DNA from: Mariniflexile sp. AS56
GTDB lineage: Bacteria; Bacteroidota; Bacteroidia; Flavobacteriales; Flavobacteriaceae
Length of the DNA stretch: 64,000 nucleotides
Reading direction: 5' to 3'
NCBI RefSeq assembly: GCF_030552475.1
Contig: NZ_JAUPED010000011.1
Location: 62,001-126,000, forward strand
The translations under genes and the position numbers were made by a program. How positions within the stretch are numbered: the stretch's first letter is position 1; each line of letters starts with the position of its first letter. This document shows positions 1 through 64,000 of the stretch, one piece after another. The notes below the pieces were generated by a model that saw only the letters and a program-made list of their open reading frames with translations, had not been told where the DNA came from and ran no database searches.

Positions 1-2
1 GT

Positions 3-179
3 GATCGACCACAGTTTTTAAAAGCTACATATACTAATGGTTCTGTTGAGATTTTAGAGGGACAAAGTTCTGCAATGCAGCAAACTTTTGCCCTAGCAAA
101 TGTGTTGGTATTTATGGAAGAAGATTGCTCAACGATAGCTGTTGGGGATAAAGTGGAAGTGATTTTGTTACCCGTTTAA
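3..179 (+). CDS. moeA: Molybdopterin molybdenumtransferase MoeA, C-terminal end (partial)
   Basis: Reading frame 3 is open from the window edge to a TAA at 177-179 and gives 58 residues ending in KVEVILLPV. The piece has the small beta-rich MoeA C-terminal domain (domain IV) pattern, with FLKATYTNGSVEIL, then QSSAMQQTFALANVLVFM. MoeA inserts molybdate into adenylylated molybdopterin. Only the last domain is visible, so the call leans on this short match and on the complete Moco operon that follows directly on the same strand. The 5' part lies outside the window. Confidence 0.75.
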   Translation, partial: DRPQFLKATYTNGSVEILEGQSSAMQQTFALANVLVFMEEDCSTIAVGDKVEVILLPV

Positions 180-189
180 ATTGAAACCG

Positions 190-528
190 ATGCGTTATAA
201 AATTAAGAGTAGAATTTGGATTGAATGCAACGAGCATGTGCTTTTAGGTGAAGGGCGTGTGCAATTGTTAAAAGCTATAGATGAAACAGGTTCTTTATCA
301 AAGGCGGCAAAAAGCCTAAATCTATCTTATAAAAAAGCATGGACGCTTCTTGATTCGGTAAATAAATCGGCTAAAAAACCAGTGACTATAAATTCAACTG
401 GAGGTAAAGGTGGCGGTGGTGCAGAATTAACCGAATACGGGAAATCCCTTGTTCAGGTTTTCGACGAAATCAATCAAAATTGCTGGAAATTTTTAGATAA
501 ACAATTAGCTCAAATCGAGAATTTATAA
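190..528 (+). CDS. ModE-like LysR-type winged-helix regulator, DNA-binding domain only
   Basis: This 112-residue protein matches the N-terminal winged-helix domain of ModE, the molybdate-responsive regulator: LGEGRVQLLKAIDETGSLSKAAKSL, then SYKKAWTLLDSVN and a glycine-rich wing (TGGKGGGGAELTEYG). It ends there, so the two molybdate-binding TOBE/MOP domains of E. coli ModE are absent. I chose ATG 190 because MRYKIKSR fits the usual family start; a TTG at 181, one base after the moeA stop, would add three residues. Its place inside the Moco operon suggests control of molybdenum genes. How it would sense molybdate without the effector domain is not visible. Confidence 0.8.
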   Translation: MRYKIKSRIWIECNEHVLLGEGRVQLLKAIDETGSLSKAAKSLNLSYKKAWTLLDSVNKSAKKPVTINSTGGKGGGGAELTEYGKSLVQVFDEINQNCWKFLDKQLAQIENL

Positions 529-1268
529 TGTTAGAAACCCAAAACATAAGTTTCTTTCTAATGCTACTTCCTATTGTGTCATTTCTCTACGCGAGCGTAG
601 GTCATGGTGGTGCGAGTGGGTATTTGGCTTTAATGGCTCTGTTTTCGTTTTTACCAGAAGTGATGAAGCCAACAGCGCTGTTGTTGAATCTTTTTGTGGC
701 AGGCATTTCGTTTTACTATTATTATAAGGAAGGATTTTTTAATAAAAAACTGTTTTTCTCGTTTGCATTAACATCCATTCCGTTGGCTTTTTTTGGTGGT
801 ACTATCGACATTGATGCCTCTATTTATAAAAAAATATTAGCCGTTTTATTGGTGTTTGCTATTTTAAAAATGCTAAATGTTTTTGGAAAGGAATCTGAAA
901 AAATAAACCAAGTAAAACTGTGGCATGGACTTTTAGTTGGTGGTATTATTGGTTTCTTTTCTGGTTTAATAGGTATTGGTGGTGGTATCATTTTAACGCC
1001 ACTTATATTACTGCTCCATTGGGGGAATATGAAAGAGGCAGCAGCTGTTTCGGCATTATTTATTTGGGTTAATTCCGCGGCAGGACTTGTGGGGCAACTA
1101 AGTAGCGGTGTGCAAATAGAAAGTGATACCCTTGTTTTAGTAGGGGTTGCCTTAATAGGTGGTGTATTTGGAGGTTATTTAGGAAGCAAAAAAATAAACA
1201 ATCAATCGTTGCGCTATATGTTGGCTTTTGTGCTTGTTATCGCTTGTGTTAAATTGATGTTCACATAA
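528..1268 (+). CDS. TSUP family (TauE/SafE) anion permease
   Basis: A 246-residue, very hydrophobic protein with about seven or eight membrane segments. It has the paired TSUP repeats: VGHGGASGYLALMAL near residue 23 and GLIGIGGGIILTPL near residue 145. TSUP proteins move sulfite, sulfoacetate, sulfide or related anions. The ATG overlaps the stop of the ModE-like gene by one base (TAATG), which suggests translational coupling. Because it sits among Moco genes, a sulfur-oxyanion or molybdate role is tempting, but the sequence does not give the substrate. Confidence 0.8.
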   Translation: MLETQNISFFLMLLPIVSFLYASVGHGGASGYLALMALFSFLPEVMKPTALLLNLFVAGISFYYYYKEGFFNKKLFFSFALTSIPLAFFGGTIDIDASIYKKILAVLLVFAILKMLNVFGKESEKINQVKLWHGLLVGGIIGFFSGLIGIGGGIILTPLILLLHWGNMKEAAAVSALFIWVNSAAGLVGQLSSGVQIESDTLVLVGVALIGGVFGGYLGSKKINNQSLRYMLAFVLVIACVKLMFT

Positions 1269-1269
1269 A

Positions 1270-1842
1270 ATGATAGATAAAAAAGACATAACGGGTATTA
1301 TTTTATCTGGCGGAAAAAGTTCTCGCATGGGTACCGATAAAGGCTTTTTGATGTATGAAGGCAAACAATTTGTACAGCATAGTATTGATGCGTTAAAACC
1401 TTTAGTTTCTAATGCTATTATTGTTTCTAATAATGAAGCCTATGATCAGTTTGGTTTAGAACGTATTGGAGATTTTATTGAAAACGGAGGGCCATTGGCA
1501 GGAATTTATTCGGGGTTGAAACATTCTTCCTCAGAATATAATTTAGTGTTGAGCTGTGATATTCCATTAATTTCTACAAAAATTTTGATGAAACTATTGG
1601 ATGCTGTAGATGGTAATTCTGAAGTCATTCAAATAGAAAGTCAAGGGAAGAACATGCCACTTATTGCGCTTTATAGAAAGTCCTGCGAACAGGTATTTTT
1701 AAAATTATTAAATGCCGGTGAACGACGCTTACAGCGGGCAGTGAATCAATGTCAAGTAAAATCTGTTGTGTTAACAGAAGCAGATAATTCATTCACGCAA
1801 AATATCAATACACCAGCACAATTAAAGGAGATTATAAAATGA
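1270..1842 (+). CDS. mobA: Molybdenum cofactor guanylyltransferase MobA
   Basis: MobA joins GMP to molybdopterin to make the guanine dinucleotide form of the cofactor. The 190-residue protein starts with the nucleotidyltransferase P-loop-like signature LSGGKSSRMGTDKG (residues 12-25). It continues with GGPLAGIYSGL near residue 76 and the metal-binding SCDIPLI near residue 95. Length is normal for the family (about 190-200). It begins two bases after the TSUP gene and its last four bases (ATGA) overlap the start of moaD. MobA implies bis-MGD enzymes such as nitrate reductase elsewhere in the genome. Confidence 0.93.
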   Translation: MIDKKDITGIILSGGKSSRMGTDKGFLMYEGKQFVQHSIDALKPLVSNAIIVSNNEAYDQFGLERIGDFIENGGPLAGIYSGLKHSSSEYNLVLSCDIPLISTKILMKLLDAVDGNSEVIQIESQGKNMPLIALYRKSCEQVFLKLLNAGERRLQRAVNQCQVKSVVLTEADNSFTQNINTPAQLKEIIK

Positions 1843-2072
1843 ATATTAGTATAAAATATTTCGGGTTTATTGCTGAAGTGACGGATTGTGAAGAAGAAAC
1901 CATTTCCTTTTCAGGAACTACCATTTCTGAGCTATTAGATGTTTTGCATTCTAAATATGAAGCGCTTAAAAATAATGATTTTCAAGTAGCTCAAAATCAA
2001 AGTTTGGTGCCATTTGAAACCGAAATAACAGGAAAGGAAATCGCTTTATTACCGCCTTTTGCTGGTGGATAA
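1839..2072 (+). CDS. moaD: Molybdopterin synthase small subunit MoaD
   Basis: A 77-residue ubiquitin-like sulfur carrier. It opens with a beta strand (ISIKYFGFIAE) and ends in the essential double glycine, LLPPFAGG. In this family the terminal glycine is adenylylated by MoeB, turned into a thiocarboxylate, and used with MoaE to put the dithiolene sulfurs on cyclic pyranopterin monophosphate. It overlaps mobA by four bases (ATGA) and lies just before the moeB-rhodanese gene that would activate it. Confidence 0.93.
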   Translation: MNISIKYFGFIAEVTDCEEETISFSGTTISELLDVLHSKYEALKNNDFQVAQNQSLVPFETEITGKEIALLPPFAGG

Positions 2073-2112
2073 GTAAGGAGGGAGACTTCTATTTTAAAAA
2101 AATTACATCTTT

Positions 2113-3216
2113 ATGAGATATAGCAGACATACCATACTTTCGGAAATCGGACAAGCCGGTCAAGATAAAATTACAAACGCCAAAGTTTTGGTGGTTGGTG
2201 CGGGCGGACTTGGGTGTCCTGTTTTGCAGTACCTAGCCGCAGCTGGTGTTGGTGTCTTGGGAATTATGGATTTTGATGTGGTTGAATTATCTAATTTACA
2301 ACGTCAAATTTTATTTGGAACCTCTAGTTTGGGACAAAATAAGGCTGAGGCTGCAAAAAAGCGGTTGGAAGATTTAAATAGCGATATTTCAATCACCGCT
2401 TATGCGGAAAAACTAAGCTATCAAAATGCTTTGGAGTTATTCAGCCAATACGATGTTATTGTCGATGGAACCGATAATTTCGAAACACGTTACCTTATAA
2501 ACGATGCCTGCATCATTGCTAACAAACCTCTTGTTTTCGGTGCGATTTATAAATTTGAAGGCCAGGTGTCTGTTTTTAATTATAATAACGGACCCAGTTA
2601 TAGGTGCTTATTTCCTAATCCGCCACAAAAAAACACAGTTCCAAATTGTTCAGAAGTGGGTGTGTTGGGTGTGTTACCCGGAATTATTGGTAGTATGCAA
2701 GCCAACGAAGTGTTGAAAATCATTTTAGGTATTGGAGATGTACTCTCAGGGAAATTACTTTGTTATAATGCATTAACAGCGCAAACAACGGTTTTAAAAA
2801 TTAATAAATCGGAAGCAATTATTGATGCTGTTTTAAAGGGTAAAGATACTTTTAGCGATAAACAAACCGAATTTAATTGTGAGTTTCTAACGGAAGTCGT
2901 TTCTATAAAGGATGTTGTATCCAAAGAAAACATTCAATTTATAGATGTTAGGGAAGTGCATGAGCTTCCGAAAGTAGATCTTCTTGATGTGACTGCAATT
3001 CCTTTAAGTGAACTAGAAAATTCCATTCATAAAATAGACGGTGAAAAGCAAAAAGTTGTTTTTTGCCAGTCGGGAATACGTAGTAAAAAAGCGGTTTCCG
3101 TATTGAAAAATTTGAATATTGACAACTGTTTCAGCCTTAGAGAAGGAGCTTTAGAGATTAATAATCATATAGAAAAGCTAGAAGGTTTTAAAAACCTTTC
3201 AGTAAAAAATAAATAA
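2113..3216 (+). CDS. moeB: MoeB/ThiF-type adenylyltransferase fused to a rhodanese domain
   Basis: The 367-residue protein activates the C-terminus of MoaD. Residues 1-250 are the ThiF/MoeB/E1 domain, with ATP site GAGGLGCP from residue 29 and a candidate thiol-transfer cysteine, Cys179 (PNCSEVG). The zinc CxxC pairs of E. coli MoeB are not seen. Residues about 262-360 form a rhodanese domain with active-site Cys318 in FCQSGIRS. The order is that of eukaryotic MOCS3/Uba4, so one protein may both activate MoaD and deliver sulfur. A strong AAGGAGGGAG lies at 2075-2084, too far from ATG 2113 to be its ribosome site, and a frame stop excludes an earlier start. Confidence 0.9.
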   Translation: MRYSRHTILSEIGQAGQDKITNAKVLVVGAGGLGCPVLQYLAAAGVGVLGIMDFDVVELSNLQRQILFGTSSLGQNKAEAAKKRLEDLNSDISITAYAEKLSYQNALELFSQYDVIVDGTDNFETRYLINDACIIANKPLVFGAIYKFEGQVSVFNYNNGPSYRCLFPNPPQKNTVPNCSEVGVLGVLPGIIGSMQANEVLKIILGIGDVLSGKLLCYNALTAQTTVLKINKSEAIIDAVLKGKDTFSDKQTEFNCEFLTEVVSIKDVVSKENIQFIDVREVHELPKVDLLDVTAIPLSELENSIHKIDGEKQKVVFCQSGIRSKKAVSVLKNLNIDNCFSLREGALEINNHIEKLEGFKNLSVKNK

Positions 3217-3221
3217 TTCAA

Positions 3222-3665
3222 ATGACAGATAAAAAACCAAAAAGCGTGTTTAAAGAAGGCGCTATTTCTTCCGGATTTATAGGAGAATCTATCGCCAAAC
3301 ATCAAACTAAAACCAGTATTGGTGCGCATAATATATTTTTAGGACAAGTACGTGCAGATGTTATTGATGGGAAAACGGTTTCGGCTATCGATTATACGGC
3401 TTATGAAGATATGGCGAATATTAAGTTCAATGACATCCGAGAAGCTGCATTTGAAAAGTTTGATTTAACCTGCATGCATATTTATCATAGTTTAGGTGTT
3501 GTGAAAGCTGGTGAAATCTGCTTGTTTGTGTTTGTATCATCACCCAGACGTAAAGTAGTTTTTGAAGCTTTAGAATTTATTGTTGAAAAAATAAAAGCCA
3601 ACGTGCCCGTTTTTGGAAAAGAAATTTTTGAAGACGATTCACATCAGTGGAAGGTTAATAATTAA
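3222..3665 (+). CDS. moaE: Molybdopterin synthase catalytic subunit MoaE
   Basis: MoaE is the large subunit of molybdopterin synthase; with thiocarboxylated MoaD it forms molybdopterin. The 147-residue protein has the family core: GAHNIFLGQVRAD around residue 33, AIDYTAYEDMA around 57, the MHIYHSLGVVKAGEICLFV strand, then the SPRRKVVFEALEFIVEKIK helix and the catalytic lysine region FGKEIFEDDSHQWK near the end. It starts five bases after moeB and is followed 17 bases later by moaCB. Confidence 0.92.
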   Translation: MTDKKPKSVFKEGAISSGFIGESIAKHQTKTSIGAHNIFLGQVRADVIDGKTVSAIDYTAYEDMANIKFNDIREAAFEKFDLTCMHIYHSLGVVKAGEICLFVFVSSPRRKVVFEALEFIVEKIKANVPVFGKEIFEDDSHQWKVNN

Positions 3666-3682
3666 AAAATAATAAATCGAAA

Positions 3683-4594
3683 ATGGTCGATATCACACAT
3701 AAAAATACAACACTCCGCACTGCAGTAGCTCAGGCTATTGTGAAAGTGAGTAAACCAGAAACTATTGCTGCTATACAAAACGATATGGTTCCAAAAGGGA
3801 ATGTGTTTGCTATGAGTAAAGCTGCGGGTTTATTAGGGGTAAAGCGTACGCCCGATATTTTACCCGATTGCCACCCATTGCCAATTGAATTTACAGGCGT
3901 GGAATATGAAATAAACGAATTGGAAATCACTGTTTTATTTACGGTGAAAACTATTTATAAAACAGGGGTAGAGGTTGAAGCGATGCATGGAGCCAGTGTT
4001 GTTGCTTTAAATATGTACGATATGTTAAAGCCTATCGATAAAGGTATTGAAATCCATCATATTAAATTACTGCATAAAAAAGGTGGTAAATCTGATTTTA
4101 AAAACCGATTTAGAACCGATATTACTGCAGCTGTAATTGTGTGTTCCGATACTATTTCAGCGGGACATAAAGAAGATAGAGCTGGAAAAGCAATTATTGA
4201 AAAATTAAAAGCTTGTGGTGTTCAAACGGAAGCTTATGAAGTGATTCCAGATGAATTGGAAGCAATTCAAGACAAAGCAAAACGGTATCAAGAAGACGGA
4301 ATCGACCTCATTATTTATACGGGTGGCACAGGGCTTTCAGCTCGCGATGTCACACCAGAAGCATTGGTACCGCTTTTAGATAGACGCATTCCAGGAATAG
4401 AAGAGGCGATTCGTAATTACGGTCAAGATCGCACACCCTATGCGATGCTATCACGAAGTGTTGCCGGTACTATGAAAAACACCTTGGTGTTGGCATTACC
4501 AGGATCAACTAATGGGGCCAGTGAATCTATGGACGCCATATTCCCGTCGGTATTGCATATTTTCGGAATATTAAGAGGTGCGAGACATGATTAA
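3683..4594 (+). CDS. moaCB: Bifunctional cyclic pyranopterin monophosphate synthase / MoaB-MogA protein (MoaCB fusion)
   Basis: A 303-residue fusion. Residues 1 to about 148 are MoaC, which with MoaA makes cyclic pyranopterin monophosphate: VDITHKNTTLRTA, the CHPLPIEF strand, and VEAMHGASVVALNMYDM, with KKGGKSDF closing the domain. Residues about 152-303 are the MoaB/MogA domain, which adenylylates molybdopterin: VIVCSDTISAGHKEDRAGK and the TGGTGLSARDVTPEAL loop. MoaCB fusions are known in Bacteroidota. No separate moaC or mogA is seen, so this gene covers both steps. It precedes moaA by 11 bases. Confidence 0.93.
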   Translation: MVDITHKNTTLRTAVAQAIVKVSKPETIAAIQNDMVPKGNVFAMSKAAGLLGVKRTPDILPDCHPLPIEFTGVEYEINELEITVLFTVKTIYKTGVEVEAMHGASVVALNMYDMLKPIDKGIEIHHIKLLHKKGGKSDFKNRFRTDITAAVIVCSDTISAGHKEDRAGKAIIEKLKACGVQTEAYEVIPDELEAIQDKAKRYQEDGIDLIIYTGGTGLSARDVTPEALVPLLDRRIPGIEEAIRNYGQDRTPYAMLSRSVAGTMKNTLVLALPGSTNGASESMDAIFPSVLHIFGILRGARHD

Positions 4595-4605
4595 GTTGTA
4601 ATGAA

Positions 4606-5634
4606 ATGAAAAAGGTAGAATTGAAAATGAAAAATGAAACTCCAGTATTACAAGATTTACATGGTAGGCATCATGGGTATTTGCGCATTTCGTTAATAGA
4701 ACGTTGTAATTTACGGTGTTCGTATTGTATGCCAGAAGAAGGTGTGCCGTTATCTCCTAAAAGTCATTTAATGACTAATGAAGAAATTTACCAAATAGCC
4801 AAAACCTTCGTAAAACATGGTGTTACAAAAATAAGGTTAACAGGTGGCGAGCCCTTGGTGCGTAAAGATATTCCTGTGATTTTAGAAAAACTAGCGACGC
4901 TTCCTGTGGAATTATCAATCACTTCAAACGCCGTGATTATTGATAAGTTTATTGATGTTTTGAAAGTGAATGGTGTAAACAAAATTAACATCAGTTTAGA
5001 TTCTTTAGATAGAGGCAAATTCAAACACATTACGCGGCGCGACCAGTTTGACATCGTTTATAAAAACATGTTACTTTTAGTTGAAGAAGGTTTTAAAGTG
5101 AAAGTCAATGTGGTGTTAATGAAAGGGTTTAATGAAAATGAAATTATTGACTTCATCAATTTAACAAAAGAGTTGCCTGTTGTAATTCGTTTTATTGAAT
5201 TCATGCCGTTTGATGGTAATAAATGGGATATGGGTAAAATGGTTTCCTATGCAGAAGTGATGACTTATGTAAATGCAACTTTTTCAGAAGAAAGCATACA
5301 ACGCTTACAAGATGCGCCGAATGATACTTCTAAAAATTATAAAATATCAGGTTACAAAGGGAGTTTTGCTGTGATTAGTTCGGTTACCAATCCGTTTTGT
5401 GATTCCTGTAACAGACTGCGTTTAACCGCTAATGGGCAGCTTAAGAACTGTTTGTTTTCTTCATCAGAATCTGATATATTAACCACGCTTCGTTCAGGTA
5501 AGCCAATTGAACCCGTTATTCAAAAAGCGGTGCAAGCTAAATTTAAAGTACGTGGAGGCATGGATACCTTAGAAAAACTTCAAGAGCCTAAATTGCACAG
5601 TAATAATAGGAGTATGATTACGATTGGTGGGTAG
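4606..5634 (+). CDS. moaA: GTP 3',8-cyclase MoaA (radical SAM)
   Basis: MoaA performs the first Moco step, the radical rearrangement of GTP. The 342-residue protein has the radical SAM cluster motif with Cys34, Cys38 and Cys41 (CNLRCSYC), then the SAM-binding RLTGGEPLVR stretch. The second 4Fe-4S site uses Cys265, Cys268 and Cys282 (CDSCNRLRLT...NC). The C-terminal double glycine (TIGG) needed for GTP rearrangement is present. It is the last gene of the Moco operon; no clear terminator follows. Confidence 0.95.
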   Translation: MKKVELKMKNETPVLQDLHGRHHGYLRISLIERCNLRCSYCMPEEGVPLSPKSHLMTNEEIYQIAKTFVKHGVTKIRLTGGEPLVRKDIPVILEKLATLPVELSITSNAVIIDKFIDVLKVNGVNKINISLDSLDRGKFKHITRRDQFDIVYKNMLLLVEEGFKVKVNVVLMKGFNENEIIDFINLTKELPVVIRFIEFMPFDGNKWDMGKMVSYAEVMTYVNATFSEESIQRLQDAPNDTSKNYKISGYKGSFAVISSVTNPFCDSCNRLRLTANGQLKNCLFSSSESDILTTLRSGKPIEPVIQKAVQAKFKVRGGMDTLEKLQEPKLHSNNRSMITIGG

Positions 5635-5638
5635 TTGG

Positions 5639-5670
5639 TTTGTTTATTTGTGGATTTGTTTATTTGTTGA
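5639..5670 (+). repeat. Short tandem repeat, two 16-bp units
   Basis: Two near-identical 16-mers, TTTGTTTATTTGTGGA and TTTGTTTATTTGTTGA, stand head to tail just after moaA. They differ at one base. No role is evident; it may be simple slippage in AT-rich spacer DNA. Confidence 0.6.
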
Positions 5671-5781
5671 AATGTGAGCGAAAATAGTATTTATTAAGTG
5701 TTTGAAAATTGTTTTTAAACGCAGTTAATTTTTGTCAAACTAAAAGATACATTTCTTACATTTAAGCAGTAAACAATTTAT

Positions 5782-7317
5782 ATGCTTAAAAAAGTTTTTG
5801 GAAGTGCTGTTTTTGGTGTGGAGGCAACAACCATCACTGTCGAGGTGAATACAGATACAGGTATTGGGTACCATTTAGTAGGTTTGCCTGATAATGCCAT
5901 TAAAGAAAGTAATTACCGAATTGCTGCGGCGCTTCAAAATAACGGGTACCGAATTCCTGGTAAAAAAATCATTATTAATATGTCGCCTGCCGATTTGCGT
6001 AAAGAAGGATCTGCTTACGATTTAACTTTGGCAATAGGTATTCTAGCGTCTTCCAAACAAATAAAAGACGACGATTTAGAGCGTTATATTATTATGGGAG
6101 AATTGTCGCTCGATGGTACTTTACAACCTATAAAGGGCGCTTTGCCTATTGCGGTAAAAGCAAGACAAGAAGGTTTTAAAGGTTTTATTTTACCAAGTCA
6201 GAACGCTAAAGAGGCGGCTATTGTTGATAATTTAGAAGTTTACGGTATCGATAACATCAAACAGGTTATTGATTTTTTTGACAAAGGAGAACCTTTAGTG
6301 CAAACTATTGTGAATACTCGTGAGGAGTTCGAGAAAAATTTAGATTTCCCAGAACACGATTTTTCCGACGTTAGAGGGCAGGAAGGTATAAAGCGCTGTA
6401 TGGAAATTGCAGCAGCTGGCGGACATAACATTATCTTAATCGGCCCACCTGGTGCCGGAAAAACCATGTTAGCAAAACGCTTGCCAAGTATTTTACCACC
6501 TATGACGCTTCATGAAGCGCTGGAAACAACAAAAATACATTCGGTAGTTGGTCGCGTAAAAGAAACGGGCTTGATGGCACAACGGCCTTTTCGGAGTCCA
6601 CATCACACTATTTCAGATGTGGCTTTAGTAGGAGGCGGCGCGTTTCCACAGCCTGGTGAAATATCACTTTCCCATAATGGGGTTTTGTTTTTAGATGAAT
6701 TACCCGAATTCAAACGTGGTGTTTTAGAAGTGTTGCGCCAACCTTTGGAAGATCGGGAAGTCACTATTTCGCGTGCTAAATTTACAGTTACCTATCCGTC
6801 CTCATTTATGTTAGTAGCAAGTATGAACCCAAGTCCAGGAGGTTATTTTAACGACCCCAATGCACCTGTTACCTCGAGTCCTGCAGAAATGCAACGGTAT
6901 TTAAGTAAAATTTCAGGGCCTTTGTTAGATCGTATTGATATACATATTGAAGTAACACCCGTGCCTTTTGAAAAACTATCGGAAGATAGAAAAGGAGAAA
7001 CCTCGGTTGATATTAGAAAACGCGTCACCCAAGCTAGGTCCATTCAAACCGAACGCTTTAAAGAAAGTGATGCGGTGCATTATAATGCACAAATGAGCAC
7101 CAAACAAATTAGAAAATATTGTGTTCTAGATGATGCTTCAAAGCAACTGTTAAAAACTGCGATGGAACGCCTTAATTTATCGGCTCGGGCTTATGATAGA
7201 ATTTTAAAAGTTTCTAGAACTATCGCCGATTTAGAAGGTGTTGAAGAGGTAAACGGTTCGCATATTGGTGAAGCGATTCAATATAGGAGTTTGGATAGAG
7301 ATGGGTGGTTGGGTTAA
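5782..7317 (+). CDS. YifB/ComM family Mg-chelatase-like AAA+ ATPase
   Basis: A full-length 511-residue YifB/ComM protein. Residues 1-170 are the ChlI-type Lon protease-like fold ([36 protein letters not shown]). The central AAA+ domain has Walker A GPPGAGKT at 221-228, Walker [10 protein letters not shown], and [10 protein letters not shown]. The C-terminal domain carries [20 protein letters not shown]. ComM is a branch-migration helicase that helps integrate DNA during natural transformation; that role is inferred here from the family. It is monocistronic, about 150 bases after moaA. Confidence 0.93.
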
Positions 7318-7337
7318 ATTCCTACGAAGGCAGGAAT
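7318..7337. repeat. Imperfect inverted repeat after yifB
   Basis: ATTCCT and AGGAAT arms surround ACGAAGGC directly after the yifB stop. It could act as a small hairpin or be part of the REP-like family that follows. There is no T-run after it, so it is not a classic terminator. Confidence 0.45.
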
Positions 7338-7380
7338 CTCTTTGGTAGTCCGCAAGACAAAGTCTTAACGATCATTGGAA

Positions 7381-7445
7381 TGGTTACGAAGTCGGGAGAC
7401 TTCGTGTAGCATAAATTTTCGAGAAAGCATCGGAGAGCAGGGAAT
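7381..7445. repeat. REP-like hairpin repeat, copy A
   Basis: A 65-bp unit whose core is a perfect 8-bp palindrome with a GGGA loop, ACGAAGTC/GACTTCGT at 7386-7405. It is followed by a tail ending in TCGGAGAGCAGGGAAT. It matches 8151-8215 with only a handful of differences, and the stem differences compensate (ACG/CGT here, GCG/CGC there), so pairing is kept. The two copies bracket the small membrane protein gene. Confidence 0.75.
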
Positions 7446-7537
7446 GATGTTATTTTCTTGTTTCGAGGTGATTGGATTAATAGATTATTTAATTAATTTA
7501 ATATTTTAACCCACACAACTAAAAAAAAATACAGAAT

Positions 7538-7966
7538 ATGGATATAGTCTGGATAATTGTAAAATTTATAATTGCGAATATTTTATTATTTATTATATCA
7601 TCGACTTTAATTGGAATTATTATTCGAGGACTTTTTTACCAACAAACGGATAATACAACTAGTGAATATATTGCCGAATTGTATGAAAATAATCGAAAAA
7701 GAGGTTTAGCCTCTACTATAGTTACTTCTTGCTTAACAATTATATTATTCATATTTCTGTATAACTATACTAATGTCTATATAATACTAGGTATTCTTTT
7801 AAATATGATTACGAGAATAAAAGATTTATTAAATGAAATTAAAACTGGGATTAAGACAACAAAAAGAACAATGTCAAACGATGGATTGGATTTAATTCTG
7901 AACATTGTAACTTATTTAGGAATTGGAATTTTTAACTATGGACTATATTTGATGTGGATAAAATAA
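7538..7966 (+). CDS. Small integral membrane protein, unknown function
   Basis: I do not recognise this 142-residue protein. It has a hydrophobic N-terminal segment (residues about 5-32), a second pair near 63-95 (TIVTSCLTIILFIFLYN then VYIILGILLNMI) and a last one near 120-140. Basic residues between segments (NNRKRG, KTTKRT) point to cytoplasmic loops. It lies alone between two REP-like repeats, and its lower-GC, ATA-rich codon use differs from the Moco genes upstream, so recent insertion of the block is possible. Confidence 0.6.
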   Translation: MDIVWIIVKFIIANILLFIISSTLIGIIIRGLFYQQTDNTTSEYIAELYENNRKRGLASTIVTSCLTIILFIFLYNYTNVYIILGILLNMITRIKDLLNEIKTGIKTTKRTMSNDGLDLILNIVTYLGIGIFNYGLYLMWIK

Positions 7967-8102
7967 AAAACTGCTGTCAAACGTATATAATTTATTGCTT
8001 GCAAAATGCTAAATAAACTTCACATATTATTAGTTATTTTATTTACCCCGCTCTAAGAAGTGTTCTATAAATAATAAACCTTATTAAAAGTAGGGATGTG
8101 CT

Positions 8103-8126
8103 GTGCGAAGTCTCCCGACTTCGCAC
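8103..8126. repeat. REP-like hairpin, inverted solo stem
   Basis: GTGCGAAGTC and GACTTCGCAC form a perfect 10-bp inverted repeat around TCCC. The loop is the complement of the GGGA loop in the other copies, so this stem is the same family in opposite orientation. Confidence 0.75.
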
Positions 8127-8150
8127 CCACAAGTATTACGACCTATTGTG

Positions 8151-8215
8151 ATGGTTGCGAAGTCGGGAGACTTCGCACAGCATAAGTTCCCGAGAAAGCT
8201 TCGGAGAGCAGGGAA
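8151..8215. repeat. REP-like hairpin repeat, copy B
   Basis: Second full copy of the 65-bp unit. Its core GCGAAGTC-GGGA-GACTTCGC is at 8157-8176, followed by the tail AGCATAAGTTCCCGAG and ending TCGGAGAGCAGGGAAT. TTCCC and GGGAA in the tail can also pair. Confidence 0.75.
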
Positions 8216-8355
8216 TTCGCACAGCATAAACAATAATAACTGGGTTTTTATCGGCCTAAAATATAATTACTTCAAAGCCAAGGACTATTATTATATTAAA
8301 AAATCAATCTCAACTTCAAGACAGAAACTATCTAGGCATAATAAATCAAAATAAT

Positions 8356-9573
8356 TTATTTCACCCGTTTTTCTTGCTTTAAACGCTCTCCAACTACTGT
8401 ATAAGACATTTGATCATGAAATAGCTTTTTATACTTTTTGAAGGTAAATATTTGAATTATTATTGGGACCACAAGAATGTAAGTATAAGGCATGATAAAT
8501 CTTAGTATATTTCTAAAAAAAGCTTTAAAAAATCCAACAGGATCACCATTTCTCTCTGTAATCTCCAGTTTCATAATGCGTTTGCCAAAAGTCCCTTTCC
8601 ACTTCGAGGATTCAAAAACGGCACATACGGTAAAATACACTAAAATAAATAATAATAGTGATGTGTCAGATGGCTCATATTCAACTTCAATATCATCCAT
8701 AGTCATAACTTCAATAATTATCCATAAGAAATATATGGGTACAAATGTTAAAAACTGATCCAAAATAAAGGCGGCACCTCGTTTCATAAGGGTTCTTCCG
8801 TAGTAGTTTTTTCTATAGTCTACTTCTAAATTAACATGCGCTATTTTTTTGCGTGTCGGTGTCTTTTTTACGGAAGGTGCTGGTGCTGGTGCTTTCTCCG
8901 TTACAGGTTCTGCTTTAGTAATCTCTTCTACAACCTCTTCGTTCTTATCAATGAGTAATTCTGCCTTTTCTGAAATTTCGTTTTCTGATATATTTTCAAT
9001 AATATCTTCGGCAACAGTTCTAGATTCTGTTAAAGAGGATAATTGTTCTTCAGCAATGTGTTCAACAATTTCGTCTTCCTCTTCGTTAAAATCGTTAATC
9101 GATTCATATATATCATTTACTACTGAGGTTAAAGCATCATCTTCACTATTCCAATATTGTCTATTATTAAGTGGTTGCGTATTTTTAGGTAATAAAGGTA
9201 AATTAACAAAGGGTGTTGACTTCCACATGCAGTTTCGTACCAAAATTGGTAACATGACTGTTTCGCCTTTATTGTAACGTTCAATAACTTTTTGGGTGCG
9301 TATGTATGTTTGATCGTCATTAATAAAATCGGCACTTATAAAAGCTAAAACAATATCAGCATCATACAATTGAAGCTTATAGCTGTTTATATCTTGTCCT
9401 GCTGGAATTTCGAAATCACTCAGTATTTCAATTGGGATCTTAGAATTTCGAACAACGGGAGAAAGGTATTTTTTTATCGCTTTAGATTGCTCCTCATCTT
9501 CTGGAGCTGCAAGAAAATAAACGGTTATTTTTCCTTTACCTGTAGAGACTGCGGAAGGGGTTGTTGTCGACAT
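8356..9573 (-). CDS. TIR-like domain fused to RDD membrane domain
   Basis: A 405-residue two-part protein. Residues about 14-160 form a TIR-like fold: strand KITVYFLAAPEDEEQ, DADIVLAFISADFI, then VMLPILVRNCMWKSTPF and LPLLPKNTQPL. These match the neighbouring TIR protein block by block. The position of that protein's catalytic glutamate holds Thr93/Gln94, so NADase activity is unlikely. An acidic linker (about 160-250) leads to an RDD domain (about 253-400) with RGAAFILDQFL, three or four membrane spans and the family's GTFGKRIMKLEI. It would be membrane-anchored with the TIR in the cytoplasm. It is the second gene of a minus-strand pair, 65 bases after the TIR gene. A role in immunity or stress signalling is inference. 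Confidence 0.8.
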   Translation of the reverse strand: MSTTTPSAVSTGKGKITVYFLAAPEDEEQSKAIKKYLSPVVRNSKIPIEILSDFEIPAGQDINSYKLQLYDADIVLAFISADFINDDQTYIRTQKVIERYNKGETVMLPILVRNCMWKSTPFVNLPLLPKNTQPLNNRQYWNSEDDALTSVVNDIYESINDFNEEEDEIVEHIAEEQLSSLTESRTVAEDIIENISENEISEKAELLIDKNEEVVEEITKAEPVTEKAPAPAPSVKKTPTRKKIAHVNLEVDYRKNYYGRTLMKRGAAFILDQFLTFVPIYFLWIIIEVMTMDDIEVEYEPSDTSLLLFILVYFTVCAVFESSKWKGTFGKRIMKLEITERNGDPVGFFKAFFRNILRFIMPYTYILVVPIIIQIFTFKKYKKLFHDQMSYTVVGERLKQEKRVK

Positions 9574-9638
9574 AAAAGTTAATTTTTTGGTTAGTTAAAA
9601 TTATTTTTTGCTAATCAACGTTTATAGGGGGAATTCTT

Positions 9639-10097
9639 TTATTTGGATAAAATATAATCAACAAGACGTTCTATTCCTGTAGCTACTTCTGTAAATGCGA
9701 CATCTTTATCGTCATAATCTGAAATTGGACGCGCATTTTTAGGTAAGGCTTGTAATTTTGCAAACGGCATACTTGTCCACTTACAACTCCTTAAAATAAC
9801 GGGAACAACAAAAGCGGTTCCTGCTTCATGCCTTTTCATGGCTTCCGCAAGCTCTGTGTCCCAAATAAAATCGGAAGCAATAAAATCGACACTTACTAAT
9901 AGTAAAATAATATTGGCTTTGGCAAATTCACTCATAATGCCTTCATTCCATTCTTGACCAGCGATTAATTCTCGATCATTCCAGGCGTCAATTTTTCCTG
10001 AACGTTTTAACACTTTTAAATATTTATCCATTTCATCTTTAAGCCCTTCGTCTTCATGAGCGTATGATGTGAATATTTTAACGGCTTTACTAGACAT
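9639..10097 (-). CDS. Standalone TIR domain protein
   Basis: A 152-residue single-domain TIR protein. It starts VKIFTSYAHEDE (strand A and first loop), has a BB-loop-like stretch DAWNDRELIAGQEW (37-50), strand IILLLVSVDFI, and WDTEL with Glu82 at the place of the catalytic glutamate of NAD-cleaving TIRs. VVPVILRSCKW and LPKNARPISDYDDKD complete the fold. Bacterial TIRs of this type are usually effectors of defence or conflict systems, but it has no sensor domain of its own. The only partner in sight is the downstream membrane TIR-RDD gene. Alternative: a signalling adaptor without enzymatic activity. Confidence 0.85.
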   Translation of the reverse strand: MSSKAVKIFTSYAHEDEGLKDEMDKYLKVLKRSGKIDAWNDRELIAGQEWNEGIMSEFAKANIILLLVSVDFIASDFIWDTELAEAMKRHEAGTAFVVPVILRSCKWTSMPFAKLQALPKNARPISDYDDKDVAFTEVATGIERLVDYILSK

Positions 10098-10497
10098 ATT
10101 TGTTTTCAGGTATTAATTATAAATTAATTTTCGTGGACTATAAAGTTAAAATGGTTCAGTATGTATTTCACTAAGTACGTATTTAAGTAACTAAATAATA
10201 CTTTTTTATTTTTCTCTATTATTGTAGAACTTGAATGTATTCAGCAAGTTAGCATAAAATATTGTAATATTATATATGCAATTGCACAAAAATGAATTCT
10301 TTTATAGATGATTATAATTACAACAATATATCCATAGAATACCAAGAAAAAAAACAAACCATTTTGGGGTAAGGATGTCTAATACTTGATTAATAAATGA
10401 GAGTTAAAAAAAAATCATCAAACATAAAAAAGGAAACATCCATAATTATTATCTATATTTTAATTCGATTTATAAAAACAAAGAATAAACTTAAAAC
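10098..10497. other. Divergent intergenic region, nothing identified
   Basis: About 400 bases of very AT-rich DNA between the TIR pair and the DUF2891 gene, which point away from each other. It must hold both promoters, but I found no convincing TAnnTTTG box. A 10-bp palindrome TGCAATTGCA lies at 10277-10286 and could be an operator half; this is weak. Confidence 0.5.
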
Positions 10498-11607
10498 ATG
10501 AAGAGAGTCCTCGTTATTTTATGCGCCGTTTTTGCGATAGGTTGTAATAACACCAAAAAAGAACAACAATCAATAAATTCAGAAATTAAACAAGACCCCA
10601 TGGCTGTGCTAAATTTAGAACAAGCGAATAAGTTGGCGCAATTGCCTTTAGAATGTATGAATACAGAATATCCAAATAGGCTATCGCAAACCTTGGGAGC
10701 TGATGCCGATTTAAAGGCACCCACAGTATTGCATCCTGCCTTTTATGGGTGTTTCGATTGGCATTCGTCCGTTCATGGACATTGGAGTTTGGTGAGTTTG
10801 TTAAAACGATTTCCAGACCTAGAGCATGCTAAAGAGATTAAACAAAAACTACTTCAAAATATATCCAAAGAAAACATAGAAGCAGAAGTTAGTTATTTTC
10901 ATGGTGAACATAATAAGTCTTTTGAGCGTACTTATGGTTGGGCATGGTTGTTAAAACTAGCAGAAGAATTGCATACTTGGGAAACACCTGTTGCTAGAGA
11001 GTTGGAAGCGAATTTGCAGCCGCTAACCCATTTAATAATTGAAAAGTATATCGAGTTTTTGCCAAAATTAAATTACCCGCTTCGGGTGGGAACGCATCCT
11101 AATACCGCGTTTGGCTTGTCCTTTGCGTATGATTATGCTGTAACCGTAAATAACGAAGCTTTGAAATTAGCTATTGAGGAGCGTGCTAAATTTTTCTTTT
11201 TAAACGACCAAGCCTGTCCAATGAGTTGGGAGCCTAGTGGCACCGATTTTTTATCACCTTGCTTGGAAGAGGCGGCATTAATGAAGCGCTTATTGTCTGT
11301 TGAAGCTTATAAGAAGTGGTTATCTGACTTTTTACCGCAATTAAAAGATAAAAAGTTTGCTTTGGAAGTAGGGGTGGTTTCAGATAGAACCGATGGACAT
11401 TTGGTGCATTTAGATGGTGTGAATTTTTCGCGTGCGTGGAGTTTAATTAAAATCTCAGAAAACCTTGCGGAATATCAGCATTTAAAAACGATTGCTTACG
11501 AGCATATAAATTATTCCTTGCCAAGTATTTTTGGTGATAGTTATGAAGGCGGACATTGGTTAGGTAGCTTTGCTATTTACGCATTGAATGCCGCTTCTCA
11601 TGATTAA
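10498..11607 (+). CDS. DUF2891 family lipoprotein
   Basis: A 369-residue protein with a lipoprotein signal (MKRVLVILCAVFAIGC, lipobox cysteine at residue 16). It carries the DUF2891 hallmark HPAFYGCFDWHSSVHGHW near residue 79. Helical repeats with paired WAW and HPNTAFG motifs suggest an alpha/alpha toroid fold, as in some polysaccharide lyases, but no catalytic site is known to me. It would sit in the periplasm or the outer membrane. Its end overlaps the start of the NRAMP-like gene, so it is translationally coupled to the 5-oxoprolinase operon, which suggests a linked function. Confidence 0.8.
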   Translation: MKRVLVILCAVFAIGCNNTKKEQQSINSEIKQDPMAVLNLEQANKLAQLPLECMNTEYPNRLSQTLGADADLKAPTVLHPAFYGCFDWHSSVHGHWSLVSLLKRFPDLEHAKEIKQKLLQNISKENIEAEVSYFHGEHNKSFERTYGWAWLLKLAEELHTWETPVARELEANLQPLTHLIIEKYIEFLPKLNYPLRVGTHPNTAFGLSFAYDYAVTVNNEALKLAIEERAKFFFLNDQACPMSWEPSGTDFLSPCLEEAALMKRLLSVEAYKKWLSDFLPQLKDKKFALEVGVVSDRTDGHLVHLDGVNFSRAWSLIKISENLAEYQHLKTIAYEHINYSLPSIFGDSYEGGHWLGSFAIYALNAASHD

Positions 11608-12832
11608 AAATTGGTTTAAAAACATAGGTCCAGGCCCTTTGGTGGCTGCGGCGTTTATAGGTCCAGGCACCGTGACGGTATGTACGCTTGCGGGTGTTCA
11701 TTTTGGGTACGCGTTGCTGTGGGCTATGGTTTTGTCTATTGCGGCAACTGTGGTGCTTCAAGAAATGTCTGCACGATTAGGACTTGTTTCTCAAAAAGGA
11801 CTGTCAGAAATTATAAGATCAGAAATCAAACATCCTGTGTTAAAAATACTAGCGGTTGGCTTAATACTCTTGGCTATTGTGGTGGGCAACGCCGCTTATG
11901 AGGCTGGTAATATTACGGGTGGTGTTTTGGGATTGGAAACCATTATGGGGAATCCAACAGTAGTTGTGGCGGGTTTTACAGTGAAAGGATTGAATCTGTT
12001 AATTGGTTTTATTGCTTTTGTGTTGCTTTATTTAGGGAGTTACAAAGTCATAGAGCGGGCTTTGGTGGCGCTTGTGTTGTTGATGAGTTTTGCCTTTTTG
12101 GTAACCACGATTATTACCAAGCCGAGTCTTACGGATATTTTTAAGAGTATTGTGTTGTCTAAAATGCCAAAAGGGAGCATCTTAACTATTATGGCCTTGA
12201 TAGGAACCACGGTTGTGCCTTATAATTTGTTTTTGCACGCGTCTTTGGTGAAAGAAAAATGGCATCATATATCCGATTTGAAGTTGGTAAAACGAGATAC
12301 TAGGGTAGCAATTGTTTTTGGAGGTATCGTGTCTATGTGTGTTGTAATTTCGGCTGCTTCAATAAACACGCAACATGTAGCAAATGTAGCCGATTTAGCT
12401 CTGGGCTTAGAGCCTTTGTTTGGTAGTTTTGCTAAATATTTTCTAGCTATAGGTTTGTTTTCTGCAGGTATTACGAGTGCAATTACGGCGCCTTTGGCGG
12501 CGGCTTTTGTAGCTACAGGTTGCTTGGGTTGGTCTACAAGTATGGCTGATAAAAAATTTAAAGCCGTATGGATGGTTATTTTAATACTTGGTATTGTGTT
12601 TTCGTCTTTGGGTGTAAAACCTATTGAAGTTATTAAATTTGCGCAAATTGCTAATGGTATTCTGTTGCCACTTATTGCTGGGTTTTTAATTTGGGTGGTT
12701 AATAAATCGTCTGTTTTAGGAATTTATAAAAATAATGTAGTTCAAAATATAGCAGCATTCCTTATCTTGCTTATTAGTATTTTATTGTCTCTCGTAACGC
12801 TTAATAACGTGTTGAATCTAAAACTGATTTAG
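11600..12832 (+). CDS. NRAMP-like transporter of the pxp operon, metal ligands missing
   Basis: A 410-residue membrane protein with about 11 spans and clear NRAMP homology: GPGPLVAAAFIGPGTVTV at the N-terminus and GTTVVPYNLFLHASLV in segment 6. The metal ligands are changed: DPGN in helix 1 reads GPGT, and the MPH of helix 6 reads VPY, so it is probably not a manganese or iron carrier. It resembles YcsG of Bacillus subtilis, which sits beside ycsF (pxpA) and kipI/kipA. A 5-oxoproline or other organic substrate is inferred. I chose ATG 11600 (MIKNWFKN), giving an 8-base overlap with the DUF2891 gene; ATG 11588 is also possible. Confidence 0.82.
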   Translation: MIKNWFKNIGPGPLVAAAFIGPGTVTVCTLAGVHFGYALLWAMVLSIAATVVLQEMSARLGLVSQKGLSEIIRSEIKHPVLKILAVGLILLAIVVGNAAYEAGNITGGVLGLETIMGNPTVVVAGFTVKGLNLLIGFIAFVLLYLGSYKVIERALVALVLLMSFAFLVTTIITKPSLTDIFKSIVLSKMPKGSILTIMALIGTTVVPYNLFLHASLVKEKWHHISDLKLVKRDTRVAIVFGGIVSMCVVISAASINTQHVANVADLALGLEPLFGSFAKYFLAIGLFSAGITSAITAPLAAAFVATGCLGWSTSMADKKFKAVWMVILILGIVFSSLGVKPIEVIKFAQIANGILLPLIAGFLIWVVNKSSVLGIYKNNVVQNIAAFLILLISILLSLVTLNNVLNLKLI

Positions 12833-13572
12833 TGATTAATAATTCAATAGATATAAATGTCGATGTAGGTGAGGGGATTGGTAACGAATCGCTCTTGCTG
12901 CCTTATGTGTCGTCTTGTAATATTGCTTGTGGCGGACATGCGGGTAACGGTAAAACCATGCGCAAGGTGGTTAAATTAGCGCAGAAGCACCGCGTTAAAA
13001 TTGGCGCACACCCTTCCTTTCCAGATATTGAGAATTTTGGCAGAAAACCTATGCAAATGTCCTGTGTGGCCTTGTATAACTCCGTGAAAGAACAAATTTT
13101 CAATCTGAAATCTATTTTAAAGGAGGAAAACGCCTTATTACATCATGTAAAACCTCATGGTGCTTTGTATAATATGGCTGTTACAGATGTTAAAATTGCG
13201 ACCACGCTTGTGGAAGTGATGAAAAGTATTGAGATGCCTGTTAAACTTTATGTGCCTTGTAATTCAATTATTGAACGTCTAGCACTTGAAAATAATATTC
13301 CGATTACCTATGAGGTTTTTGCGGATAGAAATTATAATGACGACTTAACATTGGTATCACGTACCGATAAAAATGCCTTAATTCATGATTCGGATGTGAT
13401 GTTTGAACATGTATTTTATATGTTGGAAAAACGAAAAGTAAAAACAATTACTGGGGCAGAAGTGGCTGTAAAAGCGCAGACGTTTTGTGTGCATGGTGAT
13501 AATCTTCAGGCGGCCGAATTAGTGAAAAAACTACGTGCAAATTTGGAAGCAAAAGGCGTTAAAATTTTATAA
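12832..13572 (+). CDS. pxpA: 5-oxoprolinase subunit PxpA (LamB/YcsF family)
   Basis: PxpA works with PxpB and PxpC to open 5-oxoproline (pyroglutamate) to glutamate with ATP. The 246-residue protein opens with the family signature INVDVGEGIGNE and SCNIACGGHAGN, then GAHPSFPD, and HHVKPHGALYN near residue 103, and ends with ITGAEV and VHGDNLQA. The start is GTG 12832, overlapping the stop of the NRAMP-like gene by one base; no better start exists because the conserved N-terminus begins at once. Confidence 0.93.
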   Translation: MINNSIDINVDVGEGIGNESLLLPYVSSCNIACGGHAGNGKTMRKVVKLAQKHRVKIGAHPSFPDIENFGRKPMQMSCVALYNSVKEQIFNLKSILKEENALLHHVKPHGALYNMAVTDVKIATTLVEVMKSIEMPVKLYVPCNSIIERLALENNIPITYEVFADRNYNDDLTLVSRTDKNALIHDSDVMFEHVFYMLEKRKVKTITGAEVAVKAQTFCVHGDNLQAAELVKKLRANLEAKGVKIL

Positions 13573-13577
13573 TATTA

Positions 13578-14309
13578 ATGGCTTTTAATCTTACATACAA
13601 ACCCTTTGGTGAGCGGGCTATTTTGGTAGAATGGCCAGCAATTATTGATGCTGAAATTCTAAAGGATATCATTCAGTTTAAAACGACTATTTCGGATAAT
13701 AGTGTTAAATCTATTGTTGAATTAAAGATCGCATATAACTCGTTATTAATTATTTACGATTCTGTTTGTAGGAATTTTGAGAACGAAGTAAGCATGCTTA
13801 AAAACATCTATAAATCGCTTCAATTGAATAATGACACAGTGTCAGTGCTGTGGAAAATCCCTGTATGTTACGATGTTGCTTTTGGTGTTGATTTAGAAGC
13901 TATTTCCGAAGAAAAAAAGTTGTCCAAAGAAGCGATAATTAAGTGTCATACAGAAGTTGAATATACTGTTTATTTTATTGGGTTTTTACCTGGCTTTCTG
14001 TATTTAGGAGGTTTAGATGTGTTACTCCATATGCCAAGAAAAGCAACGCCACGTTTACGAATTGAAAAGGGGGCTGTGGCTATTGGTGGAAATCAAACAG
14101 GAGTGTATCCCGCAGAAAGTCCTGGGGGTTGGAATATCATAGGGAATTCACCTGTCTCGTTTTTTAATCCCAAACTAAACGTACCATGTTTTGCGAAAGC
14201 AGGAGATCGTATCGTCTTTAAGCAGGTGTCACTTATTGAGTATCAAGACATCAAGGCCTTGGTAGATGCGGGTCTGTATCAAATGGAAAGCGAGGTGCTT
14301 CATGGTTAA
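13578..14309 (+). CDS. pxpB: 5-oxoprolinase subunit PxpB (KipI family)
   Basis: A 243-residue KipI-type protein. The N-terminal half has KPFGERAILVEWP. The cyclophilin-like C-terminal half has VEYTVYFIGFLPGFLYLGGL, then MPRKATPRLRIEKGAVAIGGNQ and YPAESPGGWNIIGNSPV, the stretch shared by all KipI/PxpB proteins. It begins five bases after pxpA and overlaps pxpC by eight bases. Confidence 0.93.
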   Translation: MAFNLTYKPFGERAILVEWPAIIDAEILKDIIQFKTTISDNSVKSIVELKIAYNSLLIIYDSVCRNFENEVSMLKNIYKSLQLNNDTVSVLWKIPVCYDVAFGVDLEAISEEKKLSKEAIIKCHTEVEYTVYFIGFLPGFLYLGGLDVLLHMPRKATPRLRIEKGAVAIGGNQTGVYPAESPGGWNIIGNSPVSFFNPKLNVPCFAKAGDRIVFKQVSLIEYQDIKALVDAGLYQMESEVLHG

Positions 14310-15156
14310 AGTATTAAAGTCAGGTATGTATTCGTCTGTTCAGGATTTAGGGCGTATGGGTTTTCAGCAATACGGCGTACCGTATTCTGGAGTGATGGAT
14401 GTGTATTCAGCGTCTTTAGCAAATCATATTTTAGGTAATAATACGAATGATGCGGTCATTGAAATGACTATTACTGGAATATCACTTCGGTTTGATTGCG
14501 ATACGCGTATTTGTATATCGGGTGCGACTATGGCTCCGGAACTAAATAACCAGGCAATTCAGATGAATAAAAGTATTCAGGTGTCTGCTGGCGATGTGTT
14601 GTCTTTTGGTAAATTAGCTAAAGGGTTTCGTTGTTATTTAGCTGTTTTTGGTGGTTTTAAAACCGAAGAAGTTATGGGGAGTCGAAGCATGTATAATGGA
14701 GTGACTTCTCAATCTAAAATTTCTAAAAATGATGTTTTTTTAATTAATGAAATGAATTCATTTACAGTAAGTAATAATGCATTAGTTAAAGTGAAAGATG
14801 AACATTTTTTGTCTCACCGAATAGATGTTTATAAAGGTCCTGAATTTGATTTCTTATCAAAGAATCAGCAAGAATTTTTGTTTCAAAATAGCTTTACTGT
14901 TTCGAAGGATAATAACCGTATGGCGTATCAACTTTCAGAACCTTTAGAAAATAATTTAGAGCCTATTATTACGTCGGCTGTATTGCCAGGTACGGTGCAA
15001 TTAACGCCGTCTGGAAAGCTTATTGTATTAATGCGCGACTGTCAAACAACAGGTGGTTATCCCCGGGTGTTGCAGTTAAAAGAGTCGGCAATTAATAGAA
15101 TGGCTCAAAAATTCACAGGCAGCTTTATAGATTTTAAGCTGGTTGGAAGTAGGTGA
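14302..15156 (+). CDS. pxpC: 5-oxoprolinase subunit PxpC (KipA family)
   Basis: The third 5-oxoprolinase subunit. The conserved N-terminus KVLKSGMYSSVQDLGRMGFQQYGVP begins at ATG 14302, so the longer frame starting at 14266 is not needed. The 284-residue protein contains GVPYSGVMD, the FRCYLAVFGGF strand, VMGSRSMYN and the C-terminal LPGTVQLTPSGKLIVLMRDCQTTGGYPRV block. Its stop is two bases from the stop of the convergent deoC gene, with no room for a separate terminator. Confidence 0.93.
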   Translation: MVKVLKSGMYSSVQDLGRMGFQQYGVPYSGVMDVYSASLANHILGNNTNDAVIEMTITGISLRFDCDTRICISGATMAPELNNQAIQMNKSIQVSAGDVLSFGKLAKGFRCYLAVFGGFKTEEVMGSRSMYNGVTSQSKISKNDVFLINEMNSFTVSNNALVKVKDEHFLSHRIDVYKGPEFDFLSKNQQEFLFQNSFTVSKDNNRMAYQLSEPLENNLEPIITSAVLPGTVQLTPSGKLIVLMRDCQTTGGYPRVLQLKESAINRMAQKFTGSFIDFKLVGSR

Positions 15157-15158
15157 AA

Positions 15159-15890
15159 TTATTGAATAATAATCGCGTCTACTTCAATTGTTTGTCTTTG
15201 TGTGTTTTCTGAGTATTTCTTGAAAATTTTAATATTTCTATTTTGAAGTGAGCTGTTTGAAGCTTTTATGTTTCTGGCAGTTCCAACTCTATCGGCGCCT
15301 GCTTCTAGGTATTTAACGGCTGTTTCATAATCTTCAATACCGCCTGAAACCATTATTTGTGCTTGGTTCTTTATGGTTTTTTTAATGATTTTTGTGGCTG
15401 TAAAAGTAGCTCCGCTTTTCGAGAAGCCGCTAGAGGTTTTTATAACGTCGGCATGCGCATCAATACAGATGTTGCAGGCTTTAATAATTTCATTTTTGTT
15501 TAATTCTGATATTTCTAAAATCACCTTTAGAGGGGTGTTTTTAATCGCCATTTTAACATCGATAATGTCTTTTAAAACCGACACGTAGTTTTTGCTTTTA
15601 AGAAACCCGAGGTTGATAACCATTTCAATTTCATCAGCACCATCTTCAATGGCTTTTTGGGCTTCATACACTTTAGCAGCAGTAGAGGTGGCACCTAACG
15701 GAAAGCCGACTACAGATGCTATTTTAACATCGGTACCATCTAGAAGTTGTTTTGCAAGGGCTACATATGCGGTGTTTATACAAACGGCAAAAACATTATT
15801 TAGCTTTGCTTCGTGGCAAAGGTTGATGATATCGCGCTCTGAAGAGGTCGCTTGAAGTAAAGAATAGTCAATACATTTGGATATATCCAT
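15159..15890 (-). CDS. deoC: Deoxyribose-phosphate aldolase
   Basis: DeoC cleaves 2-deoxyribose 5-phosphate to glyceraldehyde 3-phosphate and acetaldehyde. The 243-residue protein shows VVGFPLGATST, GADEIEMVINLG, and the Schiff-base lysine stretch ADVIKTSSGFSKSGAT, then KIMVSGGIEDYETA-like IMVSGGIEDYETAVKY and GADRVGTA. Length is normal. It is a lone minus-strand gene facing pxpC tail to tail. Confidence 0.93.
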   Translation of the reverse strand: MDISKCIDYSLLQATSSERDIINLCHEAKLNNVFAVCINTAYVALAKQLLDGTDVKIASVVGFPLGATSTAAKVYEAQKAIEDGADEIEMVINLGFLKSKNYVSVLKDIIDVKMAIKNTPLKVILEISELNKNEIIKACNICIDAHADVIKTSSGFSKSGATFTATKIIKKTIKNQAQIMVSGGIEDYETAVKYLEAGADRVGTARNIKASNSSLQNRNIKIFKKYSENTQRQTIEVDAIIIQ

Positions 15891-16220
15891 GCTATTAATA
15901 GGTTTTTTTTAGGGATTTGCTATTAGGGTAACAAATCTAAATTGTTAGTATTATTGAGTAGAGTTTGGGACCTTACTTGAAACAAAAATAACGATTAAAT
16001 TCATATTTATCCGATAAAACAACATTTTTTAAAGAAAATTTTTCGGATAATTCATTTAACTGACTTGTTTTTAGAATATTATGTAATTTGAGAGGGTGGT
16101 TGTTTGTCGAAGGGGTGAAAAATGAAAAGCAACACTCATCTCCGAGAAGAATCATGTTGCTTTTGCTAACCAACCAACTATGTGTCTAAGTTTTAACTTT
16201 TTTGTTACAAAAAACTGTAA

Positions 16221-18827
16221 TTAAATAGTTTCGGTAACCATATCGCCTTGGTTTCTAAAAACCAATTGGTCGTCGAAAGCATCTAAAAGTATAATGCTGT
16301 CTGTGGTGACTTTACCTGCTAAAATCTCTTTACTTAGGGCGTTTAAAACCTCTTTCTGAATCACGCGTTTTACTGGGCGAGCGCCATATTCGGGGTTGTA
16401 TCCTTTCTCAGCTAAATAATTAATAGCTTCTTGAGTGGTATCAAAAGTGATGCCTTGTTGTCCAATCATTTTTGTAATGCCTTTTAGCTGTAGTTTTACA
16501 ATGGCTGTTATATTCTCTTTATTTAAAGGGGTGAACATGACAGTGTCGTCAATTCTGTTTAAAAACTCTGGGCGTACGCTTTGTTTCAATAAAGCTAAAA
16601 CATCCACTTTGGCAGCTTCGATAGCAGAATTAATGTCTTTTGTGGCTTCAAAGCGCTCCTGTATAATCTGGCTTCCTATGTTGGAGGTCATGATAATAAT
16701 GGTGTTTTTAAAATCGGCTACACGTCCTTTGTTGTCCGTTAAATGCCCTTCATCTAGCACTTGTAATAAAATATTGAAAGTGTCTGGATGTGCTTTTTCA
16801 ATTTCATCTAGCAAAACTACAGAGTAGGGTTTACGTCTTACGGCTTCTGTTAATTGGCCGCCTTCATCATAACCAACATATCCTGGAGGTGCGCCAACCA
16901 ATCGGCTTACCGCATGGCGTTCTTGGTATTCGCTCATGTCTATACGTGTCATCGAATTTTCATCATCAAACAGGTATTCCGCTAAAGCTTTCGCTAACTC
17001 GGTTTTACCAACGCCTGTGGTTCCTAAAAACAAAAAGCTGCCAATGGGTTTTTTGGGGTTTTGTAACCCGGCACGACTTCTGCGTACCGCATCACTTACC
17101 GCTTCAATAGCCTCTTCTTGTCCTACCACGCGTTTGTGCAGCTGGTTTTCTAGCTTCAATAATTTTTCGCGTTCGCTTTGTAGCATTTTGGTAACGGGAA
17201 TTCCGGTCCATTTTGCGACCACTTCAGCGATATCATCATAAGTAACCTCCTCTTTTATCAAAGAGTGCTCAGATTGGGCCTGTAATTGCTTCTGGAAGGT
17301 TTCTAGTTCTGCTTGCGCTTCCTTTATTTTTCCATAGCGTAATTCGGCTACTTTACCGTAATCGCCATCGCGTTCGGCACGTTCGGCTTCTAGTTTGTAG
17401 TTTTCAATGGCTTGTTTAGTGTTTTGGATGTTGTCTACAACCTCTTTTTCACTCTTCCACTTGGCATTTATTTCGTTACGTTGTTCTTTAATGTTTGCTA
17501 AATCGGCGCGCAGTACTTTAAGTTTGCTTTCGTCTTTTTCGCGTTTTATGGCTTCAATTTCAATTTCCAACTGCATGATCTTTCTGTCTAAAACGTCCAG
17601 TTCTTCGGGCTTCGAATTAATTTCCATGCGTAATTTGGCAGCGGCTTCGTCCATGAGGTCAATCGCTTTATCTGGCAAAAACCTGTTGGTAATGTAGCGT
17701 TGTGATAGTTCTACGGCGCCAATAATCGCTTCGTCTTTTATGCGAACTTTGTGGTGAGTTTCATACTTTTCTTTAATACCTCGAAGTATCGAAATAGCAC
17801 TTTCTGTATCTGGCTCCTCAACCATTACTTTTTGGAAACGACGTTCTAGAGCTTTGTCTTTCTCAAAGTATTTTTGATACTCATCTAAAGTTGTGGCTCC
17901 AATAGCTCGCAATTCACCACGCGCTAAAGCGGGTTTTAGAATATTGGCAGCATCCATAGCTCCTTGTCCGCCACCAGCACCTACAAGTGTGTGTATTTCA
18001 TCAATAAACAATACAATATCACCTTCGCTGCTTGTGACTTCTTTTATAACGGCTTTCAAACGTTCCTCAAATTCGCCTTTGTATTTCGCGCCTGCAATTA
18101 GTGAGCCCATATCTAAAGCGAAAATTTGTTTGTCTTTTAGATTTTCAGGGATATCGCCATCTATAATTCTATGTGCCAAACCTTCGGCAATGGCTGTTTT
18201 ACCTGTTCCAGGTTCTCCAATTAAAATGGGGTTGTTTTTTGTTCTTCGCGATAATATTTGAAGAATTCTTCTAATTTCTTCATCACGCCCAATTACAGGA
18301 TCTAGTTTACCATCTTTAGCAAGTTGATTTAAATTTTTCGCATATTTATTAAGCGAATTATAGGTGTCTTCTTGACTTTGTGAGGTTACATTCTCTCCTT
18401 TGCGCAATTCATTAATGCTTGCCGTTAGTGTTTTTTCGGTAACACCTTGGTCTTTTAGCATCTGTGCTATTTTGCTATTCGATTTAAAAACGGCAATGAT
18501 TAAATGTTCTACAGACACATAATCATCCTTCATTTTTTTTGCAATAATAGCGGCTTCATTTAGTGTTTTGCTTGCTTCACGCGATAGCATGAGTTCGCTA
18601 CCAGAAACTTTTGGGAAGCTTTCCAATTGTTTATCTAAGGCTTGTTCTAGAATGTTGATGTTTACATTCAATTTTTTTAAAATGAAAGGAAGTACGTTTT
18701 CGTCTACTTCAAAAATGCCTTTAAAAAAATGCTCGTTTTCAATTTGCTGATGCCCAAAACCTTGCGCCAACTGCTGTGCTTGCTGTATGGCTTCCTGCGA
18801 TTTTATGGTATAATTATTTAAATTCAT
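16221..18827 (-). CDS. clpB: ATP-dependent chaperone ClpB
   Basis: Full-length 868-residue ClpB disaggregase. It has the N-terminal Clp repeat domain (1-150), the first ATPase with GEPGTGKT near residue 205 and GAGGGQGAMDAANILKPAL, the long coiled-coil middle domain (about 410-530) with many ERAERDGDYGKVAELRYGK-type heptads, then the second ATPase with LGTTGVGKTELAKALAE near 603. The C-terminal part contains YGARPVKRVIQ. With DnaK it rescues aggregated proteins after heat stress. It is monocistronic, with a promoter seen upstream. Confidence 0.97.
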   Translation of the reverse strand: MNLNNYTIKSQEAIQQAQQLAQGFGHQQIENEHFFKGIFEVDENVLPFILKKLNVNINILEQALDKQLESFPKVSGSELMLSREASKTLNEAAIIAKKMKDDYVSVEHLIIAVFKSNSKIAQMLKDQGVTEKTLTASINELRKGENVTSQSQEDTYNSLNKYAKNLNQLAKDGKLDPVIGRDEEIRRILQILSRRTKNNPILIGEPGTGKTAIAEGLAHRIIDGDIPENLKDKQIFALDMGSLIAGAKYKGEFEERLKAVIKEVTSSEGDIVLFIDEIHTLVGAGGGQGAMDAANILKPALARGELRAIGATTLDEYQKYFEKDKALERRFQKVMVEEPDTESAISILRGIKEKYETHHKVRIKDEAIIGAVELSQRYITNRFLPDKAIDLMDEAAAKLRMEINSKPEELDVLDRKIMQLEIEIEAIKREKDESKLKVLRADLANIKEQRNEINAKWKSEKEVVDNIQNTKQAIENYKLEAERAERDGDYGKVAELRYGKIKEAQAELETFQKQLQAQSEHSLIKEEVTYDDIAEVVAKWTGIPVTKMLQSEREKLLKLENQLHKRVVGQEEAIEAVSDAVRRSRAGLQNPKKPIGSFLFLGTTGVGKTELAKALAEYLFDDENSMTRIDMSEYQERHAVSRLVGAPPGYVGYDEGGQLTEAVRRKPYSVVLLDEIEKAHPDTFNILLQVLDEGHLTDNKGRVADFKNTIIIMTSNIGSQIIQERFEATKDINSAIEAAKVDVLALLKQSVRPEFLNRIDDTVMFTPLNKENITAIVKLQLKGITKMIGQQGITFDTTQEAINYLAEKGYNPEYGARPVKRVIQKEVLNALSKEILAGKVTTDSIILLDAFDDQLVFRNQGDMVTETI

Positions 18828-18891
18828 ATGGTTTTGTTTTTATCATTCCTTTCATCAAGGAAATCTAATTCATGTTTCTTTTTCTTTTCAA

Positions 18892-18930
18892 TGTAAAGCA
18901 AAAATATTTTTAATTATTTTACTTTTACAA
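18892..18930 (-). promoter_or_regulatory. Bacteroidota-type promoter of clpB
   Basis: On the minus strand TATTTTTG (18899-18906) fits the -7 box TAnnTTTG and TTG (18928-18930) fits the -33 element, with 21 bases between them. Transcription would start near 18892, giving a leader of about 65 bases. A small hairpin in that leader (ATTCCTT/AAGGAAA, about 18845-18865) could affect translation; that is speculative. Confidence 0.5.
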
Positions 18931-19099
18931 CTTGAATAAGTCAATAATCTTACCAGTACGATTTTAAAGACAAAATGTCGGTTAAGTGCTGGTTTTTAGT
19001 GACTTTTAGTCAGTTTGTAAGATTTTGAAATGTTTCCGACTTACATAATATAATTAATGATCATAAAAAGTTCGCTTTCGCGGAATAAAAAATAGTTAC

Positions 19100-19489
19100 A
19101 TGGGTATATTTAATAAATTATTTAGTGGTTCAACAGAAGAAAAAGATAAAAAGGCATTGCCTTGGATTCCGTTAACCGAATTAGCACAATTAACAGACAT
19201 TAAAACCAAATCGGCCACCAAAACACAGGTTATATTTAAGCATTCTACCCGTTGTGGTATTAGTAGAATGGTTATAAAGCAGTTTGAAAGTGCTTATAAT
19301 GTAACAGAAAACGATGTGGATTTGTATTATTTAGATTTGCTTAACCACCGCGACATTTCTGGCGAAATAGCTGCTACCTTCCAAGTTATGCATGAATCGC
19401 CGCAACTACTTATTATTAAAAATGGGGTTGTTGTGAAGTTTGATAGCCATGGAGCTATAAACAGCATCGATTTAAGCGAATTTATTTAA
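19100..19489 (+). CDS. ytxJ: YtxJ-type bacillithiol-linked thioredoxin-like protein
   Basis: A 129-residue thioredoxin-fold protein of the YtxJ/DUF2847 family, a monothiol bacilliredoxin. The active site reads KHSTRCGISRMV (Bacillus YtxJ has STTCPIS), and the HESPQLLIIKNGVVV strand with its cis-proline is conserved. A short N-terminal extension (1-30) precedes the domain. It probably removes bacillithiol from oxidised proteins. It is followed 16 bases later by a glutamylcyclotransferase-like gene. Confidence 0.88.
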   Translation: MGIFNKLFSGSTEEKDKKALPWIPLTELAQLTDIKTKSATKTQVIFKHSTRCGISRMVIKQFESAYNVTENDVDLYYLDLLNHRDISGEIAATFQVMHESPQLLIIKNGVVVKFDSHGAINSIDLSEFI

Positions 19490-19505
19490 TCCTGTTTTTT
19501 TATAA

Positions 19506-19904
19506 ATGACATCTGATTTTCTATTCGTATACGGCACGCTCTTAAAAGATTTTGAGAGTTATATGTCTAAGTTTTTAGAAAGAAACTCCGAGTTCGTGGG
19601 TGTTGGTAGCTTTCAAGGGAATCTCTTTGAAATTTCCTGGTATCCGGGCGCTATTTTAAGCGATAACCCAAACCATAGAGTTCATGGGCATGTGTTTAAA
19701 ATTCTAAATGCTGAAAAAACCTTTAAAGTTTTGGATGATTATGAAGGCATTGGTGATACGGGCGAACATGCAAACGAGTATACACGCACCTTAATTGAGG
19801 CCAAACTAGACACGCAAGAGCCTGTAAAAACCTGGGTGTATACCTATAATAATTCCACTGAGAATTTAAAACAAATTGGCTCTGGGAATTACCTAGATAA
19901 GTAA
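19506..19904 (+). CDS. Gamma-glutamylcyclotransferase-like (GGCT/AIG2) protein
   Basis: A 132-residue GGCT-fold protein. FLFVYGTLLKDF is the classic nucleating strand and glycine loop. YPGAILSDNPNHRVHGHVFKI and the acidic DDYEGIGD (the place of the catalytic acid) follow, then YTRTLIEA and WVYTYN near the C-terminus. It may cyclise gamma-glutamyl amines to 5-oxoproline, but the substrate is uncertain. It shares a short operon with the YtxJ-like gene and is followed by a strong terminator. Confidence 0.85.
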   Translation: MTSDFLFVYGTLLKDFESYMSKFLERNSEFVGVGSFQGNLFEISWYPGAILSDNPNHRVHGHVFKILNAEKTFKVLDDYEGIGDTGEHANEYTRTLIEAKLDTQEPVKTWVYTYNNSTENLKQIGSGNYLDK

Positions 19905-19945
19905 AGATATATAGTTATAGGGCGTTTAGATGCGCCTAGAATATT

Positions 19946-20000
19946 AAAAATATAGGCTGGTAAAAAGTGGTTCATCATCTTTTTACCAGCCTATATTTTT
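19946..20000 (+). terminator. Strong intrinsic terminator after the GGCT gene
   Basis: Perfect 22-bp arms at 19946-19967 and 19979-20000, core ATAGGCTGGTAAAAAG, with an 11-base loop. The right arm ends in a T-run. This is the strongest hairpin seen in the window and could work in both directions. Confidence 0.85.
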
Positions 20001-20058
20001 TGATTTAATTGTAATTATTATTACCTTTAGGAAGGGTATTCTTTTAATAATTACTATA

Positions 20059-20472
20059 ATGAAAAGTAAAATCATTGTTGAGGTAATTGTGAACGCAGCG
20101 TTGCATAAGGTTTGGGATTTTTGGACAATTCCGAAGCATATTGTAAAATGGAATTTTGCTTCAAATGATTGGTGTTGCCCTAAGGCCGCGAACGATTTAC
20201 GAGTGGGCGGTCAATTTTCCATAAGAATGTCTTCTAAAGATGGTATCATAAATTTTGATTTTGAAGGGGTTTACAAGGAGGTTATCACCCATAAGAAAAT
20301 AGCCTACACTATGGCCGATGGGCGACAGGTTATGGTTATTTTTGAAGAAAACGGTCATGAAACCAAGTTAACTGAGGTGTTCGACCCTGAAAACCTAAAC
20401 TCGGTGGAGATGCAGCAAAACGGATGGCTAGCTATTTTGAATAATTTCAAAGCCTACGTGGAAAGTAAATAA
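20059..20472 (+). CDS. SRPBCC (AHSA1-like) domain protein
   Basis: A 137-residue START/Bet v1-like protein of the activator-of-Hsp90 homology group. VEVIVNAALHKVWDFWTIPKHIVKWN opens the fold, then DWCCPKAANDLRVGGQFSIRMSS, the FEGVYKEVITHKKIAYTM sheet and KLTEVFDPENL. The C-terminal helix (GWLAILNNFKAYVES) is typical. It binds small hydrophobic ligands in some relatives; no specific function is assigned. Confidence 0.88.
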   Translation: MKSKIIVEVIVNAALHKVWDFWTIPKHIVKWNFASNDWCCPKAANDLRVGGQFSIRMSSKDGIINFDFEGVYKEVITHKKIAYTMADGRQVMVIFEENGHETKLTEVFDPENLNSVEMQQNGWLAILNNFKAYVESK

Positions 20473-20572
20473 AAACATGTCGTGTCCTTCAATCTTCAAA
20501 CGGGGGCATTGTGAACCAAAAACCTCATATTCCTTATAATTTTGTTTCTTTGCAGCGTTTTGTAAACCAACT

Positions 20573-22258
20573 ATGCAGCATTTTAATACCTCACTATATC
20601 ATCCTTTAACGAACGATTCGGGAATAGAATTACCCAAAAAATTCACTTTTCCCTTTTATTACCAGCCACACGCTTTAAGTTTGTTGGCAGCAAAACAATT
20701 GCAACAGTATTTAGAGACTCAAACGGATTTTATGCATAATTTTGGTTTGAATCCCAACCAAAACGGACTCATAATAGGTAAAATGTTTGGCGTTATGGTG
20801 GTAAAAACTACCAAAGGTGAATTGGGGTATCTAGCAGCATTCTCTGGTAAATTGGCAGATAGCAACCATCTTAAAGGTTTTGTGCCCACTGTTTATAATA
20901 CTTTAAACGAAGCTGGTTTTTATAAAAAAGGCGAAGCACAATTAAACGCCATCAATGCAGAGATTGAACGTTTAGGGCAGGCTTCCGCGTATATAACGGC
21001 ACAGGCACATGTTTTAGAAAGTAAAAACGCTTTCGCGGAAACACTAAAAGCTCTTAAAACCGAAATTAAAACTGCTAAGCAACACAGAAACCAACAACGT
21101 GAAGCTGCAAAGGAAACTATGACGGCCGAAGCTTACGTTGTGTTTGTTGAAACTTTAAGTCAACAGAGTATTGGTTACCAAATACGTTTAAAGCATCTTA
21201 AAATAGAAGGGGAGCAGCGCATACAAGAAGCGGAAATACATTTAAATAGTTTTACACAACCCATTCAAGACTCAAAAACGAAGCGTGCAACCTTATCGGC
21301 GTCTTTACAAAAACGCATTCACGAGCAGTACCAGTTTTTAAACGCAGCAGGCAATACCAAAGATTTACTAGATATTTTCAAAGAAACCACTTCGCCTATA
21401 CCACCTGCGGGTTCGGGGGAATGTGCTGCGCCTAAATTGTTTCAATATGCGTATGAAAATAAGTTGCAACCCATCGCGATGGCCGAATTTTGGTGGGGAG
21501 CTTCTCCAAAGTCTGAAGTTCGGAAACACCAACAGTTTTACCCATCTTGCCGTAGCAAGTGCGAACCTATTTTAGGGCACATGATGCAAGGTTTGGAAAT
21601 AGACCCAAACCCTATTGAAGACCAAATTGTGTTGAACCAAACCTTGGATATTGTTTATGAAGATGAGCATCTCTTATTGGTAAATAAGCCTCATGAGTTT
21701 TTATCGGTTCCCGGAAAAAACATCAACGAGTCGGTGTTAAGCAGAATGCAGCAGTATTTACCAAATGCCACAGGGCCTTTGTTGGTACACCGTTTAGATA
21801 TGTCTACCTCGGGTTTGTTGTTGGTAGCCAAAAGCAAACGCGTGTATAAGCAGTTGCAAAAACAGTTTATAGACCGCAGCGTAAAAAAACGCTATGTGGC
21901 TGTGTTAGATGGATTATTACCCAGCACCAAGGGGACTATAAATTTGCCGTTACGTGTCGATTTAGATAACCGCCCACAACAATTGGTATGCTACACGCAT
22001 GGCAAACCGGGTACCACGAACTACGAAGTAATCGCTACCGAAAACGGTAAAACCCGTGTCTATTTTTACCCCATTACGGGGCGCACCCACCAATTACGTG
22101 TACACGCTGCCCACAGCGAAGGCTTGCAAACACCTATTGTTGGCGACGATCTCTACGGCACCAAAGCCAACCGTCTCCACTTACACGCCGAACAAATTAT
22201 TTTTACGCATCCTATTATTAACGAAGTACTTACGGTGAGTTGTAAGGTGCCTTTTTAG
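20573..22258 (+). CDS. RluA-family pseudouridine synthase with long N-terminal extension
   Basis: A 561-residue protein. The C-terminal 220 residues are an RluA-type catalytic domain: VNKPHEFLSVPG, then HRLDMSTSGLLLVAK with catalytic Asp409, KKRYVAVLDG, and RTHQLRVHAAH. The first 350 residues are an extension with a coiled coil (about 140-240, rich in K, E and Q) and a cysteine-containing block GSGECAAPKLFQYA near 280-290 with CRSKCEP near 324. Long forms of this kind occur in several bacterial groups. The RNA target cannot be told from sequence. Confidence 0.88.
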   Translation: MQHFNTSLYHPLTNDSGIELPKKFTFPFYYQPHALSLLAAKQLQQYLETQTDFMHNFGLNPNQNGLIIGKMFGVMVVKTTKGELGYLAAFSGKLADSNHLKGFVPTVYNTLNEAGFYKKGEAQLNAINAEIERLGQASAYITAQAHVLESKNAFAETLKALKTEIKTAKQHRNQQREAAKETMTAEAYVVFVETLSQQSIGYQIRLKHLKIEGEQRIQEAEIHLNSFTQPIQDSKTKRATLSASLQKRIHEQYQFLNAAGNTKDLLDIFKETTSPIPPAGSGECAAPKLFQYAYENKLQPIAMAEFWWGASPKSEVRKHQQFYPSCRSKCEPILGHMMQGLEIDPNPIEDQIVLNQTLDIVYEDEHLLLVNKPHEFLSVPGKNINESVLSRMQQYLPNATGPLLVHRLDMSTSGLLLVAKSKRVYKQLQKQFIDRSVKKRYVAVLDGLLPSTKGTINLPLRVDLDNRPQQLVCYTHGKPGTTNYEVIATENGKTRVYFYPITGRTHQLRVHAAHSEGLQTPIVGDDLYGTKANRLHLHAEQIIFTHPIINEVLTVSCKVPF

Positions 22259-22317
22259 GATGTTGGGTTGTGTTATTATTTTTTTTAGTAGGAAAACCCT
22301 AAATTTGTTTGAGTTGA

Positions 22318-22767
22318 ATGTTTAGAAAATTTATATCAAAATATAATATGGCAAATTTTTTAAAGTGTTTAAGTATTATTCCAATATTGTTTCTATTTAC
22401 AAGTTCTTGTTGTTTTGGGCAAAATCCTGATTTTAAAAATTTGGATATTCAGGTTTTAAAAGTAGTAGATAGATATGCTGTTCAAAGATCTAGTACTTTT
22501 CGGGCTGTGCAAGGTTCAATTAAAATGATACAATTAGTTATTAAAAACACTGGGAAAACGCCCATTTATTTAAATTACGAAAATGTTTATGCACTTGACA
22601 GGTTAAATAATAGGTACCCTGTTTACTTTTCAAAACCATTTTCAGAAAAGAAGAAGAAAATTAAAGGAAATAAGAATATAAAAAAGACTTTGTATTTTGA
22701 TTTTCCTCAGAATCATGAACCCGTTATGATTCTAATTGAAGATAGAAAGTTTCAATTATATTTTTGA
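22318..22767 (+). CDS. Small exported protein, unknown function
   Basis: I do not recognise this 149-residue protein. It has a signal sequence (hydrophobic LSIIPILFLFTSSCCFGQ after a lysine-rich start); cleavage after FGQ, or lipidation at the SCC cysteines, are both possible. The rest is beta-rich (IKMIQLVIKNTGKTPIYLN, then KKTLYFDF), much like small Ig-like DUF4352-type periplasmic proteins. ATG 22348 is an alternative start. It stands alone after the pseudouridine synthase. Confidence 0.6.
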   Translation: MFRKFISKYNMANFLKCLSIIPILFLFTSSCCFGQNPDFKNLDIQVLKVVDRYAVQRSSTFRAVQGSIKMIQLVIKNTGKTPIYLNYENVYALDRLNNRYPVYFSKPFSEKKKKIKGNKNIKKTLYFDFPQNHEPVMILIEDRKFQLYF

Positions 22768-23097
22768 AAAACGAAGGTTCCGAAGGAATTGAAAAATTTA
22801 TAAATTATTTGAGGAGTTGTATGTATCAGTCGCTTTTAATATCCAAACCCTTATTCAGAATTCTAACGATTTTCAGAATGTTATTATCAGCTTTTCTATA
22901 GAGAATCGGATGTGATTTACAGGTGTTCCAATGATCTTATTATCCGCAATAAGTTCAGTCCCACCGATTAGAAGTGGTAAAATCTATAGGTTAGCGTGCA
23001 ACATGTTAACAACTCCTAATAACAAGCCATACAACCACTTCGTTTTTAAAGCGATAAAATGTTAAATTCACTCAATATCTTTTTATAAAATATTAAA
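22768..23097. other. Intergenic region with decayed toxin gene
   Basis: This 330-base gap contains a minus-strand RelE/ParE-like relic (22826-22936) and, at 22995-23040, AGCGTGCAAC and AGCCATACAAC, a degenerate direct repeat of unknown meaning. The promoter of the sulfatase gene should be at the right edge but no clear box was found. Confidence 0.5.
22826..22936 (-). pseudogene. RelE/ParE-type toxin relic, C-terminal fragment
   Basis: A minus-strand frame of 36 codons between a TAA and a TGA contains HPILYRKADNNILKIVRIL followed by NKGLDIKSD. This is the usual end of ParE/RelE toxins (an H-x-I-x-Y-R strand, an I-V-R-I-L strand, then x-x-M-D-I). Upstream, another frame reads ELIADNKIIGTPVN, which resembles the preceding helix and loop, so the gene seems broken by a frameshift or deletion. 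No antitoxin was found beside it. Confidence 0.5.
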
Positions 23098-24534
23098 ATG
23101 AGGAGATCAATACCTATTCTTTGCGTGGCATTAGGCGTTTTATTGTTGGTGGGTTGTAAAACCACAACACCCGATAAAAAACTCAATATTCTATTAATTT
23201 GTGTGGATGATTTACGCCCGGAGTTGAAAAGCTTTGGAGCGAAGCACATCATTTCTCCAAACATCGACCAGTTGGCAAAGCAAGGTGTTTCATTTCAAAA
23301 ACATTTTGTGAATGCACCTAGTTGCGGTCCTTCGCGTTATACCTTATTAACAGGGCAATATGGACCCGCAACTAACGATGCGCTTTTCCAACGGTCTCAA
23401 AACCTAGAAAAAGGAAGTGAAACCGTCGCCCCGAGTATGCCCGAGTGGTTTAGAAAACAGGGGTATAAAACCGTGTCGGTTGGGAAAGTATCGCACCACC
23501 CAGGTGGTAGAGGTGGTCAAGATTGGAACGATAGCACTGTTATTGAAATGCCAAATGCGTGGGATAAACACTTGATGCCTGTTACGGAATGGGAGCACCC
23601 ACGTGGCGCGATGCATGGGTTGGCTCATGGCGACATTCGGAAAAAAGCAGGGGATATGGATGTTTTTCAATCTGCAACTGGCAATGACAATATTTATCCA
23701 GATGGTGCGATTACGGAAGTAGCACTAAACCAATTACGAGCGCTTTCAGCAGATAAAGCGCAACCTTTTTTCCTTGCAGTTGGACTTATTAAACCTCATT
23801 TACCTTTTGGTGCACCTAAACAGTATTTAGATATGTATGATGGTGTTGAATTTCCAGAACCAAAAAACACGCAAAAACCAGAGGGGAGAACGACTTGGCA
23901 TCCATCGGGTGAATTTATGAATTACAACCGTTGGGGTAAAGACCCGAATACAGATAGTGATTTTGCAGATGAGGTACGCCGGCATTATGCCGCTTGTGTG
24001 AGCTATGCAGATGCTCAAGTGGGAAAAGTGCTTGCTGAATTGAAGCGCACGGGCGCCGATAAAAATACCATTGTCATACTTTGGGGCGACCATGGTTGGC
24101 ATTTAGGTGAACATGCTATTTGGGGCAAACACAGTTTGTTTGAGGAATCGTTGCATGCACCGCTGATTATTCAGTATCCGGGTATGAAAAATGCGGATGT
24201 TAATACAAGTGCTATTGTAGAAACTCTGGATATATTTCCAACGCTTTGCGATTTAACGGGTATTGAAACTCCTGATTTTGCGCAAGGCGTATCCTTAAAA
24301 AACGTAATGGAAGATCCAAATGCCGAAGGGCATCCTGCGTTTGCATACTTTAGACACGCTAGTACAATACGAACAAATACCCATAGATTCACACTTCATG
24401 ATGATGGGTTTGTGGAGTTGTATGACCATACACAAACAGGAAATGAAACTGAAAACATAGCAAGTACAAACCCGGCACTAGTACAGGGCTTAAAGGGAGT
24501 TATACAAGCTAAATGGCCACGATACGCTGAATAA
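23098..24534 (+). CDS. Sulfatase, iduronate-2-sulfatase-like lipoprotein
   Basis: A 478-residue type I sulfatase. It has a lipoprotein signal with lipobox LLVGC (Cys20). [12 protein letters not shown] carries the metal aspartates 37 and 38. The formylglycine motif is CGPSR with Cys76, so it needs an anaerobic or FGE-type maturase coded elsewhere. [20 protein letters not shown] is the second metal and sulfate site. DDLRP and the overall pattern fit the iduronate-2-sulfatase-like S1 group. In marine flavobacteria such enzymes desulfate algal polysaccharides. No SusCD pair or glycosidase is nearby, so the substrate is unknown. Confidence 0.92.
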
Positions 24535-24562
24535 TTTCTGATAAATTTCACCTAAAACCCAC

Positions 24563-24595
24563 AAAAAAACCTCTAAAGTAATTTAGAGGTTTTTT
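24563..24595. terminator. Bidirectional terminator between sulfatase and lipoprotein gene
   Basis: AAAACCTCTAAA and TTTAGAGGTTTT arms with a four-base loop lie between two convergent genes. There are A-runs on the left and T-runs on the right, so it can end transcripts from both sides. Confidence 0.8.
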
Positions 24596-24638
24596 GTTTT
24601 GTATACCGAAATTCTAGCTTGTGCTAGAACGGTTTGTT

Positions 24639-25817
24639 CTAATTCAAAACGTAGGAACTTATAATTTTTTTGAGTTGTGCTTTTAAATCTTCACCGGTAT
24701 CGTAAATCATTTGTTCTTCGGTAGGGAAGGGCACACGACGGTTTTTTAAGTAAGGTAAAAGTGTGGTTTCTAAAGCACGGTCGTCACCGCGTACACTTGC
24801 GAAAATATGTTGAAATACATATTCGCTGCTTATAGGAAAAGCATCTACCAACTGTTTGGTGTTTAAATTCACATATTCGACATTACCTGTAACTTGCACC
24901 GATTTAAATTGGGTGTTTTCCTCGTATTGGCAACGAATGGTTATTAGTTTATCAACTTGAATAGTCGCGCCAAGGCTGTCTTTTACTTTATTGCCTTTGC
25001 TGTCTAGTAAATCTTTTTTACCATCAGCAATTTGTTTTTCTTTTATAATTTGACGTTCCTTAATTTGTTCAGGAGAAAGGTTAATCTCTCTTAAATTAAA
25101 GCGCATGTTGTAATCGTATCGCACCTCTTTAACGGCGGTGTTGTGGTAAACGGTCCATAAATTATTAAGACCGTACGTGCTAAAGTTTAATAAATCGTCT
25201 TGCAAACGGGTTGGAATCACTTTTCGGGTATCGTTAACCATATCTACCAGTACAAAATCGATGCCTTGTGTGTGTGCTACATCTAAAAGGCTGCGAACAT
25301 CTTTATAATTAGGGTTGATGTCTTCAATATCCTTAAACATTTGAAATGCTTGTCTGGAATCTAGCTTGTTTTTAGATTTTAAAAGTGCTAATGCGTTGTT
25401 ATAGATTTGTAAAGACGCATCGTTTTTAAATTTGATGATGTCGTTGGAATAATCGACCATATTAAACTGGACCGTTTTACCATTAATAGCCAATGGTAGT
25501 AAAGGTTTTATAAGTTCTTGGCGGTTTTTTAAAACTAGATACATATCGTAAATATGTAAATAATTTTCCGGATTGTTGTCCTTTTTAAGGAAATTGATGT
25601 CGGTTAAATCGCGTTCGTTGGCTTTATTATAAGCTTCTTGAAGCATGGCGATAAAATCGGCTTTCCCTTTTTTGTCTTTGTTAGTACGTAATTTACTAAT
25701 GGCGTTATAAATAGCTTGGTCGTAATTACCAGTACTTAACGATTTTTCAATTTGTTTACTAGTGCTGCAAGATAAGATGCAGGCTATTAGTAATGCAGAA
25801 AGTAATGTTCTTATCAT
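24639..25817 (-). CDS. Lipoprotein with TPR-like N-terminal part, unknown function
   Basis: I chose ATG 25817, which gives a typical lipoprotein signal (MIRTLLSALLIACILSC, lipobox cysteine 17) and 392 residues; the longer frame adds 16 residues without signal features. After the signal come helical repeats (STGNYDQAIYNAISKL, MFKDIEDINPNYKDV) that look like tetratricopeptide units. A beta-rich second half follows (YEENTQFKSVQVTGNVEYVN). The family has no function I know. It is single, convergent with the sulfatase gene. Confidence 0.7.
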   Translation of the reverse strand: MIRTLLSALLIACILSCSTSKQIEKSLSTGNYDQAIYNAISKLRTNKDKKGKADFIAMLQEAYNKANERDLTDINFLKKDNNPENYLHIYDMYLVLKNRQELIKPLLPLAINGKTVQFNMVDYSNDIIKFKNDASLQIYNNALALLKSKNKLDSRQAFQMFKDIEDINPNYKDVRSLLDVAHTQGIDFVLVDMVNDTRKVIPTRLQDDLLNFSTYGLNNLWTVYHNTAVKEVRYDYNMRFNLREINLSPEQIKERQIIKEKQIADGKKDLLDSKGNKVKDSLGATIQVDKLITIRCQYEENTQFKSVQVTGNVEYVNLNTKQLVDAFPISSEYVFQHIFASVRGDDRALETTLLPYLKNRRVPFPTEEQMIYDTGEDLKAQLKKIISSYVLN

Positions 25818-25969
25818 GAGGTTTACGTTTGGTTTATTTGGGTGTGTTTCCAATAAGGGTGCCAAAATAGCGAAAGAATAGATTAAATACTAATAAATCC
25901 GTTTAAATGATTAAATATTGCTTTTTTAATAGGAATTGTATTCGGATTATCTCATTAATTTACGTTATA

Positions 25970-26516
25970 GTGAAGCAGGTAGGGCTGAAGTAATCTCATT
26001 GTTTTTGAGTTGAATATTCACTTTGGAATTGATTTGGTGAGATTGCTTCGTTCCTCGCAATGACGTTTCTTTTCATGGGATTGCTTCACTGCGTTCGCAA
26101 TGACGGTGGGTTTGATGATATTGCTTTGTTTCTTGTGATATTCTAAAGAAAAACGTCTAATTAAGCGTCATTACGAAGGAGGTAGGACTGAATTAATCTC
26201 ATTGTTTTTGAGTTGAATATTCACTTTCGAATTGATTTGATGAGATTGCTTCGTTCCTCGCAATGACGTTTCTTTTCATGAGATTGCTTCACTGCGTTCG
26301 CAATGACGGTAGGTTTGATGAGATTGCTTCGTTTCTTGTGATATTCTAAAGAAAAACATCTAATTAAGCGTCATTACGAAGGAGGCACGACTGAAGTAAT
26401 CTCATTGTTTTTGAGTTGAATATTCACTTTCGAATTAATTTCATGAGATTGCTTCGTTCCTCGCAATGACGTTTCTTTTCATGGGATTGCTTCACTGCGT
26501 TCGCAATGACGGTGGG
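25970..26516. repeat. Three-copy 203-bp tandem repeat built of inverted CATTGCGAG-type elements
   Basis: TAATCTCATTGTTTTTGAG begins at 25991, 26194 and 26397, so the period is exactly 203 bases; the last copy is incomplete. Each unit has TGAGATTGCTTCGTTCCTC, then CGCAATGACG, later TTCACTGCGTTCGCAATGACGG, and at its end CGTCATTACGAAGGAGG. The last element is the reverse complement type of the first, so each unit can fold into a large hairpin. Copies differ at a few bases. Similar REP-like elements are common in Bacteroidota. Confidence 0.85.
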
Positions 26517-26527
26517 ATTGAAATACA

Positions 26528-26561
26528 AAATCCTGCAAAGTATTGAAACCTTGCAGGATTT
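26528..26561 (-). terminator. Terminator of fahA
   Basis: AAATCCTGCAA and TTGCAGGATTT arms (11 bp) with a 12-base loop lie just beyond the fahA stop. On the minus strand the hairpin is followed by a T-rich tail. Confidence 0.7.
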
Positions 26562-26626
26562 AGAATCTCATTATATTTTAATTTTAAAAAATTAGCATGC
26601 TTGCTTTCGCTATGCCGATTTCTAAA

Positions 26627-27910
26627 TTATTTGCGTTTAAAAACAGGTAGTAACTTAGTAGAAACTTCACCAAAACCAATACGAGTGCCGTCTTTTTCAC
26701 AGAAACCACGCATTATAACCGTATCGTTGTCGTTTATAAAGCTGCGCTCGCTACCATCTTTCATTTTAATTGGTTTTTCACCTCTCCAAGACAATTCTAA
26801 CATCGAACCGTAAGAATCGGGTGTTGGTCCAGAAATGGTACCGCTTCCCATCATGTCACCAGAATTTATTGGACAACCATTTATAGTATGGTGTGCTAGT
26901 TGTTGCGCCATATTCCAGTACATATACTTGAAATTAGATTTGCTAACAACTGTTTCTTTAGCACCACTTGGACGAATGGAAACTTCTAAATTAATATCGT
27001 AACTCTTTTTACCTTTAAATTGAAGGTATTCTAATTGTGGTTTTAAAGGTTTTGGTCCTTCCACACGGTACGGCTCTAAAGCGTCAAGTGTTACAATCCA
27101 CGGTGAAATAGACGATGCAAAGCTTTTAGCTAAAAACGGTCCTAGTGGCACATATTCCCATTTTTGAATATCGCGTGCACTCCAATCATTTAATAATACC
27201 AATCCAAAAATGTATTCTTCTGCTTCTTTAATAGGGATAGGTTCACCCAAATCATTAGCATCGGTAGTAATAAAAGCCATTTCTAATTCAAAATCTACCA
27301 ATCTACTTGGGCCGAATACAGGTGCATCAGCGCCATTAGGAAGCGTTTGCCCCTGTGGTCTGTGAACAGGAATCCCTGAAGGAATGATAGATGAACTTCT
27401 ACCATGGTAACCAACAGGTATGTGTAACCAGTTTGGTAATAAGGCGTTGTCTGGATCTCTAAACATGGTGCCTACATTGGTAGCGTGCTCGATGCTTGAG
27501 TAAAAATCGGTGTAATCGCCAATTTGCACTGGTAATTGCATCTCAATTTCATCCAATCTAAAAAGAACAATCTCTTTATGGTGTTTGTTGTCTTTTAATG
27601 TTTTGTTGTTGCTGTCAAAAATATCAGCAATTCTATTCCTAACAGCACGCCATGTTTTACGGCCATCGGCAATAAAATCATTCAATGTGTCTTGAAGAAA
27701 GATATCATCCGTTAACGGAATACCTTCAAAATACCCTAATTGGTGTAACGCCCCCAAATCGATAGCGGTATCTCCAATTCTAGTACCAATAGTTACAATG
27801 TCATCGCGTGTTAAAAAGACCCCAAACGGAATGTTTTGTATTGGGAAATCTGAATTTTTATCGACGTGTAACCACGATTTTCTATCTGGATTGTTAGCTG
27901 TTAATGGCAT
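26627..27910 (-). CDS. fahA: Fumarylacetoacetase
   Basis: FahA does the last step of tyrosine breakdown, cleaving fumarylacetoacetate to fumarate and acetoacetate. The 427-residue protein has the FAH N-terminal domain (SWLHVDKNSDFPIQNIPFGVF), YTDFYSSIEHATNVGTMFR with the active-site His and calcium ligands, PVGYHGRSSSI, and the C-terminal core with DFELEMAFI, NDWSARDIQKWEYVPLGPFLAKSF and GDMMGSGTISG. Length is normal. It is monocistronic; other tyrosine genes are not in the window. Confidence 0.95.
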   Translation of the reverse strand: MPLTANNPDRKSWLHVDKNSDFPIQNIPFGVFLTRDDIVTIGTRIGDTAIDLGALHQLGYFEGIPLTDDIFLQDTLNDFIADGRKTWRAVRNRIADIFDSNNKTLKDNKHHKEIVLFRLDEIEMQLPVQIGDYTDFYSSIEHATNVGTMFRDPDNALLPNWLHIPVGYHGRSSSIIPSGIPVHRPQGQTLPNGADAPVFGPSRLVDFELEMAFITTDANDLGEPIPIKEAEEYIFGLVLLNDWSARDIQKWEYVPLGPFLAKSFASSISPWIVTLDALEPYRVEGPKPLKPQLEYLQFKGKKSYDINLEVSIRPSGAKETVVSKSNFKYMYWNMAQQLAHHTINGCPINSGDMMGSGTISGPTPDSYGSMLELSWRGEKPIKMKDGSERSFINDNDTVIMRGFCEKDGTRIGFGEVSTKLLPVFKRK

Positions 27911-27937
27911 AACTTTAAAGTTTAATGTTTATTGAAT

Positions 27938-27951
27938 TATATTCAAACGTA
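27938..27951 (-). promoter_or_regulatory. Possible promoter box of fahA
   Basis: TACGTTTG (27944-27951, minus strand) fits the TAnnTTTG -7 box, 34 bases before the start codon. No good -33 TTG was found, so the call is tentative. Confidence 0.35.
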
Positions 27952-28048
27952 CACATTTTTTTCATTTTAATGGAATAAAATGCATAAAAATTAGGTTTCT
28001 TTTAACCGTTAATAAAACAGTTGAAAACTTACAAGTAAATATATGTTT

Positions 28049-28089
28049 TTTGGTGTATTTAACTAATCTATTTGTTATTTTTGCCGAAT
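28049..28089 (+). promoter_or_regulatory. Bacteroidota-type promoter of glyA
   Basis: TATTTTTG at 28076-28083 fits TAnnTTTG and TTTG at 28049-28052 fits the -33 element with a 23-base spacer, slightly long. The start would fall near 28089, a leader of about 22 bases. Confidence 0.45.
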
Positions 28090-28110
28090 ATTTAACAAGA
28101 AATTAATTTT

Positions 28111-29382
28111 ATGCAACGCGACGAACAAATTTTTGAACTAATTGAAGCTGAAAAAGAACGCCAACTTAATGGTATAGAACTTATTGCATCAGAGAATTTT
28201 GTAAGCCCACAAGTAATGGAAGCTGCAGGCTCTGTATTAACCAATAAATATGCTGAAGGTTACCCAGGTAAACGCTACTACGGTGGTTGTGAGGTGGTTG
28301 ATGAAGTAGAACAAATAGCGATCGATAGAGCAAAGGCTTTGTTTGGTGCTGTGTACGTTAACGTACAACCACACTCTGGAAGTCAAGCAAACACAGCGGT
28401 TTATCACGCATGTTTAAACCCTGGAGATAAAATTTTAGGATTCGATTTATCACATGGTGGCCATTTAACACACGGTTCTCCAGTAAACTTTTCTGGAAAA
28501 TTATACGATCCTGTATTTTACGGTGTAGAGCAGGAAACAGGCGTTTTAAATTATGATAAAATTCAAGAAATTGCTACTAAAGAGAACCCGAAATTAATAA
28601 TTGCTGGTGCATCTGCATATTCTCGTGATATCGATTTTGAACGTTTTAGAGTGATTGCTGATAGTGTTGGTGCTATTTTAATGGCCGATATTTCACATCC
28701 AGCAGGATTAATAGCAAAAGGTATTTTAAACGACCCAATGCCACATTGCCACATTGTAACTACAACAACTCACAAGACTTTAAGAGGTCCAAGAGGGGGT
28801 ATGATTATGATGGGACAAGATTTCGAGAACCCATTCGGAATTACTTTAAAAGATGGTAGTTTACGTAAAATGTCTTCTTTATTGGATTCGGCGGTATTCC
28901 CTGGAAACCAAGGTGGACCATTAGAGCACATTATTGCTGCTAAAGCGATTGCTTTTGGTGAAGCTTTAACTGATGATTTTTTACATTACCAATTACAAGT
29001 AAAAGCAAATGCTGCTACTATGGCAAAAGCGTTGGTAGAGAAAGAATACAATATCATTTCTGATGGTACCGATAACCACTGTATGTTAATTGATTTACGT
29101 AACAAAGATATATCTGGTAAAGAAGCTGAAAATGCCTTGGTAAAAGCAGATATTACTGTAAATAAAAATATGGTGCCTTTCGATACACGTTCTCCTTTCG
29201 TAACATCTGGTATTCGTGTTGGTACTGCTGCAGTAACAACTAGAGGTTTGAAAGATGATGACATGATTGCAATTGTTGACTTAATTGATGAAGTTATTAC
29301 GAATCATGAAAATGAAGACGTTTTAGCGGCTGTTAAAGTTAAAGTAAATGCAATGATGGCTGGACGTCCATTATTTGTATAG
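28111..29382 (+). CDS. glyA: Serine hydroxymethyltransferase
   Basis: GlyA converts serine and tetrahydrofolate to glycine and methylene-tetrahydrofolate using PLP. The 423-residue protein has [37 protein letters not shown] at the start, [19 protein letters not shown], and the PLP lysine, Lys222, in [27 protein letters not shown] is near the C-terminus. Every family motif is intact. Confidence 0.98.
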
Positions 29383-29438
29383 TCACATAGTAAATAAGAG
29401 CTCTCAGATTTTTAAAATGAGAGAGCTCTCTATATAAT

Positions 29439-29467
29439 AAAAAATCCTGCTTTATGCAGGATTTTTT
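29439..29467 (+). terminator. Intrinsic terminator after glyA
   Basis: AAAAAATCCTGC and GCAGGATTTTTT are perfect 12-bp arms around TTTAT. A weaker inverted repeat, AGAGCTCTC/GAGAGAGCTCT, lies just before it at about 29397-29429. Confidence 0.85.
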
Positions 29468-29585
29468 GTTTTTGGGATCTATGCATCATGGATCTCGTAA
29501 TAATCAGATGTCAGGACTGTGTGATCAAATAGTTTAATGATTCTGTTTATTTAATGAACTAAAAAACAGGTTAATTCGTTCTTTT

Positions 29586-30800
29586 CTACATTATGGAATA
29601 ACCGACTATAAAAGACAAGGTTTTATAATCTGTTTTCAAAAAACCGTACTGTTCTAAGACCTCTCTACTCGTTTGGTATCTTATTTCAAAACTATAGGTG
29701 TCGTTGTGTTTATAACCTAGCCCCATGGCTAAGTTGTTTCTTGAATCTAATTTTAATGAGTTTATAGTGGAACCATCTTTTCTGGTAAATTCAATGGTAG
29801 ATCCTAAAGTTAAATCGGTTACTATAGAAGCGTTTATGAAAATTTTTGAGTTGGGGTTGATAAAAAAATAATGCCTTAAGCTAATAGGAATTTCAATGGA
29901 GTTATAATCGACTTCTTCTGTAAGTTCGCCACCAAAAACGTTGTTTGATTCCGTTGTGTTTTTGTATTTAAAATATTGAAAGGTCGGTTCAATTAAAATA
30001 CTCCATTTACCCTTTTTAAAAGGTAAAATAAATTCAGATTCCACTCCAAACCCAAGTCCAATTTTGGTGCCGTAATCCATTTCTTGAGAGTTCTCCATCA
30101 TGGTTAACGACGAACTATTTATGCGTGGACGAAGTGTTAAGTTGAAAAAATCTCTTTTCTCTTTTTGTTTAAAATTCGAGAATTCTGTTTTATGACAAGT
30201 GCTGTATAGCGTGAAAAATTTAATTAAATCTTTTTTAGTATAATCGACGGTTTTAACTCGGTTGATGCTGATACTTGGGCATTTCAAATCATTCCATAAT
30301 TGATTTCTAAAAGTTGTATTCTCAGCTACTTGATTTTCATGTGTTTTATAGCTTTTACGAACCAGTTGCTCAATATTGGAAGTAGAATTGGTGTAAAAAT
30401 AGCGTCTCAGGTTGCTGTCAATATATTCATATAAATTAGACTTTCCTTCAAGAAGTACCTTTAAAAAAATCACTTCTTCTTTAAAGATAGGGTTTTTGTC
30501 GTAATTCATATTACTAATAACATCACTAGATCGATCGATATTTACGGTACTTCTAACGTATTTTGAAATGTTATTAATACCAAATTCTTTAACCAATTTT
30601 ATGCTTTCTTTTTTAGATTCACTGTTTTCTTGAAGTCTATATTCAAATTCAGTAGGGTTGTTTCTCCAATCTAAATTTTTAATTTGACACTCTATAGTTT
30701 CGTTATTGTTGTTAATATAATAACCCTTTTCGAAAGTAATTTGAGCATAACAATTAATAAATGAAATGCTAAAAAGAAGAATAAGTAATTGGTTTTTCAT
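29586..30800 (-). CDS. Secreted protein with C-terminal outer-membrane beta-barrel (PorT-like)
   Basis: A 404-residue protein with a clear signal peptide (MKNQLLILLFSISFINCYAQ, cleaved after YAQ). Residues about 21-200 hold a domain often seen in flavobacteria (FEKGYYINNNNETIECQIKNLDW). The rest alternates polar and hydrophobic residues like an eight-stranded barrel (KIGLGFGVESEF, WSILIEPTFQYFKYKN, IEIPISLRHYFFI) and ends in IVGYSIM. Such proteins sit in the outer membrane; no function is known. Confidence 0.72.
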   Translation of the reverse strand: MKNQLLILLFSISFINCYAQITFEKGYYINNNNETIECQIKNLDWRNNPTEFEYRLQENSESKKESIKLVKEFGINNISKYVRSTVNIDRSSDVISNMNYDKNPIFKEEVIFLKVLLEGKSNLYEYIDSNLRRYFYTNSTSNIEQLVRKSYKTHENQVAENTTFRNQLWNDLKCPSISINRVKTVDYTKKDLIKFFTLYSTCHKTEFSNFKQKEKRDFFNLTLRPRINSSSLTMMENSQEMDYGTKIGLGFGVESEFILPFKKGKWSILIEPTFQYFKYKNTTESNNVFGGELTEEVDYNSIEIPISLRHYFFINPNSKIFINASIVTDLTLGSTIEFTRKDGSTINSLKLDSRNNLAMGLGYKHNDTYSFEIRYQTSREVLEQYGFLKTDYKTLSFIVGYSIM

Positions 30801-30915
30801 TTGGTAATAATTTGGTTTTTATTTAGTTATCGTCTATGGGCAGTAGGGATTGTTACTTTAAATTTTCGGATTTGCATCGACCTCTGATTTGTATTTATCC
30901 TTTTGTTTTATCCGT

Positions 30916-31242
30916 TTAATGTGAAACTACTTTTAGTCCGATAATTGAGATAATTAATGTAGTAATAAAAAATAGTCGCAAAAATGTGGCGGGTTCTTTA
31001 AAAACGAGAATTCCAACTAAAACGGTACCTACGGCTCCAATTCCTGTCCATACGGCATATGCCGTGCCTATAGGCAGTTGTTGCGTCACTTTTATAAGAA
31101 GAGACATGCTTATTACTAAACAGGCTAGGAAGCCTATATACCAATAAGTTGATTCAACTCCTGTTGATTCTTTTGCTTTTCCAAGACAAGCTGCAAAAGC
31201 TACTTCAAATAGTCCGGCAATTATTAATAATATCCAATTCAT
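30916..31242 (-). CDS. sugE: SMR-family exporter, Gdx/SugE type
   Basis: A 108-residue, four-span small multidrug resistance protein. WILLIIAGLFEVAFAACLGKAK carries the essential glutamate 13 in the first helix, and PIGTAYAVWTGIGAVGTVLVG is the signature helix. GTGIGAVGT and the K-A-K loop favour the Gdx/SugE guanidinium exporter branch over EmrE. I looked for a guanidine riboswitch upstream and found none. Confidence 0.88.
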   Translation of the reverse strand: MNWILLIIAGLFEVAFAACLGKAKESTGVESTYWYIGFLACLVISMSLLIKVTQQLPIGTAYAVWTGIGAVGTVLVGILVFKEPATFLRLFFITTLIISIIGLKVVSH

Positions 31243-31320
31243 TAGTTGTTAATTTCTTTTTGAGATGATTGTTGGTCTTCAGTCTTGGTCTGTAATTATA
31301 TGTTTCATTCTGAAATATGA

Positions 31321-31522
31321 CTACATGTTAAAATTAATTTTATACAGTATATTCGGTGTTTTATAGTCTAAAGATAAGTGTAATCTTATTTCGTTGAATA
31401 AATTAATTGTATTTTTTCTAGTGAACCATATTAGTAAAGGTTTGGTCTAGATAAAATTCACCTTTAAGAATATTATTAAGACTTTCTGCTATTGCATTTT
31501 CATTCACAAAATCAATAGGCAT
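31321..31522 (-). pseudogene. IS3-family transposase (OrfB) relic, frameshifted C-terminus
   Basis: On the minus strand one frame gives MPIDFVNENAIAESLNNIL and KGEFYLDQTF, then hits a TAG. A second frame goes on with NLFNEIRLHLSLDYKTPNIL, ending TAG 31321-31323. Together they are the last 65 residues of an IS3-type integrase core, including the catalytic glutamate region (ENAIAE) and the N-E-x-R-x-H-x-S-L signature. A frameshift separates them and the rest of the element is missing. Confidence 0.8.
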
Positions 31523-31707
31523 GAATTAAAGATAGTGCTGTCGGTAGTATTTTGTTTTTTAAGGATATAGAATTGTTTTTTGCGTTTTTGGAAAGTTATT
31601 ATTTCTCAACATTTTTATTGTTTTTTTAGAAAATTAAAACTTTTCTTTACAAATTTTGTGGATTTCATTTTTATCAGTCGAGTAAGCTATTTTAATAAAG
31701 AGATGCA

Positions 31708-31715
31708 TATCTTTG
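31708..31715 (+). promoter_or_regulatory. Possible -7 box before the beta-hydroxyacid dehydrogenase
   Basis: TATCTTTG fits TAnnTTTG exactly, 22 bases before the start codon at 31738. A -33 element was not found. Confidence 0.4.
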
Positions 31716-31737
31716 CATTAACAATATTCAATTAAAT

Positions 31738-32619
31738 ATGAAAAAACCTACTATCGGATTTATCGGACTTGGCCTTATGGGCGGAAACATGGTTGAAAAT
31801 CTACAAAAAAGAGGATTCGAATTAATAGTAATGGATCTTAATAAGGATGAAGTTGCAAGAGTTATCGCCCGCGGTAATGCTACTGAAGCTTCTACGCCAA
31901 AAGAATTAGCTGAAAAGAGCGATATCGTAATGTTCTGTCTTACAACTTCTGCAGTTGTTGAAAAGATAGTTTACGGTGAAGATGGTATCTTAGCTGGAAT
32001 TAAAGAAGGAGCTGTTTTGATTGATTTCGGAACTTCAATTCCTGCATCGACTATCAAAATAGGTAAGGACCTAGCTGAAAAGGGTGCTGGTATGATAGAT
32101 GCTCCACTAGGGCGCACACCTGCACATGCAAAAGACGGACTGCTAAACATTATGGCGGCTGGAGATGCGGAGACTTTCGCGAAAGTGAAACCGGTTCTTG
32201 ATGAACAGGGTGAAAATGTATTCTATCTAGGTGCTCTAGGTGCTGGACATACTACTAAACTGATTAATAATTTCATGGGTATGACAACTGTAGTTGCTAT
32301 GTCGCAAGCTTTCGCAGCAGCGAAATTAGCAGGTGTAGATACTCAGCAACTGTTTGATATCATGTCTTCTGGGCCTTCGAACTCTCCGTTTATGAAATTC
32401 TGTAAAAATTACGCTGTAGACAACGTAAGTGATTTAGGATTTTCTATAGCTAATGCTAACAAAGATTTAGGGTATTTTGTGCAAATGATGAATGATCTTG
32501 GTACAACATCTTTGATTGCTGAAGCTACTTCTACAAACCTTAAAGCAGCTGTTAGTGCTGATATGGGTAGTGGAAATGTTCCTGAAATTTTCGATTACTT
32601 CATGAAACTAGAGAAATAG
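31738..32619 (+). CDS. NAD(P)-dependent beta-hydroxyacid dehydrogenase, possibly sulfolactaldehyde reductase-like
   Basis: A 293-residue 6-phosphogluconate/3-hydroxyisobutyrate dehydrogenase family protein: Rossmann motif GFIGLGLMGGNMVENL at the start, then FGTSIPASTIK, the catalytic KLINNFMG helix, and ANKDLGYFVQMM. At the substrate loop it has DAPLGRTPAHAKDG rather than the SGG loop of most relatives; GRT here is shared with the sulfolactaldehyde reductase YihU, so a sulfonate or other strong acid substrate is possible. Leucine is mostly CTT/CTA/CTG, unlike the TTA-rich neighbours, and relics flank it, so it looks horizontally acquired. Confidence 0.85.
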   Translation: MKKPTIGFIGLGLMGGNMVENLQKRGFELIVMDLNKDEVARVIARGNATEASTPKELAEKSDIVMFCLTTSAVVEKIVYGEDGILAGIKEGAVLIDFGTSIPASTIKIGKDLAEKGAGMIDAPLGRTPAHAKDGLLNIMAAGDAETFAKVKPVLDEQGENVFYLGALGAGHTTKLINNFMGMTTVVAMSQAFAAAKLAGVDTQQLFDIMSSGPSNSPFMKFCKNYAVDNVSDLGFSIANANKDLGYFVQMMNDLGTTSLIAEATSTNLKAAVSADMGSGNVPEIFDYFMKLEK

Positions 32620-32699
32620 AAGTGTATTAATCTTTTTTAATACTAATTAATGCTTGTGAATTTAAGTTTCAATAAAATGACCTTTATTCACGACAAGTC

Positions 32700-32759
32700 A
32701 GTCTTTACGGTTGTGTATTCTAATCCATTCATGGGAGTAGGAGTAATACCGTAAAGACT
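32700..32759. repeat. 12-bp perfect inverted repeat with 36-base spacer
   Basis: AGTCTTTACGGT (32700-32711) and ACCGTAAAGACT (32748-32759) match perfectly. It may be a terminator-like hairpin of the dehydrogenase gene, without a T-run, or the remnant ends of a small element. Confidence 0.6.
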
Positions 32760-32955
32760 ATCTAGTTAATTTTTTATTAAGTTTATTGGCTCGAATTTCG
32801 TCTAAAATTTTTAGTTTGAAAATTTGTGAATACCGTCTGGTGACTTGATCCTTTTTGTAGATAATGTTTAAAATTAGGTAGTCTTTATTCAAGGCGGGGA
32901 AAACGGTATCATAACGTCCTTGTGTGTGGAAGTTTGCTCGTTTTCTAGATTTGGT
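32758..32955 (-). pseudogene. Decayed ORF with helix-turn-helix-like end, unidentified
   Basis: A 65-codon minus-strand frame, open between TAA 32956-32958 and TAG 32758-32760, has no start codon. It contains FHTQGRYDTVFPALNKDYL and ends with TRRYSQIFKLKILDEIRANK. The last part resembles the first helices of IS3-type OrfA transposase proteins, but the first part does not, so identity is open. It may be a gene fragment fused by deletion. Confidence 0.35.
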
Positions 32956-33012
32956 TTAGTTAACACTAGTGATTTTTTATTTTCAAGTCGTTTCCTAAAT
33001 ACCTACTACTTC

Positions 33013-33246
33013 TTACATTTTTAAATAGATACTTGTCAATATCTTTAGAGTATAAATATCCTCAAGTAGTATAATAGCATCTTTGATTCCATTATACTAT
33101 GTGTCAATTGTTTCGATTATTTCTATTCCCGTATGTTTTTTACACCCAGTAGAACAAGCTTTCGGTTGTTTTTGATGTTCTAAAAAACGTTTGTTCGAAT
33201 CAACAGCAATTCCTGTATAATATTATTCATCTTGAAGTTTTTTTAT
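33013..33246 (-). pseudogene. GIY-YIG nuclease relic with in-frame stops
   Basis: One minus-strand frame reads LQDE, stop, YYTGIAVDSNKRFLEHQKQ, then STGCKKHTGIEIIETIDT, stop, YNGIKDAIILLEDIYTLKI and ends TAA 33013-33015. YYxGI...KRFxEH is the GIY-YIG signature, and EDxYTLK fits one subgroup's C-terminus. Two in-frame stops and no good start mark it as dead. Confidence 0.65.
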
Positions 33247-33287
33247 TCACACCCCCAACAATAAACCAAGATACGATATTATGATTT

Positions 33288-34850
33288 TTAATCCTCAACA
33301 GGAAAAGTAATATGCTGATAGGCTCCCAAGTCAGTTAAAGTGGTTCTGTCTACATTTAAAATGTCAAAAGGTACTTGGCTTGCAAAAGCGGATGAACCTT
33401 GGCTTATAGCCGCGGAATCTTCACCTATAATCATTTGGTTTAGCGATGTGTTTTTAAAATGTGGGTTTTTATTAAAAATGCTACCTTCATAGTGGTTGGT
33501 GTCATTCAAATCGTAATTAGGTCCTGTGAAATTATTACTTCTATTGTCAAAGCGAATCAAGCAATTCGTAAATTTAAAGTTAAAAACTACCGAAGCATCT
33601 TCAATTTCTTCAAACAGAATTTCAGGATTATCGTTTCCGTAAATAATACAGTTGTTAAAATTGGCTTGGGTTAAATCGGTTACAATAGCAGTATCGTTTT
33701 CATCTGTAATAAAATTGTTTAAAAAAACAGAAGGGAATTGCCTAGAGCCATTCCAGTAATTAGCAATGGTGCAGTGCGTAAAATTGTATTTTCCACCAAA
33801 AGTGCCTGCGAATGAGGCTTGTCCGCTATTATTAATCACCATATTTTCACCTGTAATAGAGGTGTTTCTCCCCATTAAGCCAAAACTACTAGAATTATAA
33901 ATTTGTGAGTTTGTAATTTTAAGTTTTTCGCTCGCAACATTGGCGTTTCCATCACATAAAATACCAATGGTTGCATTTTTTATGGTCGCGTAATTTATGC
34001 TGTTATTCATACTATTCTCAAATAACCAAATGGTACCCCATTGCCCGGGAACGTTTTCAAAATTGGGTTCTAAACGGTCACTCTCAAAAATAACTTCATT
34101 TTCTAAAAGTTCAGCATCAGTACTCAGGTTCCCATTTACTTTTAAGGTAGCACCAGCTGTAACAATCAAACCAGAATTTTCGTGAAAATGCACACGAGCT
34201 CCAGCATTAATGGTTAAGGTTTCTCCGTTGGGCACCGCAGCAAAACCATAAATAACATAGGGCTTCTCATTGGTGAAGGTGAGTTCGCTTGGTAATAACT
34301 CGCGACCTTGAAGTTCTGTTTCTACTTGATCGCCGTTAATATCTAATTTTAGAGTTTCAATAATTTTGGTCGTGTTATCTCTATCTGGGTATATGAAAAC
34401 AGCGTCTTGTACTAATGTAACAAGTTCTACCTTTTGAAGGTTGGCACCTGCATCGAACTCTATTTGATCGGTGTATAAAAATTCCCCATCTGGATTGGAA
34501 AAATTATTGATATCGATGGTAGTTTCAACAAAAATAAACAAACTGTCTTTGGCTAGAATTTGAATATTATCGAAGGTTTTACCTGCAATCCCATCTACAT
34601 TTAAGCGGTAATTCGAGGTGTTCCCTAAAGCCAATTTTATAGAAGGAATCAGAATATCATGATTACTCTTGTTATATACTTTTAAATTATAAGTACTAGA
34701 CCCAATGTTGGTGAAAACGGTGTCTAAATATACGGTGTCTTTAGAAAATTGAAGGCTTCCTGTGTTTGGTGAAAAATCAAAATCTTTTCTGCAAGAACTC
34801 CAAAGCATTAAAAAGGCTAGGGTAAAAAGGGTATATAAAGTGCGTTTCAT
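33288..34850 (-). CDS. Lipoprotein with right-handed beta-helix domain
   Basis: A 520-residue protein with a lipoprotein signal (LYTLFTLAFLMLWSSC, lipobox cysteine 20). Residues about 25-160 look like an Ig-like domain (LQFSKDTVYLDTVFTNIGSSTYNLKVYNKS, the DUF1573-type pattern). Residues about 200-500 carry regularly spaced N and G turns with I/V/F strands (GLIVTAGATLKVNG, INYATIKNATIGIL, KFTNCLIRF), typical of a parallel beta-helix. It is probably a surface protein; no catalytic site is seen. It is very likely conserved in the family as a single gene. Confidence 0.75.
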   Translation of the reverse strand: MKRTLYTLFTLAFLMLWSSCRKDFDFSPNTGSLQFSKDTVYLDTVFTNIGSSTYNLKVYNKSNHDILIPSIKLALGNTSNYRLNVDGIAGKTFDNIQILAKDSLFIFVETTIDINNFSNPDGEFLYTDQIEFDAGANLQKVELVTLVQDAVFIYPDRDNTTKIIETLKLDINGDQVETELQGRELLPSELTFTNEKPYVIYGFAAVPNGETLTINAGARVHFHENSGLIVTAGATLKVNGNLSTDAELLENEVIFESDRLEPNFENVPGQWGTIWLFENSMNNSINYATIKNATIGILCDGNANVASEKLKITNSQIYNSSSFGLMGRNTSITGENMVINNSGQASFAGTFGGKYNFTHCTIANYWNGSRQFPSVFLNNFITDENDTAIVTDLTQANFNNCIIYGNDNPEILFEEIEDASVVFNFKFTNCLIRFDNRSNNFTGPNYDLNDTNHYEGSIFNKNPHFKNTSLNQMIIGEDSAAISQGSSAFASQVPFDILNVDRTTLTDLGAYQHITFPVED

Positions 34851-34927
34851 TAAACGGGGTTATTTAGAATCAATAGGAATCAAAAATATAACTTTTGTTT
34901 TGAACCTATAGTATGCAACTTCGTTAT

Positions 34928-35314
34928 TTAGTTAAATAAATCGATTATTTCGGGGGTAATTCGTGCAGGTCTTTTGGTTTTAGTATTTATTAAACACCAA
35001 GAGGTTTCAGATTTTGTAAGCAATTTTTGGGCATCATTATATATTTCAACCATACGCATAGAGGTGGCGCCTTTAGAATCTACCACATAGGTTTTAATCG
35101 TCACAACATCATCTAGTAAGGCCGAACCTTTATACTCTATATAATGAGATAGCATGACCCAATGATAGGTTTTTAGGATGTTTTCCGAGGCATTTTTTAG
35201 CCAATGCGCTTTGGCAATATCTTGCACCCACTGTACATACCGAATATTATTAACATGGTTAAGTTCGTCTAAATCGTTTTCTGTTACCGTTAAACTCGTC
35301 TCGAAAGTTTGCAT
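34928..35314 (-). CDS. Acyl-CoA thioesterase (hotdog fold, 4HBT type)
   Basis: A 128-residue single hotdog protein. DLDELNHVNNIRYVQWVQDIAKAHW is the core helix with the D-x-x-x-H-V-N-N signature, including the candidate catalytic aspartate at the start. SHYIEYKGSALLDDVVTIKTYV and the TSWCLINTKTKRPARITPEI strand complete the fold. Relatives hydrolyse acyl-CoA or 4-hydroxybenzoyl-CoA thioesters. The substrate is not fixed here. Confidence 0.85.
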   Translation of the reverse strand: MQTFETSLTVTENDLDELNHVNNIRYVQWVQDIAKAHWLKNASENILKTYHWVMLSHYIEYKGSALLDDVVTIKTYVVDSKGATSMRMVEIYNDAQKLLTKSETSWCLINTKTKRPARITPEIIDLFN

Positions 35315-35485
35315 GCTGTTCTGTTTTTCTGAATTGAAAAAAGGAAAGATAAAAATTAGTAATTAATAAATTCTGAAAAATGCTGTAAAGTTTGAATTAT
35401 GTAACATGTATAAAAAATGATATAACGGAAGCAACGGCATATCGCCTACCTTTACAGTGTTAAATAATCTTAAAACCAACACATT

Positions 35486-35800
35486 ATGAAAAAGTCACTT
35501 ATTATTTTATTAATGATGGTATCATTAGTAGCGTTACCAAACACAATGATGGCTGCTGAAAAAGCACCAATACATGCAACAGCTCCTGCACCAGCTGAAA
35601 TCCCTGCTGAAGTTCAAGTGATGTTGAATCGATTGGAAGAAATAAAAGAATTAGATAAATCTGAGTTAAGTTCTTCTGAAAAGAAGGCACTACGTAAAGA
35701 AGTACGAAAAATCAAGAAAGATGTAAGAGCATCAGGAAATGGACTTTACATTTCTTCGGGAGCAATCATCATCATTTTACTGTTAATCATCATCCTTTAA
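35486..35800 (+). CDS. Small exported protein with C-terminal membrane anchor
   Basis: A 104-residue protein. It has a signal peptide (MKKSLIILLMMVSLVALP, cleaved near MMAAEK), a proline/alanine stretch (APAPAEIPAEV), a charged helix (LEEIKELDKSELSSSEKKALRKEVRKIKKDV) and a strongly hydrophobic tail (SGAIIIILLLIIIL). Similar small proteins are widespread in Flavobacteriaceae without known function. It is followed by a perfect terminator, so it may be a highly expressed single gene. Confidence 0.75.
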   Translation: MKKSLIILLMMVSLVALPNTMMAAEKAPIHATAPAPAEIPAEVQVMLNRLEEIKELDKSELSSSEKKALRKEVRKIKKDVRASGNGLYISSGAIIIILLLIIIL

Positions 35801-35850
35801 TAAAAAGAGATGTTTTAATTGCATCTCCCTTTATTAGAAGCTTTATATAA

Positions 35851-35889
35851 AAAAAAATGCTGTTTCATTTAATGAAACAGCATTTTTTT
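35851..35889. terminator. Bidirectional terminator between the small exported protein and galM
   Basis: AATGCTGTTTCATT and AATGAAACAGCATT form near-contiguous arms with a one-base centre, flanked by A- and T-runs on both sides. It serves the two convergent genes. Confidence 0.85.
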
Positions 35890-35892
35890 AAT

Positions 35893-36789
35893 TTATAGTA
35901 TGGTTACATTCCATGTGAGTAGATGCGTTTCATTAGGTTTTAAAACTTCCAAGCCCATTTTGTTATTAAAGCTATCCGATACGCCGGTTGTTGGCTCTAT
36001 AGCAATGGTGTTTGCTCTAGGTGGTGTGTAAATTTGCAGAAAGTTTTCTTGGGAAGAAGCACTTATTGCTAGTTTGTAAGTTGGTGTATTGAATTGGGTT
36101 TTATTCGTATTTAGAACAAAACAATCATCCAATTGTTTGTCTTTAATCTCGAAATCGGGTTCATTCTCAATGGTTGTAACGCCTGTGGTTAAGCAACGTT
36201 CATCGAAAACAAGTTGTTTGTTGCTATCAAAATTAAGAGTGCTGTTGTATAAATCTGCACTAACAAAATAAGGGTGCCACCCGAGTGTAAAAGGAAAGGC
36301 TTCGGCATCGGTATTTTTAACTGACACATGAATGTCTACCGAATTTTTATTCACAACATATTCAAGTTGCATGGTATATGTGTATGGAAAGCCCATAGAT
36401 TCGTTAGTCTCTACATATTCAAAGGTGATAGTGGCAAAGTCTTTTGTTTCTTTTTGATCAACCACTTGAAAGGTTTTGTTGTAAACCAATCCATGCAGGG
36501 CGTTGTTATTACCAGATTCATTGACCTCAAACTGAAACTCCTTACCTTCATACGTGTATTTACCATCTTTTATTCTGTTGGCAAACGGAAACAGGATAGA
36601 GGAAGCATAGGTGTTGTTATAAGTTAACGGAGATAAATCCTCAATAACTATTTTGCTATCAAGTTTTAATACTTGTAAACTGGCGCCTTGATGGACGTTA
36701 ATTTTAGCATAACATGTTTTTTCTGAGTTTTCTATTTCAATACACTCTAAAATATTAGAGCTGTTTAAAGTCTGCTTTATGGTATACAA
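35893..36789 (-). CDS. Aldose 1-epimerase (mutarotase)-like protein
   Basis: A 298-residue GalM-fold protein. SSILFPFANRIKDGKYTYEGKEFQF near residue 63 and NALHGLVYNKTFQVV hold the Asn, Arg and His sugar contacts; FTLGWHPYFVSADL gives the second conserved His, and IAIEPTTGVSDSFNN the catalytic Glu. I chose TTG 36789 because the family start YTIKQT follows; ATG 36840 would add 17 unusual residues (MHLVYLQGSN). It lies next to the rhamnose operon and may mutarotate L-rhamnose or another sugar, though a hairpin separates them. Confidence 0.85.
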   Translation of the reverse strand: MYTIKQTLNSSNILECIEIENSEKTCYAKINVHQGASLQVLKLDSKIVIEDLSPLTYNNTYASSILFPFANRIKDGKYTYEGKEFQFEVNESGNNNALHGLVYNKTFQVVDQKETKDFATITFEYVETNESMGFPYTYTMQLEYVVNKNSVDIHVSVKNTDAEAFPFTLGWHPYFVSADLYNSTLNFDSNKQLVFDERCLTTGVTTIENEPDFEIKDKQLDDCFVLNTNKTQFNTPTYKLAISASSQENFLQIYTPPRANTIAIEPTTGVSDSFNNKMGLEVLKPNETHLLTWNVTIL

Positions 36790-36903
36790 TGTCTTCCTTT
36801 TTTTTTGATGATTAGAACCTTGCAAATATACTAAGTGCAAGTTAAATGCCTACATTTTATTGGTTTTTGTCTTTTGAATTTTATTAATCGCTTTAGAAAC
36901 TAA

Positions 36904-36933
36904 AAACCCGTAAACAAGCTTGTTCACGGGTTT
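36904..36933 (-). terminator. Hairpin after the rhamnose operon permease
   Basis: AAACCCGTAAACAAG (36904-36918) and CTTGTTCACGGGTTT (36919-36933) pair with one mismatch and no loop. It lies between the permease stop and the mutarotase start, on the transcribed minus strand. It may end or attenuate rhamnose-operon transcripts. Confidence 0.65.
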
Positions 36934-36960
36934 CTATAAAAATTTTATAAACTTTATCTT

Positions 36961-38373
36961 CTAGTGTTTCTTTTGAAATTTCTTACTAAAAACAAGGAAT
37001 AGGACGCCACATAGTAACCAAGCAGGTAACGTTACAAATGATAAAAACACATCAAATTGTACCGATATAAAGTAGAACAAACCAAAACTAATAGCCCAAG
37101 CCCATAACACCGATTTGTTAAATTGAATATTGGCAACCTCAGCGTAGTTTTTAACTATACCAGCTTGTTTATGGAAGAAATGCTCAAATACGATAACGGC
37201 TCCAAAAGGCGCTAAAATAAATCCGTAAAGAGCAACAAACCCTAAAAGTTTCATCGCAAAAGCAGGAAATAGACCCGCAATGGTTGCGATTGCACCTGCT
37301 AATATAGTCACTTTTGCAGTCGATAATTTTGGTAAAACTGCTTGGAATGCTAAACCAGCTCTGTAAATGGTTGGGTTGGCGGTAGTCCATCCAGCTAGAA
37401 CCACAGCGATAATTCCGAAAACACCAATAGCGTTATAAGCTAAAGGTCCGGGAGCTACAGGAGGTGCTTCACCATTTGATAAAAAGGCTTGTGCTTCGGG
37501 TGAATTTAAATATACCGCATATAATAAACAAGCAGCAATCCACGCCATATAATGACCTACATACATACCCGCAGCGGTAGTCCAGCCTGAACTAGCTTTC
37601 TTTGCAAAACGAAAAACGGATAAATCGGACATACCAATGTGCATGGCAGCATTTGCAAACCAAGACCATATTACAACATGCCAAAAGGTGTATTTTATTT
37701 GACCTGGGAATGGGTCTCTACCTGCACCCCAAATATCCCAAAATTGAGAAAAACTAGAAACACCTAATTGGTTTAAAGCAACAATACCACAAGCTAAAAA
37801 AGCTAAAACAATAATAGGCGACATCCAGTTGGCAGCTTTAGAAACCGTGTCGTAACCTCGTGCGGCAATAAGCGATATCACAGCACCAATAATAACGACA
37901 ATAATAACCCAAGTTGCTCCGTTAGGGAGTGTGTCTGATAGTTTCGGCATAGGCATGTCAAAAGGAATACCAACAGCGGTGGCTGAAACCGTAATCATAG
38001 ATCCAGCTAAAAAACAGAATAAAATACCGTTTGCTAAATTATAACCTGTTACCAAGTTTTTACCACATATTTTTTCTAGTTGAAAATATAGGGTTAATCT
38101 GTTTTTAACAGCAATTTCGGCGGTTAAATACCTCCAACATAATACAGCTAATAAGTTACCGATAAGAAGACCGATAATTAAATCGAAAGCACTTACACCC
38201 GCGGTTAAAAATAAGGGGCCAATCATAAATTCGGTTCCAGCAGCATGTTCGCCGGCATACATACCTAAAAAGCTTTTCCAACTTTTTAATTTTGATTGCG
38301 GCACAGGGGTTCTTTCAAACTCGCCTCCTGCAATAATTTCTATGTCTTCGGCTTCGGTATTAATTTGGCTCAT
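36961..38373 (-). CDS. NCS1-type permease of the rhamnose operon
   Basis: A 470-residue, roughly 12-span permease resembling the NCS1 purine-cytosine family: LGMYAGEHAAGTEFMIGPLFLTAG near the start, GLLIGNLLAVLCWRYL, and W-A-N/G repeats in the middle (HVVIWSWFANAAMHIGMSDLSVFRF). NCS1 carriers usually take nucleobases, allantoin or hydantoins. Here it is the last gene after RhaI, kinase and aldolase, with a gap of 36 bases to the kinase gene, so L-rhamnose is the likely substrate by context. No other transporter is seen in the operon. Confidence 0.8.
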   Translation of the reverse strand: MSQINTEAEDIEIIAGGEFERTPVPQSKLKSWKSFLGMYAGEHAAGTEFMIGPLFLTAGVSAFDLIIGLLIGNLLAVLCWRYLTAEIAVKNRLTLYFQLEKICGKNLVTGYNLANGILFCFLAGSMITVSATAVGIPFDMPMPKLSDTLPNGATWVIIVVIIGAVISLIAARGYDTVSKAANWMSPIIVLAFLACGIVALNQLGVSSFSQFWDIWGAGRDPFPGQIKYTFWHVVIWSWFANAAMHIGMSDLSVFRFAKKASSGWTTAAGMYVGHYMAWIAACLLYAVYLNSPEAQAFLSNGEAPPVAPGPLAYNAIGVFGIIAVVLAGWTTANPTIYRAGLAFQAVLPKLSTAKVTILAGAIATIAGLFPAFAMKLLGFVALYGFILAPFGAVIVFEHFFHKQAGIVKNYAEVANIQFNKSVLWAWAISFGLFYFISVQFDVFLSFVTLPAWLLCGVLFLVFSKKFQKKH

Positions 38374-38409
38374 TAGTTTTATGGTATTTAGTTATGGTAT
38401 AAGTTGGTT

Positions 38410-39786
38410 TTATTTTAAAATAAAGGGTACATGTTTTTTAAGTGAATAATTCTTTTTAAGGAATTTAGAATTGAGTTTTGAATCTGAAATACAAATAGCA
38501 GCACCCAAAGCAGACCCTAATGAAGAGTCTGTGGTTCTAAGTTTCATGTTTCTAAAGTAATGTGATAGTAATTTTACATACAAATCGTTATCACTAAAAC
38601 CACCATCTATGTATAATCTTTTAATAGCATCATCTCCAATAACGTCTTGGATGCTTTTTATTTGAAGCAAAACAAGTTCGGTCATTAATTGATGGTAAGC
38701 ATCTTCAAATTTGCTGTATGGAAAGCTGGTTTGTGACGGCATGTCGCTATCCGTTAAACTTTCCCATTTAAACATGTGTTTGAAATTTTTATTAATTTCA
38801 GCATAGGTATCATAATCAAATTTTACATGACGATGATAATCATCTGAAACACCAAAATGTGTATGTAGTTTGTTAACTTGAATTTTATATTCATTCCCTA
38901 GAAATAAGCGGGTTGCTTTTACAGGTTTTCCATTGATTCGCATGTAATTTATAGAATCTTTATCCTGCGTATCTTCAATAATCGGGTGGTCTGTAAAGGG
39001 GTTTAAAGTAATGCTCCAAGTACCTGTTGAAACTAGCACGAATTTCTTTTTAACACTTCTTACATAAGGTAATAATGCAGATGAACTATCGTGAATACCC
39101 ACACCAATTTTAATGCGTTTTCCATTATAATTCATGTTAATACTTGTTTCGGTTGACACGATTGCAGGTAGAATGGTGTTTAATTCTTCTTTATAAACCC
39201 ACTCGTGGTAATCCTTTTTCGTGTAATTCCAAAGCGCCGTATGGCAACCAATACTGGTATATTCGCTTAAAGGAATGCCCGTAAAAACATAGCTTAAGTA
39301 TTGCGGCAGGTGTAACGAGTATTTAATTTTTTTAAAAACCTCTGGTTTGCTATATTTTAACCAATAAAGTTGTAAACCCGAGTTTAGCAAACTCAAATCG
39401 AAACACCCTGTTGTTTTTAGGAACTCTTCTTTTGGTCCGTATTTTTCTAGAAACGAATCTATAATGCTTTTGTCAATAGGTTTTGTGTAGTTGTAAAGTG
39501 GCGTAAGTACTTCGCCGTTTTCATCTAAATGCACAAAACTAGCACCATAGGTTGAAAAGTTTATGGCCTTCACATTAAATTCAGATGCTTTAAGAATATT
39601 TTCAAATACACTTTTTAACCAGGTTTGAAGGGCTTCTAGATTTTCGGCAGGAAAACCATCTTCATCTTCAATCTCGTCAAAGTGTGTGTATTCTTTATAA
39701 ACTTCCTTGTAATCTTTATCAAAAAGAAAGAATTTTTTATTGGTTTTACCGATGTCAAATACAGCTGTTACGTCTATCATGTTCAC
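38410..39786 (-). CDS. FGGY-family kinase, probable L-rhamnulokinase
   Basis: A 458-residue sugar kinase. The N-terminal phosphate loop DIGKTNKKFFLF, the INFSTYGASFVHLD strand, GIHDSSSALLPYV and VSTGTWSITLNPF (FGGY signature area), then LYIDGGFSDNDLYVKLL near the C-terminus, mark the fold. It differs from E. coli RhaB but sits between the isomerase and the permease. It would turn L-rhamnulose to L-rhamnulose 1-phosphate. It starts four bases from the isomerase stop. Confidence 0.85.
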   Translation of the reverse strand: MNMIDVTAVFDIGKTNKKFFLFDKDYKEVYKEYTHFDEIEDEDGFPAENLEALQTWLKSVFENILKASEFNVKAINFSTYGASFVHLDENGEVLTPLYNYTKPIDKSIIDSFLEKYGPKEEFLKTTGCFDLSLLNSGLQLYWLKYSKPEVFKKIKYSLHLPQYLSYVFTGIPLSEYTSIGCHTALWNYTKKDYHEWVYKEELNTILPAIVSTETSINMNYNGKRIKIGVGIHDSSSALLPYVRSVKKKFVLVSTGTWSITLNPFTDHPIIEDTQDKDSINYMRINGKPVKATRLFLGNEYKIQVNKLHTHFGVSDDYHRHVKFDYDTYAEINKNFKHMFKWESLTDSDMPSQTSFPYSKFEDAYHQLMTELVLLQIKSIQDVIGDDAIKRLYIDGGFSDNDLYVKLLSHYFRNMKLRTTDSSLGSALGAAICISDSKLNSKFLKKNYSLKKHVPFILK

Positions 39787-39789
39787 CTA

Positions 39790-41070
39790 TTATAAACCTG
39801 TTGCCACAGTATTTTTACCTCTTTCTTTTATTAATGAATTTCTAACATCTAACGAACGATATGCTTGAATAGGGCTTAAGGCACCGCCTCTTTCTAATCG
39901 TGCTTTTGCTAAGAGTGGACGCACATCAGTTCTATAAGCGTCTTGTAAAATTTCTTGGCATTTAACTACATCATTATCCAATTGTGCTGCTTTTAATACC
40001 TCTTGATCGACTAAAAGTGCTTTAGCATAGGCTTCTTGAATGGCTTCAAGCGATTGTATTAAATCTTCTAACGGATCTTTTACATTGTGACTCGCATCAA
40101 TCATCCACGCTAAATCTGGATTTTGTGGGTTGTTTTCCATCCCATAAACCAATTCATTAAAAATTAAGAATAAGGCATAAGGCTTGATGCTACCAACAGT
40201 TAAATCATCATCACCATATTTACTATCGTTAAAGTGGAAACCACCTAATTTTCCTTTCAATTGTAAAATAGAAACAATTTGTTCGATGTTACTATTTGGA
40301 AGGTGGTGGCCCAAATCGACCAAAGTATATGCTTTGTCACCACATTCATTAGCAAGCATTAATGAAGCACCCCAATCTTGAATTACCGTACTGTAGAAGT
40401 TTGGCTCGTATGGTTTGTATTCTATTAATAATTTCCAATCATCTGGCACGCCTTTGTAAATGGCTTTTAAACTATCTTGTGTGTTTTGAAAGGCCGTTTG
40501 AAAGTTGTTTTGACCAGGGAAACAAGAGCCATCTGCCAACCAAACGGTTAAAGCTTTGGAACCTAATTTGTTTCCAATATTAATAACATCTAAGTTATGC
40601 TGAATGGCTTGTTGCCTCGCAGCTTCGCTCGTGTTGCTTAAAGAACCGTATTTATAACTTTCTTTCGCATTTTTTTGATCTTGAAAGGTGTTTGAATTTA
40701 CCGCATCAAACTTAATATCTAAACCGCTTGCTAATTCTTTAATGGCATTATAATCTTGAGGAATATCCCAAGGAATATGAAGTGATACAGCTCCTGCAGT
40801 TTGTGTTAAGGCATGTAAAACACCTACATCTTCAATTTTTTGTTCTAAGCTAGAAGGCTCTCCGAAAAATGAAAAACGTCCAAAACGTGTACCTCCAGCG
40901 CCTAGTGCCCAACTTGGAATGGCTACTTGAAAATCTTGAAGTTTTTTAATGATAGCATCAACATTCGCTCCTTTTTTTGTTAAGCTATGGCCCAAAAAAT
41001 CGAAATGCTCTTGATGCGATTTTAAATCTTTTTTATTGGTGTCTTGTATGTGGTTTTGTCCTATTTTCAT
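39790..41070 (-). CDS. rhaI: L-rhamnose isomerase (RhaI type)
   Basis: A 426-residue TIM-barrel isomerase of the RhaI type seen in Pseudomonas and rhizobia, rather than E. coli RhaA. SWALGAGGTRFGRFSFFGEP opens the domain. The metal site uses LIEYKPYEPNFY (Glu), LVDLGHHLPN (Asp, His), GGFHFNDSKYGDDDLTVGSI (His, Asp) and AWMIDASHNVKDP. It converts L-rhamnose to L-rhamnulose. It is the second gene of the operon, about 160 bases after the aldolase fusion; the gap holds an AT-rich hairpin-like stretch near 41160-41210. Confidence 0.93.
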   Translation of the reverse strand: MKIGQNHIQDTNKKDLKSHQEHFDFLGHSLTKKGANVDAIIKKLQDFQVAIPSWALGAGGTRFGRFSFFGEPSSLEQKIEDVGVLHALTQTAGAVSLHIPWDIPQDYNAIKELASGLDIKFDAVNSNTFQDQKNAKESYKYGSLSNTSEAARQQAIQHNLDVINIGNKLGSKALTVWLADGSCFPGQNNFQTAFQNTQDSLKAIYKGVPDDWKLLIEYKPYEPNFYSTVIQDWGASLMLANECGDKAYTLVDLGHHLPNSNIEQIVSILQLKGKLGGFHFNDSKYGDDDLTVGSIKPYALFLIFNELVYGMENNPQNPDLAWMIDASHNVKDPLEDLIQSLEAIQEAYAKALLVDQEVLKAAQLDNDVVKCQEILQDAYRTDVRPLLAKARLERGGALSPIQAYRSLDVRNSLIKERGKNTVATGL

Positions 41071-41229
41071 GAGTTGGTAATATTATATTAATGGTAAGAT
41101 AGCATTTGTATTATTTATGTGCTCCTAAAATTTACAAGGAACTAATTCTAGATGTCGAAAAAAAAACTTCCATATATACTTGAATATGCTATGGAAGTTT
41201 TCAACAAACTAAAACTAACTCAAACTATT

Positions 41230-43335
41230 TTATCTAACAAATGCATTTGCCATTCCACCATCAACGTTAATAATGTTTCCGGTAGATTTATCTAGAATTC
41301 CTACTAAAGTAAAAACCCCATTCGCAATATCAGCAGGTGTTATAATTTCGTTTAATAAATTTCTTTTTGCGTAAAAAGCAGGTAATTCTTCTACAGTAAT
41401 ACCATTGGCTTTAGCGCGCCCTTCTGCCCAAGCACCTTCCCAAATTTTACTTCCAACGATAACACCATCGGGGTTTACGGTGTTAACACGTATTTTATCT
41501 GGAGCTAATTCTGCGGCTAATAAACGCGCCATGTGTTGTTGTGCTGCTTTTGCTGTGCCATAAGCCACATTATTAGGGCCTGCTACCAATCCGTTTTTAC
41601 TAGCTATACTAATAAAGTTTCCGCCTAGGTTTTGCTTACGCATCACTTCAGCACCTACTTGAGCTAATTCGAACTGACCTTTAACTAATACATTTTGTAA
41701 AATATCCCAGTCTTTTTCAGTAGTTTCTTCAATAGGTTTAGAGATGGCTAAACCAGCACTGTGTACAATAATATCAACACCTCCAAACTCTAAACACGCT
41801 TTATTAAATGCTTCTCTAATAGATGCGTTACTTGTTACATTACAAATAGCATAGGTAGATACATCGCGTTTATAAGTAGCATGTGCTTCTTTTAAACTGT
41901 CTTCATTAATATCTGTAAGTACGATGTTTGCACCTTCAGCAGCCAATTTATCGGCAATTGCTTTTCCAATACCACCACCAGCACCAGTAACTAAAGCTAC
42001 TTTACGCGATAATGGTTGTTCTTTTGGCATTCTAGAAAGTTTTGCTTCTTCGAGTAACCAATATTCAATATCAAACGCTTCTTGTCTTGGTAATGACGTG
42101 TAAGATGTAATAGCTTCTGCACCACGCATTACGTTAATCGCATTAATGTAAAATTCACTAGCCACACGTGTTGTTTGCTTGTTTTTAGCAAAACTGAACA
42201 TTCCAACTCCTGGATAAATAATAATAACCGGGTTTGGATCGCGCATGGCAGGGCTGTTGTCTTTCTTGCACGTATTGTAATAATTAGCATATTCTTGTCT
42301 GTATGCTTCAAAAGCAGGTTGTAATTTTGCAAGAATGGCTTTAGAATCACTTATTTCTTCATTAGTATCTAAAGTTAAAACTAATGGTTGAATTTTTGTT
42401 CTTAAGAAATGATCTGGACAAGACGTTCCCATTGGCGCTAATCGTTCTAAATCATGACTGTTAATGTATTCTAGAACCACATCACTATCAGAAAAATGAC
42501 CAATCATTTGGTTTTCAGAAGAACATAAACCTCTTAATAAAGGCATTAATTGAGATGCTTTTTCAGAACGCGCTTCTTTAGCTAAACTCTGTACTTTTTG
42601 TCCGCCAAAAACAGATCCTTGTTCTTTGATTTTGGTTTCAATATAATCAGAAGCTTTTTCAATAACTTCTAAACTATTCATATAACATTCATAAGAAGTA
42701 TCACCCCAAGTGAATAAACCATGGCTACCTAAAACAATGCCTCTAATTCCAGGGTTGTCTGCTAAGCATTTTTCTAATTGCAGACCTAAATCGAAACCAG
42801 GACGTTGCCAAGGCACCCAGCCCATAGTATCACCCCAAATTTCTTTGGTTACTTTTTCACTGTCTTCAGCAGCTGCAACAGCTATTAAAGCATCTGGATG
42901 TAAGTGGTCTATATGTGCAAAAGGTAATAACCCGTGAAGAGGCGTGTCTATTGAAGGCGCTTTACTATCTAAATCATAAATACAGTGGTTGAATAAAGCA
43001 ACCATGCGGTCTTCATCAGCTAAACCGCCATAAACCTTTTTTAAATCGCGTAATCTATCTGTGTAAATTCCTGCAATACCACTTCTATTTAAAGTACCTA
43101 TATCGCCTCCAGAACCTTTAATCCACATCACTTCAACGTCAGCATTTGTTAAAGGGTCTTTTTCAATGGTTTTACAGCTTGTATTTCCGCCTCCATAATT
43201 AGTGATTCTTAAATCGGCTCCTAAAATGTTAGAACGGTATAAAAATAATGCAACCTGATCATCGCCTAAATTTTCTGCCTTTGCGTTATCCCAAAGATAA
43301 TCTACGTATTTAAAATTTTTTTCAAGTGTATTCAT
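41230..43335 (-). CDS. rhaEW: Bifunctional rhamnulose-1-phosphate aldolase / L-lactaldehyde dehydrogenase (RhaE-RhaW fusion)
   Basis: A 701-residue fusion. Residues 1 to about 430 form a class II aldolase domain: ITNYGGGNTSCK, HGLLPFAHIDHLHPDA with zinc histidines, and LGSHGLFTWGD. Residues about 440-701 are a short-chain dehydrogenase: VALVTGAGGGIGKAIA, the YGTAK catalytic tyrosine/lysine and RVNTVNPDGVI. The aldolase cleaves rhamnulose 1-phosphate to DHAP and L-lactaldehyde, and the dehydrogenase oxidises the lactaldehyde to L-lactate. It heads the minus-strand rhamnose operon and faces lutABC, which would use the lactate. Confidence 0.94.
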   Translation of the reverse strand: MNTLEKNFKYVDYLWDNAKAENLGDDQVALFLYRSNILGADLRITNYGGGNTSCKTIEKDPLTNADVEVMWIKGSGGDIGTLNRSGIAGIYTDRLRDLKKVYGGLADEDRMVALFNHCIYDLDSKAPSIDTPLHGLLPFAHIDHLHPDALIAVAAAEDSEKVTKEIWGDTMGWVPWQRPGFDLGLQLEKCLADNPGIRGIVLGSHGLFTWGDTSYECYMNSLEVIEKASDYIETKIKEQGSVFGGQKVQSLAKEARSEKASQLMPLLRGLCSSENQMIGHFSDSDVVLEYINSHDLERLAPMGTSCPDHFLRTKIQPLVLTLDTNEEISDSKAILAKLQPAFEAYRQEYANYYNTCKKDNSPAMRDPNPVIIIYPGVGMFSFAKNKQTTRVASEFYINAINVMRGAEAITSYTSLPRQEAFDIEYWLLEEAKLSRMPKEQPLSRKVALVTGAGGGIGKAIADKLAAEGANIVLTDINEDSLKEAHATYKRDVSTYAICNVTSNASIREAFNKACLEFGGVDIIVHSAGLAISKPIEETTEKDWDILQNVLVKGQFELAQVGAEVMRKQNLGGNFISIASKNGLVAGPNNVAYGTAKAAQQHMARLLAAELAPDKIRVNTVNPDGVIVGSKIWEGAWAEGRAKANGITVEELPAFYAKRNLLNEIITPADIANGVFTLVGILDKSTGNIINVDGGMANAFVR

Positions 43336-43390
43336 GAGTATTATTAAAATATTTCTAAGCGAAGATAAATTAAGAGAATAATGTTTGTAT

Positions 43391-43404
43391 CCTGTACTGT
43401 ACTG
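43391..43404. promoter_or_regulatory. Operator-like site CCTGTACTGTACTG, rhaEW side
   Basis: A 14-bp site made of overlapping TGTAC/GTACA elements, 56 bases upstream of rhaEW. Its exact reverse complement lies at 43570-43583. GTAC-centred sites of this kind suit a GntR-type regulator. It is flanked by ATCC on both sides (GTATCC...TTATCC). Confidence 0.6.
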
Positions 43405-43461
43405 TTATCCATTAAAAAAAATGAATTATTTAAAAAAAAATGATGTTTAATGTTGATTTTT

Positions 43462-43478
43462 TATCCTGAATTAGGATA
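43462..43478. promoter_or_regulatory. Palindrome TATCCTGAATTAGGATA
   Basis: A 6-bp-arm inverted repeat (TATCCT/AGGATA) with a GAATT centre. It shares TATCCTG with the operator-like site at 43391 and may be a second or weaker site for the same protein. Confidence 0.45.
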
Positions 43479-43569
43479 CAACTTCATGTTATTAGGACTT
43501 ATTAATTAGGTATTTATAACCCTTTGTTAGAATGAATAATGTGCTCGTTTTTACTTGAAACTAAAAATA

Positions 43570-43583
43570 CAGTACAGTACAGG
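43570..43583. promoter_or_regulatory. Operator-like site CAGTACAGTACAGG, lutA side
   Basis: Exact reverse complement of 43391-43404. It lies 23 bases before the lutA -7 box, so a bound protein would cover the -33 region of the lut promoter. Confidence 0.6.
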
Positions 43584-43606
43584 GCAGTATTTCTAGTTGA
43601 GATGTT

Positions 43607-43614
43607 TAAATTTG
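43607..43614 (+). promoter_or_regulatory. Possible -7 box of the lut operon
   Basis: TAAATTTG fits TAnnTTTG exactly. Transcription would start near 43620, leaving a leader of about 100 bases before lutA. Confidence 0.4.
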
Positions 43615-43719
43615 CTATTATCTTATGGTGTTTAAATTTTAAAGAAGAACTTCTTCAAACATCAATAATTAATACTCTTTAATAGGTGTTATTAAAGAAG
43701 TTTAAAAAATAAGGAAAAA

Positions 43720-44457
43720 ATGAAAGTCGGTTTATTTATACCCTGTTACATAAATCAATTATACCCTCAAGTAGGTATTGCTACTTTAGAGGTTTTGGAA
43801 AAATTAGGCGTTGAAGTTGTATATCCCACGGGGCAAACCTGTTGTGGACAGCCTTTAGGTAACTCCGGATATGAAGATGATTCGAAAGGAATTTGTCAAT
43901 TATTTGTAGAGAATTTTAAGGAATTCGATTATATCGTGGGGCCTTCAGGGAGTTGTGTGTATCATGTTAAAAAACATTTTGATATTTTAGAACAAACGGA
44001 AGAGGTGATACGTGTTAGGAAAAACACTTACGAGCTTTGTCAATTTATCTATGAAGTATTAGGTAAAACAGATTTAGGCGCTTCCTTCCCTTATAAAGTG
44101 GGCATTCATAAAAGTTGTCATGGTCTTCGTGGTTTACGCCTTGGGTCTTGTTCAGAACGGATGGACGATCATTATTCAACCGAAGAAAGTCTATTAAAAG
44201 AAGTGAAAGGTTTAGAACTTAAAACCTTGAATAGAGTGGATGAATGTTGTGGTTTCGGTGGAACGTTTTCGGTATTTGAAGAAGCCATTTCAGTAAAAAT
44301 GGGGAAAGATAGAATTCAGGACCATTTAGACAGCGATGTTGAAGTGGTAACCGGTGCAGACCACTCGTGTTTAATGCATTTGGAAGGCTTAATAAATAGA
44401 AATAAACAACCTTTAAAGGTGATGCACATAGCAGAAATTTTAAATAGCAGTATCTAA
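43720..44457 (+). CDS. lutA: L-lactate utilisation protein LutA
   Basis: A 245-residue cysteine-rich CCG-domain protein. The first CCG-type motif includes QTCCGQPLGNSGYE and the second includes DECCGFGGTFSVFEE near residue 175. GPSGSCVYHVKKHF and HKSCHGLRGLRLG add further conserved cysteines. Such proteins are the iron-sulfur subunits of the LutABC L-lactate oxidising complex. It starts the lut operon facing the rhamnose operon. Confidence 0.93.
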   Translation: MKVGLFIPCYINQLYPQVGIATLEVLEKLGVEVVYPTGQTCCGQPLGNSGYEDDSKGICQLFVENFKEFDYIVGPSGSCVYHVKKHFDILEQTEEVIRVRKNTYELCQFIYEVLGKTDLGASFPYKVGIHKSCHGLRGLRLGSCSERMDDHYSTEESLLKEVKGLELKTLNRVDECCGFGGTFSVFEEAISVKMGKDRIQDHLDSDVEVVTGADHSCLMHLEGLINRNKQPLKVMHIAEILNSSI

Positions 44458-44459
44458 TT

Positions 44460-45827
44460 ATGGCACACGCAGACGAAGCAGCAGTATTTAATAAAGACGA
44501 AGCGAAAGTAGACTGGCACGACAAAGCCTTATGGTTTGTTAGGCAGAAACGAGATAAATCGGCTCATAACGTAAAAGGCTGGGAAAATCTTAGAGATTTA
44601 GCATCGGCCATTAAGGCGAATGTGCTTTCTAATTTAGATGGTTATCTTTTACAGTTTGAAGAAAACGCTCAAAAAAACGGTGTAACCGTACATTGGGCAG
44701 CCGATGCCGAAGAACACAACAAGATTGTTCACAGTATTTTAGCGAAGCATGACGTTAAAAAAGTGGTTAAAAGCAAATCGATGCTTACGGAAGAGTGCCA
44801 CTTAAACCCTTATTTGGAATCGCATGATATTGAAGTAATTGATACCGATTTAGGGGAACGTATTGTGCAATTGGCTCAAGAACCACCAAGTCATATTGTA
44901 TTACCTGCTATCCATAAAAGGAAAGAAGAAGTCGATGTGCTTTTTCAAGAGCATTTAGGTACCAAGCCGTGTAATGGCGACCCTCAATATTTAACCAGTG
45001 AAGCTAGAAAGCATTTACGTGATAAATTCTTAAAAGCAGATGCGGCTATTACAGGTGTTAACTTTGCCGTAGCCGATACGGGTGGTTTTGTAGTATGTAC
45101 TAATGAAGGAAATGCCGATATGGGCGCACACCTTGCCAAAGTGCATATTGCTTGTATGGGAATGGAAAAATTGATTCCCCAAGAAAAACATTTAGGTGTT
45201 TTTCTACGCCTGCTAGCCAGAAGCGCTACGGGGCAACCTATTACGACGTACTCGTCGCATTTTAATAAGCCTGAACCGGGTAAAGAAATGCATATTGTAA
45301 TAGTTGACAATGGAAGAACGGAGCAATTAAGTCGTGAAGATTTTAGAGCCTCCTTACATTGTATTCGCTGTGGTGCTTGTATGAATACCTGCCCAATTTA
45401 CAGACGTAGCGGTGGTCACAGTTATAAAGCAACCATTCCAGGACCTATTGGGTCTATTCTATCACCAGGAATCGATTTGAAAAAACACAGTTCACTACCA
45501 TTTGCATCCACACTTTGTGGTTCGTGTAGTGATGTGTGCCCAGTTAAAATTAATATTCACGAGCAGTTATATAAATGGCGCCAAGTGATTGTGAAAGATG
45601 TGCCTCAACCTGTTGTGAAGAAGACGGTTTTAAAAATAGCAGGGAGCGTTTTAGCAAATTCTAAAATGTATAGTTTTGTTGGGAAATCATCACGTTTTAT
45701 GTTGAAACATGCGCCGCGTTTTTTAATTTATTCGAAGTTAAATGCTTGGGGTAAAGCCAGAGATTTGCCAGAAGTTAAGAATGAGAATTTTGATGAATGG
45801 TATAAAAAAAGAAAGAAAAATGAGTAG
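44460..45827 (+). CDS. lutB: L-lactate utilisation iron-sulfur protein LutB
   Basis: A 455-residue protein with an N-terminal LUD domain (VHWAADAEEHNKIV, KSKSMLTEE, VADTGGFVVCTNEGN) and a C-terminal ferredoxin domain. The first cluster uses Cys301, 304, 307 and 311 (CIRCGACMNTCPIYR), the second Cys353, 356 and 360 (CGSCSDVCP). It begins two bases after lutA and overlaps lutC by eight bases. It passes electrons from lactate to the respiratory chain. Confidence 0.93.
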   Translation: MAHADEAAVFNKDEAKVDWHDKALWFVRQKRDKSAHNVKGWENLRDLASAIKANVLSNLDGYLLQFEENAQKNGVTVHWAADAEEHNKIVHSILAKHDVKKVVKSKSMLTEECHLNPYLESHDIEVIDTDLGERIVQLAQEPPSHIVLPAIHKRKEEVDVLFQEHLGTKPCNGDPQYLTSEARKHLRDKFLKADAAITGVNFAVADTGGFVVCTNEGNADMGAHLAKVHIACMGMEKLIPQEKHLGVFLRLLARSATGQPITTYSSHFNKPEPGKEMHIVIVDNGRTEQLSREDFRASLHCIRCGACMNTCPIYRRSGGHSYKATIPGPIGSILSPGIDLKKHSSLPFASTLCGSCSDVCPVKINIHEQLYKWRQVIVKDVPQPVVKKTVLKIAGSVLANSKMYSFVGKSSRFMLKHAPRFLIYSKLNAWGKARDLPEVKNENFDEWYKKRKKNE

Positions 45828-46401
45828 AGAATCTATTTTAAAAGCCGTTAAAAAAAATAAACCAGAATCGTTACCATTACCGGAAATTGATTTAAGTTTT
45901 TTTGAAGAAGAAATAAATTTAGTAGAAACTTTTATAGATAACTTGAAGTTTGTTGGCGGCCAAGCGATTCAATTAAATGCGATTGAAGCGATGGATGCTG
46001 AAATTAAAAAGCTGTATCCCAAGGCTTCAAAAATTGTGTCTTGTGTAAAGGAATCTACATTAGGAACCATTTCTATTAATAAAGACACAGAACCACATGG
46101 TTTAGAAGATATAGATTTAGCGATTATAAAAGGCGAATTGGCTGTCGCTGAAAATGGTGCTATTTGGATAGCTGAGTCTGATTTTACCATTCGTGCCTTA
46201 CCATTTATTACAAACGATTTAATTCTAATAGTAGAAAAAAAGGATATTTATTTGCACCTGCACCATGTCTATGAAGCTATTTCTAAGCGTGAACGCACCT
46301 TTGGAGTCTTCATTTCAGGGCCTTCTAAAACAGCCGATATTGAACAATGTTTGGTAGTAGGAGCGCACGGAGCCATGAGTTTAACTGTTTTTATTGTTTA
46401 A
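45820..46401 (+). CDS. lutC: L-lactate utilisation protein LutC (LUD domain)
   Basis: A 193-residue LUD-domain protein. VSCVKESTLGTISI, DIDLAIIKGELAVAENGAIW and TNDLILIVEKKDIYLHLH, then the ending FISGPSKTADIEQCLVVGAHGAMSL, are all conserved LutC blocks. ATG 45820, inside the end of lutB, gives the family's usual length; the longer frame back to 45742 adds a non-conserved tail. With lutA and lutB it completes L-lactate to pyruvate oxidation, feeding on the lactate made by RhaEW. Confidence 0.93.
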   Translation: MSRESILKAVKKNKPESLPLPEIDLSFFEEEINLVETFIDNLKFVGGQAIQLNAIEAMDAEIKKLYPKASKIVSCVKESTLGTISINKDTEPHGLEDIDLAIIKGELAVAENGAIWIAESDFTIRALPFITNDLILIVEKKDIYLHLHHVYEAISKRERTFGVFISGPSKTADIEQCLVVGAHGAMSLTVFIV

Positions 46402-46463
46402 AGGAATTGAATGAGAAATTTGGAGCGTAAGCAAGCTAGTGCTTTCTTAAATGCTTGTTATTT

Positions 46464-47804
46464 CTAATTTAATATAGTTAATAATTGACTGCGTAGAATT
46501 TTCTGCACATCCACATTGTCATTTTGTAGAATCAAATGGTGTTCTAAAGCTTCGTTATTGGTTATTTGTTCCGATTTATCAATAAAACCATAGCCTAAAT
46601 ACACATTGTTTTTTATAAGTACAAAGGCCTCTTCTTCTTCATGTCGGCCTTTTTCCTTTATAACAAGGTCTTTAGATTTTTCAAGTGTAAGTTTTACAGC
46701 ATTCCGAACACGGTCATTATATAGATTGGTAGATTCTTTTTCATTGCAAATACCATGGCATGTTTTTATTTTGTAATGCGAACACTGGGCAACACCATCT
46801 TGTAGATGGCAGTATTTTGGGCATAATTCAAACTGGGAGCATAAACGTTCTAGAAAAGCTCTACAATCTGTTATACTATAAAAAATAAATAGCGGATTTG
46901 GGGTGGCTTTTAAAGTGTTGTATGCTAAATGAATGATACCGTTTCTATCTTCAAACATCGTAATACCAAAAGCTTTGGTGTTTCTTTTTGATACCAAATT
47001 GTATTCAGGGAAATATTCTTTGATGGCAGCATCTTCCATAAGAAGCGCAACAAGTTCGCTACCCGATAACTCAAAATCGATATCTACGGTTTCTCGACAC
47101 AGGTTTAACTCTTTGGTCGTTTTGTTGTAAAAATGACTCAACACACGTTTCTTTAGGTCTTTTGCTTTTCCAACATAAATAACCTTTCCTTTTTTATTCT
47201 TAAAATAATAAATACCCGCTTTATTGGGAATCGCATTAAAAACAGCGCTTGGTAAGTGGGGAGGTAGAGTCGCTTCTTTTGAAGAGGGTTTTAAAAAATC
47301 ATTAAAAACCTTTTCAGAATTTTCAGCTTTTAATAAAATTTCAAAAAGGATTACGGTGGCTTCAGCATCACCTCGTGCTCTGTGTCTGCCATTAATATCA
47401 ATAGATAATGCGGTACATATTTTGCCTAAACTATAAGAGGCATGCCCTGGGATTAATTTACGTGATAAGCGGACTGTGCATAGTTTTTTTCTTTTGAAAT
47501 CAATACCTATGTCTTTAAATTCACTGCGTATTACATTATAATCAAAATTCACACTGTGCGCCACAAAGATGGTATTCTCGGTAATCGCCAAAATATCTTT
47601 AGCAATTTCAGCGAATGTAGGTGCTTTGGCAACCATGGCATTATCAATACCGGTTAACGTGGTAATGTATTCGGGGATATAGGCTTCAGGGTTTACTAAC
47701 GATGTAAATTCGTCAATAATTTGGGTGCCGTCATATTTGAAAATAGATATTTCAGTTATTTTATTGCCTTGTCCCGTGGTTTCAACATCGATGATCGTAT
47801 ACAT
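46464..47804 (-). CDS. DnaQ-like exonuclease fused to GIY-YIG nuclease
   Basis: A 446-residue fusion. Residues 1-170 are a DEDDh exonuclease (IIDVETTG with Asp6 and Glu8, FVAHSVNFDYNVI, HRARGDAEAT). Residues about 198-280 are a GIY-YIG domain (AGIYYFKNKKGKVIYVGKAKDLKKRVLSHF), as in UvrC and Cho. The rest (280-446) has cysteine pairs (CPKYCHL, CSHYKIKTCHGIC) that may bind zinc. Its ATG overlaps the stop of the LexA-like gene by one base (TAATG). Such epsilon-Cho fusions are known in several bacteria and probably take part in repair after damage. Confidence 0.92.
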   Translation of the reverse strand: MYTIIDVETTGQGNKITEISIFKYDGTQIIDEFTSLVNPEAYIPEYITTLTGIDNAMVAKAPTFAEIAKDILAITENTIFVAHSVNFDYNVIRSEFKDIGIDFKRKKLCTVRLSRKLIPGHASYSLGKICTALSIDINGRHRARGDAEATVILFEILLKAENSEKVFNDFLKPSSKEATLPPHLPSAVFNAIPNKAGIYYFKNKKGKVIYVGKAKDLKKRVLSHFYNKTTKELNLCRETVDIDFELSGSELVALLMEDAAIKEYFPEYNLVSKRNTKAFGITMFEDRNGIIHLAYNTLKATPNPLFIFYSITDCRAFLERLCSQFELCPKYCHLQDGVAQCSHYKIKTCHGICNEKESTNLYNDRVRNAVKLTLEKSKDLVIKEKGRHEEEEAFVLIKNNVYLGYGFIDKSEQITNNEALEHHLILQNDNVDVQKILRSQLLTILN

Positions 47805-48577
47805 TAGCGTTGTAGTTTTTCTAGAGCTTTTAATTCAACTCCTAAATCATTAAACATATTAATAATACTGCTTATTTTTAGTTCCTGTTCGTTGTATTCT
47901 TGAGTGTTGATGCTACAGGTAAATTCCCATAATTCCACCACCTCATTAATAGATACTTCGTAAGGTGGATACGTGGTATTATCGGAAACTAAAAGTAATG
48001 CATTTTTCTCTTTAATATGGTTGTAGACACGTTTGTATACCATACCATCATTCAAAGTAAGGAGTACATATGTTTTACCATTGGTAATATCGTTTCTATC
48101 TTCAACAAAACGTCCCACAACATACGAACCACTTTTCATGGGTAACATAGAATCGCCTTTTATAGGGAAGGCTCTGTGTTTACCTGTGGGTAAAAAAGGA
48201 AGTTTTATTTTATCGAGCTGTTCAATATATTCAGGATCGTCATAACCTGCTAAATAACCAGCAGAAGCTTTAATGGGAACTACTTCTATTAGGTTTTCAT
48301 TATCTGAATCGACCGTTATAGGAAACAATACGCGTTGGTTGCCAACTTCAATAAAGGAGGAATCTGTTGCTTTTGTTAAGTCGTTTCGCAATAAAATATC
48401 AATAGGTAATTTAAAATAATCTGAAATTAATATAAGCATGTCGATGGTAGGTGCCGATCGTCCTTCTTCATAAGAACTAATGCGTGAACGTGTTACCTGT
48501 AAATCGTCTGCAAGCGTTTCTTGTGTAAGCCCTTTTAAATGCCTTAAATGCCGAATGTTTTTTGAAATCATTTTCAT
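47804..48577 (-). CDS. S24 LexA-like repressor with Xre HTH domain
   Basis: A 257-residue self-cleaving regulator. Residues 5-65 form an Xre-type helix-turn-helix (IRHLRHLKGLTQETLADDL, SRISSYEEGRSAPTIDML). Residues about 98-225 are a peptidase S24 domain with cleavage site Ala106-Gly107 (KASAGY), catalytic Ser143 (KGDSMLP) and Lys182 (MVYKRVY). The C-terminal tail (about 225-257) is helical. It should repress its own operon and the dinB/dnaE operon until RecA-ssDNA or another signal promotes cleavage. The regulated genes and operator support this. Confidence 0.88.
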   Translation of the reverse strand: MKMISKNIRHLRHLKGLTQETLADDLQVTRSRISSYEEGRSAPTIDMLILISDYFKLPIDILLRNDLTKATDSSFIEVGNQRVLFPITVDSDNENLIEVVPIKASAGYLAGYDDPEYIEQLDKIKLPFLPTGKHRAFPIKGDSMLPMKSGSYVVGRFVEDRNDITNGKTYVLLTLNDGMVYKRVYNHIKEKNALLLVSDNTTYPPYEVSINEVVELWEFTCSINTQEYNEQELKISSIINMFNDLGVELKALEKLQR

Positions 48578-48632
48578 AATGCTACAAATATAAGCAATAA
48601 TTGCTTGTAAATGTAGCTAATTTTGTAGCATG
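48578..48632. promoter_or_regulatory. Operator and divergent promoters of the mutagenesis cassette
   Basis: The 52-base gap (48578-48629) holds ATGCTACAAA (48579-48588) and its perfect reverse complement TTTGTAGCAT (48622-48631), plus AAGCAA/TTGCTT at 48592-48606 and a third TGTAGC near 48612. Each outer half-site overlaps a -7 box: TATATTTG on the minus strand (48585-48592) and TAATTTTG on the plus strand (48618-48625). Predicted start sites lie about 0-5 bases from each ATG, so both transcripts look nearly leaderless. The S24 protein would probably bind here. Confidence 0.65.
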
Positions 48633-49844
48633 AATAAGAACATATTACATTTAGACTTGGATACCTTTTTTGTTTCTTGTGAACGATTGATTGATAGCAG
48701 GTTACAAAAACGGCCTTTACTGGTTGGCGGTATAGGAGATAGAGGTGTTGTTGCCGCATGTAGCTATGAAACAAGGCGTTTTGGGGTACATTCGGGAATG
48801 TCTATGAAGCTAGCCAGACGTTTGTGTCCTGAGGCAGTTGTTATTCGAGGGAATTCGTCTATTTATACCAAATACTCCCATCAGGTTACTGAAATTATAA
48901 AAGAAAAAGTGCCTGTTTTTGAAAAGGCGAGCATCGATGAGTTTTATGCCGATTTAAGTGGTATGGACAAGTTTTTTGGAAGTTATAAATATGCTTCGGA
49001 AATGCGATCTACCATTATTAGGGAAACAGGGTTGCCTATTTCATTTGGTTTATCTGCTAATAAAATTGTATCAAAAGTAGCGACGGGTGAAGCGAAACCT
49101 AATAACCAACTGCGTATAGACCCTGGTTTTGAAAAACCTTTTTTAGCACCTTTGTCTATTAAAAAAATTCCATCGGTAGGAGATAAAACCTATCAAATTT
49201 TAAGGAATTTAGGGATTGATAAAGTAAGTGTGGTGCAGCAAATGCCCGTTGAAATGATGACGAGCGTCTTGGGGGTTAATGGTACTACCATTTGGAAGCG
49301 TGCCAATGGTTTAGACAACCCGCCACTTATTCCTTTCTATGAACGAAAATCTATTTCGACAGAACGCACTTTTACCAAAGATACAACGGATGTTGTGAAA
49401 TTACGCACCACAATTTTTGCAATGGCTGAAAATTTAGCATTTCAATTACGTAGAGGTGATAAACTGGCGTCTTGCGTTAGTGTGAAGATTCGTTATTCCG
49501 ATTTTAATACCTATTCCAAACAGCTTAAAATTCCATATACCAGTGCAGACCATGTTTTAATTCCTAAAATACTGGAGTTGTTTGATAATCTGTATCAACG
49601 GCGTTTACTAATTAGGTTAGTGGGGGTGAAGTTTAGTGATTTGGTGACGGGTAATTACCAAATTAACCTATTTGATGATACCGAAGAAATGTTGAGCCTT
49701 TACAATGCGATGGATACCATAAGAAACCGTTATGGTGAATTGAGTGTCCAAAAAGCATCGGCCATGGGCGCAAAAACTATTGGGCGTTTCCAAAATCCAT
49801 TTAATGGCGAACCACCTATTTTATTAGCACATAGAAAACAATAA
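48630..49844 (+). CDS. dinB: Y-family DNA polymerase (DinB/Pol IV-like)
   Basis: A 404-residue lesion-bypass polymerase. HLDLDTFFVSCERL gives catalytic Asp9 and Asp11, VAACSYETRRFGVHSGMSMKLA is the palm and fingers stretch, and KASIDEFYADLSG holds the second acidic pair. SFGLSANKIVSKVATGEAKPN and the helix-hairpin-helix KKIPSVGDKTYQILRNLG follow, then the little finger (LRTTIFAMAENLAFQLR). It starts the plus-strand operon, and its stop overlaps the dnaE start by one base (TAATG). Call as ImuB-like is excluded because the catalytic acids are intact. Confidence 0.92.
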   Translation: MNKNILHLDLDTFFVSCERLIDSRLQKRPLLVGGIGDRGVVAACSYETRRFGVHSGMSMKLARRLCPEAVVIRGNSSIYTKYSHQVTEIIKEKVPVFEKASIDEFYADLSGMDKFFGSYKYASEMRSTIIRETGLPISFGLSANKIVSKVATGEAKPNNQLRIDPGFEKPFLAPLSIKKIPSVGDKTYQILRNLGIDKVSVVQQMPVEMMTSVLGVNGTTIWKRANGLDNPPLIPFYERKSISTERTFTKDTTDVVKLRTTIFAMAENLAFQLRRGDKLASCVSVKIRYSDFNTYSKQLKIPYTSADHVLIPKILELFDNLYQRRLLIRLVGVKFSDLVTGNYQINLFDDTEEMLSLYNAMDTIRNRYGELSVQKASAMGAKTIGRFQNPFNGEPPILLAHRKQ

Positions 49845-52801
49845 TGTACATTAACTGTCATACATATTATTCCTTGCGTTTTGGAACTTTTTCAGAAGTA
49901 GACCTTTTGGAACTTGCACAAAAAAACAGCATTTCAACATTGGTGTTAACAGATATTAATAACACATCGGCATGTTTAAATTTTACACGAAAAGCAAAGG
50001 GATTCAATATAAAACCAGTTATTGGTATTGATTTTAGAAATGGCGTTTCGCAGCAGTTTGTTGGTATTGCCAAGAATAATGAGGGCTTTCAGGAGTTGAA
50101 TACATTTTTATCAGAGCATTCTCATCACAAAAAAAACATTCCTAATGAGGCGCCTTCATTCCAGAATGTGTTCATTATTTATCCTTTTGAAAAGGTGTTG
50201 CAAAATGAAAAGAAAGTGTTTCATGATAATGAATTTATAGGGGTGTCTGTGGAAGAGCTAAAGAAGTTACCCTTTTCAGCATATAAATCATATACCGATA
50301 AGTTGGTCATTCAACAGCAGGTTACCATTCGGAATAAAAGAGATTTTAATGCCCATCGTTTATTAAGAGCCATCGATAATAACACCTTGTTAAGTAAGTT
50401 GCAATCTTCTGAAGAATGCAAAACCACCGATGTTATGTTGCCTTTGGAAGATTTAAAAACAGCTTGCAATCAGTTTCCGCATATTATTTCTAATACTGAA
50501 AAAATATTGGAAGCCTGTTCCATTGATTTTAGTTTTGGAAAAGACCGAATATCACAAAACCAAAGGGTGTATTTAGAATCACCAGAAGCAGATTATGAAC
50601 TTTTAGAGAAACTATGCGAGGCTAATTTACATAAACGCTATTCCAAGCCTACAAAAAAGGTTAAAGACCGCTTATATACTGAGTTAATCACCATAAAGAC
50701 CATGGATTTTGTGTCTTACTTTTTAATTAATTATGATATTATTTCCTATTCAAAACGAATGGGGTATATACACGTAGGGCGGGGCAGTGGCGCGAATAGT
50801 ATTGTGGCCTATATTATTGGGATTACAGATGTAGACCCTATTGAGTTGGATTTGTATTTCGAGCGTTTTATTAATCCTTTTAGAGCATCTCCACCCGATT
50901 TTGATATCGATTTTTCATGGAAAGATAGAGAAGATATTACTCAATACATCTTTAAACGTTTTGAACATGTCGCCTTATTAGCCACTTATAACACCTTCAA
51001 GTATCGAGGTGTGGTGAGAGAATTGGGTAAAGTATTTGGGTTGCCAAAGGAAGAAATAGATAAGTTGAGTGATGGTAAATATGCAGAATCTACTTTAGAT
51101 GATATTTCAAAATTAGTTTTAAAGTACGGACAACTTATTAGAGGTTTTCCAAACCATTTGAGTGTACATTCTTGTGGCGTATTGATTTTAGATAAACCCA
51201 TTCATTATTATTCAGCGACTGATTTACCTCCAAAAGGCTTTCCAACCATTCAATTTGATATGATTATTGCGGAAGATGTGGGTGTTTTTAAATTTGATAT
51301 TTTAGGACAACGGGGTTTGGCTAAAATAAAGGAAGCGATTGAAATTGTTCAGTACAACAGACCCGAACTCCCACCCATAGATATTACCCAAGTCGAGGCG
51401 TTTAAAAAGGACCCGAACATCAATGACCTTTTAAAAAGAGGTAAAGCAATTGGGGCTTATTATGTAGAATCTCCTGCCATGCGAGGCTTGATGCAAAAGC
51501 TACAAACGCAGGATTATTTAGGGTTAGTAGCGGCGAGTTCTATTATTCGTCCAGGGGTTTCTGGTTCAGGCATGAAAAAAGAATTTATCATCAGGCAGCG
51601 GTATCCAGAAAAACGCAAAGAAGCGAATTCCATGTTATTAAAAATTATGCCAGAGACTTATGGTATTATGGTGTATCAAGAAGATGTGCTGAAAGTAGCC
51701 AATCAATTTGCAGGACTCACTTTAGGAGAAGCCGATGTGTTGCGTAGAGGCATGAGCGGTAAGTTTAGGTCACGAACGGAGTTTGTAGCAGTGGAAGCGA
51801 AGTTTATTAAAAATTGTAAAGAAAGAGGCTATCCAGAGGCATTAACCTTTGAGGTGTGGGATCAAATAAAAAGCTTTGCAGGGTACGCTTTTGCAAAGGG
51901 GCATTCGGCTTCTTATGCTGTAGAAAGTTACCAAAGTTTATATTTAAAATGCTATTTCCCCTTGGAGTTTATGGTGGCTGTTTTAAATAATGGTGGGGGT
52001 TTTTATAGTACAGAGCATTATATACATGAGGCTAAAATGTGTGGTGGTTTGGTGCACCCGCCATGTATTAATAATAGCGATCATCCCAACCTGATAAAGG
52101 AGAAAACTATTTATTTGGGCTTTGGTTACTTGAAAAGTTTGGAAGCATTAACCATTAAAAGATTCCTGACGGAGCGAAATTTTAATGGCATATTTAATTC
52201 TTTAGATGATTTTATCGATCGGGTTTCTATTAGTATTGAACAAATAACCATATTAATTAGAATTGATGCTTTTAGATTTACCGAACGTTCAAAAACGGAA
52301 TTGTTATGGGAAGCTATTTTTAAACTGAATGTTACTAAGCAAGGCACAACACAGGCCCGTTTATTTAAGCCCAACCACAGGCAGTTTAATTTGCCAACGC
52401 TTACAATTACGTATATTGAAGAAGCTTATGACCAGATAGAGTTGCTTGGGTTCCCGTTGTGTAGTTATTTTGATTTGATGGATGAAGTATGTCAGGAAAA
52501 CATAAAGGTAAATGAATTAAATAAATACATAAATAAGGATGTGTTGCTGTATGGTATTTTAGTAAACACCCGTTTCCATAATACTTCTACAGGTAAATTA
52601 ATACGGTTTTGCACCTTTGTAGACAGAGATGGTAGCTACTTTGATACGGTACATTTCACCAAAGTAGTTGATAAATACCCAATTAATGGTATGGGGGTTT
52701 ATGCCTGTTATGGGAAGGTTACCGAGGAGTTTGATTTTTGTAGTTTAGATATTATTTGGTCAAATAAAATGTCTTTAAAACCGGACCCGCGAGGTTTGTA
52801 G
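49844..52801 (+). CDS. dnaE2: Error-prone DNA polymerase III alpha subunit, DnaE2-like
   Basis: A 985-residue C-family polymerase, shorter than replicative DnaE (about 1150 or more). The PHP domain at the N-terminus is degenerate (NCHTYYSLRFG, TDINN). The catalytic motif PPDFDIDFSW has Asp352, Asp354 and Asp356 at its core. IHVGRGSGANSIVAY is the nucleotide-binding stretch, FPNHLSVHSCG and EDVLKVANQFAGL are palm/fingers blocks, and HSASYAVESYQSLYLK is conserved. An OB-fold end (about 890-985) closes it. It forms an operon with the Y-family polymerase. Confidence 0.93.
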   Translation: MYINCHTYYSLRFGTFSEVDLLELAQKNSISTLVLTDINNTSACLNFTRKAKGFNIKPVIGIDFRNGVSQQFVGIAKNNEGFQELNTFLSEHSHHKKNIPNEAPSFQNVFIIYPFEKVLQNEKKVFHDNEFIGVSVEELKKLPFSAYKSYTDKLVIQQQVTIRNKRDFNAHRLLRAIDNNTLLSKLQSSEECKTTDVMLPLEDLKTACNQFPHIISNTEKILEACSIDFSFGKDRISQNQRVYLESPEADYELLEKLCEANLHKRYSKPTKKVKDRLYTELITIKTMDFVSYFLINYDIISYSKRMGYIHVGRGSGANSIVAYIIGITDVDPIELDLYFERFINPFRASPPDFDIDFSWKDREDITQYIFKRFEHVALLATYNTFKYRGVVRELGKVFGLPKEEIDKLSDGKYAESTLDDISKLVLKYGQLIRGFPNHLSVHSCGVLILDKPIHYYSATDLPPKGFPTIQFDMIIAEDVGVFKFDILGQRGLAKIKEAIEIVQYNRPELPPIDITQVEAFKKDPNINDLLKRGKAIGAYYVESPAMRGLMQKLQTQDYLGLVAASSIIRPGVSGSGMKKEFIIRQRYPEKRKEANSMLLKIMPETYGIMVYQEDVLKVANQFAGLTLGEADVLRRGMSGKFRSRTEFVAVEAKFIKNCKERGYPEALTFEVWDQIKSFAGYAFAKGHSASYAVESYQSLYLKCYFPLEFMVAVLNNGGGFYSTEHYIHEAKMCGGLVHPPCINNSDHPNLIKEKTIYLGFGYLKSLEALTIKRFLTERNFNGIFNSLDDFIDRVSISIEQITILIRIDAFRFTERSKTELLWEAIFKLNVTKQGTTQARLFKPNHRQFNLPTLTITYIEEAYDQIELLGFPLCSYFDLMDEVCQENIKVNELNKYINKDVLLYGILVNTRFHNTSTGKLIRFCTFVDRDGSYFDTVHFTKVVDKYPINGMGVYACYGKVTEEFDFCSLDIIWSNKMSLKPDPRGL

Positions 52802-53233
52802 TATAGAAGTTAGGGGAGAGTCTCTTACGGTAAGCATGTGGGGTACTCAAAAAGGGCTAAAGAGCGTGTTATTCAAAGTAATTCGTAATTTTTTTTTAGT
52901 ATGTATTGCGTTGGTGTATAGGAGAGTAAAAGTTATTCTATTCAAAAAAAACAGCCAATATTTTAGAGTTATTACGCTGATATTTAAAATGGAATATCAT
53001 AAATAATTATTTCAATTTTAAGCATACTTCACATTCGTTTTGTTCTTTAAAAAAAGGGAAACGCTATTAAAAGCAAAAATAGTATTATAAATGGTGAAGA
53101 TTTTGGAAGATTTTTGCTTTAATTGTGATTAACATTGTTTTTGCTAATTTCTTGTAAATCAATTCATATAAAATTACTCTTAATTTAAATAGTGGTTTTG
53201 TTGTTCAGTGAATTTTAAAAGACTCTAAATTTT
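52802..53233. other. Intergenic region before the DUF1592 operon, nothing firm
   Basis: A 432-base AT-rich gap. It must carry the promoter for the long operon, but no TAnnTTTG box was clear. No ORF with recognisable content was seen. Confidence 0.45.
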
Positions 53234-56200
53234 ATGAAACGTACCCTGTTAATTGCACTTGTTTTTACGGCAACACTTTTAGGGCTTTTTTTTATTCCTT
53301 TAACAGGCGAAATTGAAAATACGTTTGTATTTTTTCTAGGGCGTTTTCATCCTATCATCCTTCATCTTCCAATAGGTGCTTTAGTTGTGTTATTTCTTAT
53401 GGAAATGATGAATAGCCTGCGTCCTAACTTAAATTTGGACGAAGCTTGTAATATTCTACTTTGGTTCTCGGTCTTCAGTATCATTCCAACCATTATTTTA
53501 GGTTTTCTTTTGGCGTCATCAGGAAATTATGATGATGATTTATTAAGTTTTCATAAATGGTTAGGCTGGTTTACGGCTCTAATTTGTGTTTGGTTACTTG
53601 TTTTGCGACAAAAAAAATCTTCCAAAAACATAAATAATGTATCACGTTCTTATAAGGTGTTTTTATTTGTTAATGTAGTTTTACTATCGCTAGCAGGTCA
53701 TTATGGAGGCGCTTTAACACATGGTTCGAGTTATTTAACCAAATACATGCCTTCTAGTTTGAAGACGGTATTAGGGGTTAGTGATGCCAATTCGGAGTAT
53801 TTAGCAATTAACAAAGAAAACGATTCGACATCTCAGGAGGCTTTGCATTTTAAAAATAAGGTGCAACCTATTATGGAGGCTTATTGCTATGAATGCCATG
53901 GACCAGATAAACAAAAAGGAGATGTTCGTTTAGATGCTTTAAATTGGGACATGATAAATGGACCAGATGCGGAAGGGTGGCATTCTGCTTTGGATATGAT
54001 TAATTCAGGCGATATGCCTCCAGAAAAAGCGCCGCAATTAAAGGATGATGAGCGTCGTGCTGTGGTAGATTGGATGACTGAAAATCTTGAAAAAGCAGCC
54101 GAAGTGAAGCAAAAGAGTAATAAAGGTGTGATGCGAAGATTAACAAAATCGCAGTATACCAATTCGCTTAATGATTTACTTGGTGTTTATGTGAATTTTG
54201 GAGATGTGCTTCCTGATGATGGAAAATCGAAAATGGGCTATAGCAACAACGGAAGTATCCTTCAAACCTCTGCATTACATATTGATTATTATCAAAAAAT
54301 AGCGCGAGAGGCCTTAGATAAAGCCATTGTTTTTGGAGATAAACCAGAATCAAAACGCTATAAAGTGACTCTAGGAAAAAAAATAGGGGATGGTAAAACA
54401 GGCGCAGAATATGGAGGCTACCAAACGGCAGCTATAAGTAATAAAGATTTATTGGTAGAGATTTTAAATGACCAAGGGAAACCAATTAAAGCTGCAACAA
54501 ATCAAGAAAATGATACTTTAACAGCTTTAAAGAACAAGATTGGAATTGGCATGCGCGGTTCTGCCAGTAACCGTTATAGTGTGGTTAAAGAGGGCATGTT
54601 GCTAAATTCAGCATTACCAGCAAAAGAAGTGACGCCTAAGTCATGGCAAGGGCCTTCGCCAAATTTAAAGTTATTGGTTAAAGAAGATTTCCCTAGAACA
54701 GGCGATTTTGTATTTAGGGTAGAGGCTTCAAAAGGGTATAATTCGGTATCTGTGGAGCGTCTTATCGATTTAAGAAAAAAAGAACCAGCACGAAAGTCTT
54801 CGAAAGCCATTCATATTGCAGCAAAGGATATTAAAAATCCTAAAAATTTCATCTTAAAGAATAACCGTTGGTTATTGCCTAATAACGTTGCAAACAACGT
54901 TCGAACCTCTTTCAATTATTCTGTTCCTAAGGCTGGAATATATCAAGTAGACTTGGTGCATCCTTATGTGTCTGAAGATGCGATGCCTTCATACCAATTA
55001 GGTCTTTTAGGAGGCAATAAAGAAGGTGTTGTTGGCGAACGTTTGTACATGGATAAGAACTTAAAGGGTTCAGATCAAATTATCACCCCAGTTACATTGG
55101 TTTATTTATCAGAAGGAGAACATAAAGGTTTTATTGGCGGAAAGTTTTTTGTAGGTTTTAGTCATATTGTATTAACGCCATTACCTGAAAATGATCCATT
55201 ACCAAAAATTCTTGAAAAAGAAGCAGACAGAAATAATTTAAAATATGCATCAGTTAACCCATCAATTCAAGTTTTTGCTGGTTCAAGGACAGATGATGGT
55301 ATGGATTATAAAACCTTTGGTGAATCGGTAGAAGTAATAACGCCTGCAGGGAAATATCAAAGCTTTGAATTTAAAGGTAGGTTGGAAAATTTACCAATAC
55401 CACTTGGAAGTGCGCAAGTAAGTGGCGATCTAGCAAACATTCTAACCGTAGGACTTTGGAATAACCATCTTGTTAAAGACGGAAGTTTTAATGGGCCGCC
55501 ATTACTTATAAAATCGGTAGAGTTAGAGGCGCCTTATCATCCTGTATGGCCACCAAAAAGTCACACAAGTATCTTTTTTGATTCGCCTAATAAAGCAAAA
55601 GTTGAGATTTATACAGAAGAAGTGCTTACCCGTTTTATGGAACGTGCTTTTAGACGCAGCCTTAACCCCGGAGAACTAAATCGTTATATGGATTTCTGGA
55701 GAAGTATTAAAGATGACTTTGACCGTTATGAAGATGGTGTTAAAGAAGTGTTAGTTGCAGTGCTTTGTTCACCTAATTTCATCTACTTGTTTGAACCGGA
55801 AATTCCAAAAACAGATAAATCAAAAAAGTCAGATGATGAATTTTATTTAGCGTCACAACTGTCTTATTTTCTGTGGAATTCACCTCCAGATAAAAAACTC
55901 ATGGCATTAGCAGCCGAAGGAGATTTATACGATGAGTTGCCAGAACAAATCGAACGTATGGTAAAAGATCCTAAAATATCTCGAATGATTCATTCTTTTT
56001 CTTATGAATGGTTGCGTTTAGATAGGCATAAAAGCATGGATACTGATGTTAAGGAGTATGAAGATTATACGCGTTTTGTGAAAGAAGATATGTTTAAGGA
56101 AACCTACACATTCATTCATCATATATTAAAAAATAACTTGAGTATCATGAATTTTATCGATTCAGATTTTGCGATGTTAAATCAGAATCTTGCCGAATTT

Positions 56201-56869
56201 TATGGTATTGACCGAGTAAAAGGCAATGCATTTCGCCCTGTAGCATTATCTAAAGATGAACACAGAGGCGGCTTACTTTCACAAGGCGCTTTTTTAAACG
56301 GTCATTCAGATGGTATTCAGGCGCATCCTATTAAGCGTGCTGTATGGTTGAAAGAAAAAATATTAGGAGATACACCGCCGCCACCGCCGCCAAATGTGCC
56401 TCAATTAGACCCTGATACACCAGGCTTTGAAAATCTTACATTGAAAGAACAGTTGTTTTTGCATAGAAACAATCCCTCGTGTTTAGATTGTCATCTTAAA
56501 ATAGATCCTTATGGAGTTGTATTTGAAAATTATGATGCTGTTGGAAGATATCAGCTAACCGCGAAAGGGAAACCAATAGATTCAAAATCAAAATTACCCG
56601 ATGGAACAGAGGTTGAAGGTGTTCAAGGAATTAAAGAGTATATTTTAAGACTTAAAAAACAAGATTTTACAAGAGCCCTAGTCGAAAATATTTTTGCGTA
56701 TGCTTTAGGTCGAGACGTTGGGTTTGCAGATAATAAAGAAATAGATAGGATTGTTGAAGCGGTTGTTGATAACGATTTCCGTTTTCAAACGGTCATAGAA
56801 CAGGTTGTTTTAAGTCCGTCATTTTATGAAAAAGAACAAAGTTGGTTTAATAAAATATTTGGATTATGA
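53234..56869 (+). CDS. DUF1592/DUF1588/DUF1587 multidomain cytochrome protein
   Basis: A 1211-residue protein of the planctomycete-type cytochrome set. Residues 1-180 form a four-span membrane domain with RFHPIILHLPIGALVVLFLMEM. A c-type heme motif follows at Cys218-x-x-Cys221-His222 (CYECHG). MRRLTKSQYTNSLNDLLGV near 295 starts DUF1587. The rest holds DUF1595/DUF1592 (FMERAFRRSLNPGEL, YLASQLSYFLWNSPPDKKL), DUF1588 (RGGLLSQGAFLNGHSDGIQAHP), a proline run (1048-1053), and a second CxxCH at Cys1083 (CLDCHLKIDPYG) with DUF1585. It probably passes electrons outside the cytoplasm. Its stop overlaps the DUF1552 start (ATGA). Confidence 0.88.
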   Translation: MKRTLLIALVFTATLLGLFFIPLTGEIENTFVFFLGRFHPIILHLPIGALVVLFLMEMMNSLRPNLNLDEACNILLWFSVFSIIPTIILGFLLASSGNYDDDLLSFHKWLGWFTALICVWLLVLRQKKSSKNINNVSRSYKVFLFVNVVLLSLAGHYGGALTHGSSYLTKYMPSSLKTVLGVSDANSEYLAINKENDSTSQEALHFKNKVQPIMEAYCYECHGPDKQKGDVRLDALNWDMINGPDAEGWHSALDMINSGDMPPEKAPQLKDDERRAVVDWMTENLEKAAEVKQKSNKGVMRRLTKSQYTNSLNDLLGVYVNFGDVLPDDGKSKMGYSNNGSILQTSALHIDYYQKIAREALDKAIVFGDKPESKRYKVTLGKKIGDGKTGAEYGGYQTAAISNKDLLVEILNDQGKPIKAATNQENDTLTALKNKIGIGMRGSASNRYSVVKEGMLLNSALPAKEVTPKSWQGPSPNLKLLVKEDFPRTGDFVFRVEASKGYNSVSVERLIDLRKKEPARKSSKAIHIAAKDIKNPKNFILKNNRWLLPNNVANNVRTSFNYSVPKAGIYQVDLVHPYVSEDAMPSYQLGLLGGNKEGVVGERLYMDKNLKGSDQIITPVTLVYLSEGEHKGFIGGKFFVGFSHIVLTPLPENDPLPKILEKEADRNNLKYASVNPSIQVFAGSRTDDGMDYKTFGESVEVITPAGKYQSFEFKGRLENLPIPLGSAQVSGDLANILTVGLWNNHLVKDGSFNGPPLLIKSVELEAPYHPVWPPKSHTSIFFDSPNKAKVEIYTEEVLTRFMERAFRRSLNPGELNRYMDFWRSIKDDFDRYEDGVKEVLVAVLCSPNFIYLFEPEIPKTDKSKKSDDEFYLASQLSYFLWNSPPDKKLMALAAEGDLYDELPEQIERMVKDPKISRMIHSFSYEWLRLDRHKSMDTDVKEYEDYTRFVKEDMFKETYTFIHHILKNNLSIMNFIDSDFAMLNQNLAEFYGIDRVKGNAFRPVALSKDEHRGGLLSQGAFLNGHSDGIQAHPIKRAVWLKEKILGDTPPPPPPNVPQLDPDTPGFENLTLKEQLFLHRNNPSCLDCHLKIDPYGVVFENYDAVGRYQLTAKGKPIDSKSKLPDGTEVEGVQGIKEYILRLKKQDFTRALVENIFAYALGRDVGFADNKEIDRIVEAVVDNDFRFQTVIEQVVLSPSFYEKEQSWFNKIFGL

Positions 56870-58209
56870 GTAAGAAACCTTGGCATTTAGATCGTCGTAC
56901 TTTTTTGAAAGGATTGGGAGTAGCATGCATGTTGCCCTATTTTGAAGGCATGGCAATGAATAGTTTTTCAAAGTTTATAGAACCCTTAGCACCTAAGCGT
57001 TTATGTTTTCTATATTTTCCAAATGGTGTTGGCTTGCCACCACAAGAAAGTTCATATCATAAAGATTGGAATTGGTTTCCAAGCGGTGAAGGGGCCAATT
57101 ATAAATTAACAAAGTCACTAGCACCTTTAGCTTCTTATAGAGACGATATATCTATAATGGGCGGTTTAAGTCATCCATATAGTCGTAACGTTTTGGGGCA
57201 CATGGCAGGCGATTCATGGTTAACAGGAGGCGATTTACGTGGTGAATATAAAAATAGTGTTTCAGTAGATCAAGTCGCTGCTGAAAAATTGAGTAAATAC
57301 ACCCGTTTCCCATCCTTGATATTATCAACGGATGGTGGTGTAGGGTATAAATCAAGAACATCAACATTATCCTTTAATTCATCAGGAAGACCACTTCCTT
57401 CAGAACACCGTCAGCGTGAAATTTTTGAACGTTATTTTTCACCAGCAGGAGGCGCATCAACTCATGAAAGAAGAAAAAGCATAAACCAAGGCAAAAAAAT
57501 TGTGGATTTGGTATTAGAAGATAGCAAAAGTCTTGAAAAACGTCTAGGTTCTAATGATAAAGCTAAATTAGATGAATACCTAACCTCATTGAATCAAGTT
57601 GAGCAGCAAGTAAAACGTAATGAACAATGGTTGGACGTGCCCATGAAAGAATTTGATGCCAGTTTAATTAACCTAGATGTAGATCCAACATCGGCACCAG
57701 ATGATTATGTACGCTCTATGTTAGATTTGATGGTTCTTGGCTTTCAAACCGATTCTACGCGAGTAATGAGTTACATGATGGCACGTGAAGATGGTATGGG
57801 CTTTGGTGATAATTTTCCAAAAATGGCATTGGGTTTAAAAGGGCATCATAGTATTTCGCACGATAAAACGACTGGCCATTGGGGCGATTGGGGGCGTTTA
57901 GACCAGTGGTATGCTAAGCATTTTGCCTATTTTATCAATAAAATGAAAAACACAAAAGATGAACATGGATCATTATTAGATAACACTTTGATTCTTTACG
58001 GAAGTGCCTGTAGTTCCACACATAATGCTCGTAATTGTCCGCTTATTTTAGCTGGCGGTTCTAATCTTGGCGTAAATCACGGTACGTATACTAAGTTCAA
58101 TGAAAAAGAAGTGCGATTGTCTAACCTATTTGTGAGCATGCTAAATAAGGTAGATGTTCACACAGAAAGTTTTTCAGACAGTACAGGTAGACTGCCTTCT
58201 ATTCTTTAA
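56866..58209 (+). CDS. DUF1552 Tat-exported protein
   Basis: A 447-residue DUF1552 protein, a regular partner of DUF1592 proteins. It begins with a twin-arginine signal (DRRTFLKGLGVACMLPYFEG, Arg10-Arg11). FLYFPNGVGLPPQ, the MGGLSHPYSRNVLGHMAG block, GDWGRLDQWYAKHF, and LYGSACSSTHNARNCPLILAGGSN near the end match the sulfatase/DUF1501-like fold with HMAG and ASH-type loops. It starts in the ATGA overlap with the DUF1592 gene, so the two are made together. Function is unknown. Confidence 0.88.
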   Translation: MSKKPWHLDRRTFLKGLGVACMLPYFEGMAMNSFSKFIEPLAPKRLCFLYFPNGVGLPPQESSYHKDWNWFPSGEGANYKLTKSLAPLASYRDDISIMGGLSHPYSRNVLGHMAGDSWLTGGDLRGEYKNSVSVDQVAAEKLSKYTRFPSLILSTDGGVGYKSRTSTLSFNSSGRPLPSEHRQREIFERYFSPAGGASTHERRKSINQGKKIVDLVLEDSKSLEKRLGSNDKAKLDEYLTSLNQVEQQVKRNEQWLDVPMKEFDASLINLDVDPTSAPDDYVRSMLDLMVLGFQTDSTRVMSYMMAREDGMGFGDNFPKMALGLKGHHSISHDKTTGHWGDWGRLDQWYAKHFAYFINKMKNTKDEHGSLLDNTLILYGSACSSTHNARNCPLILAGGSNLGVNHGTYTKFNEKEVRLSNLFVSMLNKVDVHTESFSDSTGRLPSIL

Positions 58210-58246
58210 ATACAATCAATTTCACCAACCAACTAAAATTAAATAC

Positions 58247-59575
58247 ATGATCAAGAAAGAGCGCATTCCTGTTGTAAGCAAGGAGTTATTATTCCCTTTT
58301 ATTATTATCACTTCTTTATTTGCTTTATGGGGTATTGCTAATGATTTAACCAACCCAATGGTGTCTGCTTTCAAAAAAGTGATGCCAGAATTATCGAATA
58401 TTCAAGCGTCTTTAGTGCAATTTGCATTTTATTTTGGGTATTTTTTTATGGCATTTCCGGCAGCTTTATTTATCAGACGTTTTAGTTATAAATCGGGTAT
58501 TCTATTAGGGTTAACCTTGTATGCTATTGGCGCTTTTATGTTTTATCCGGCCGCTATGTATGAAGAATATAACTATTTTTTAATTTCACTGTGGGTTATA
58601 ACATGTGGTTTGGCATTTTTAGAAACTACTGCAAACCCTTTAATTTTAGCATTGGGAGATAAAAGAACAGCTACCCAACGTTTAAATTTAGCACAAGCGT
58701 TTAATCCCGTGGGGTCACTTACCGGAATGATTATAGCTCAAGTATTTGTATTGCAAGCACTGCGATCTGATGATTACACTGCTGAAGCTTATAACGCATT
58801 GGCATCAACAGAATTGGCTGCCATTCGCGAAAACGATTTAAGTGTCATCAGTATTCCGTATTTAAGTTTAGGTGTTTTGGTTTTAATTATTATGGTCATT
58901 ATTGCATTTACAAAAATCCCTAAAACAGCTGTAGAAGATAAAATGAGTCTTTCCGATTCATTAAAGAAATTAACCGCTAATAAAACATATCTAAACGGTG
59001 TTTTGGCTCAGGCAGCTTGTGTTGGTTCGCAAATTATGTGTTGGACCTACATTTTCCATTATGTAGATAATTTAAATGAAAGTACAGGTAGTAATATTAC
59101 AGCAACCCATTACAATGTGGCTGCTATGGTTTTGTTTTTATCTGGCCGATGGATTGGAACCGCTTTAATGAAAAAAGTAAATCCACCAAAAGTGTTAATG
59201 CTATTTGGTTTGGGTGGCGCTTTGGCGAGTATTGGAGCCATCGTATTACCTGGTATGGCTGGGTTAATATCGCTGGTTGCTATTTCTGTTTTTATGTCTA
59301 TTATGTTTCCTACCATTTATGGTATTGCTTTAAAAGATATGGGAGACGAAGCTAAAATTGGTTCTGCAGGATTGGTTATGGCTATTGTTGGTGGCGCACT
59401 TATGCCAATTGTTCAAGCTGCTATTTTAGATTTAGGTGGCGATGGTTTGGCCGATATTAATTTTTTAGGGTATATCCCAGAAGTTAATTTATCGTTTATT
59501 TTACCAGCGTTATCTTTAGCGTTTGTGGGCTATTATGGTTATAGTAGCATAAAAACGATGGTAAGTAATTCGTAA
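58247..59575 (+). CDS. FucP-family sugar:proton symporter (MFS)
   Basis: A 442-residue major facilitator protein with 12 spans. FIIITSLFALWGIANDLTNPMVSAF and QASLVQFAFYFGYFFMAFPAALFIRR, then GLAFLETTANPLILALG and RLNLAQAFNPVGSLTG, are the FucP signature. I chose ATG 58247 (MIKKERIPVV); the longer frame from 58154 overlaps the DUF1552 gene by 56 bases. FucP relatives carry L-fucose, glucose, galactose, or N-acetylglucosamine with a proton; the true sugar is not fixed. It is the third gene of the operon. Confidence 0.88.
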   Translation: MIKKERIPVVSKELLFPFIIITSLFALWGIANDLTNPMVSAFKKVMPELSNIQASLVQFAFYFGYFFMAFPAALFIRRFSYKSGILLGLTLYAIGAFMFYPAAMYEEYNYFLISLWVITCGLAFLETTANPLILALGDKRTATQRLNLAQAFNPVGSLTGMIIAQVFVLQALRSDDYTAEAYNALASTELAAIRENDLSVISIPYLSLGVLVLIIMVIIAFTKIPKTAVEDKMSLSDSLKKLTANKTYLNGVLAQAACVGSQIMCWTYIFHYVDNLNESTGSNITATHYNVAAMVLFLSGRWIGTALMKKVNPPKVLMLFGLGGALASIGAIVLPGMAGLISLVAISVFMSIMFPTIYGIALKDMGDEAKIGSAGLVMAIVGGALMPIVQAAILDLGGDGLADINFLGYIPEVNLSFILPALSLAFVGYYGYSSIKTMVSNS

Positions 59576-59576
59576 T

Positions 59577-61505
59577 ATGAACTTGAGAATAAAACAAAAT
59601 CATTATTTTTTTCATTGGCTGCTATTTGTAGTGTTTGCTTTTTTAGGATTGTTTTCCTGTAAAGAAAATCAAGGCAGTGTGGTTCAAGTGCCAGATAGCG
59701 AGAACCAATGGCCTATGTCAGGAGGTCCCGATGGTAGTTATAAAATAAAAACAACTTTAAAGGTTCCTGTAAAATGGTCTGTTCGTGATAACGAAAATAT
59801 TAAATGGAAAAAAACACTTCCAGCAGGAGGCCAAAGCGGAATAGCAGTTTGGGATGATAAGTTGTTTTTCACCATTAATCCGCCCTTAGATACGCCGGCT
59901 TTTTCAGTGTTGCAATCTCAGTTTGATAAAGCTCAAACAGAATACAATACTATTTATACAGCTGAACTGAATATCTTAAAGAATACGGGAGACGCTGATT
60001 TTAAAAAAGTATTCCGCTTAAAAAAGGACGCTTTAAATAATTGGGAAGCCTTTCTAGCCTTAAATGAAAACTATCAAAATCTTCCGACTGAAAAAAAGCA
60101 AAATACGTTTAACCGTTTGCTTACTAGGAGTGAGGAAGGCCGCATGTATTCCGAAGCCAATAAAAATTTGATGGATTATGTGAATTCAAAATCGGATGCG
60201 GTATTAAAGCGTTACGAGCAATTTAAACTTGCAGAAAAAGCATTGGAAACCAGACCTACCGGGACTGATGTGGTTTTGTATTGCATGGATGCCAATAACG
60301 GAGAAACATTGTGGACACAAACTGTAAAAGGGCTGCTTCCGAGTGACTATAATTATGCGTTTAGCGATTCTACAACACCTTGTCCCATGACCGATGGCGA
60401 CTTTGTTTGGGCGATTAATGCTAGCGGAGGTATGGCGTGTTTTTCAATGGAAGGTGATTTGGTTTGGGAACGTACCTGGATGCCAACTGTGGGCAGACCT
60501 TTTAATAAACAATTTGATTCAGTTCTTTTTCAAGATGTAATTCTAAATGTAGAACCTCCATTTGAAAATGATTCAACACGCGTAAAAGATTGGAATTATT
60601 TACACGCTTTTAATAAATATACAGGAAAGCATCTTTGGACGACTAAAGAGGCAATAACCCATTATAACACACCTGTTATTGGAGAAACTGCCGATGGGAA
60701 ACCAGCGATTCTTATAGCGCGTGGTGGTCCGCATGGTGTTCCTGAGCGTCCTGTTGGCTTAAGTTTAATAAGCTTGGACGAAAAAAATGCGGGTAATGCT
60801 TTATGGAATTGGGAACCTGAAGCGCCTAATAAGCTTTCTGGTTATGGCGCTCTAAACACGCAACATTGGGATAAAGAAAAAGTGTCGTGGATTTATAAAT
60901 GTGAGGAAAATTTAACCGTCAATTCTGTAACAGGAAAATTGATTGGTCAAAAAGCATTACATACTGTTGACCAATATATTTATAACGAAGACACTAAAAA
61001 ATATACGTTAAAAGAAAATGTAGTACTTCAAAATTCTGAAAACGAATTCCATTGTAATATGGCTGTAAACGATTATACGTATTACATGGTGATGCATAAA
61101 CCATTTATAGCTCGCCATCATATAGTAACAGGAAAAAACGAACATTTAGAATTACCTTTTGAAAAAGATAGCGATGGTGGTTTTATTTGGAAAATTCCGC
61201 AAACGAATGATGGGTTGAATGCCAAAGGGCAATTGCACAGTAATGATGCACGTGTTATGGGAGATGGTTTTCAGCGTTCGTTTTTAGGTTCGCCGGTAAT
61301 GGTTAATAATTATATATTCTTTACAAATGCCGTGGGTATGGTGTATGTTATTGATACGAATACGGAACATTTTGATGAAACTGCTTTGGTTTCAGTGAAC
61401 GATTTAGGTGAAAAAAGAAAAACATGGACCGTGAACACCTTAAGTTTTGCCAACGGACATATATATCACCGAACTTTGAAGGAGATCATTTGTATTGGAG
61501 AATGA
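59577..61505 (+). CDS. PQQ-binding-like beta-propeller lipoprotein
   Basis: A 642-residue protein with a lipoprotein signal (FVVFAFLGLFSC, lipobox cysteine). Repeated W motifs of a PQQ-type propeller include NGETLWTQTVKG near 240, EGDLVWERTWMP, TGKHLWTTKEAI and GNALWNWEPEAP. A lysine/glutamate-rich insert (about 105-225) looks helical. It begins one base after the permease stop. It lacks the quinone-contact features needed to call an alcohol dehydrogenase. It may act as an outer-surface scaffold or binder. Confidence 0.75.
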   Translation: MNLRIKQNHYFFHWLLFVVFAFLGLFSCKENQGSVVQVPDSENQWPMSGGPDGSYKIKTTLKVPVKWSVRDNENIKWKKTLPAGGQSGIAVWDDKLFFTINPPLDTPAFSVLQSQFDKAQTEYNTIYTAELNILKNTGDADFKKVFRLKKDALNNWEAFLALNENYQNLPTEKKQNTFNRLLTRSEEGRMYSEANKNLMDYVNSKSDAVLKRYEQFKLAEKALETRPTGTDVVLYCMDANNGETLWTQTVKGLLPSDYNYAFSDSTTPCPMTDGDFVWAINASGGMACFSMEGDLVWERTWMPTVGRPFNKQFDSVLFQDVILNVEPPFENDSTRVKDWNYLHAFNKYTGKHLWTTKEAITHYNTPVIGETADGKPAILIARGGPHGVPERPVGLSLISLDEKNAGNALWNWEPEAPNKLSGYGALNTQHWDKEKVSWIYKCEENLTVNSVTGKLIGQKALHTVDQYIYNEDTKKYTLKENVVLQNSENEFHCNMAVNDYTYYMVMHKPFIARHHIVTGKNEHLELPFEKDSDGGFIWKIPQTNDGLNAKGQLHSNDARVMGDGFQRSFLGSPVMVNNYIFFTNAVGMVYVIDTNTEHFDETALVSVNDLGEKRKTWTVNTLSFANGHIYHRTLKEIICIGE

Positions 61506-61531
61506 CTCATTTGAAATTAAAAAAGTAACCC

Positions 61532-63781
61532 ATGAATAAATTAATCAGTCAATTCAAATTACCTCTATTTTTAGGTATTTTTATACTAATAACGAGTCCT
61601 TTTTATGCACAAGAGATAGTGTTTTCTGAATCTCCAGAAGATTATCAATTGTATGCACGTGATTCATCGGGTAAAGCATCCGTACTATTTAATGGAACGG
61701 TAAAAGGAAAACCAGGTTTTAAAGTGTTTACGTTAAAAGTGTATCAAGATGGAACATTGTATGACACCCAAAAAGACACTTTAAAAGGAAATAAAATTTC
61801 AGTTTCAACTAAAATTCATTCAGGTTTACACGAGTTTAAGTTTGAATTTTATATCAAAAAAAATAATGTAGATAGTCTTTATTTTACTGCAGATCATGTT
61901 GTTTGTGGCGATGCATATATTATTACGGGTCAATCTAATTCTCATGCTAGCAGTAATTTGTCAACGTACAGTAATCCGTATTGTAGAAGCTTTGGAGTTA
62001 AAACAGGATATGAAAGTTATAAGGAGGAAGATGAAAAAGTACGTTGGGGTTTAGCAACAGGCAATTTACAAGGCTTAAATGGTGTTGGTGGCTGGTTCTC
62101 TAAAAACCCTTTAGGAGTTGGTGTTTGGGGTATGGAGTTGATGAGATTTATTGTAGAAAAGCACCAAGTACCTGTATGTATTATAAATGGTGGGAGTGGT
62201 TCGTCTTCTATAGAACAGAATATGCTGTACCCAGAACAATCGTCGTTGGAAACAAGTTTTGGAAGGTTAGCGTATCGTGTGAATGAGGCCGGTTTAAAAG
62301 ATAAAATTAAGGCTATTTTTTGGCATCAAGGGGAATCCAACTCTGTTAAGAGGGAAAGTTATGAAGCTTACGCGTCAAATTTTGAGATACTTTTAAACGA
62401 TTGGAAAAGAGTTTATACAGGTTTAGAAGAAGTTTATTTGTTTCAATTACATCAAGGTTGTGGACGTTCAAAAGAATCTTATGGTTCAGAAATTCGTGAG
62501 GTTCAAAATCAAATAGCAAACAAATATGAGATGGTCCATATCATGTCCACCATGGGAGTTCCAGGTCATGATGGTTGCCATTTTTCGTATGAAGGCTATT
62601 TAGAGTTTGCAAAACGTATTTTCCCGCTGGTTTCCCGAGATTTCTATGGTGAAAAATCAGATAAAGCTATAACACCTCCAAAGTTATTAAATACATATTA
62701 TGAAAGTCCGAAACAAATTCGTTTAACATTCGATCAGCCTATTTTTACAGAATTAGAAAAGGATGTAAAAGGGATAAAGCGTTTTTTAAAGGATCAGTTT
62801 TTCTTTAGTAATACGTTGAATGAAGATCATGTTTTAGTTAAAGTTGAACGTTTAGAGCATCATGAAAACGCTGTTATTCTATTTCTAGAAGCCACTTCAA
62901 AGTTTAAGTACGTGTCCTATTTACCAAGTAAATATTACGAGCAAACAACGGATGTTTATAATGGGCCGTGGTTATTTGGAAGCGAAAATAATATTGGAGC
63001 TTTAAGCTTTCACCAACAGCCAATCTCGAGTTCTAAAGATTTAGTGTCTAATAAACAATCGACTTGGAATGGATATAAAATGATTGATTCTACTTTAAAT
63101 GGTGCTAATTTCAAAGTCGTATTTCCAAAGAAACAAAATAAAAACAAGGATTGGATTTGGAGAGCGCGCTTTTGGGGGCATGAACCACAAACCGATTTAG
63201 CCCTTTTAGAACAAGGGTTTCATTTGGCATATATAGATGTAGCAGGATTGTTTGGAAGTGAACAAGCCATTGCTGTTTGGGATGGTTTCTATGAATATGT
63301 TACCAAAACTTATAGGTTAAATCCAAAAGTGGTTTTGGAAGGAATGAGTAGAGGTGGACTTATTATTTTTAATTGGGGAAACCGAAATGCTGAAAAAGTA
63401 GCTTGTATTTATGCCGATGCACCTGTTTGTGATTTTAAAAGTTGGCCAGCCGGAAAGGGAAGTGGAGAAGGTTCCGCCAAAGCATGGGCTGGGTGCTTAA
63501 ATACATACGGGTTTTCAGAAGAAGTGGCGCTTCAATTTAACGGGAACCCCGTCAATCATATGGAGCGTATTGCTAGTTTTAAAGTGCCTATTTTATCTGT
63601 TGTTGGCGATGTGGATGTTGTGGTACCTGTTTCAGAAAACACGGCGTTATTACAAAAAAGATTAATTTCATTGGGATGGGATTTATCTATAATTCATAAA
63701 CCAGAAGTAGGGCACCATCCTCATTCATTAAAAGATCCAAAACTAATTGTTGATTTTATTTTAAAACATACAGGGAATTAG
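61532..63781 (+). CDS. Double hydrolase: SGNH (sialate O-acetylesterase-like) plus alpha/beta-hydrolase
   Basis: A 749-residue exported protein (signal ending FYAQ). Residues about 120-375 form an SGNH esterase: ITGQSNSHAS with Ser135 and a matching GHDGCHFSYEGYLEFAKRIFP for the Asp-His pair, and FWHQGESNS for the oxyanion stretch. Residues about 510-749 form an alpha/beta-hydrolase with VLEGMSRGGL (Ser606), VVGDVDVVVPVSENT (acid), and the histidine in VGHHPHSLKDP. It may deacetylate and further cut a polysaccharide or ester. Fusions of this order are unusual. It is the last gene of the operon, 26 bases after the propeller gene. Confidence 0.85.
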   Translation: MNKLISQFKLPLFLGIFILITSPFYAQEIVFSESPEDYQLYARDSSGKASVLFNGTVKGKPGFKVFTLKVYQDGTLYDTQKDTLKGNKISVSTKIHSGLHEFKFEFYIKKNNVDSLYFTADHVVCGDAYIITGQSNSHASSNLSTYSNPYCRSFGVKTGYESYKEEDEKVRWGLATGNLQGLNGVGGWFSKNPLGVGVWGMELMRFIVEKHQVPVCIINGGSGSSSIEQNMLYPEQSSLETSFGRLAYRVNEAGLKDKIKAIFWHQGESNSVKRESYEAYASNFEILLNDWKRVYTGLEEVYLFQLHQGCGRSKESYGSEIREVQNQIANKYEMVHIMSTMGVPGHDGCHFSYEGYLEFAKRIFPLVSRDFYGEKSDKAITPPKLLNTYYESPKQIRLTFDQPIFTELEKDVKGIKRFLKDQFFFSNTLNEDHVLVKVERLEHHENAVILFLEATSKFKYVSYLPSKYYEQTTDVYNGPWLFGSENNIGALSFHQQPISSSKDLVSNKQSTWNGYKMIDSTLNGANFKVVFPKKQNKNKDWIWRARFWGHEPQTDLALLEQGFHLAYIDVAGLFGSEQAIAVWDGFYEYVTKTYRLNPKVVLEGMSRGGLIIFNWGNRNAEKVACIYADAPVCDFKSWPAGKGSGEGSAKAWAGCLNTYGFSEEVALQFNGNPVNHMERIASFKVPILSVVGDVDVVVPVSENTALLQKRLISLGWDLSIIHKPEVGHHPHSLKDPKLIVDFILKHTGN

Positions 63782-64000
63782 TTGGGTGTTAATGGTATTC
63801 GGTAAGTTATAAGGTTTCCTCTAATCGTAATTAGTAAGTTTTATAAATAGGTCGTTTTAGTAGTCATTTCAGAAATAGCAACAAAGCGCATTATATAATA
63901 TGAATCTTATAAAATTATAGGACAGTATTTACATTAATAGTAGCTGTAAGCGTCTTTTATGAAATTTAAAATATAAGTGTTAAACTTCTATATAAGAGAA
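63782..64000. other. Window end, nothing identified
   Basis: About 220 AT-rich bases after the double hydrolase. No terminator, ORF or RNA was recognised. Confidence 0.5.

Follow-up and report, generated by a model that had tools for sequence, protein, structure and literature searches.

A conserved gene pair of an enzyme-type TIR and a degenerate membrane TIR-RDD protein in Flavobacteriaceae, a candidate Thoeris-like immune module

The window, a stretch of 64,000 nucleotides from Mariniflexile sp. AS56, carries on its reverse strand a gene for a short TIR protein and, downstream of it, a gene for a TIR-RDD protein, in which a degenerate TIR domain is joined by a linker to an RDD membrane domain (Table 1). 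Both reading frames are intact, as expected from the initial annotation, which had described an intact TIR with a membrane TIR-RDD partner and had correctly placed Glu82 in the WDTEL motif, Thr93/Gln94 at the matching position of the partner, and the RDD domain. The short TIR matches Pfam TIR_2 at 40.9 bits (cut-off 28) and the PADLOC ThsB model PDLC00420 at 172.6 bits (E 2.7e-51). The TIR-RDD protein matches Pfam RDD (PF06271) at 68.3 bits (cut-off 24.1) and the same ThsB model at 70.8 bits, and its TIR_2 score of 19.3 bits lies under the cut-off of 28. The TIR blocks said to be common to both proteins are seen in BLASTP as 33% identity across 135 residues (E 7e-21). From the spacing and the shared orientation of the two genes we infer one operon, as had been claimed; no terminator-like site was reported between them, and the promoter-like sites of the region, 12 against 13.2 in shuffles, showed no excess. 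The same pair, in the same order and on one strand, is found in three further genomes, Aequorivita todarodis (locus L036), G926 (L110) and G1017 (L112), where the gap between the genes is 35, 52, or 67 bp. Conservation of the two genes together in four genomes speaks for the pair as a unit, the point on which the initial annotation had staked its proposal, and the pair is thus a real, conserved two-gene unit.

Table 1. Features of the TIR/TIR-RDD locus, in window positions
Feature	Position	Strand	Remarks
Short TIR protein	9639..10097	-	152 aa with Glu82 retained; predicted to be an NAD-processing enzyme/sensor
Intergenic gap between short TIR and TIR-RDD	9574..9638	-	65 bp
TIR-RDD protein	8356..9573	-	405 aa; RDD membrane domain behind a degenerate TIR and a variable linker
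Degenerate (pseudo-) TIR segment, residues 1-165	9079..9573	-	AlphaFold2 and PDB matches; Thr93/Gln94 replace catalytic Glu
Linker, residues 161-250 (bounds chosen for rate comparison)	8824..9093	-	Fast-changing; 35% identity to G926
RDD membrane domain, residues 261-389	8407..8793	-	Three hydrophobic segments; R265, D272, D387 kept

Short TIR: The protein has the features of an enzyme-type TIR and is a predicted NADase. The catalytic Glu of TIR NADases is present at its position in the TIR fold, and in a PDB sequence search Glu82 stands opposite a Glu in At1g72930 and in Cat1, a CARF-TIR protein. The positions S11, Y12, W39, R42, W50, W79, and Glu82 are identical in all six close short TIRs, the window's counted. 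A wider set of 24 distinct TIR domains (45 rows minus 19 duplicates and 2 TIR-RDD rows; window, Aequorivita, and G042 included) has Tyr12 and Trp39 in every member, Ser11 in 23, and Glu in the Glu82 column in 23, the sole exception (L080) having a Glu one place earlier in the alignment. By profile resemblance, the short TIR would also qualify as ThsB, the TIR protein of Thoeris.

TIR-RDD protein: An AlphaFold2 model of residues 1-165 (pLDDT 81.1, pTM 0.79; from an alignment of 5 rows that included three other TIRs) returned nine PDB matches at E<=0.001, all of them TIR domains, TIR-APAZ or Cat1, and including the MAL filament, AbTir, and TRAM. The full-length model (2 rows) was poor, with a pLDDT of 44, and was set aside. 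MAL and TRAM are membrane-linked TIR adaptors; the likeness to these animal proteins, which act with MyD88, is an analogy only, as they are eukaryotic, belong to another pathway, and have no RDD. The catalytic Glu is absent at 93 and 94 in all four TIR-RDD proteins, which have T, T, T, F and Q, Q, Q, T at these places, and the equivalents of Tyr12 and Trp39 are missing in all four. In the window and Aequorivita proteins, Ser11 is replaced by Leu, Tyr12 by Ala, Trp39 by Glu/Leu, and the catalytic Glu by Thr. The second TIR is, by its sequence, a pseudo-enzyme. All four proteins share invariant stretches that differ from the enzyme, among them F20-L21-A22-A23 and N136-N137-x-Q139-x-W141-N142-S143-E144-D145-D146. 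Pfam gave no match to SIR2 or to a macro, SLOG, or other known ligand-binding domain, and no ThsA-type effector domain (SIR2-SLOG, TM-macro, caspase-like) was found, only RDD and the weak TIR_2 match.

The pseudo-TIR could bind, as its receptor, a nucleotide that the short TIR produces, with no direct docking between the proteins, an explanation that we regard as unlikely. Thoeris supplies a precedent, since the macro domain of type II ThsA senses His-ADPR (from the available portions of PMC11204291 and PMC12847820), and the invariant stretches peculiar to the pseudo-TIR would fit a role of this kind. However, the residues that are invariant or nearly so in the enzyme are replaced at the S11, Y12, W39, and E82 positions, and position 93 varies among the pseudo-TIRs.

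Distribution: The Aequorivita todarodis (Flavobacteriaceae) pair, with the TIR 79% and the TIR-RDD protein 58% identical to those of the window, came from a scan of GTDB-species contigs for exact short peptides, which misses relatives such as G042 and so gives no measure of rarity. Among 149 relatives, the window genome included, the only other close short TIR is that of G042 (78%). Here the short TIR is intact and its partner is a remnant, an 88-residue open frame matched by TIR-RDD residues 4-56 at 53%. A search of 397 genomes of the family found a TIR at E<=1e-15 in 33 and a close short TIR (E<1e-80) in five, the window's genome being counted in both: three have the pair (window, G926, G1017), one has the TIR with a partner remnant (G042), and one, G860, has the intact TIR with a convergent membrane TIR. 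The latter, a 471-aa TIR protein encoded 51 bp away, has a single hydrophobic segment and does not match RDD. Two TIR genes lie next to each other (E<=1e-8, flanks up to ~1.5 kb on each side) at four of the five close-TIR loci, the fifth having the G042 remnant instead, versus none of 24 others; seven further matches, L031 and six that were shown with no locus, stand outside this count, and because the close loci are related by descent they are not independent events. Within the loci of this family search, an RDD lies beside a TIR only at three close-TIR loci. Profile searches with the TIR-RDD protein in samples of 395 genomes each from the order, the phylum, and the class (E limits 1e-8, 1e-8, and 1e-12, respectively; the samples overlap and all have the window genome; judged by match ranges) gave no further protein spanning both domains, the other matches being TIR-only or RDD-only. 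The pairs outside the window were found through short-TIR searches.

Altogether, an intact short TIR stands without TIR-RDD in two of six genomes, and TIR-RDD was met only together with a short TIR (4/4 found). The initial annotation had suggested that an active TIR is held by an inactive, membrane-linked one. Read as restraint, this would have the pseudo-TIR work like an antitoxin and keep the enzyme off until phage release it. The pairing of an enzyme-type with a Glu-less TIR bears out the first half of this proposal, and the membrane domain, the homologous TIRs, the conserved adjacency, and the occurrence of TIR-RDD only alongside a short TIR in the searches made would all suit a restraint. 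TIR-RDD is not needed to carry a short TIR, however, because G042 keeps only a remnant and G860 has no TIR-RDD. These cases are not conclusive, as the loss in G042 may be recent and the other adjacent membrane TIR of G860 could stand in for TIR-RDD. Restraint appears improbable to us; a receiving effector is favoured over it, short of proof, because short TIRs exist without TIR-RDD and TIR-RDD was found only with a TIR.

Surroundings: The flanks differ in all six close-TIR genomes. They are Mg-chelatase/ComM-like and DUF2891 genes in the window, HD-domain and radical-SAM genes in Aequorivita, a DNA polymerase I gene in G926, acetyl-CoA-synthetase-like and MFS genes in G860, and a cyclase gene in G1017. 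The last locus (L112 7060-8418) encodes, downstream of the pair and reaching the contig end, a TPR protein with a match to the Pycsar PycC cyclase profile (57.2 bits). Beside the remnant and intact TIR of G042 (L025 4102-5190) lies a patatin phospholipase matching the PADLOC phospholipase 'Effector' profile at 195.2 bits. In the window, PADLOC matched two of 10 neighbouring genes, which are by Pfam a radical-SAM Mo-cofactor gene and the Mg-chelatase/ComM-like gene; none of the 10 had a Thoeris match, and the nearness to a defence island that had been raised as a check was not seen among them.

The site itself varies. The ComM-like and DUF2891 genes are 3,180 bp apart in the window; G005 keeps both (96% and 71%) at a distance of 1,606 bp, with one gene of 172 codons between them. 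In the same-genus genome G003, genes for a 613-aa caspase (Peptidase_C14, 63.6 bits) and for EACC1 (31.0 bits) lie beside DUF2891 (L073 6451-8668), followed by a 172-aa gene that resembles the one in G005 by eye; the contig stops before any ComM-like gene, and the outer border is outside the sequence seen. G001 and G004 have different genes beside DUF2891. The DUF2891 interval may be an insertion site for two different immune-type modules, a hint that comes from one genome each. Near the pair, 72-nt direct repeats (7374-7445 and 8145-8216, 86%) with a palindromic core flank an ORF on the forward strand (7538-7966), and the core has 4 further copies with 1-2 mismatches on contig C12 of the same genome. 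This ORF, convergent to the pair, encodes a 142-aa predicted membrane protein with no Pfam/NCBIfam match over cut-off and no PADLOC match at E 0.001. On the other side, DUF2891 and a LamB/YcsF gene have an Nramp transporter gene (11588-12832, forward strand; Pfam 282 bits) between them; in four same-genus loci these two genes adjoin, and the transporter gene was not detected there by tblastn.

The patchy presence and the differing sites suggest that the module is probably mobile. The GC content of the two genes (0.359 and 0.337) is like that of the window (0.357) and so does not point to a recent arrival. Carriage of the pair by phage, prophage or plasmid was considered and rejected. Neither protein was matched in 50,697 phage records, two scans of IMG/VR with TIR-RDD found no relative, and a third, for which four short TIRs were used, returned a single distant TIR (35%, L080). 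Plasmid matches were all below 60% identity, with 22 records for TIR-RDD and 46 for the short TIR; among the TIR-RDD matches listed (20 of 22), only the TIR part was covered and the RDD part was not. No annotated TIR or RDD neighbour occurs at H21, H23, H24, and H27, four of the seven best plasmid matches of the short TIR. The distant TIR of the IMG/VR contig (L080 3410-4417) is a C-terminal domain in a protein among genes that look phage-structural by eye. The best plasmid match of the short TIR (53.6%) is the TIR of a CHAT-TIR fusion on a Calothrix plasmid (L076 3356-4459), which is followed by a CHASE2 protein.

RDD domain: The conserved R, D, and D of the RDD family are kept as R265, D272, and D387 in all four TIR-RDD proteins. 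According to the consulted part of PMC5996927, the RDD protein of H. andaensis works as a Na+(Li+,K+)/H+ antiporter, in which a second Asp (D158), four residues past the family Asp, is essential. The pair could accordingly have a non-defence role in housekeeping or stress signalling, with the RDD as an ion antiporter tuned by the TIRs. The kept R, D, and D would agree with such a function, which we hold to be quite unlikely; the pair is patchy and absent from all five other same-genus genomes searched, its surroundings differ genome by genome, and the place of the essential Asp, mapped to 391 by the +4 spacing and not by alignment, holds Y, Y, Y, and K in the four proteins. Because Tyr or Lys stands at this mapped position where the antiporter needs Asp, the RDD part more likely acts on the membrane in some way different from the known antiport. 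RDD is also listed among CRISPR-linked domains in a figure legend (from the portion of PMC10910872 available).

Selection: The parts of the pair have changed at different rates, which are given as dN because dS is saturated in most comparisons. Between the window and G926, dN is 0.06 for both the short TIR (dS 1.57) and the pseudo-TIR (dS saturated), 0.35 for the RDD, and 0.66 for the linker, so that the RDD has changed ~6x and the linker ~11x faster than the pseudo-TIR. Between the window and Aequorivita, the values are 0.15 for the short TIR, 0.14 for the pseudo-TIR, 0.43 for the RDD, and 0.98 for the linker. The pseudo-TIR and enzyme values in the three comparisons without G1017 are 0.06/0.06, 0.14/0.15, and 0.14/0.13. 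The three G1017 comparisons give 0.30-0.33 for the pseudo-TIR versus 0.14-0.17 for the TIR, about twice as much, with 0.55-0.65 for the RDD; the co-conservation of the two TIRs is thus not tight everywhere. In each of the six comparisons, the pseudo-TIR has changed less than the RDD to which it is fused, and among three of the four genomes it is kept about as strictly as the enzyme. Mirror-tree correlations of 0.68 and 0.72, from 6 dependent pairs, were set aside.

A decaying second copy of a tandem duplication, fused by chance to a membrane domain, would also leave two homologous TIRs of which one has no catalytic Glu; G042 has one such decayed partner, and in G1017 this copy has diverged further than the short TIR. 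However, the degenerate domain has changed no faster than the enzyme in the comparisons without G1017, and the four reading frames are intact with the fused domains kept in all four. This conservation counts against decay, which is largely refuted and in our judgement extremely improbable. The slow change means that the degenerate domain probably has a job, most likely in receiving the partner TIR or the partner's signal. Docking would predict an asymmetry between the halves of the domain, and the excess identity to the enzyme in the C-terminal half of the pseudo-TIR (+0.06 and +0.07, where 23 other TIR domains range from -0.21 to +0.08) is suggestive at most.

Known systems: The statement that no described system has this pair agrees with our literature searches on TIR with RDD, Thoeris types, and inactive or membrane bacterial TIRs, whose coverage leaves out most subscription journals. 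Thoeris type II (a TM-macro ThsA with one or two ThsB, such as ThsB1/ThsB2 of E. coli CFT073) resembles the pair in that a TIR enzyme adjoins a membrane effector and that two TIR proteins are possible, one of them without detected NADase activity (as far as the partial text of PMC11204291 goes). In contrast, its ThsA receives by a macro domain, whereas here the degenerate TIR would receive and the membrane part is an RDD; moreover, EcThsB2 keeps its Glu (E89) and the pseudo-TIR has none. In Thoeris type I, ThsB with a SIR2-SLOG ThsA, ThsB is the closest PADLOC profile for both TIR domains, but the partner here has no SIR2 or SLOG match. TIR NADases assemble head to tail, and in SpbK, STING-TIR, and SPARTA the composite active sites between two neighbouring TIRs leave a place for a non-catalytic TIR (taken from the obtainable sections of PMC12847820 and PMC10474274). 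These systems differ in that one TIR polypeptide assembles with itself, whereas here there are two homologous TIRs, one of them Glu-less. The PADLOC profile of the PD-T4-6 defence protein matches the RDD part (30.2 bits); PD-T4-6 is a serine/threonine-kinase-related module, with no TIR named in the available text of PMC11514479.

By its relations and setting, the pair likely has an immune role. The proposed module is mobile and Thoeris-like, with two genes and a membrane effector, and we consider the balance for and against it to be even. In such a module, the short TIR would be a sensor-enzyme that assembles upon infection and converts NAD+, and the TIR-RDD protein would be the membrane effector, with the degenerate TIR as its receiving part. 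The latter would dock onto the assembling partner TIR or, less likely, bind its product. Docking would then cluster or gate the RDD domain, and the resulting membrane leak or ion imbalance would stop the infected cell. Lacking a catalytic Glu itself, a membrane TIR could fill one place in a TIR assembly or sense the assembly. The analysis establishes the two genes, the lost catalytic-side residues, the linkage in four genomes with differing surroundings, the patchiness, and a far stronger conservation of the degenerate TIR than of the RDD; NAD+ turnover, docking, membrane action, and phage defence are what we infer.

A bolder and more tentative idea, possible rather than probable, is a new type of immune relay between TIRs: a onetime TIR enzyme would have become the part of a membrane effector that receives the signal. 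The live TIR would nucleate on, or be read by, its dead membrane-tethered paralogue, a bacterial counterpart of membrane TIR adaptors that would switch on an RDD instead of SIR2, macro, or caspase domains. If this is true, RDD would be an added membrane effector of TIR immune systems, where TIR enzymes are already paired with a membrane effector in type II Thoeris (the available part of PMC11204291), and a little-understood domain would gain a role in immunity. The dead TIR would be a new mode of signal reception, and the pair would offer a minimal two-gene bacterial system for direct tests of how the TIR of an enzyme and that of a membrane protein recognise each other.

The arrangement of a live TIR next to a membrane TIR-like protein may be more widespread. 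In G184, a TIR has two TM segments. In G531 (L063 7220-16470), a run of genes encodes a MAP3K_TRAF_bd/TPR-S protein, a TM protein, a coiled-coil TM protein, a short TIR 47% identical to that of the window, an LRR-Roc-COR-TIR protein, and more TIR proteins. The TM protein has no Pfam or PADLOC match and is TIR-like by eye in its N-terminal part, and the run as a whole looks like a large TIR conflict cluster.
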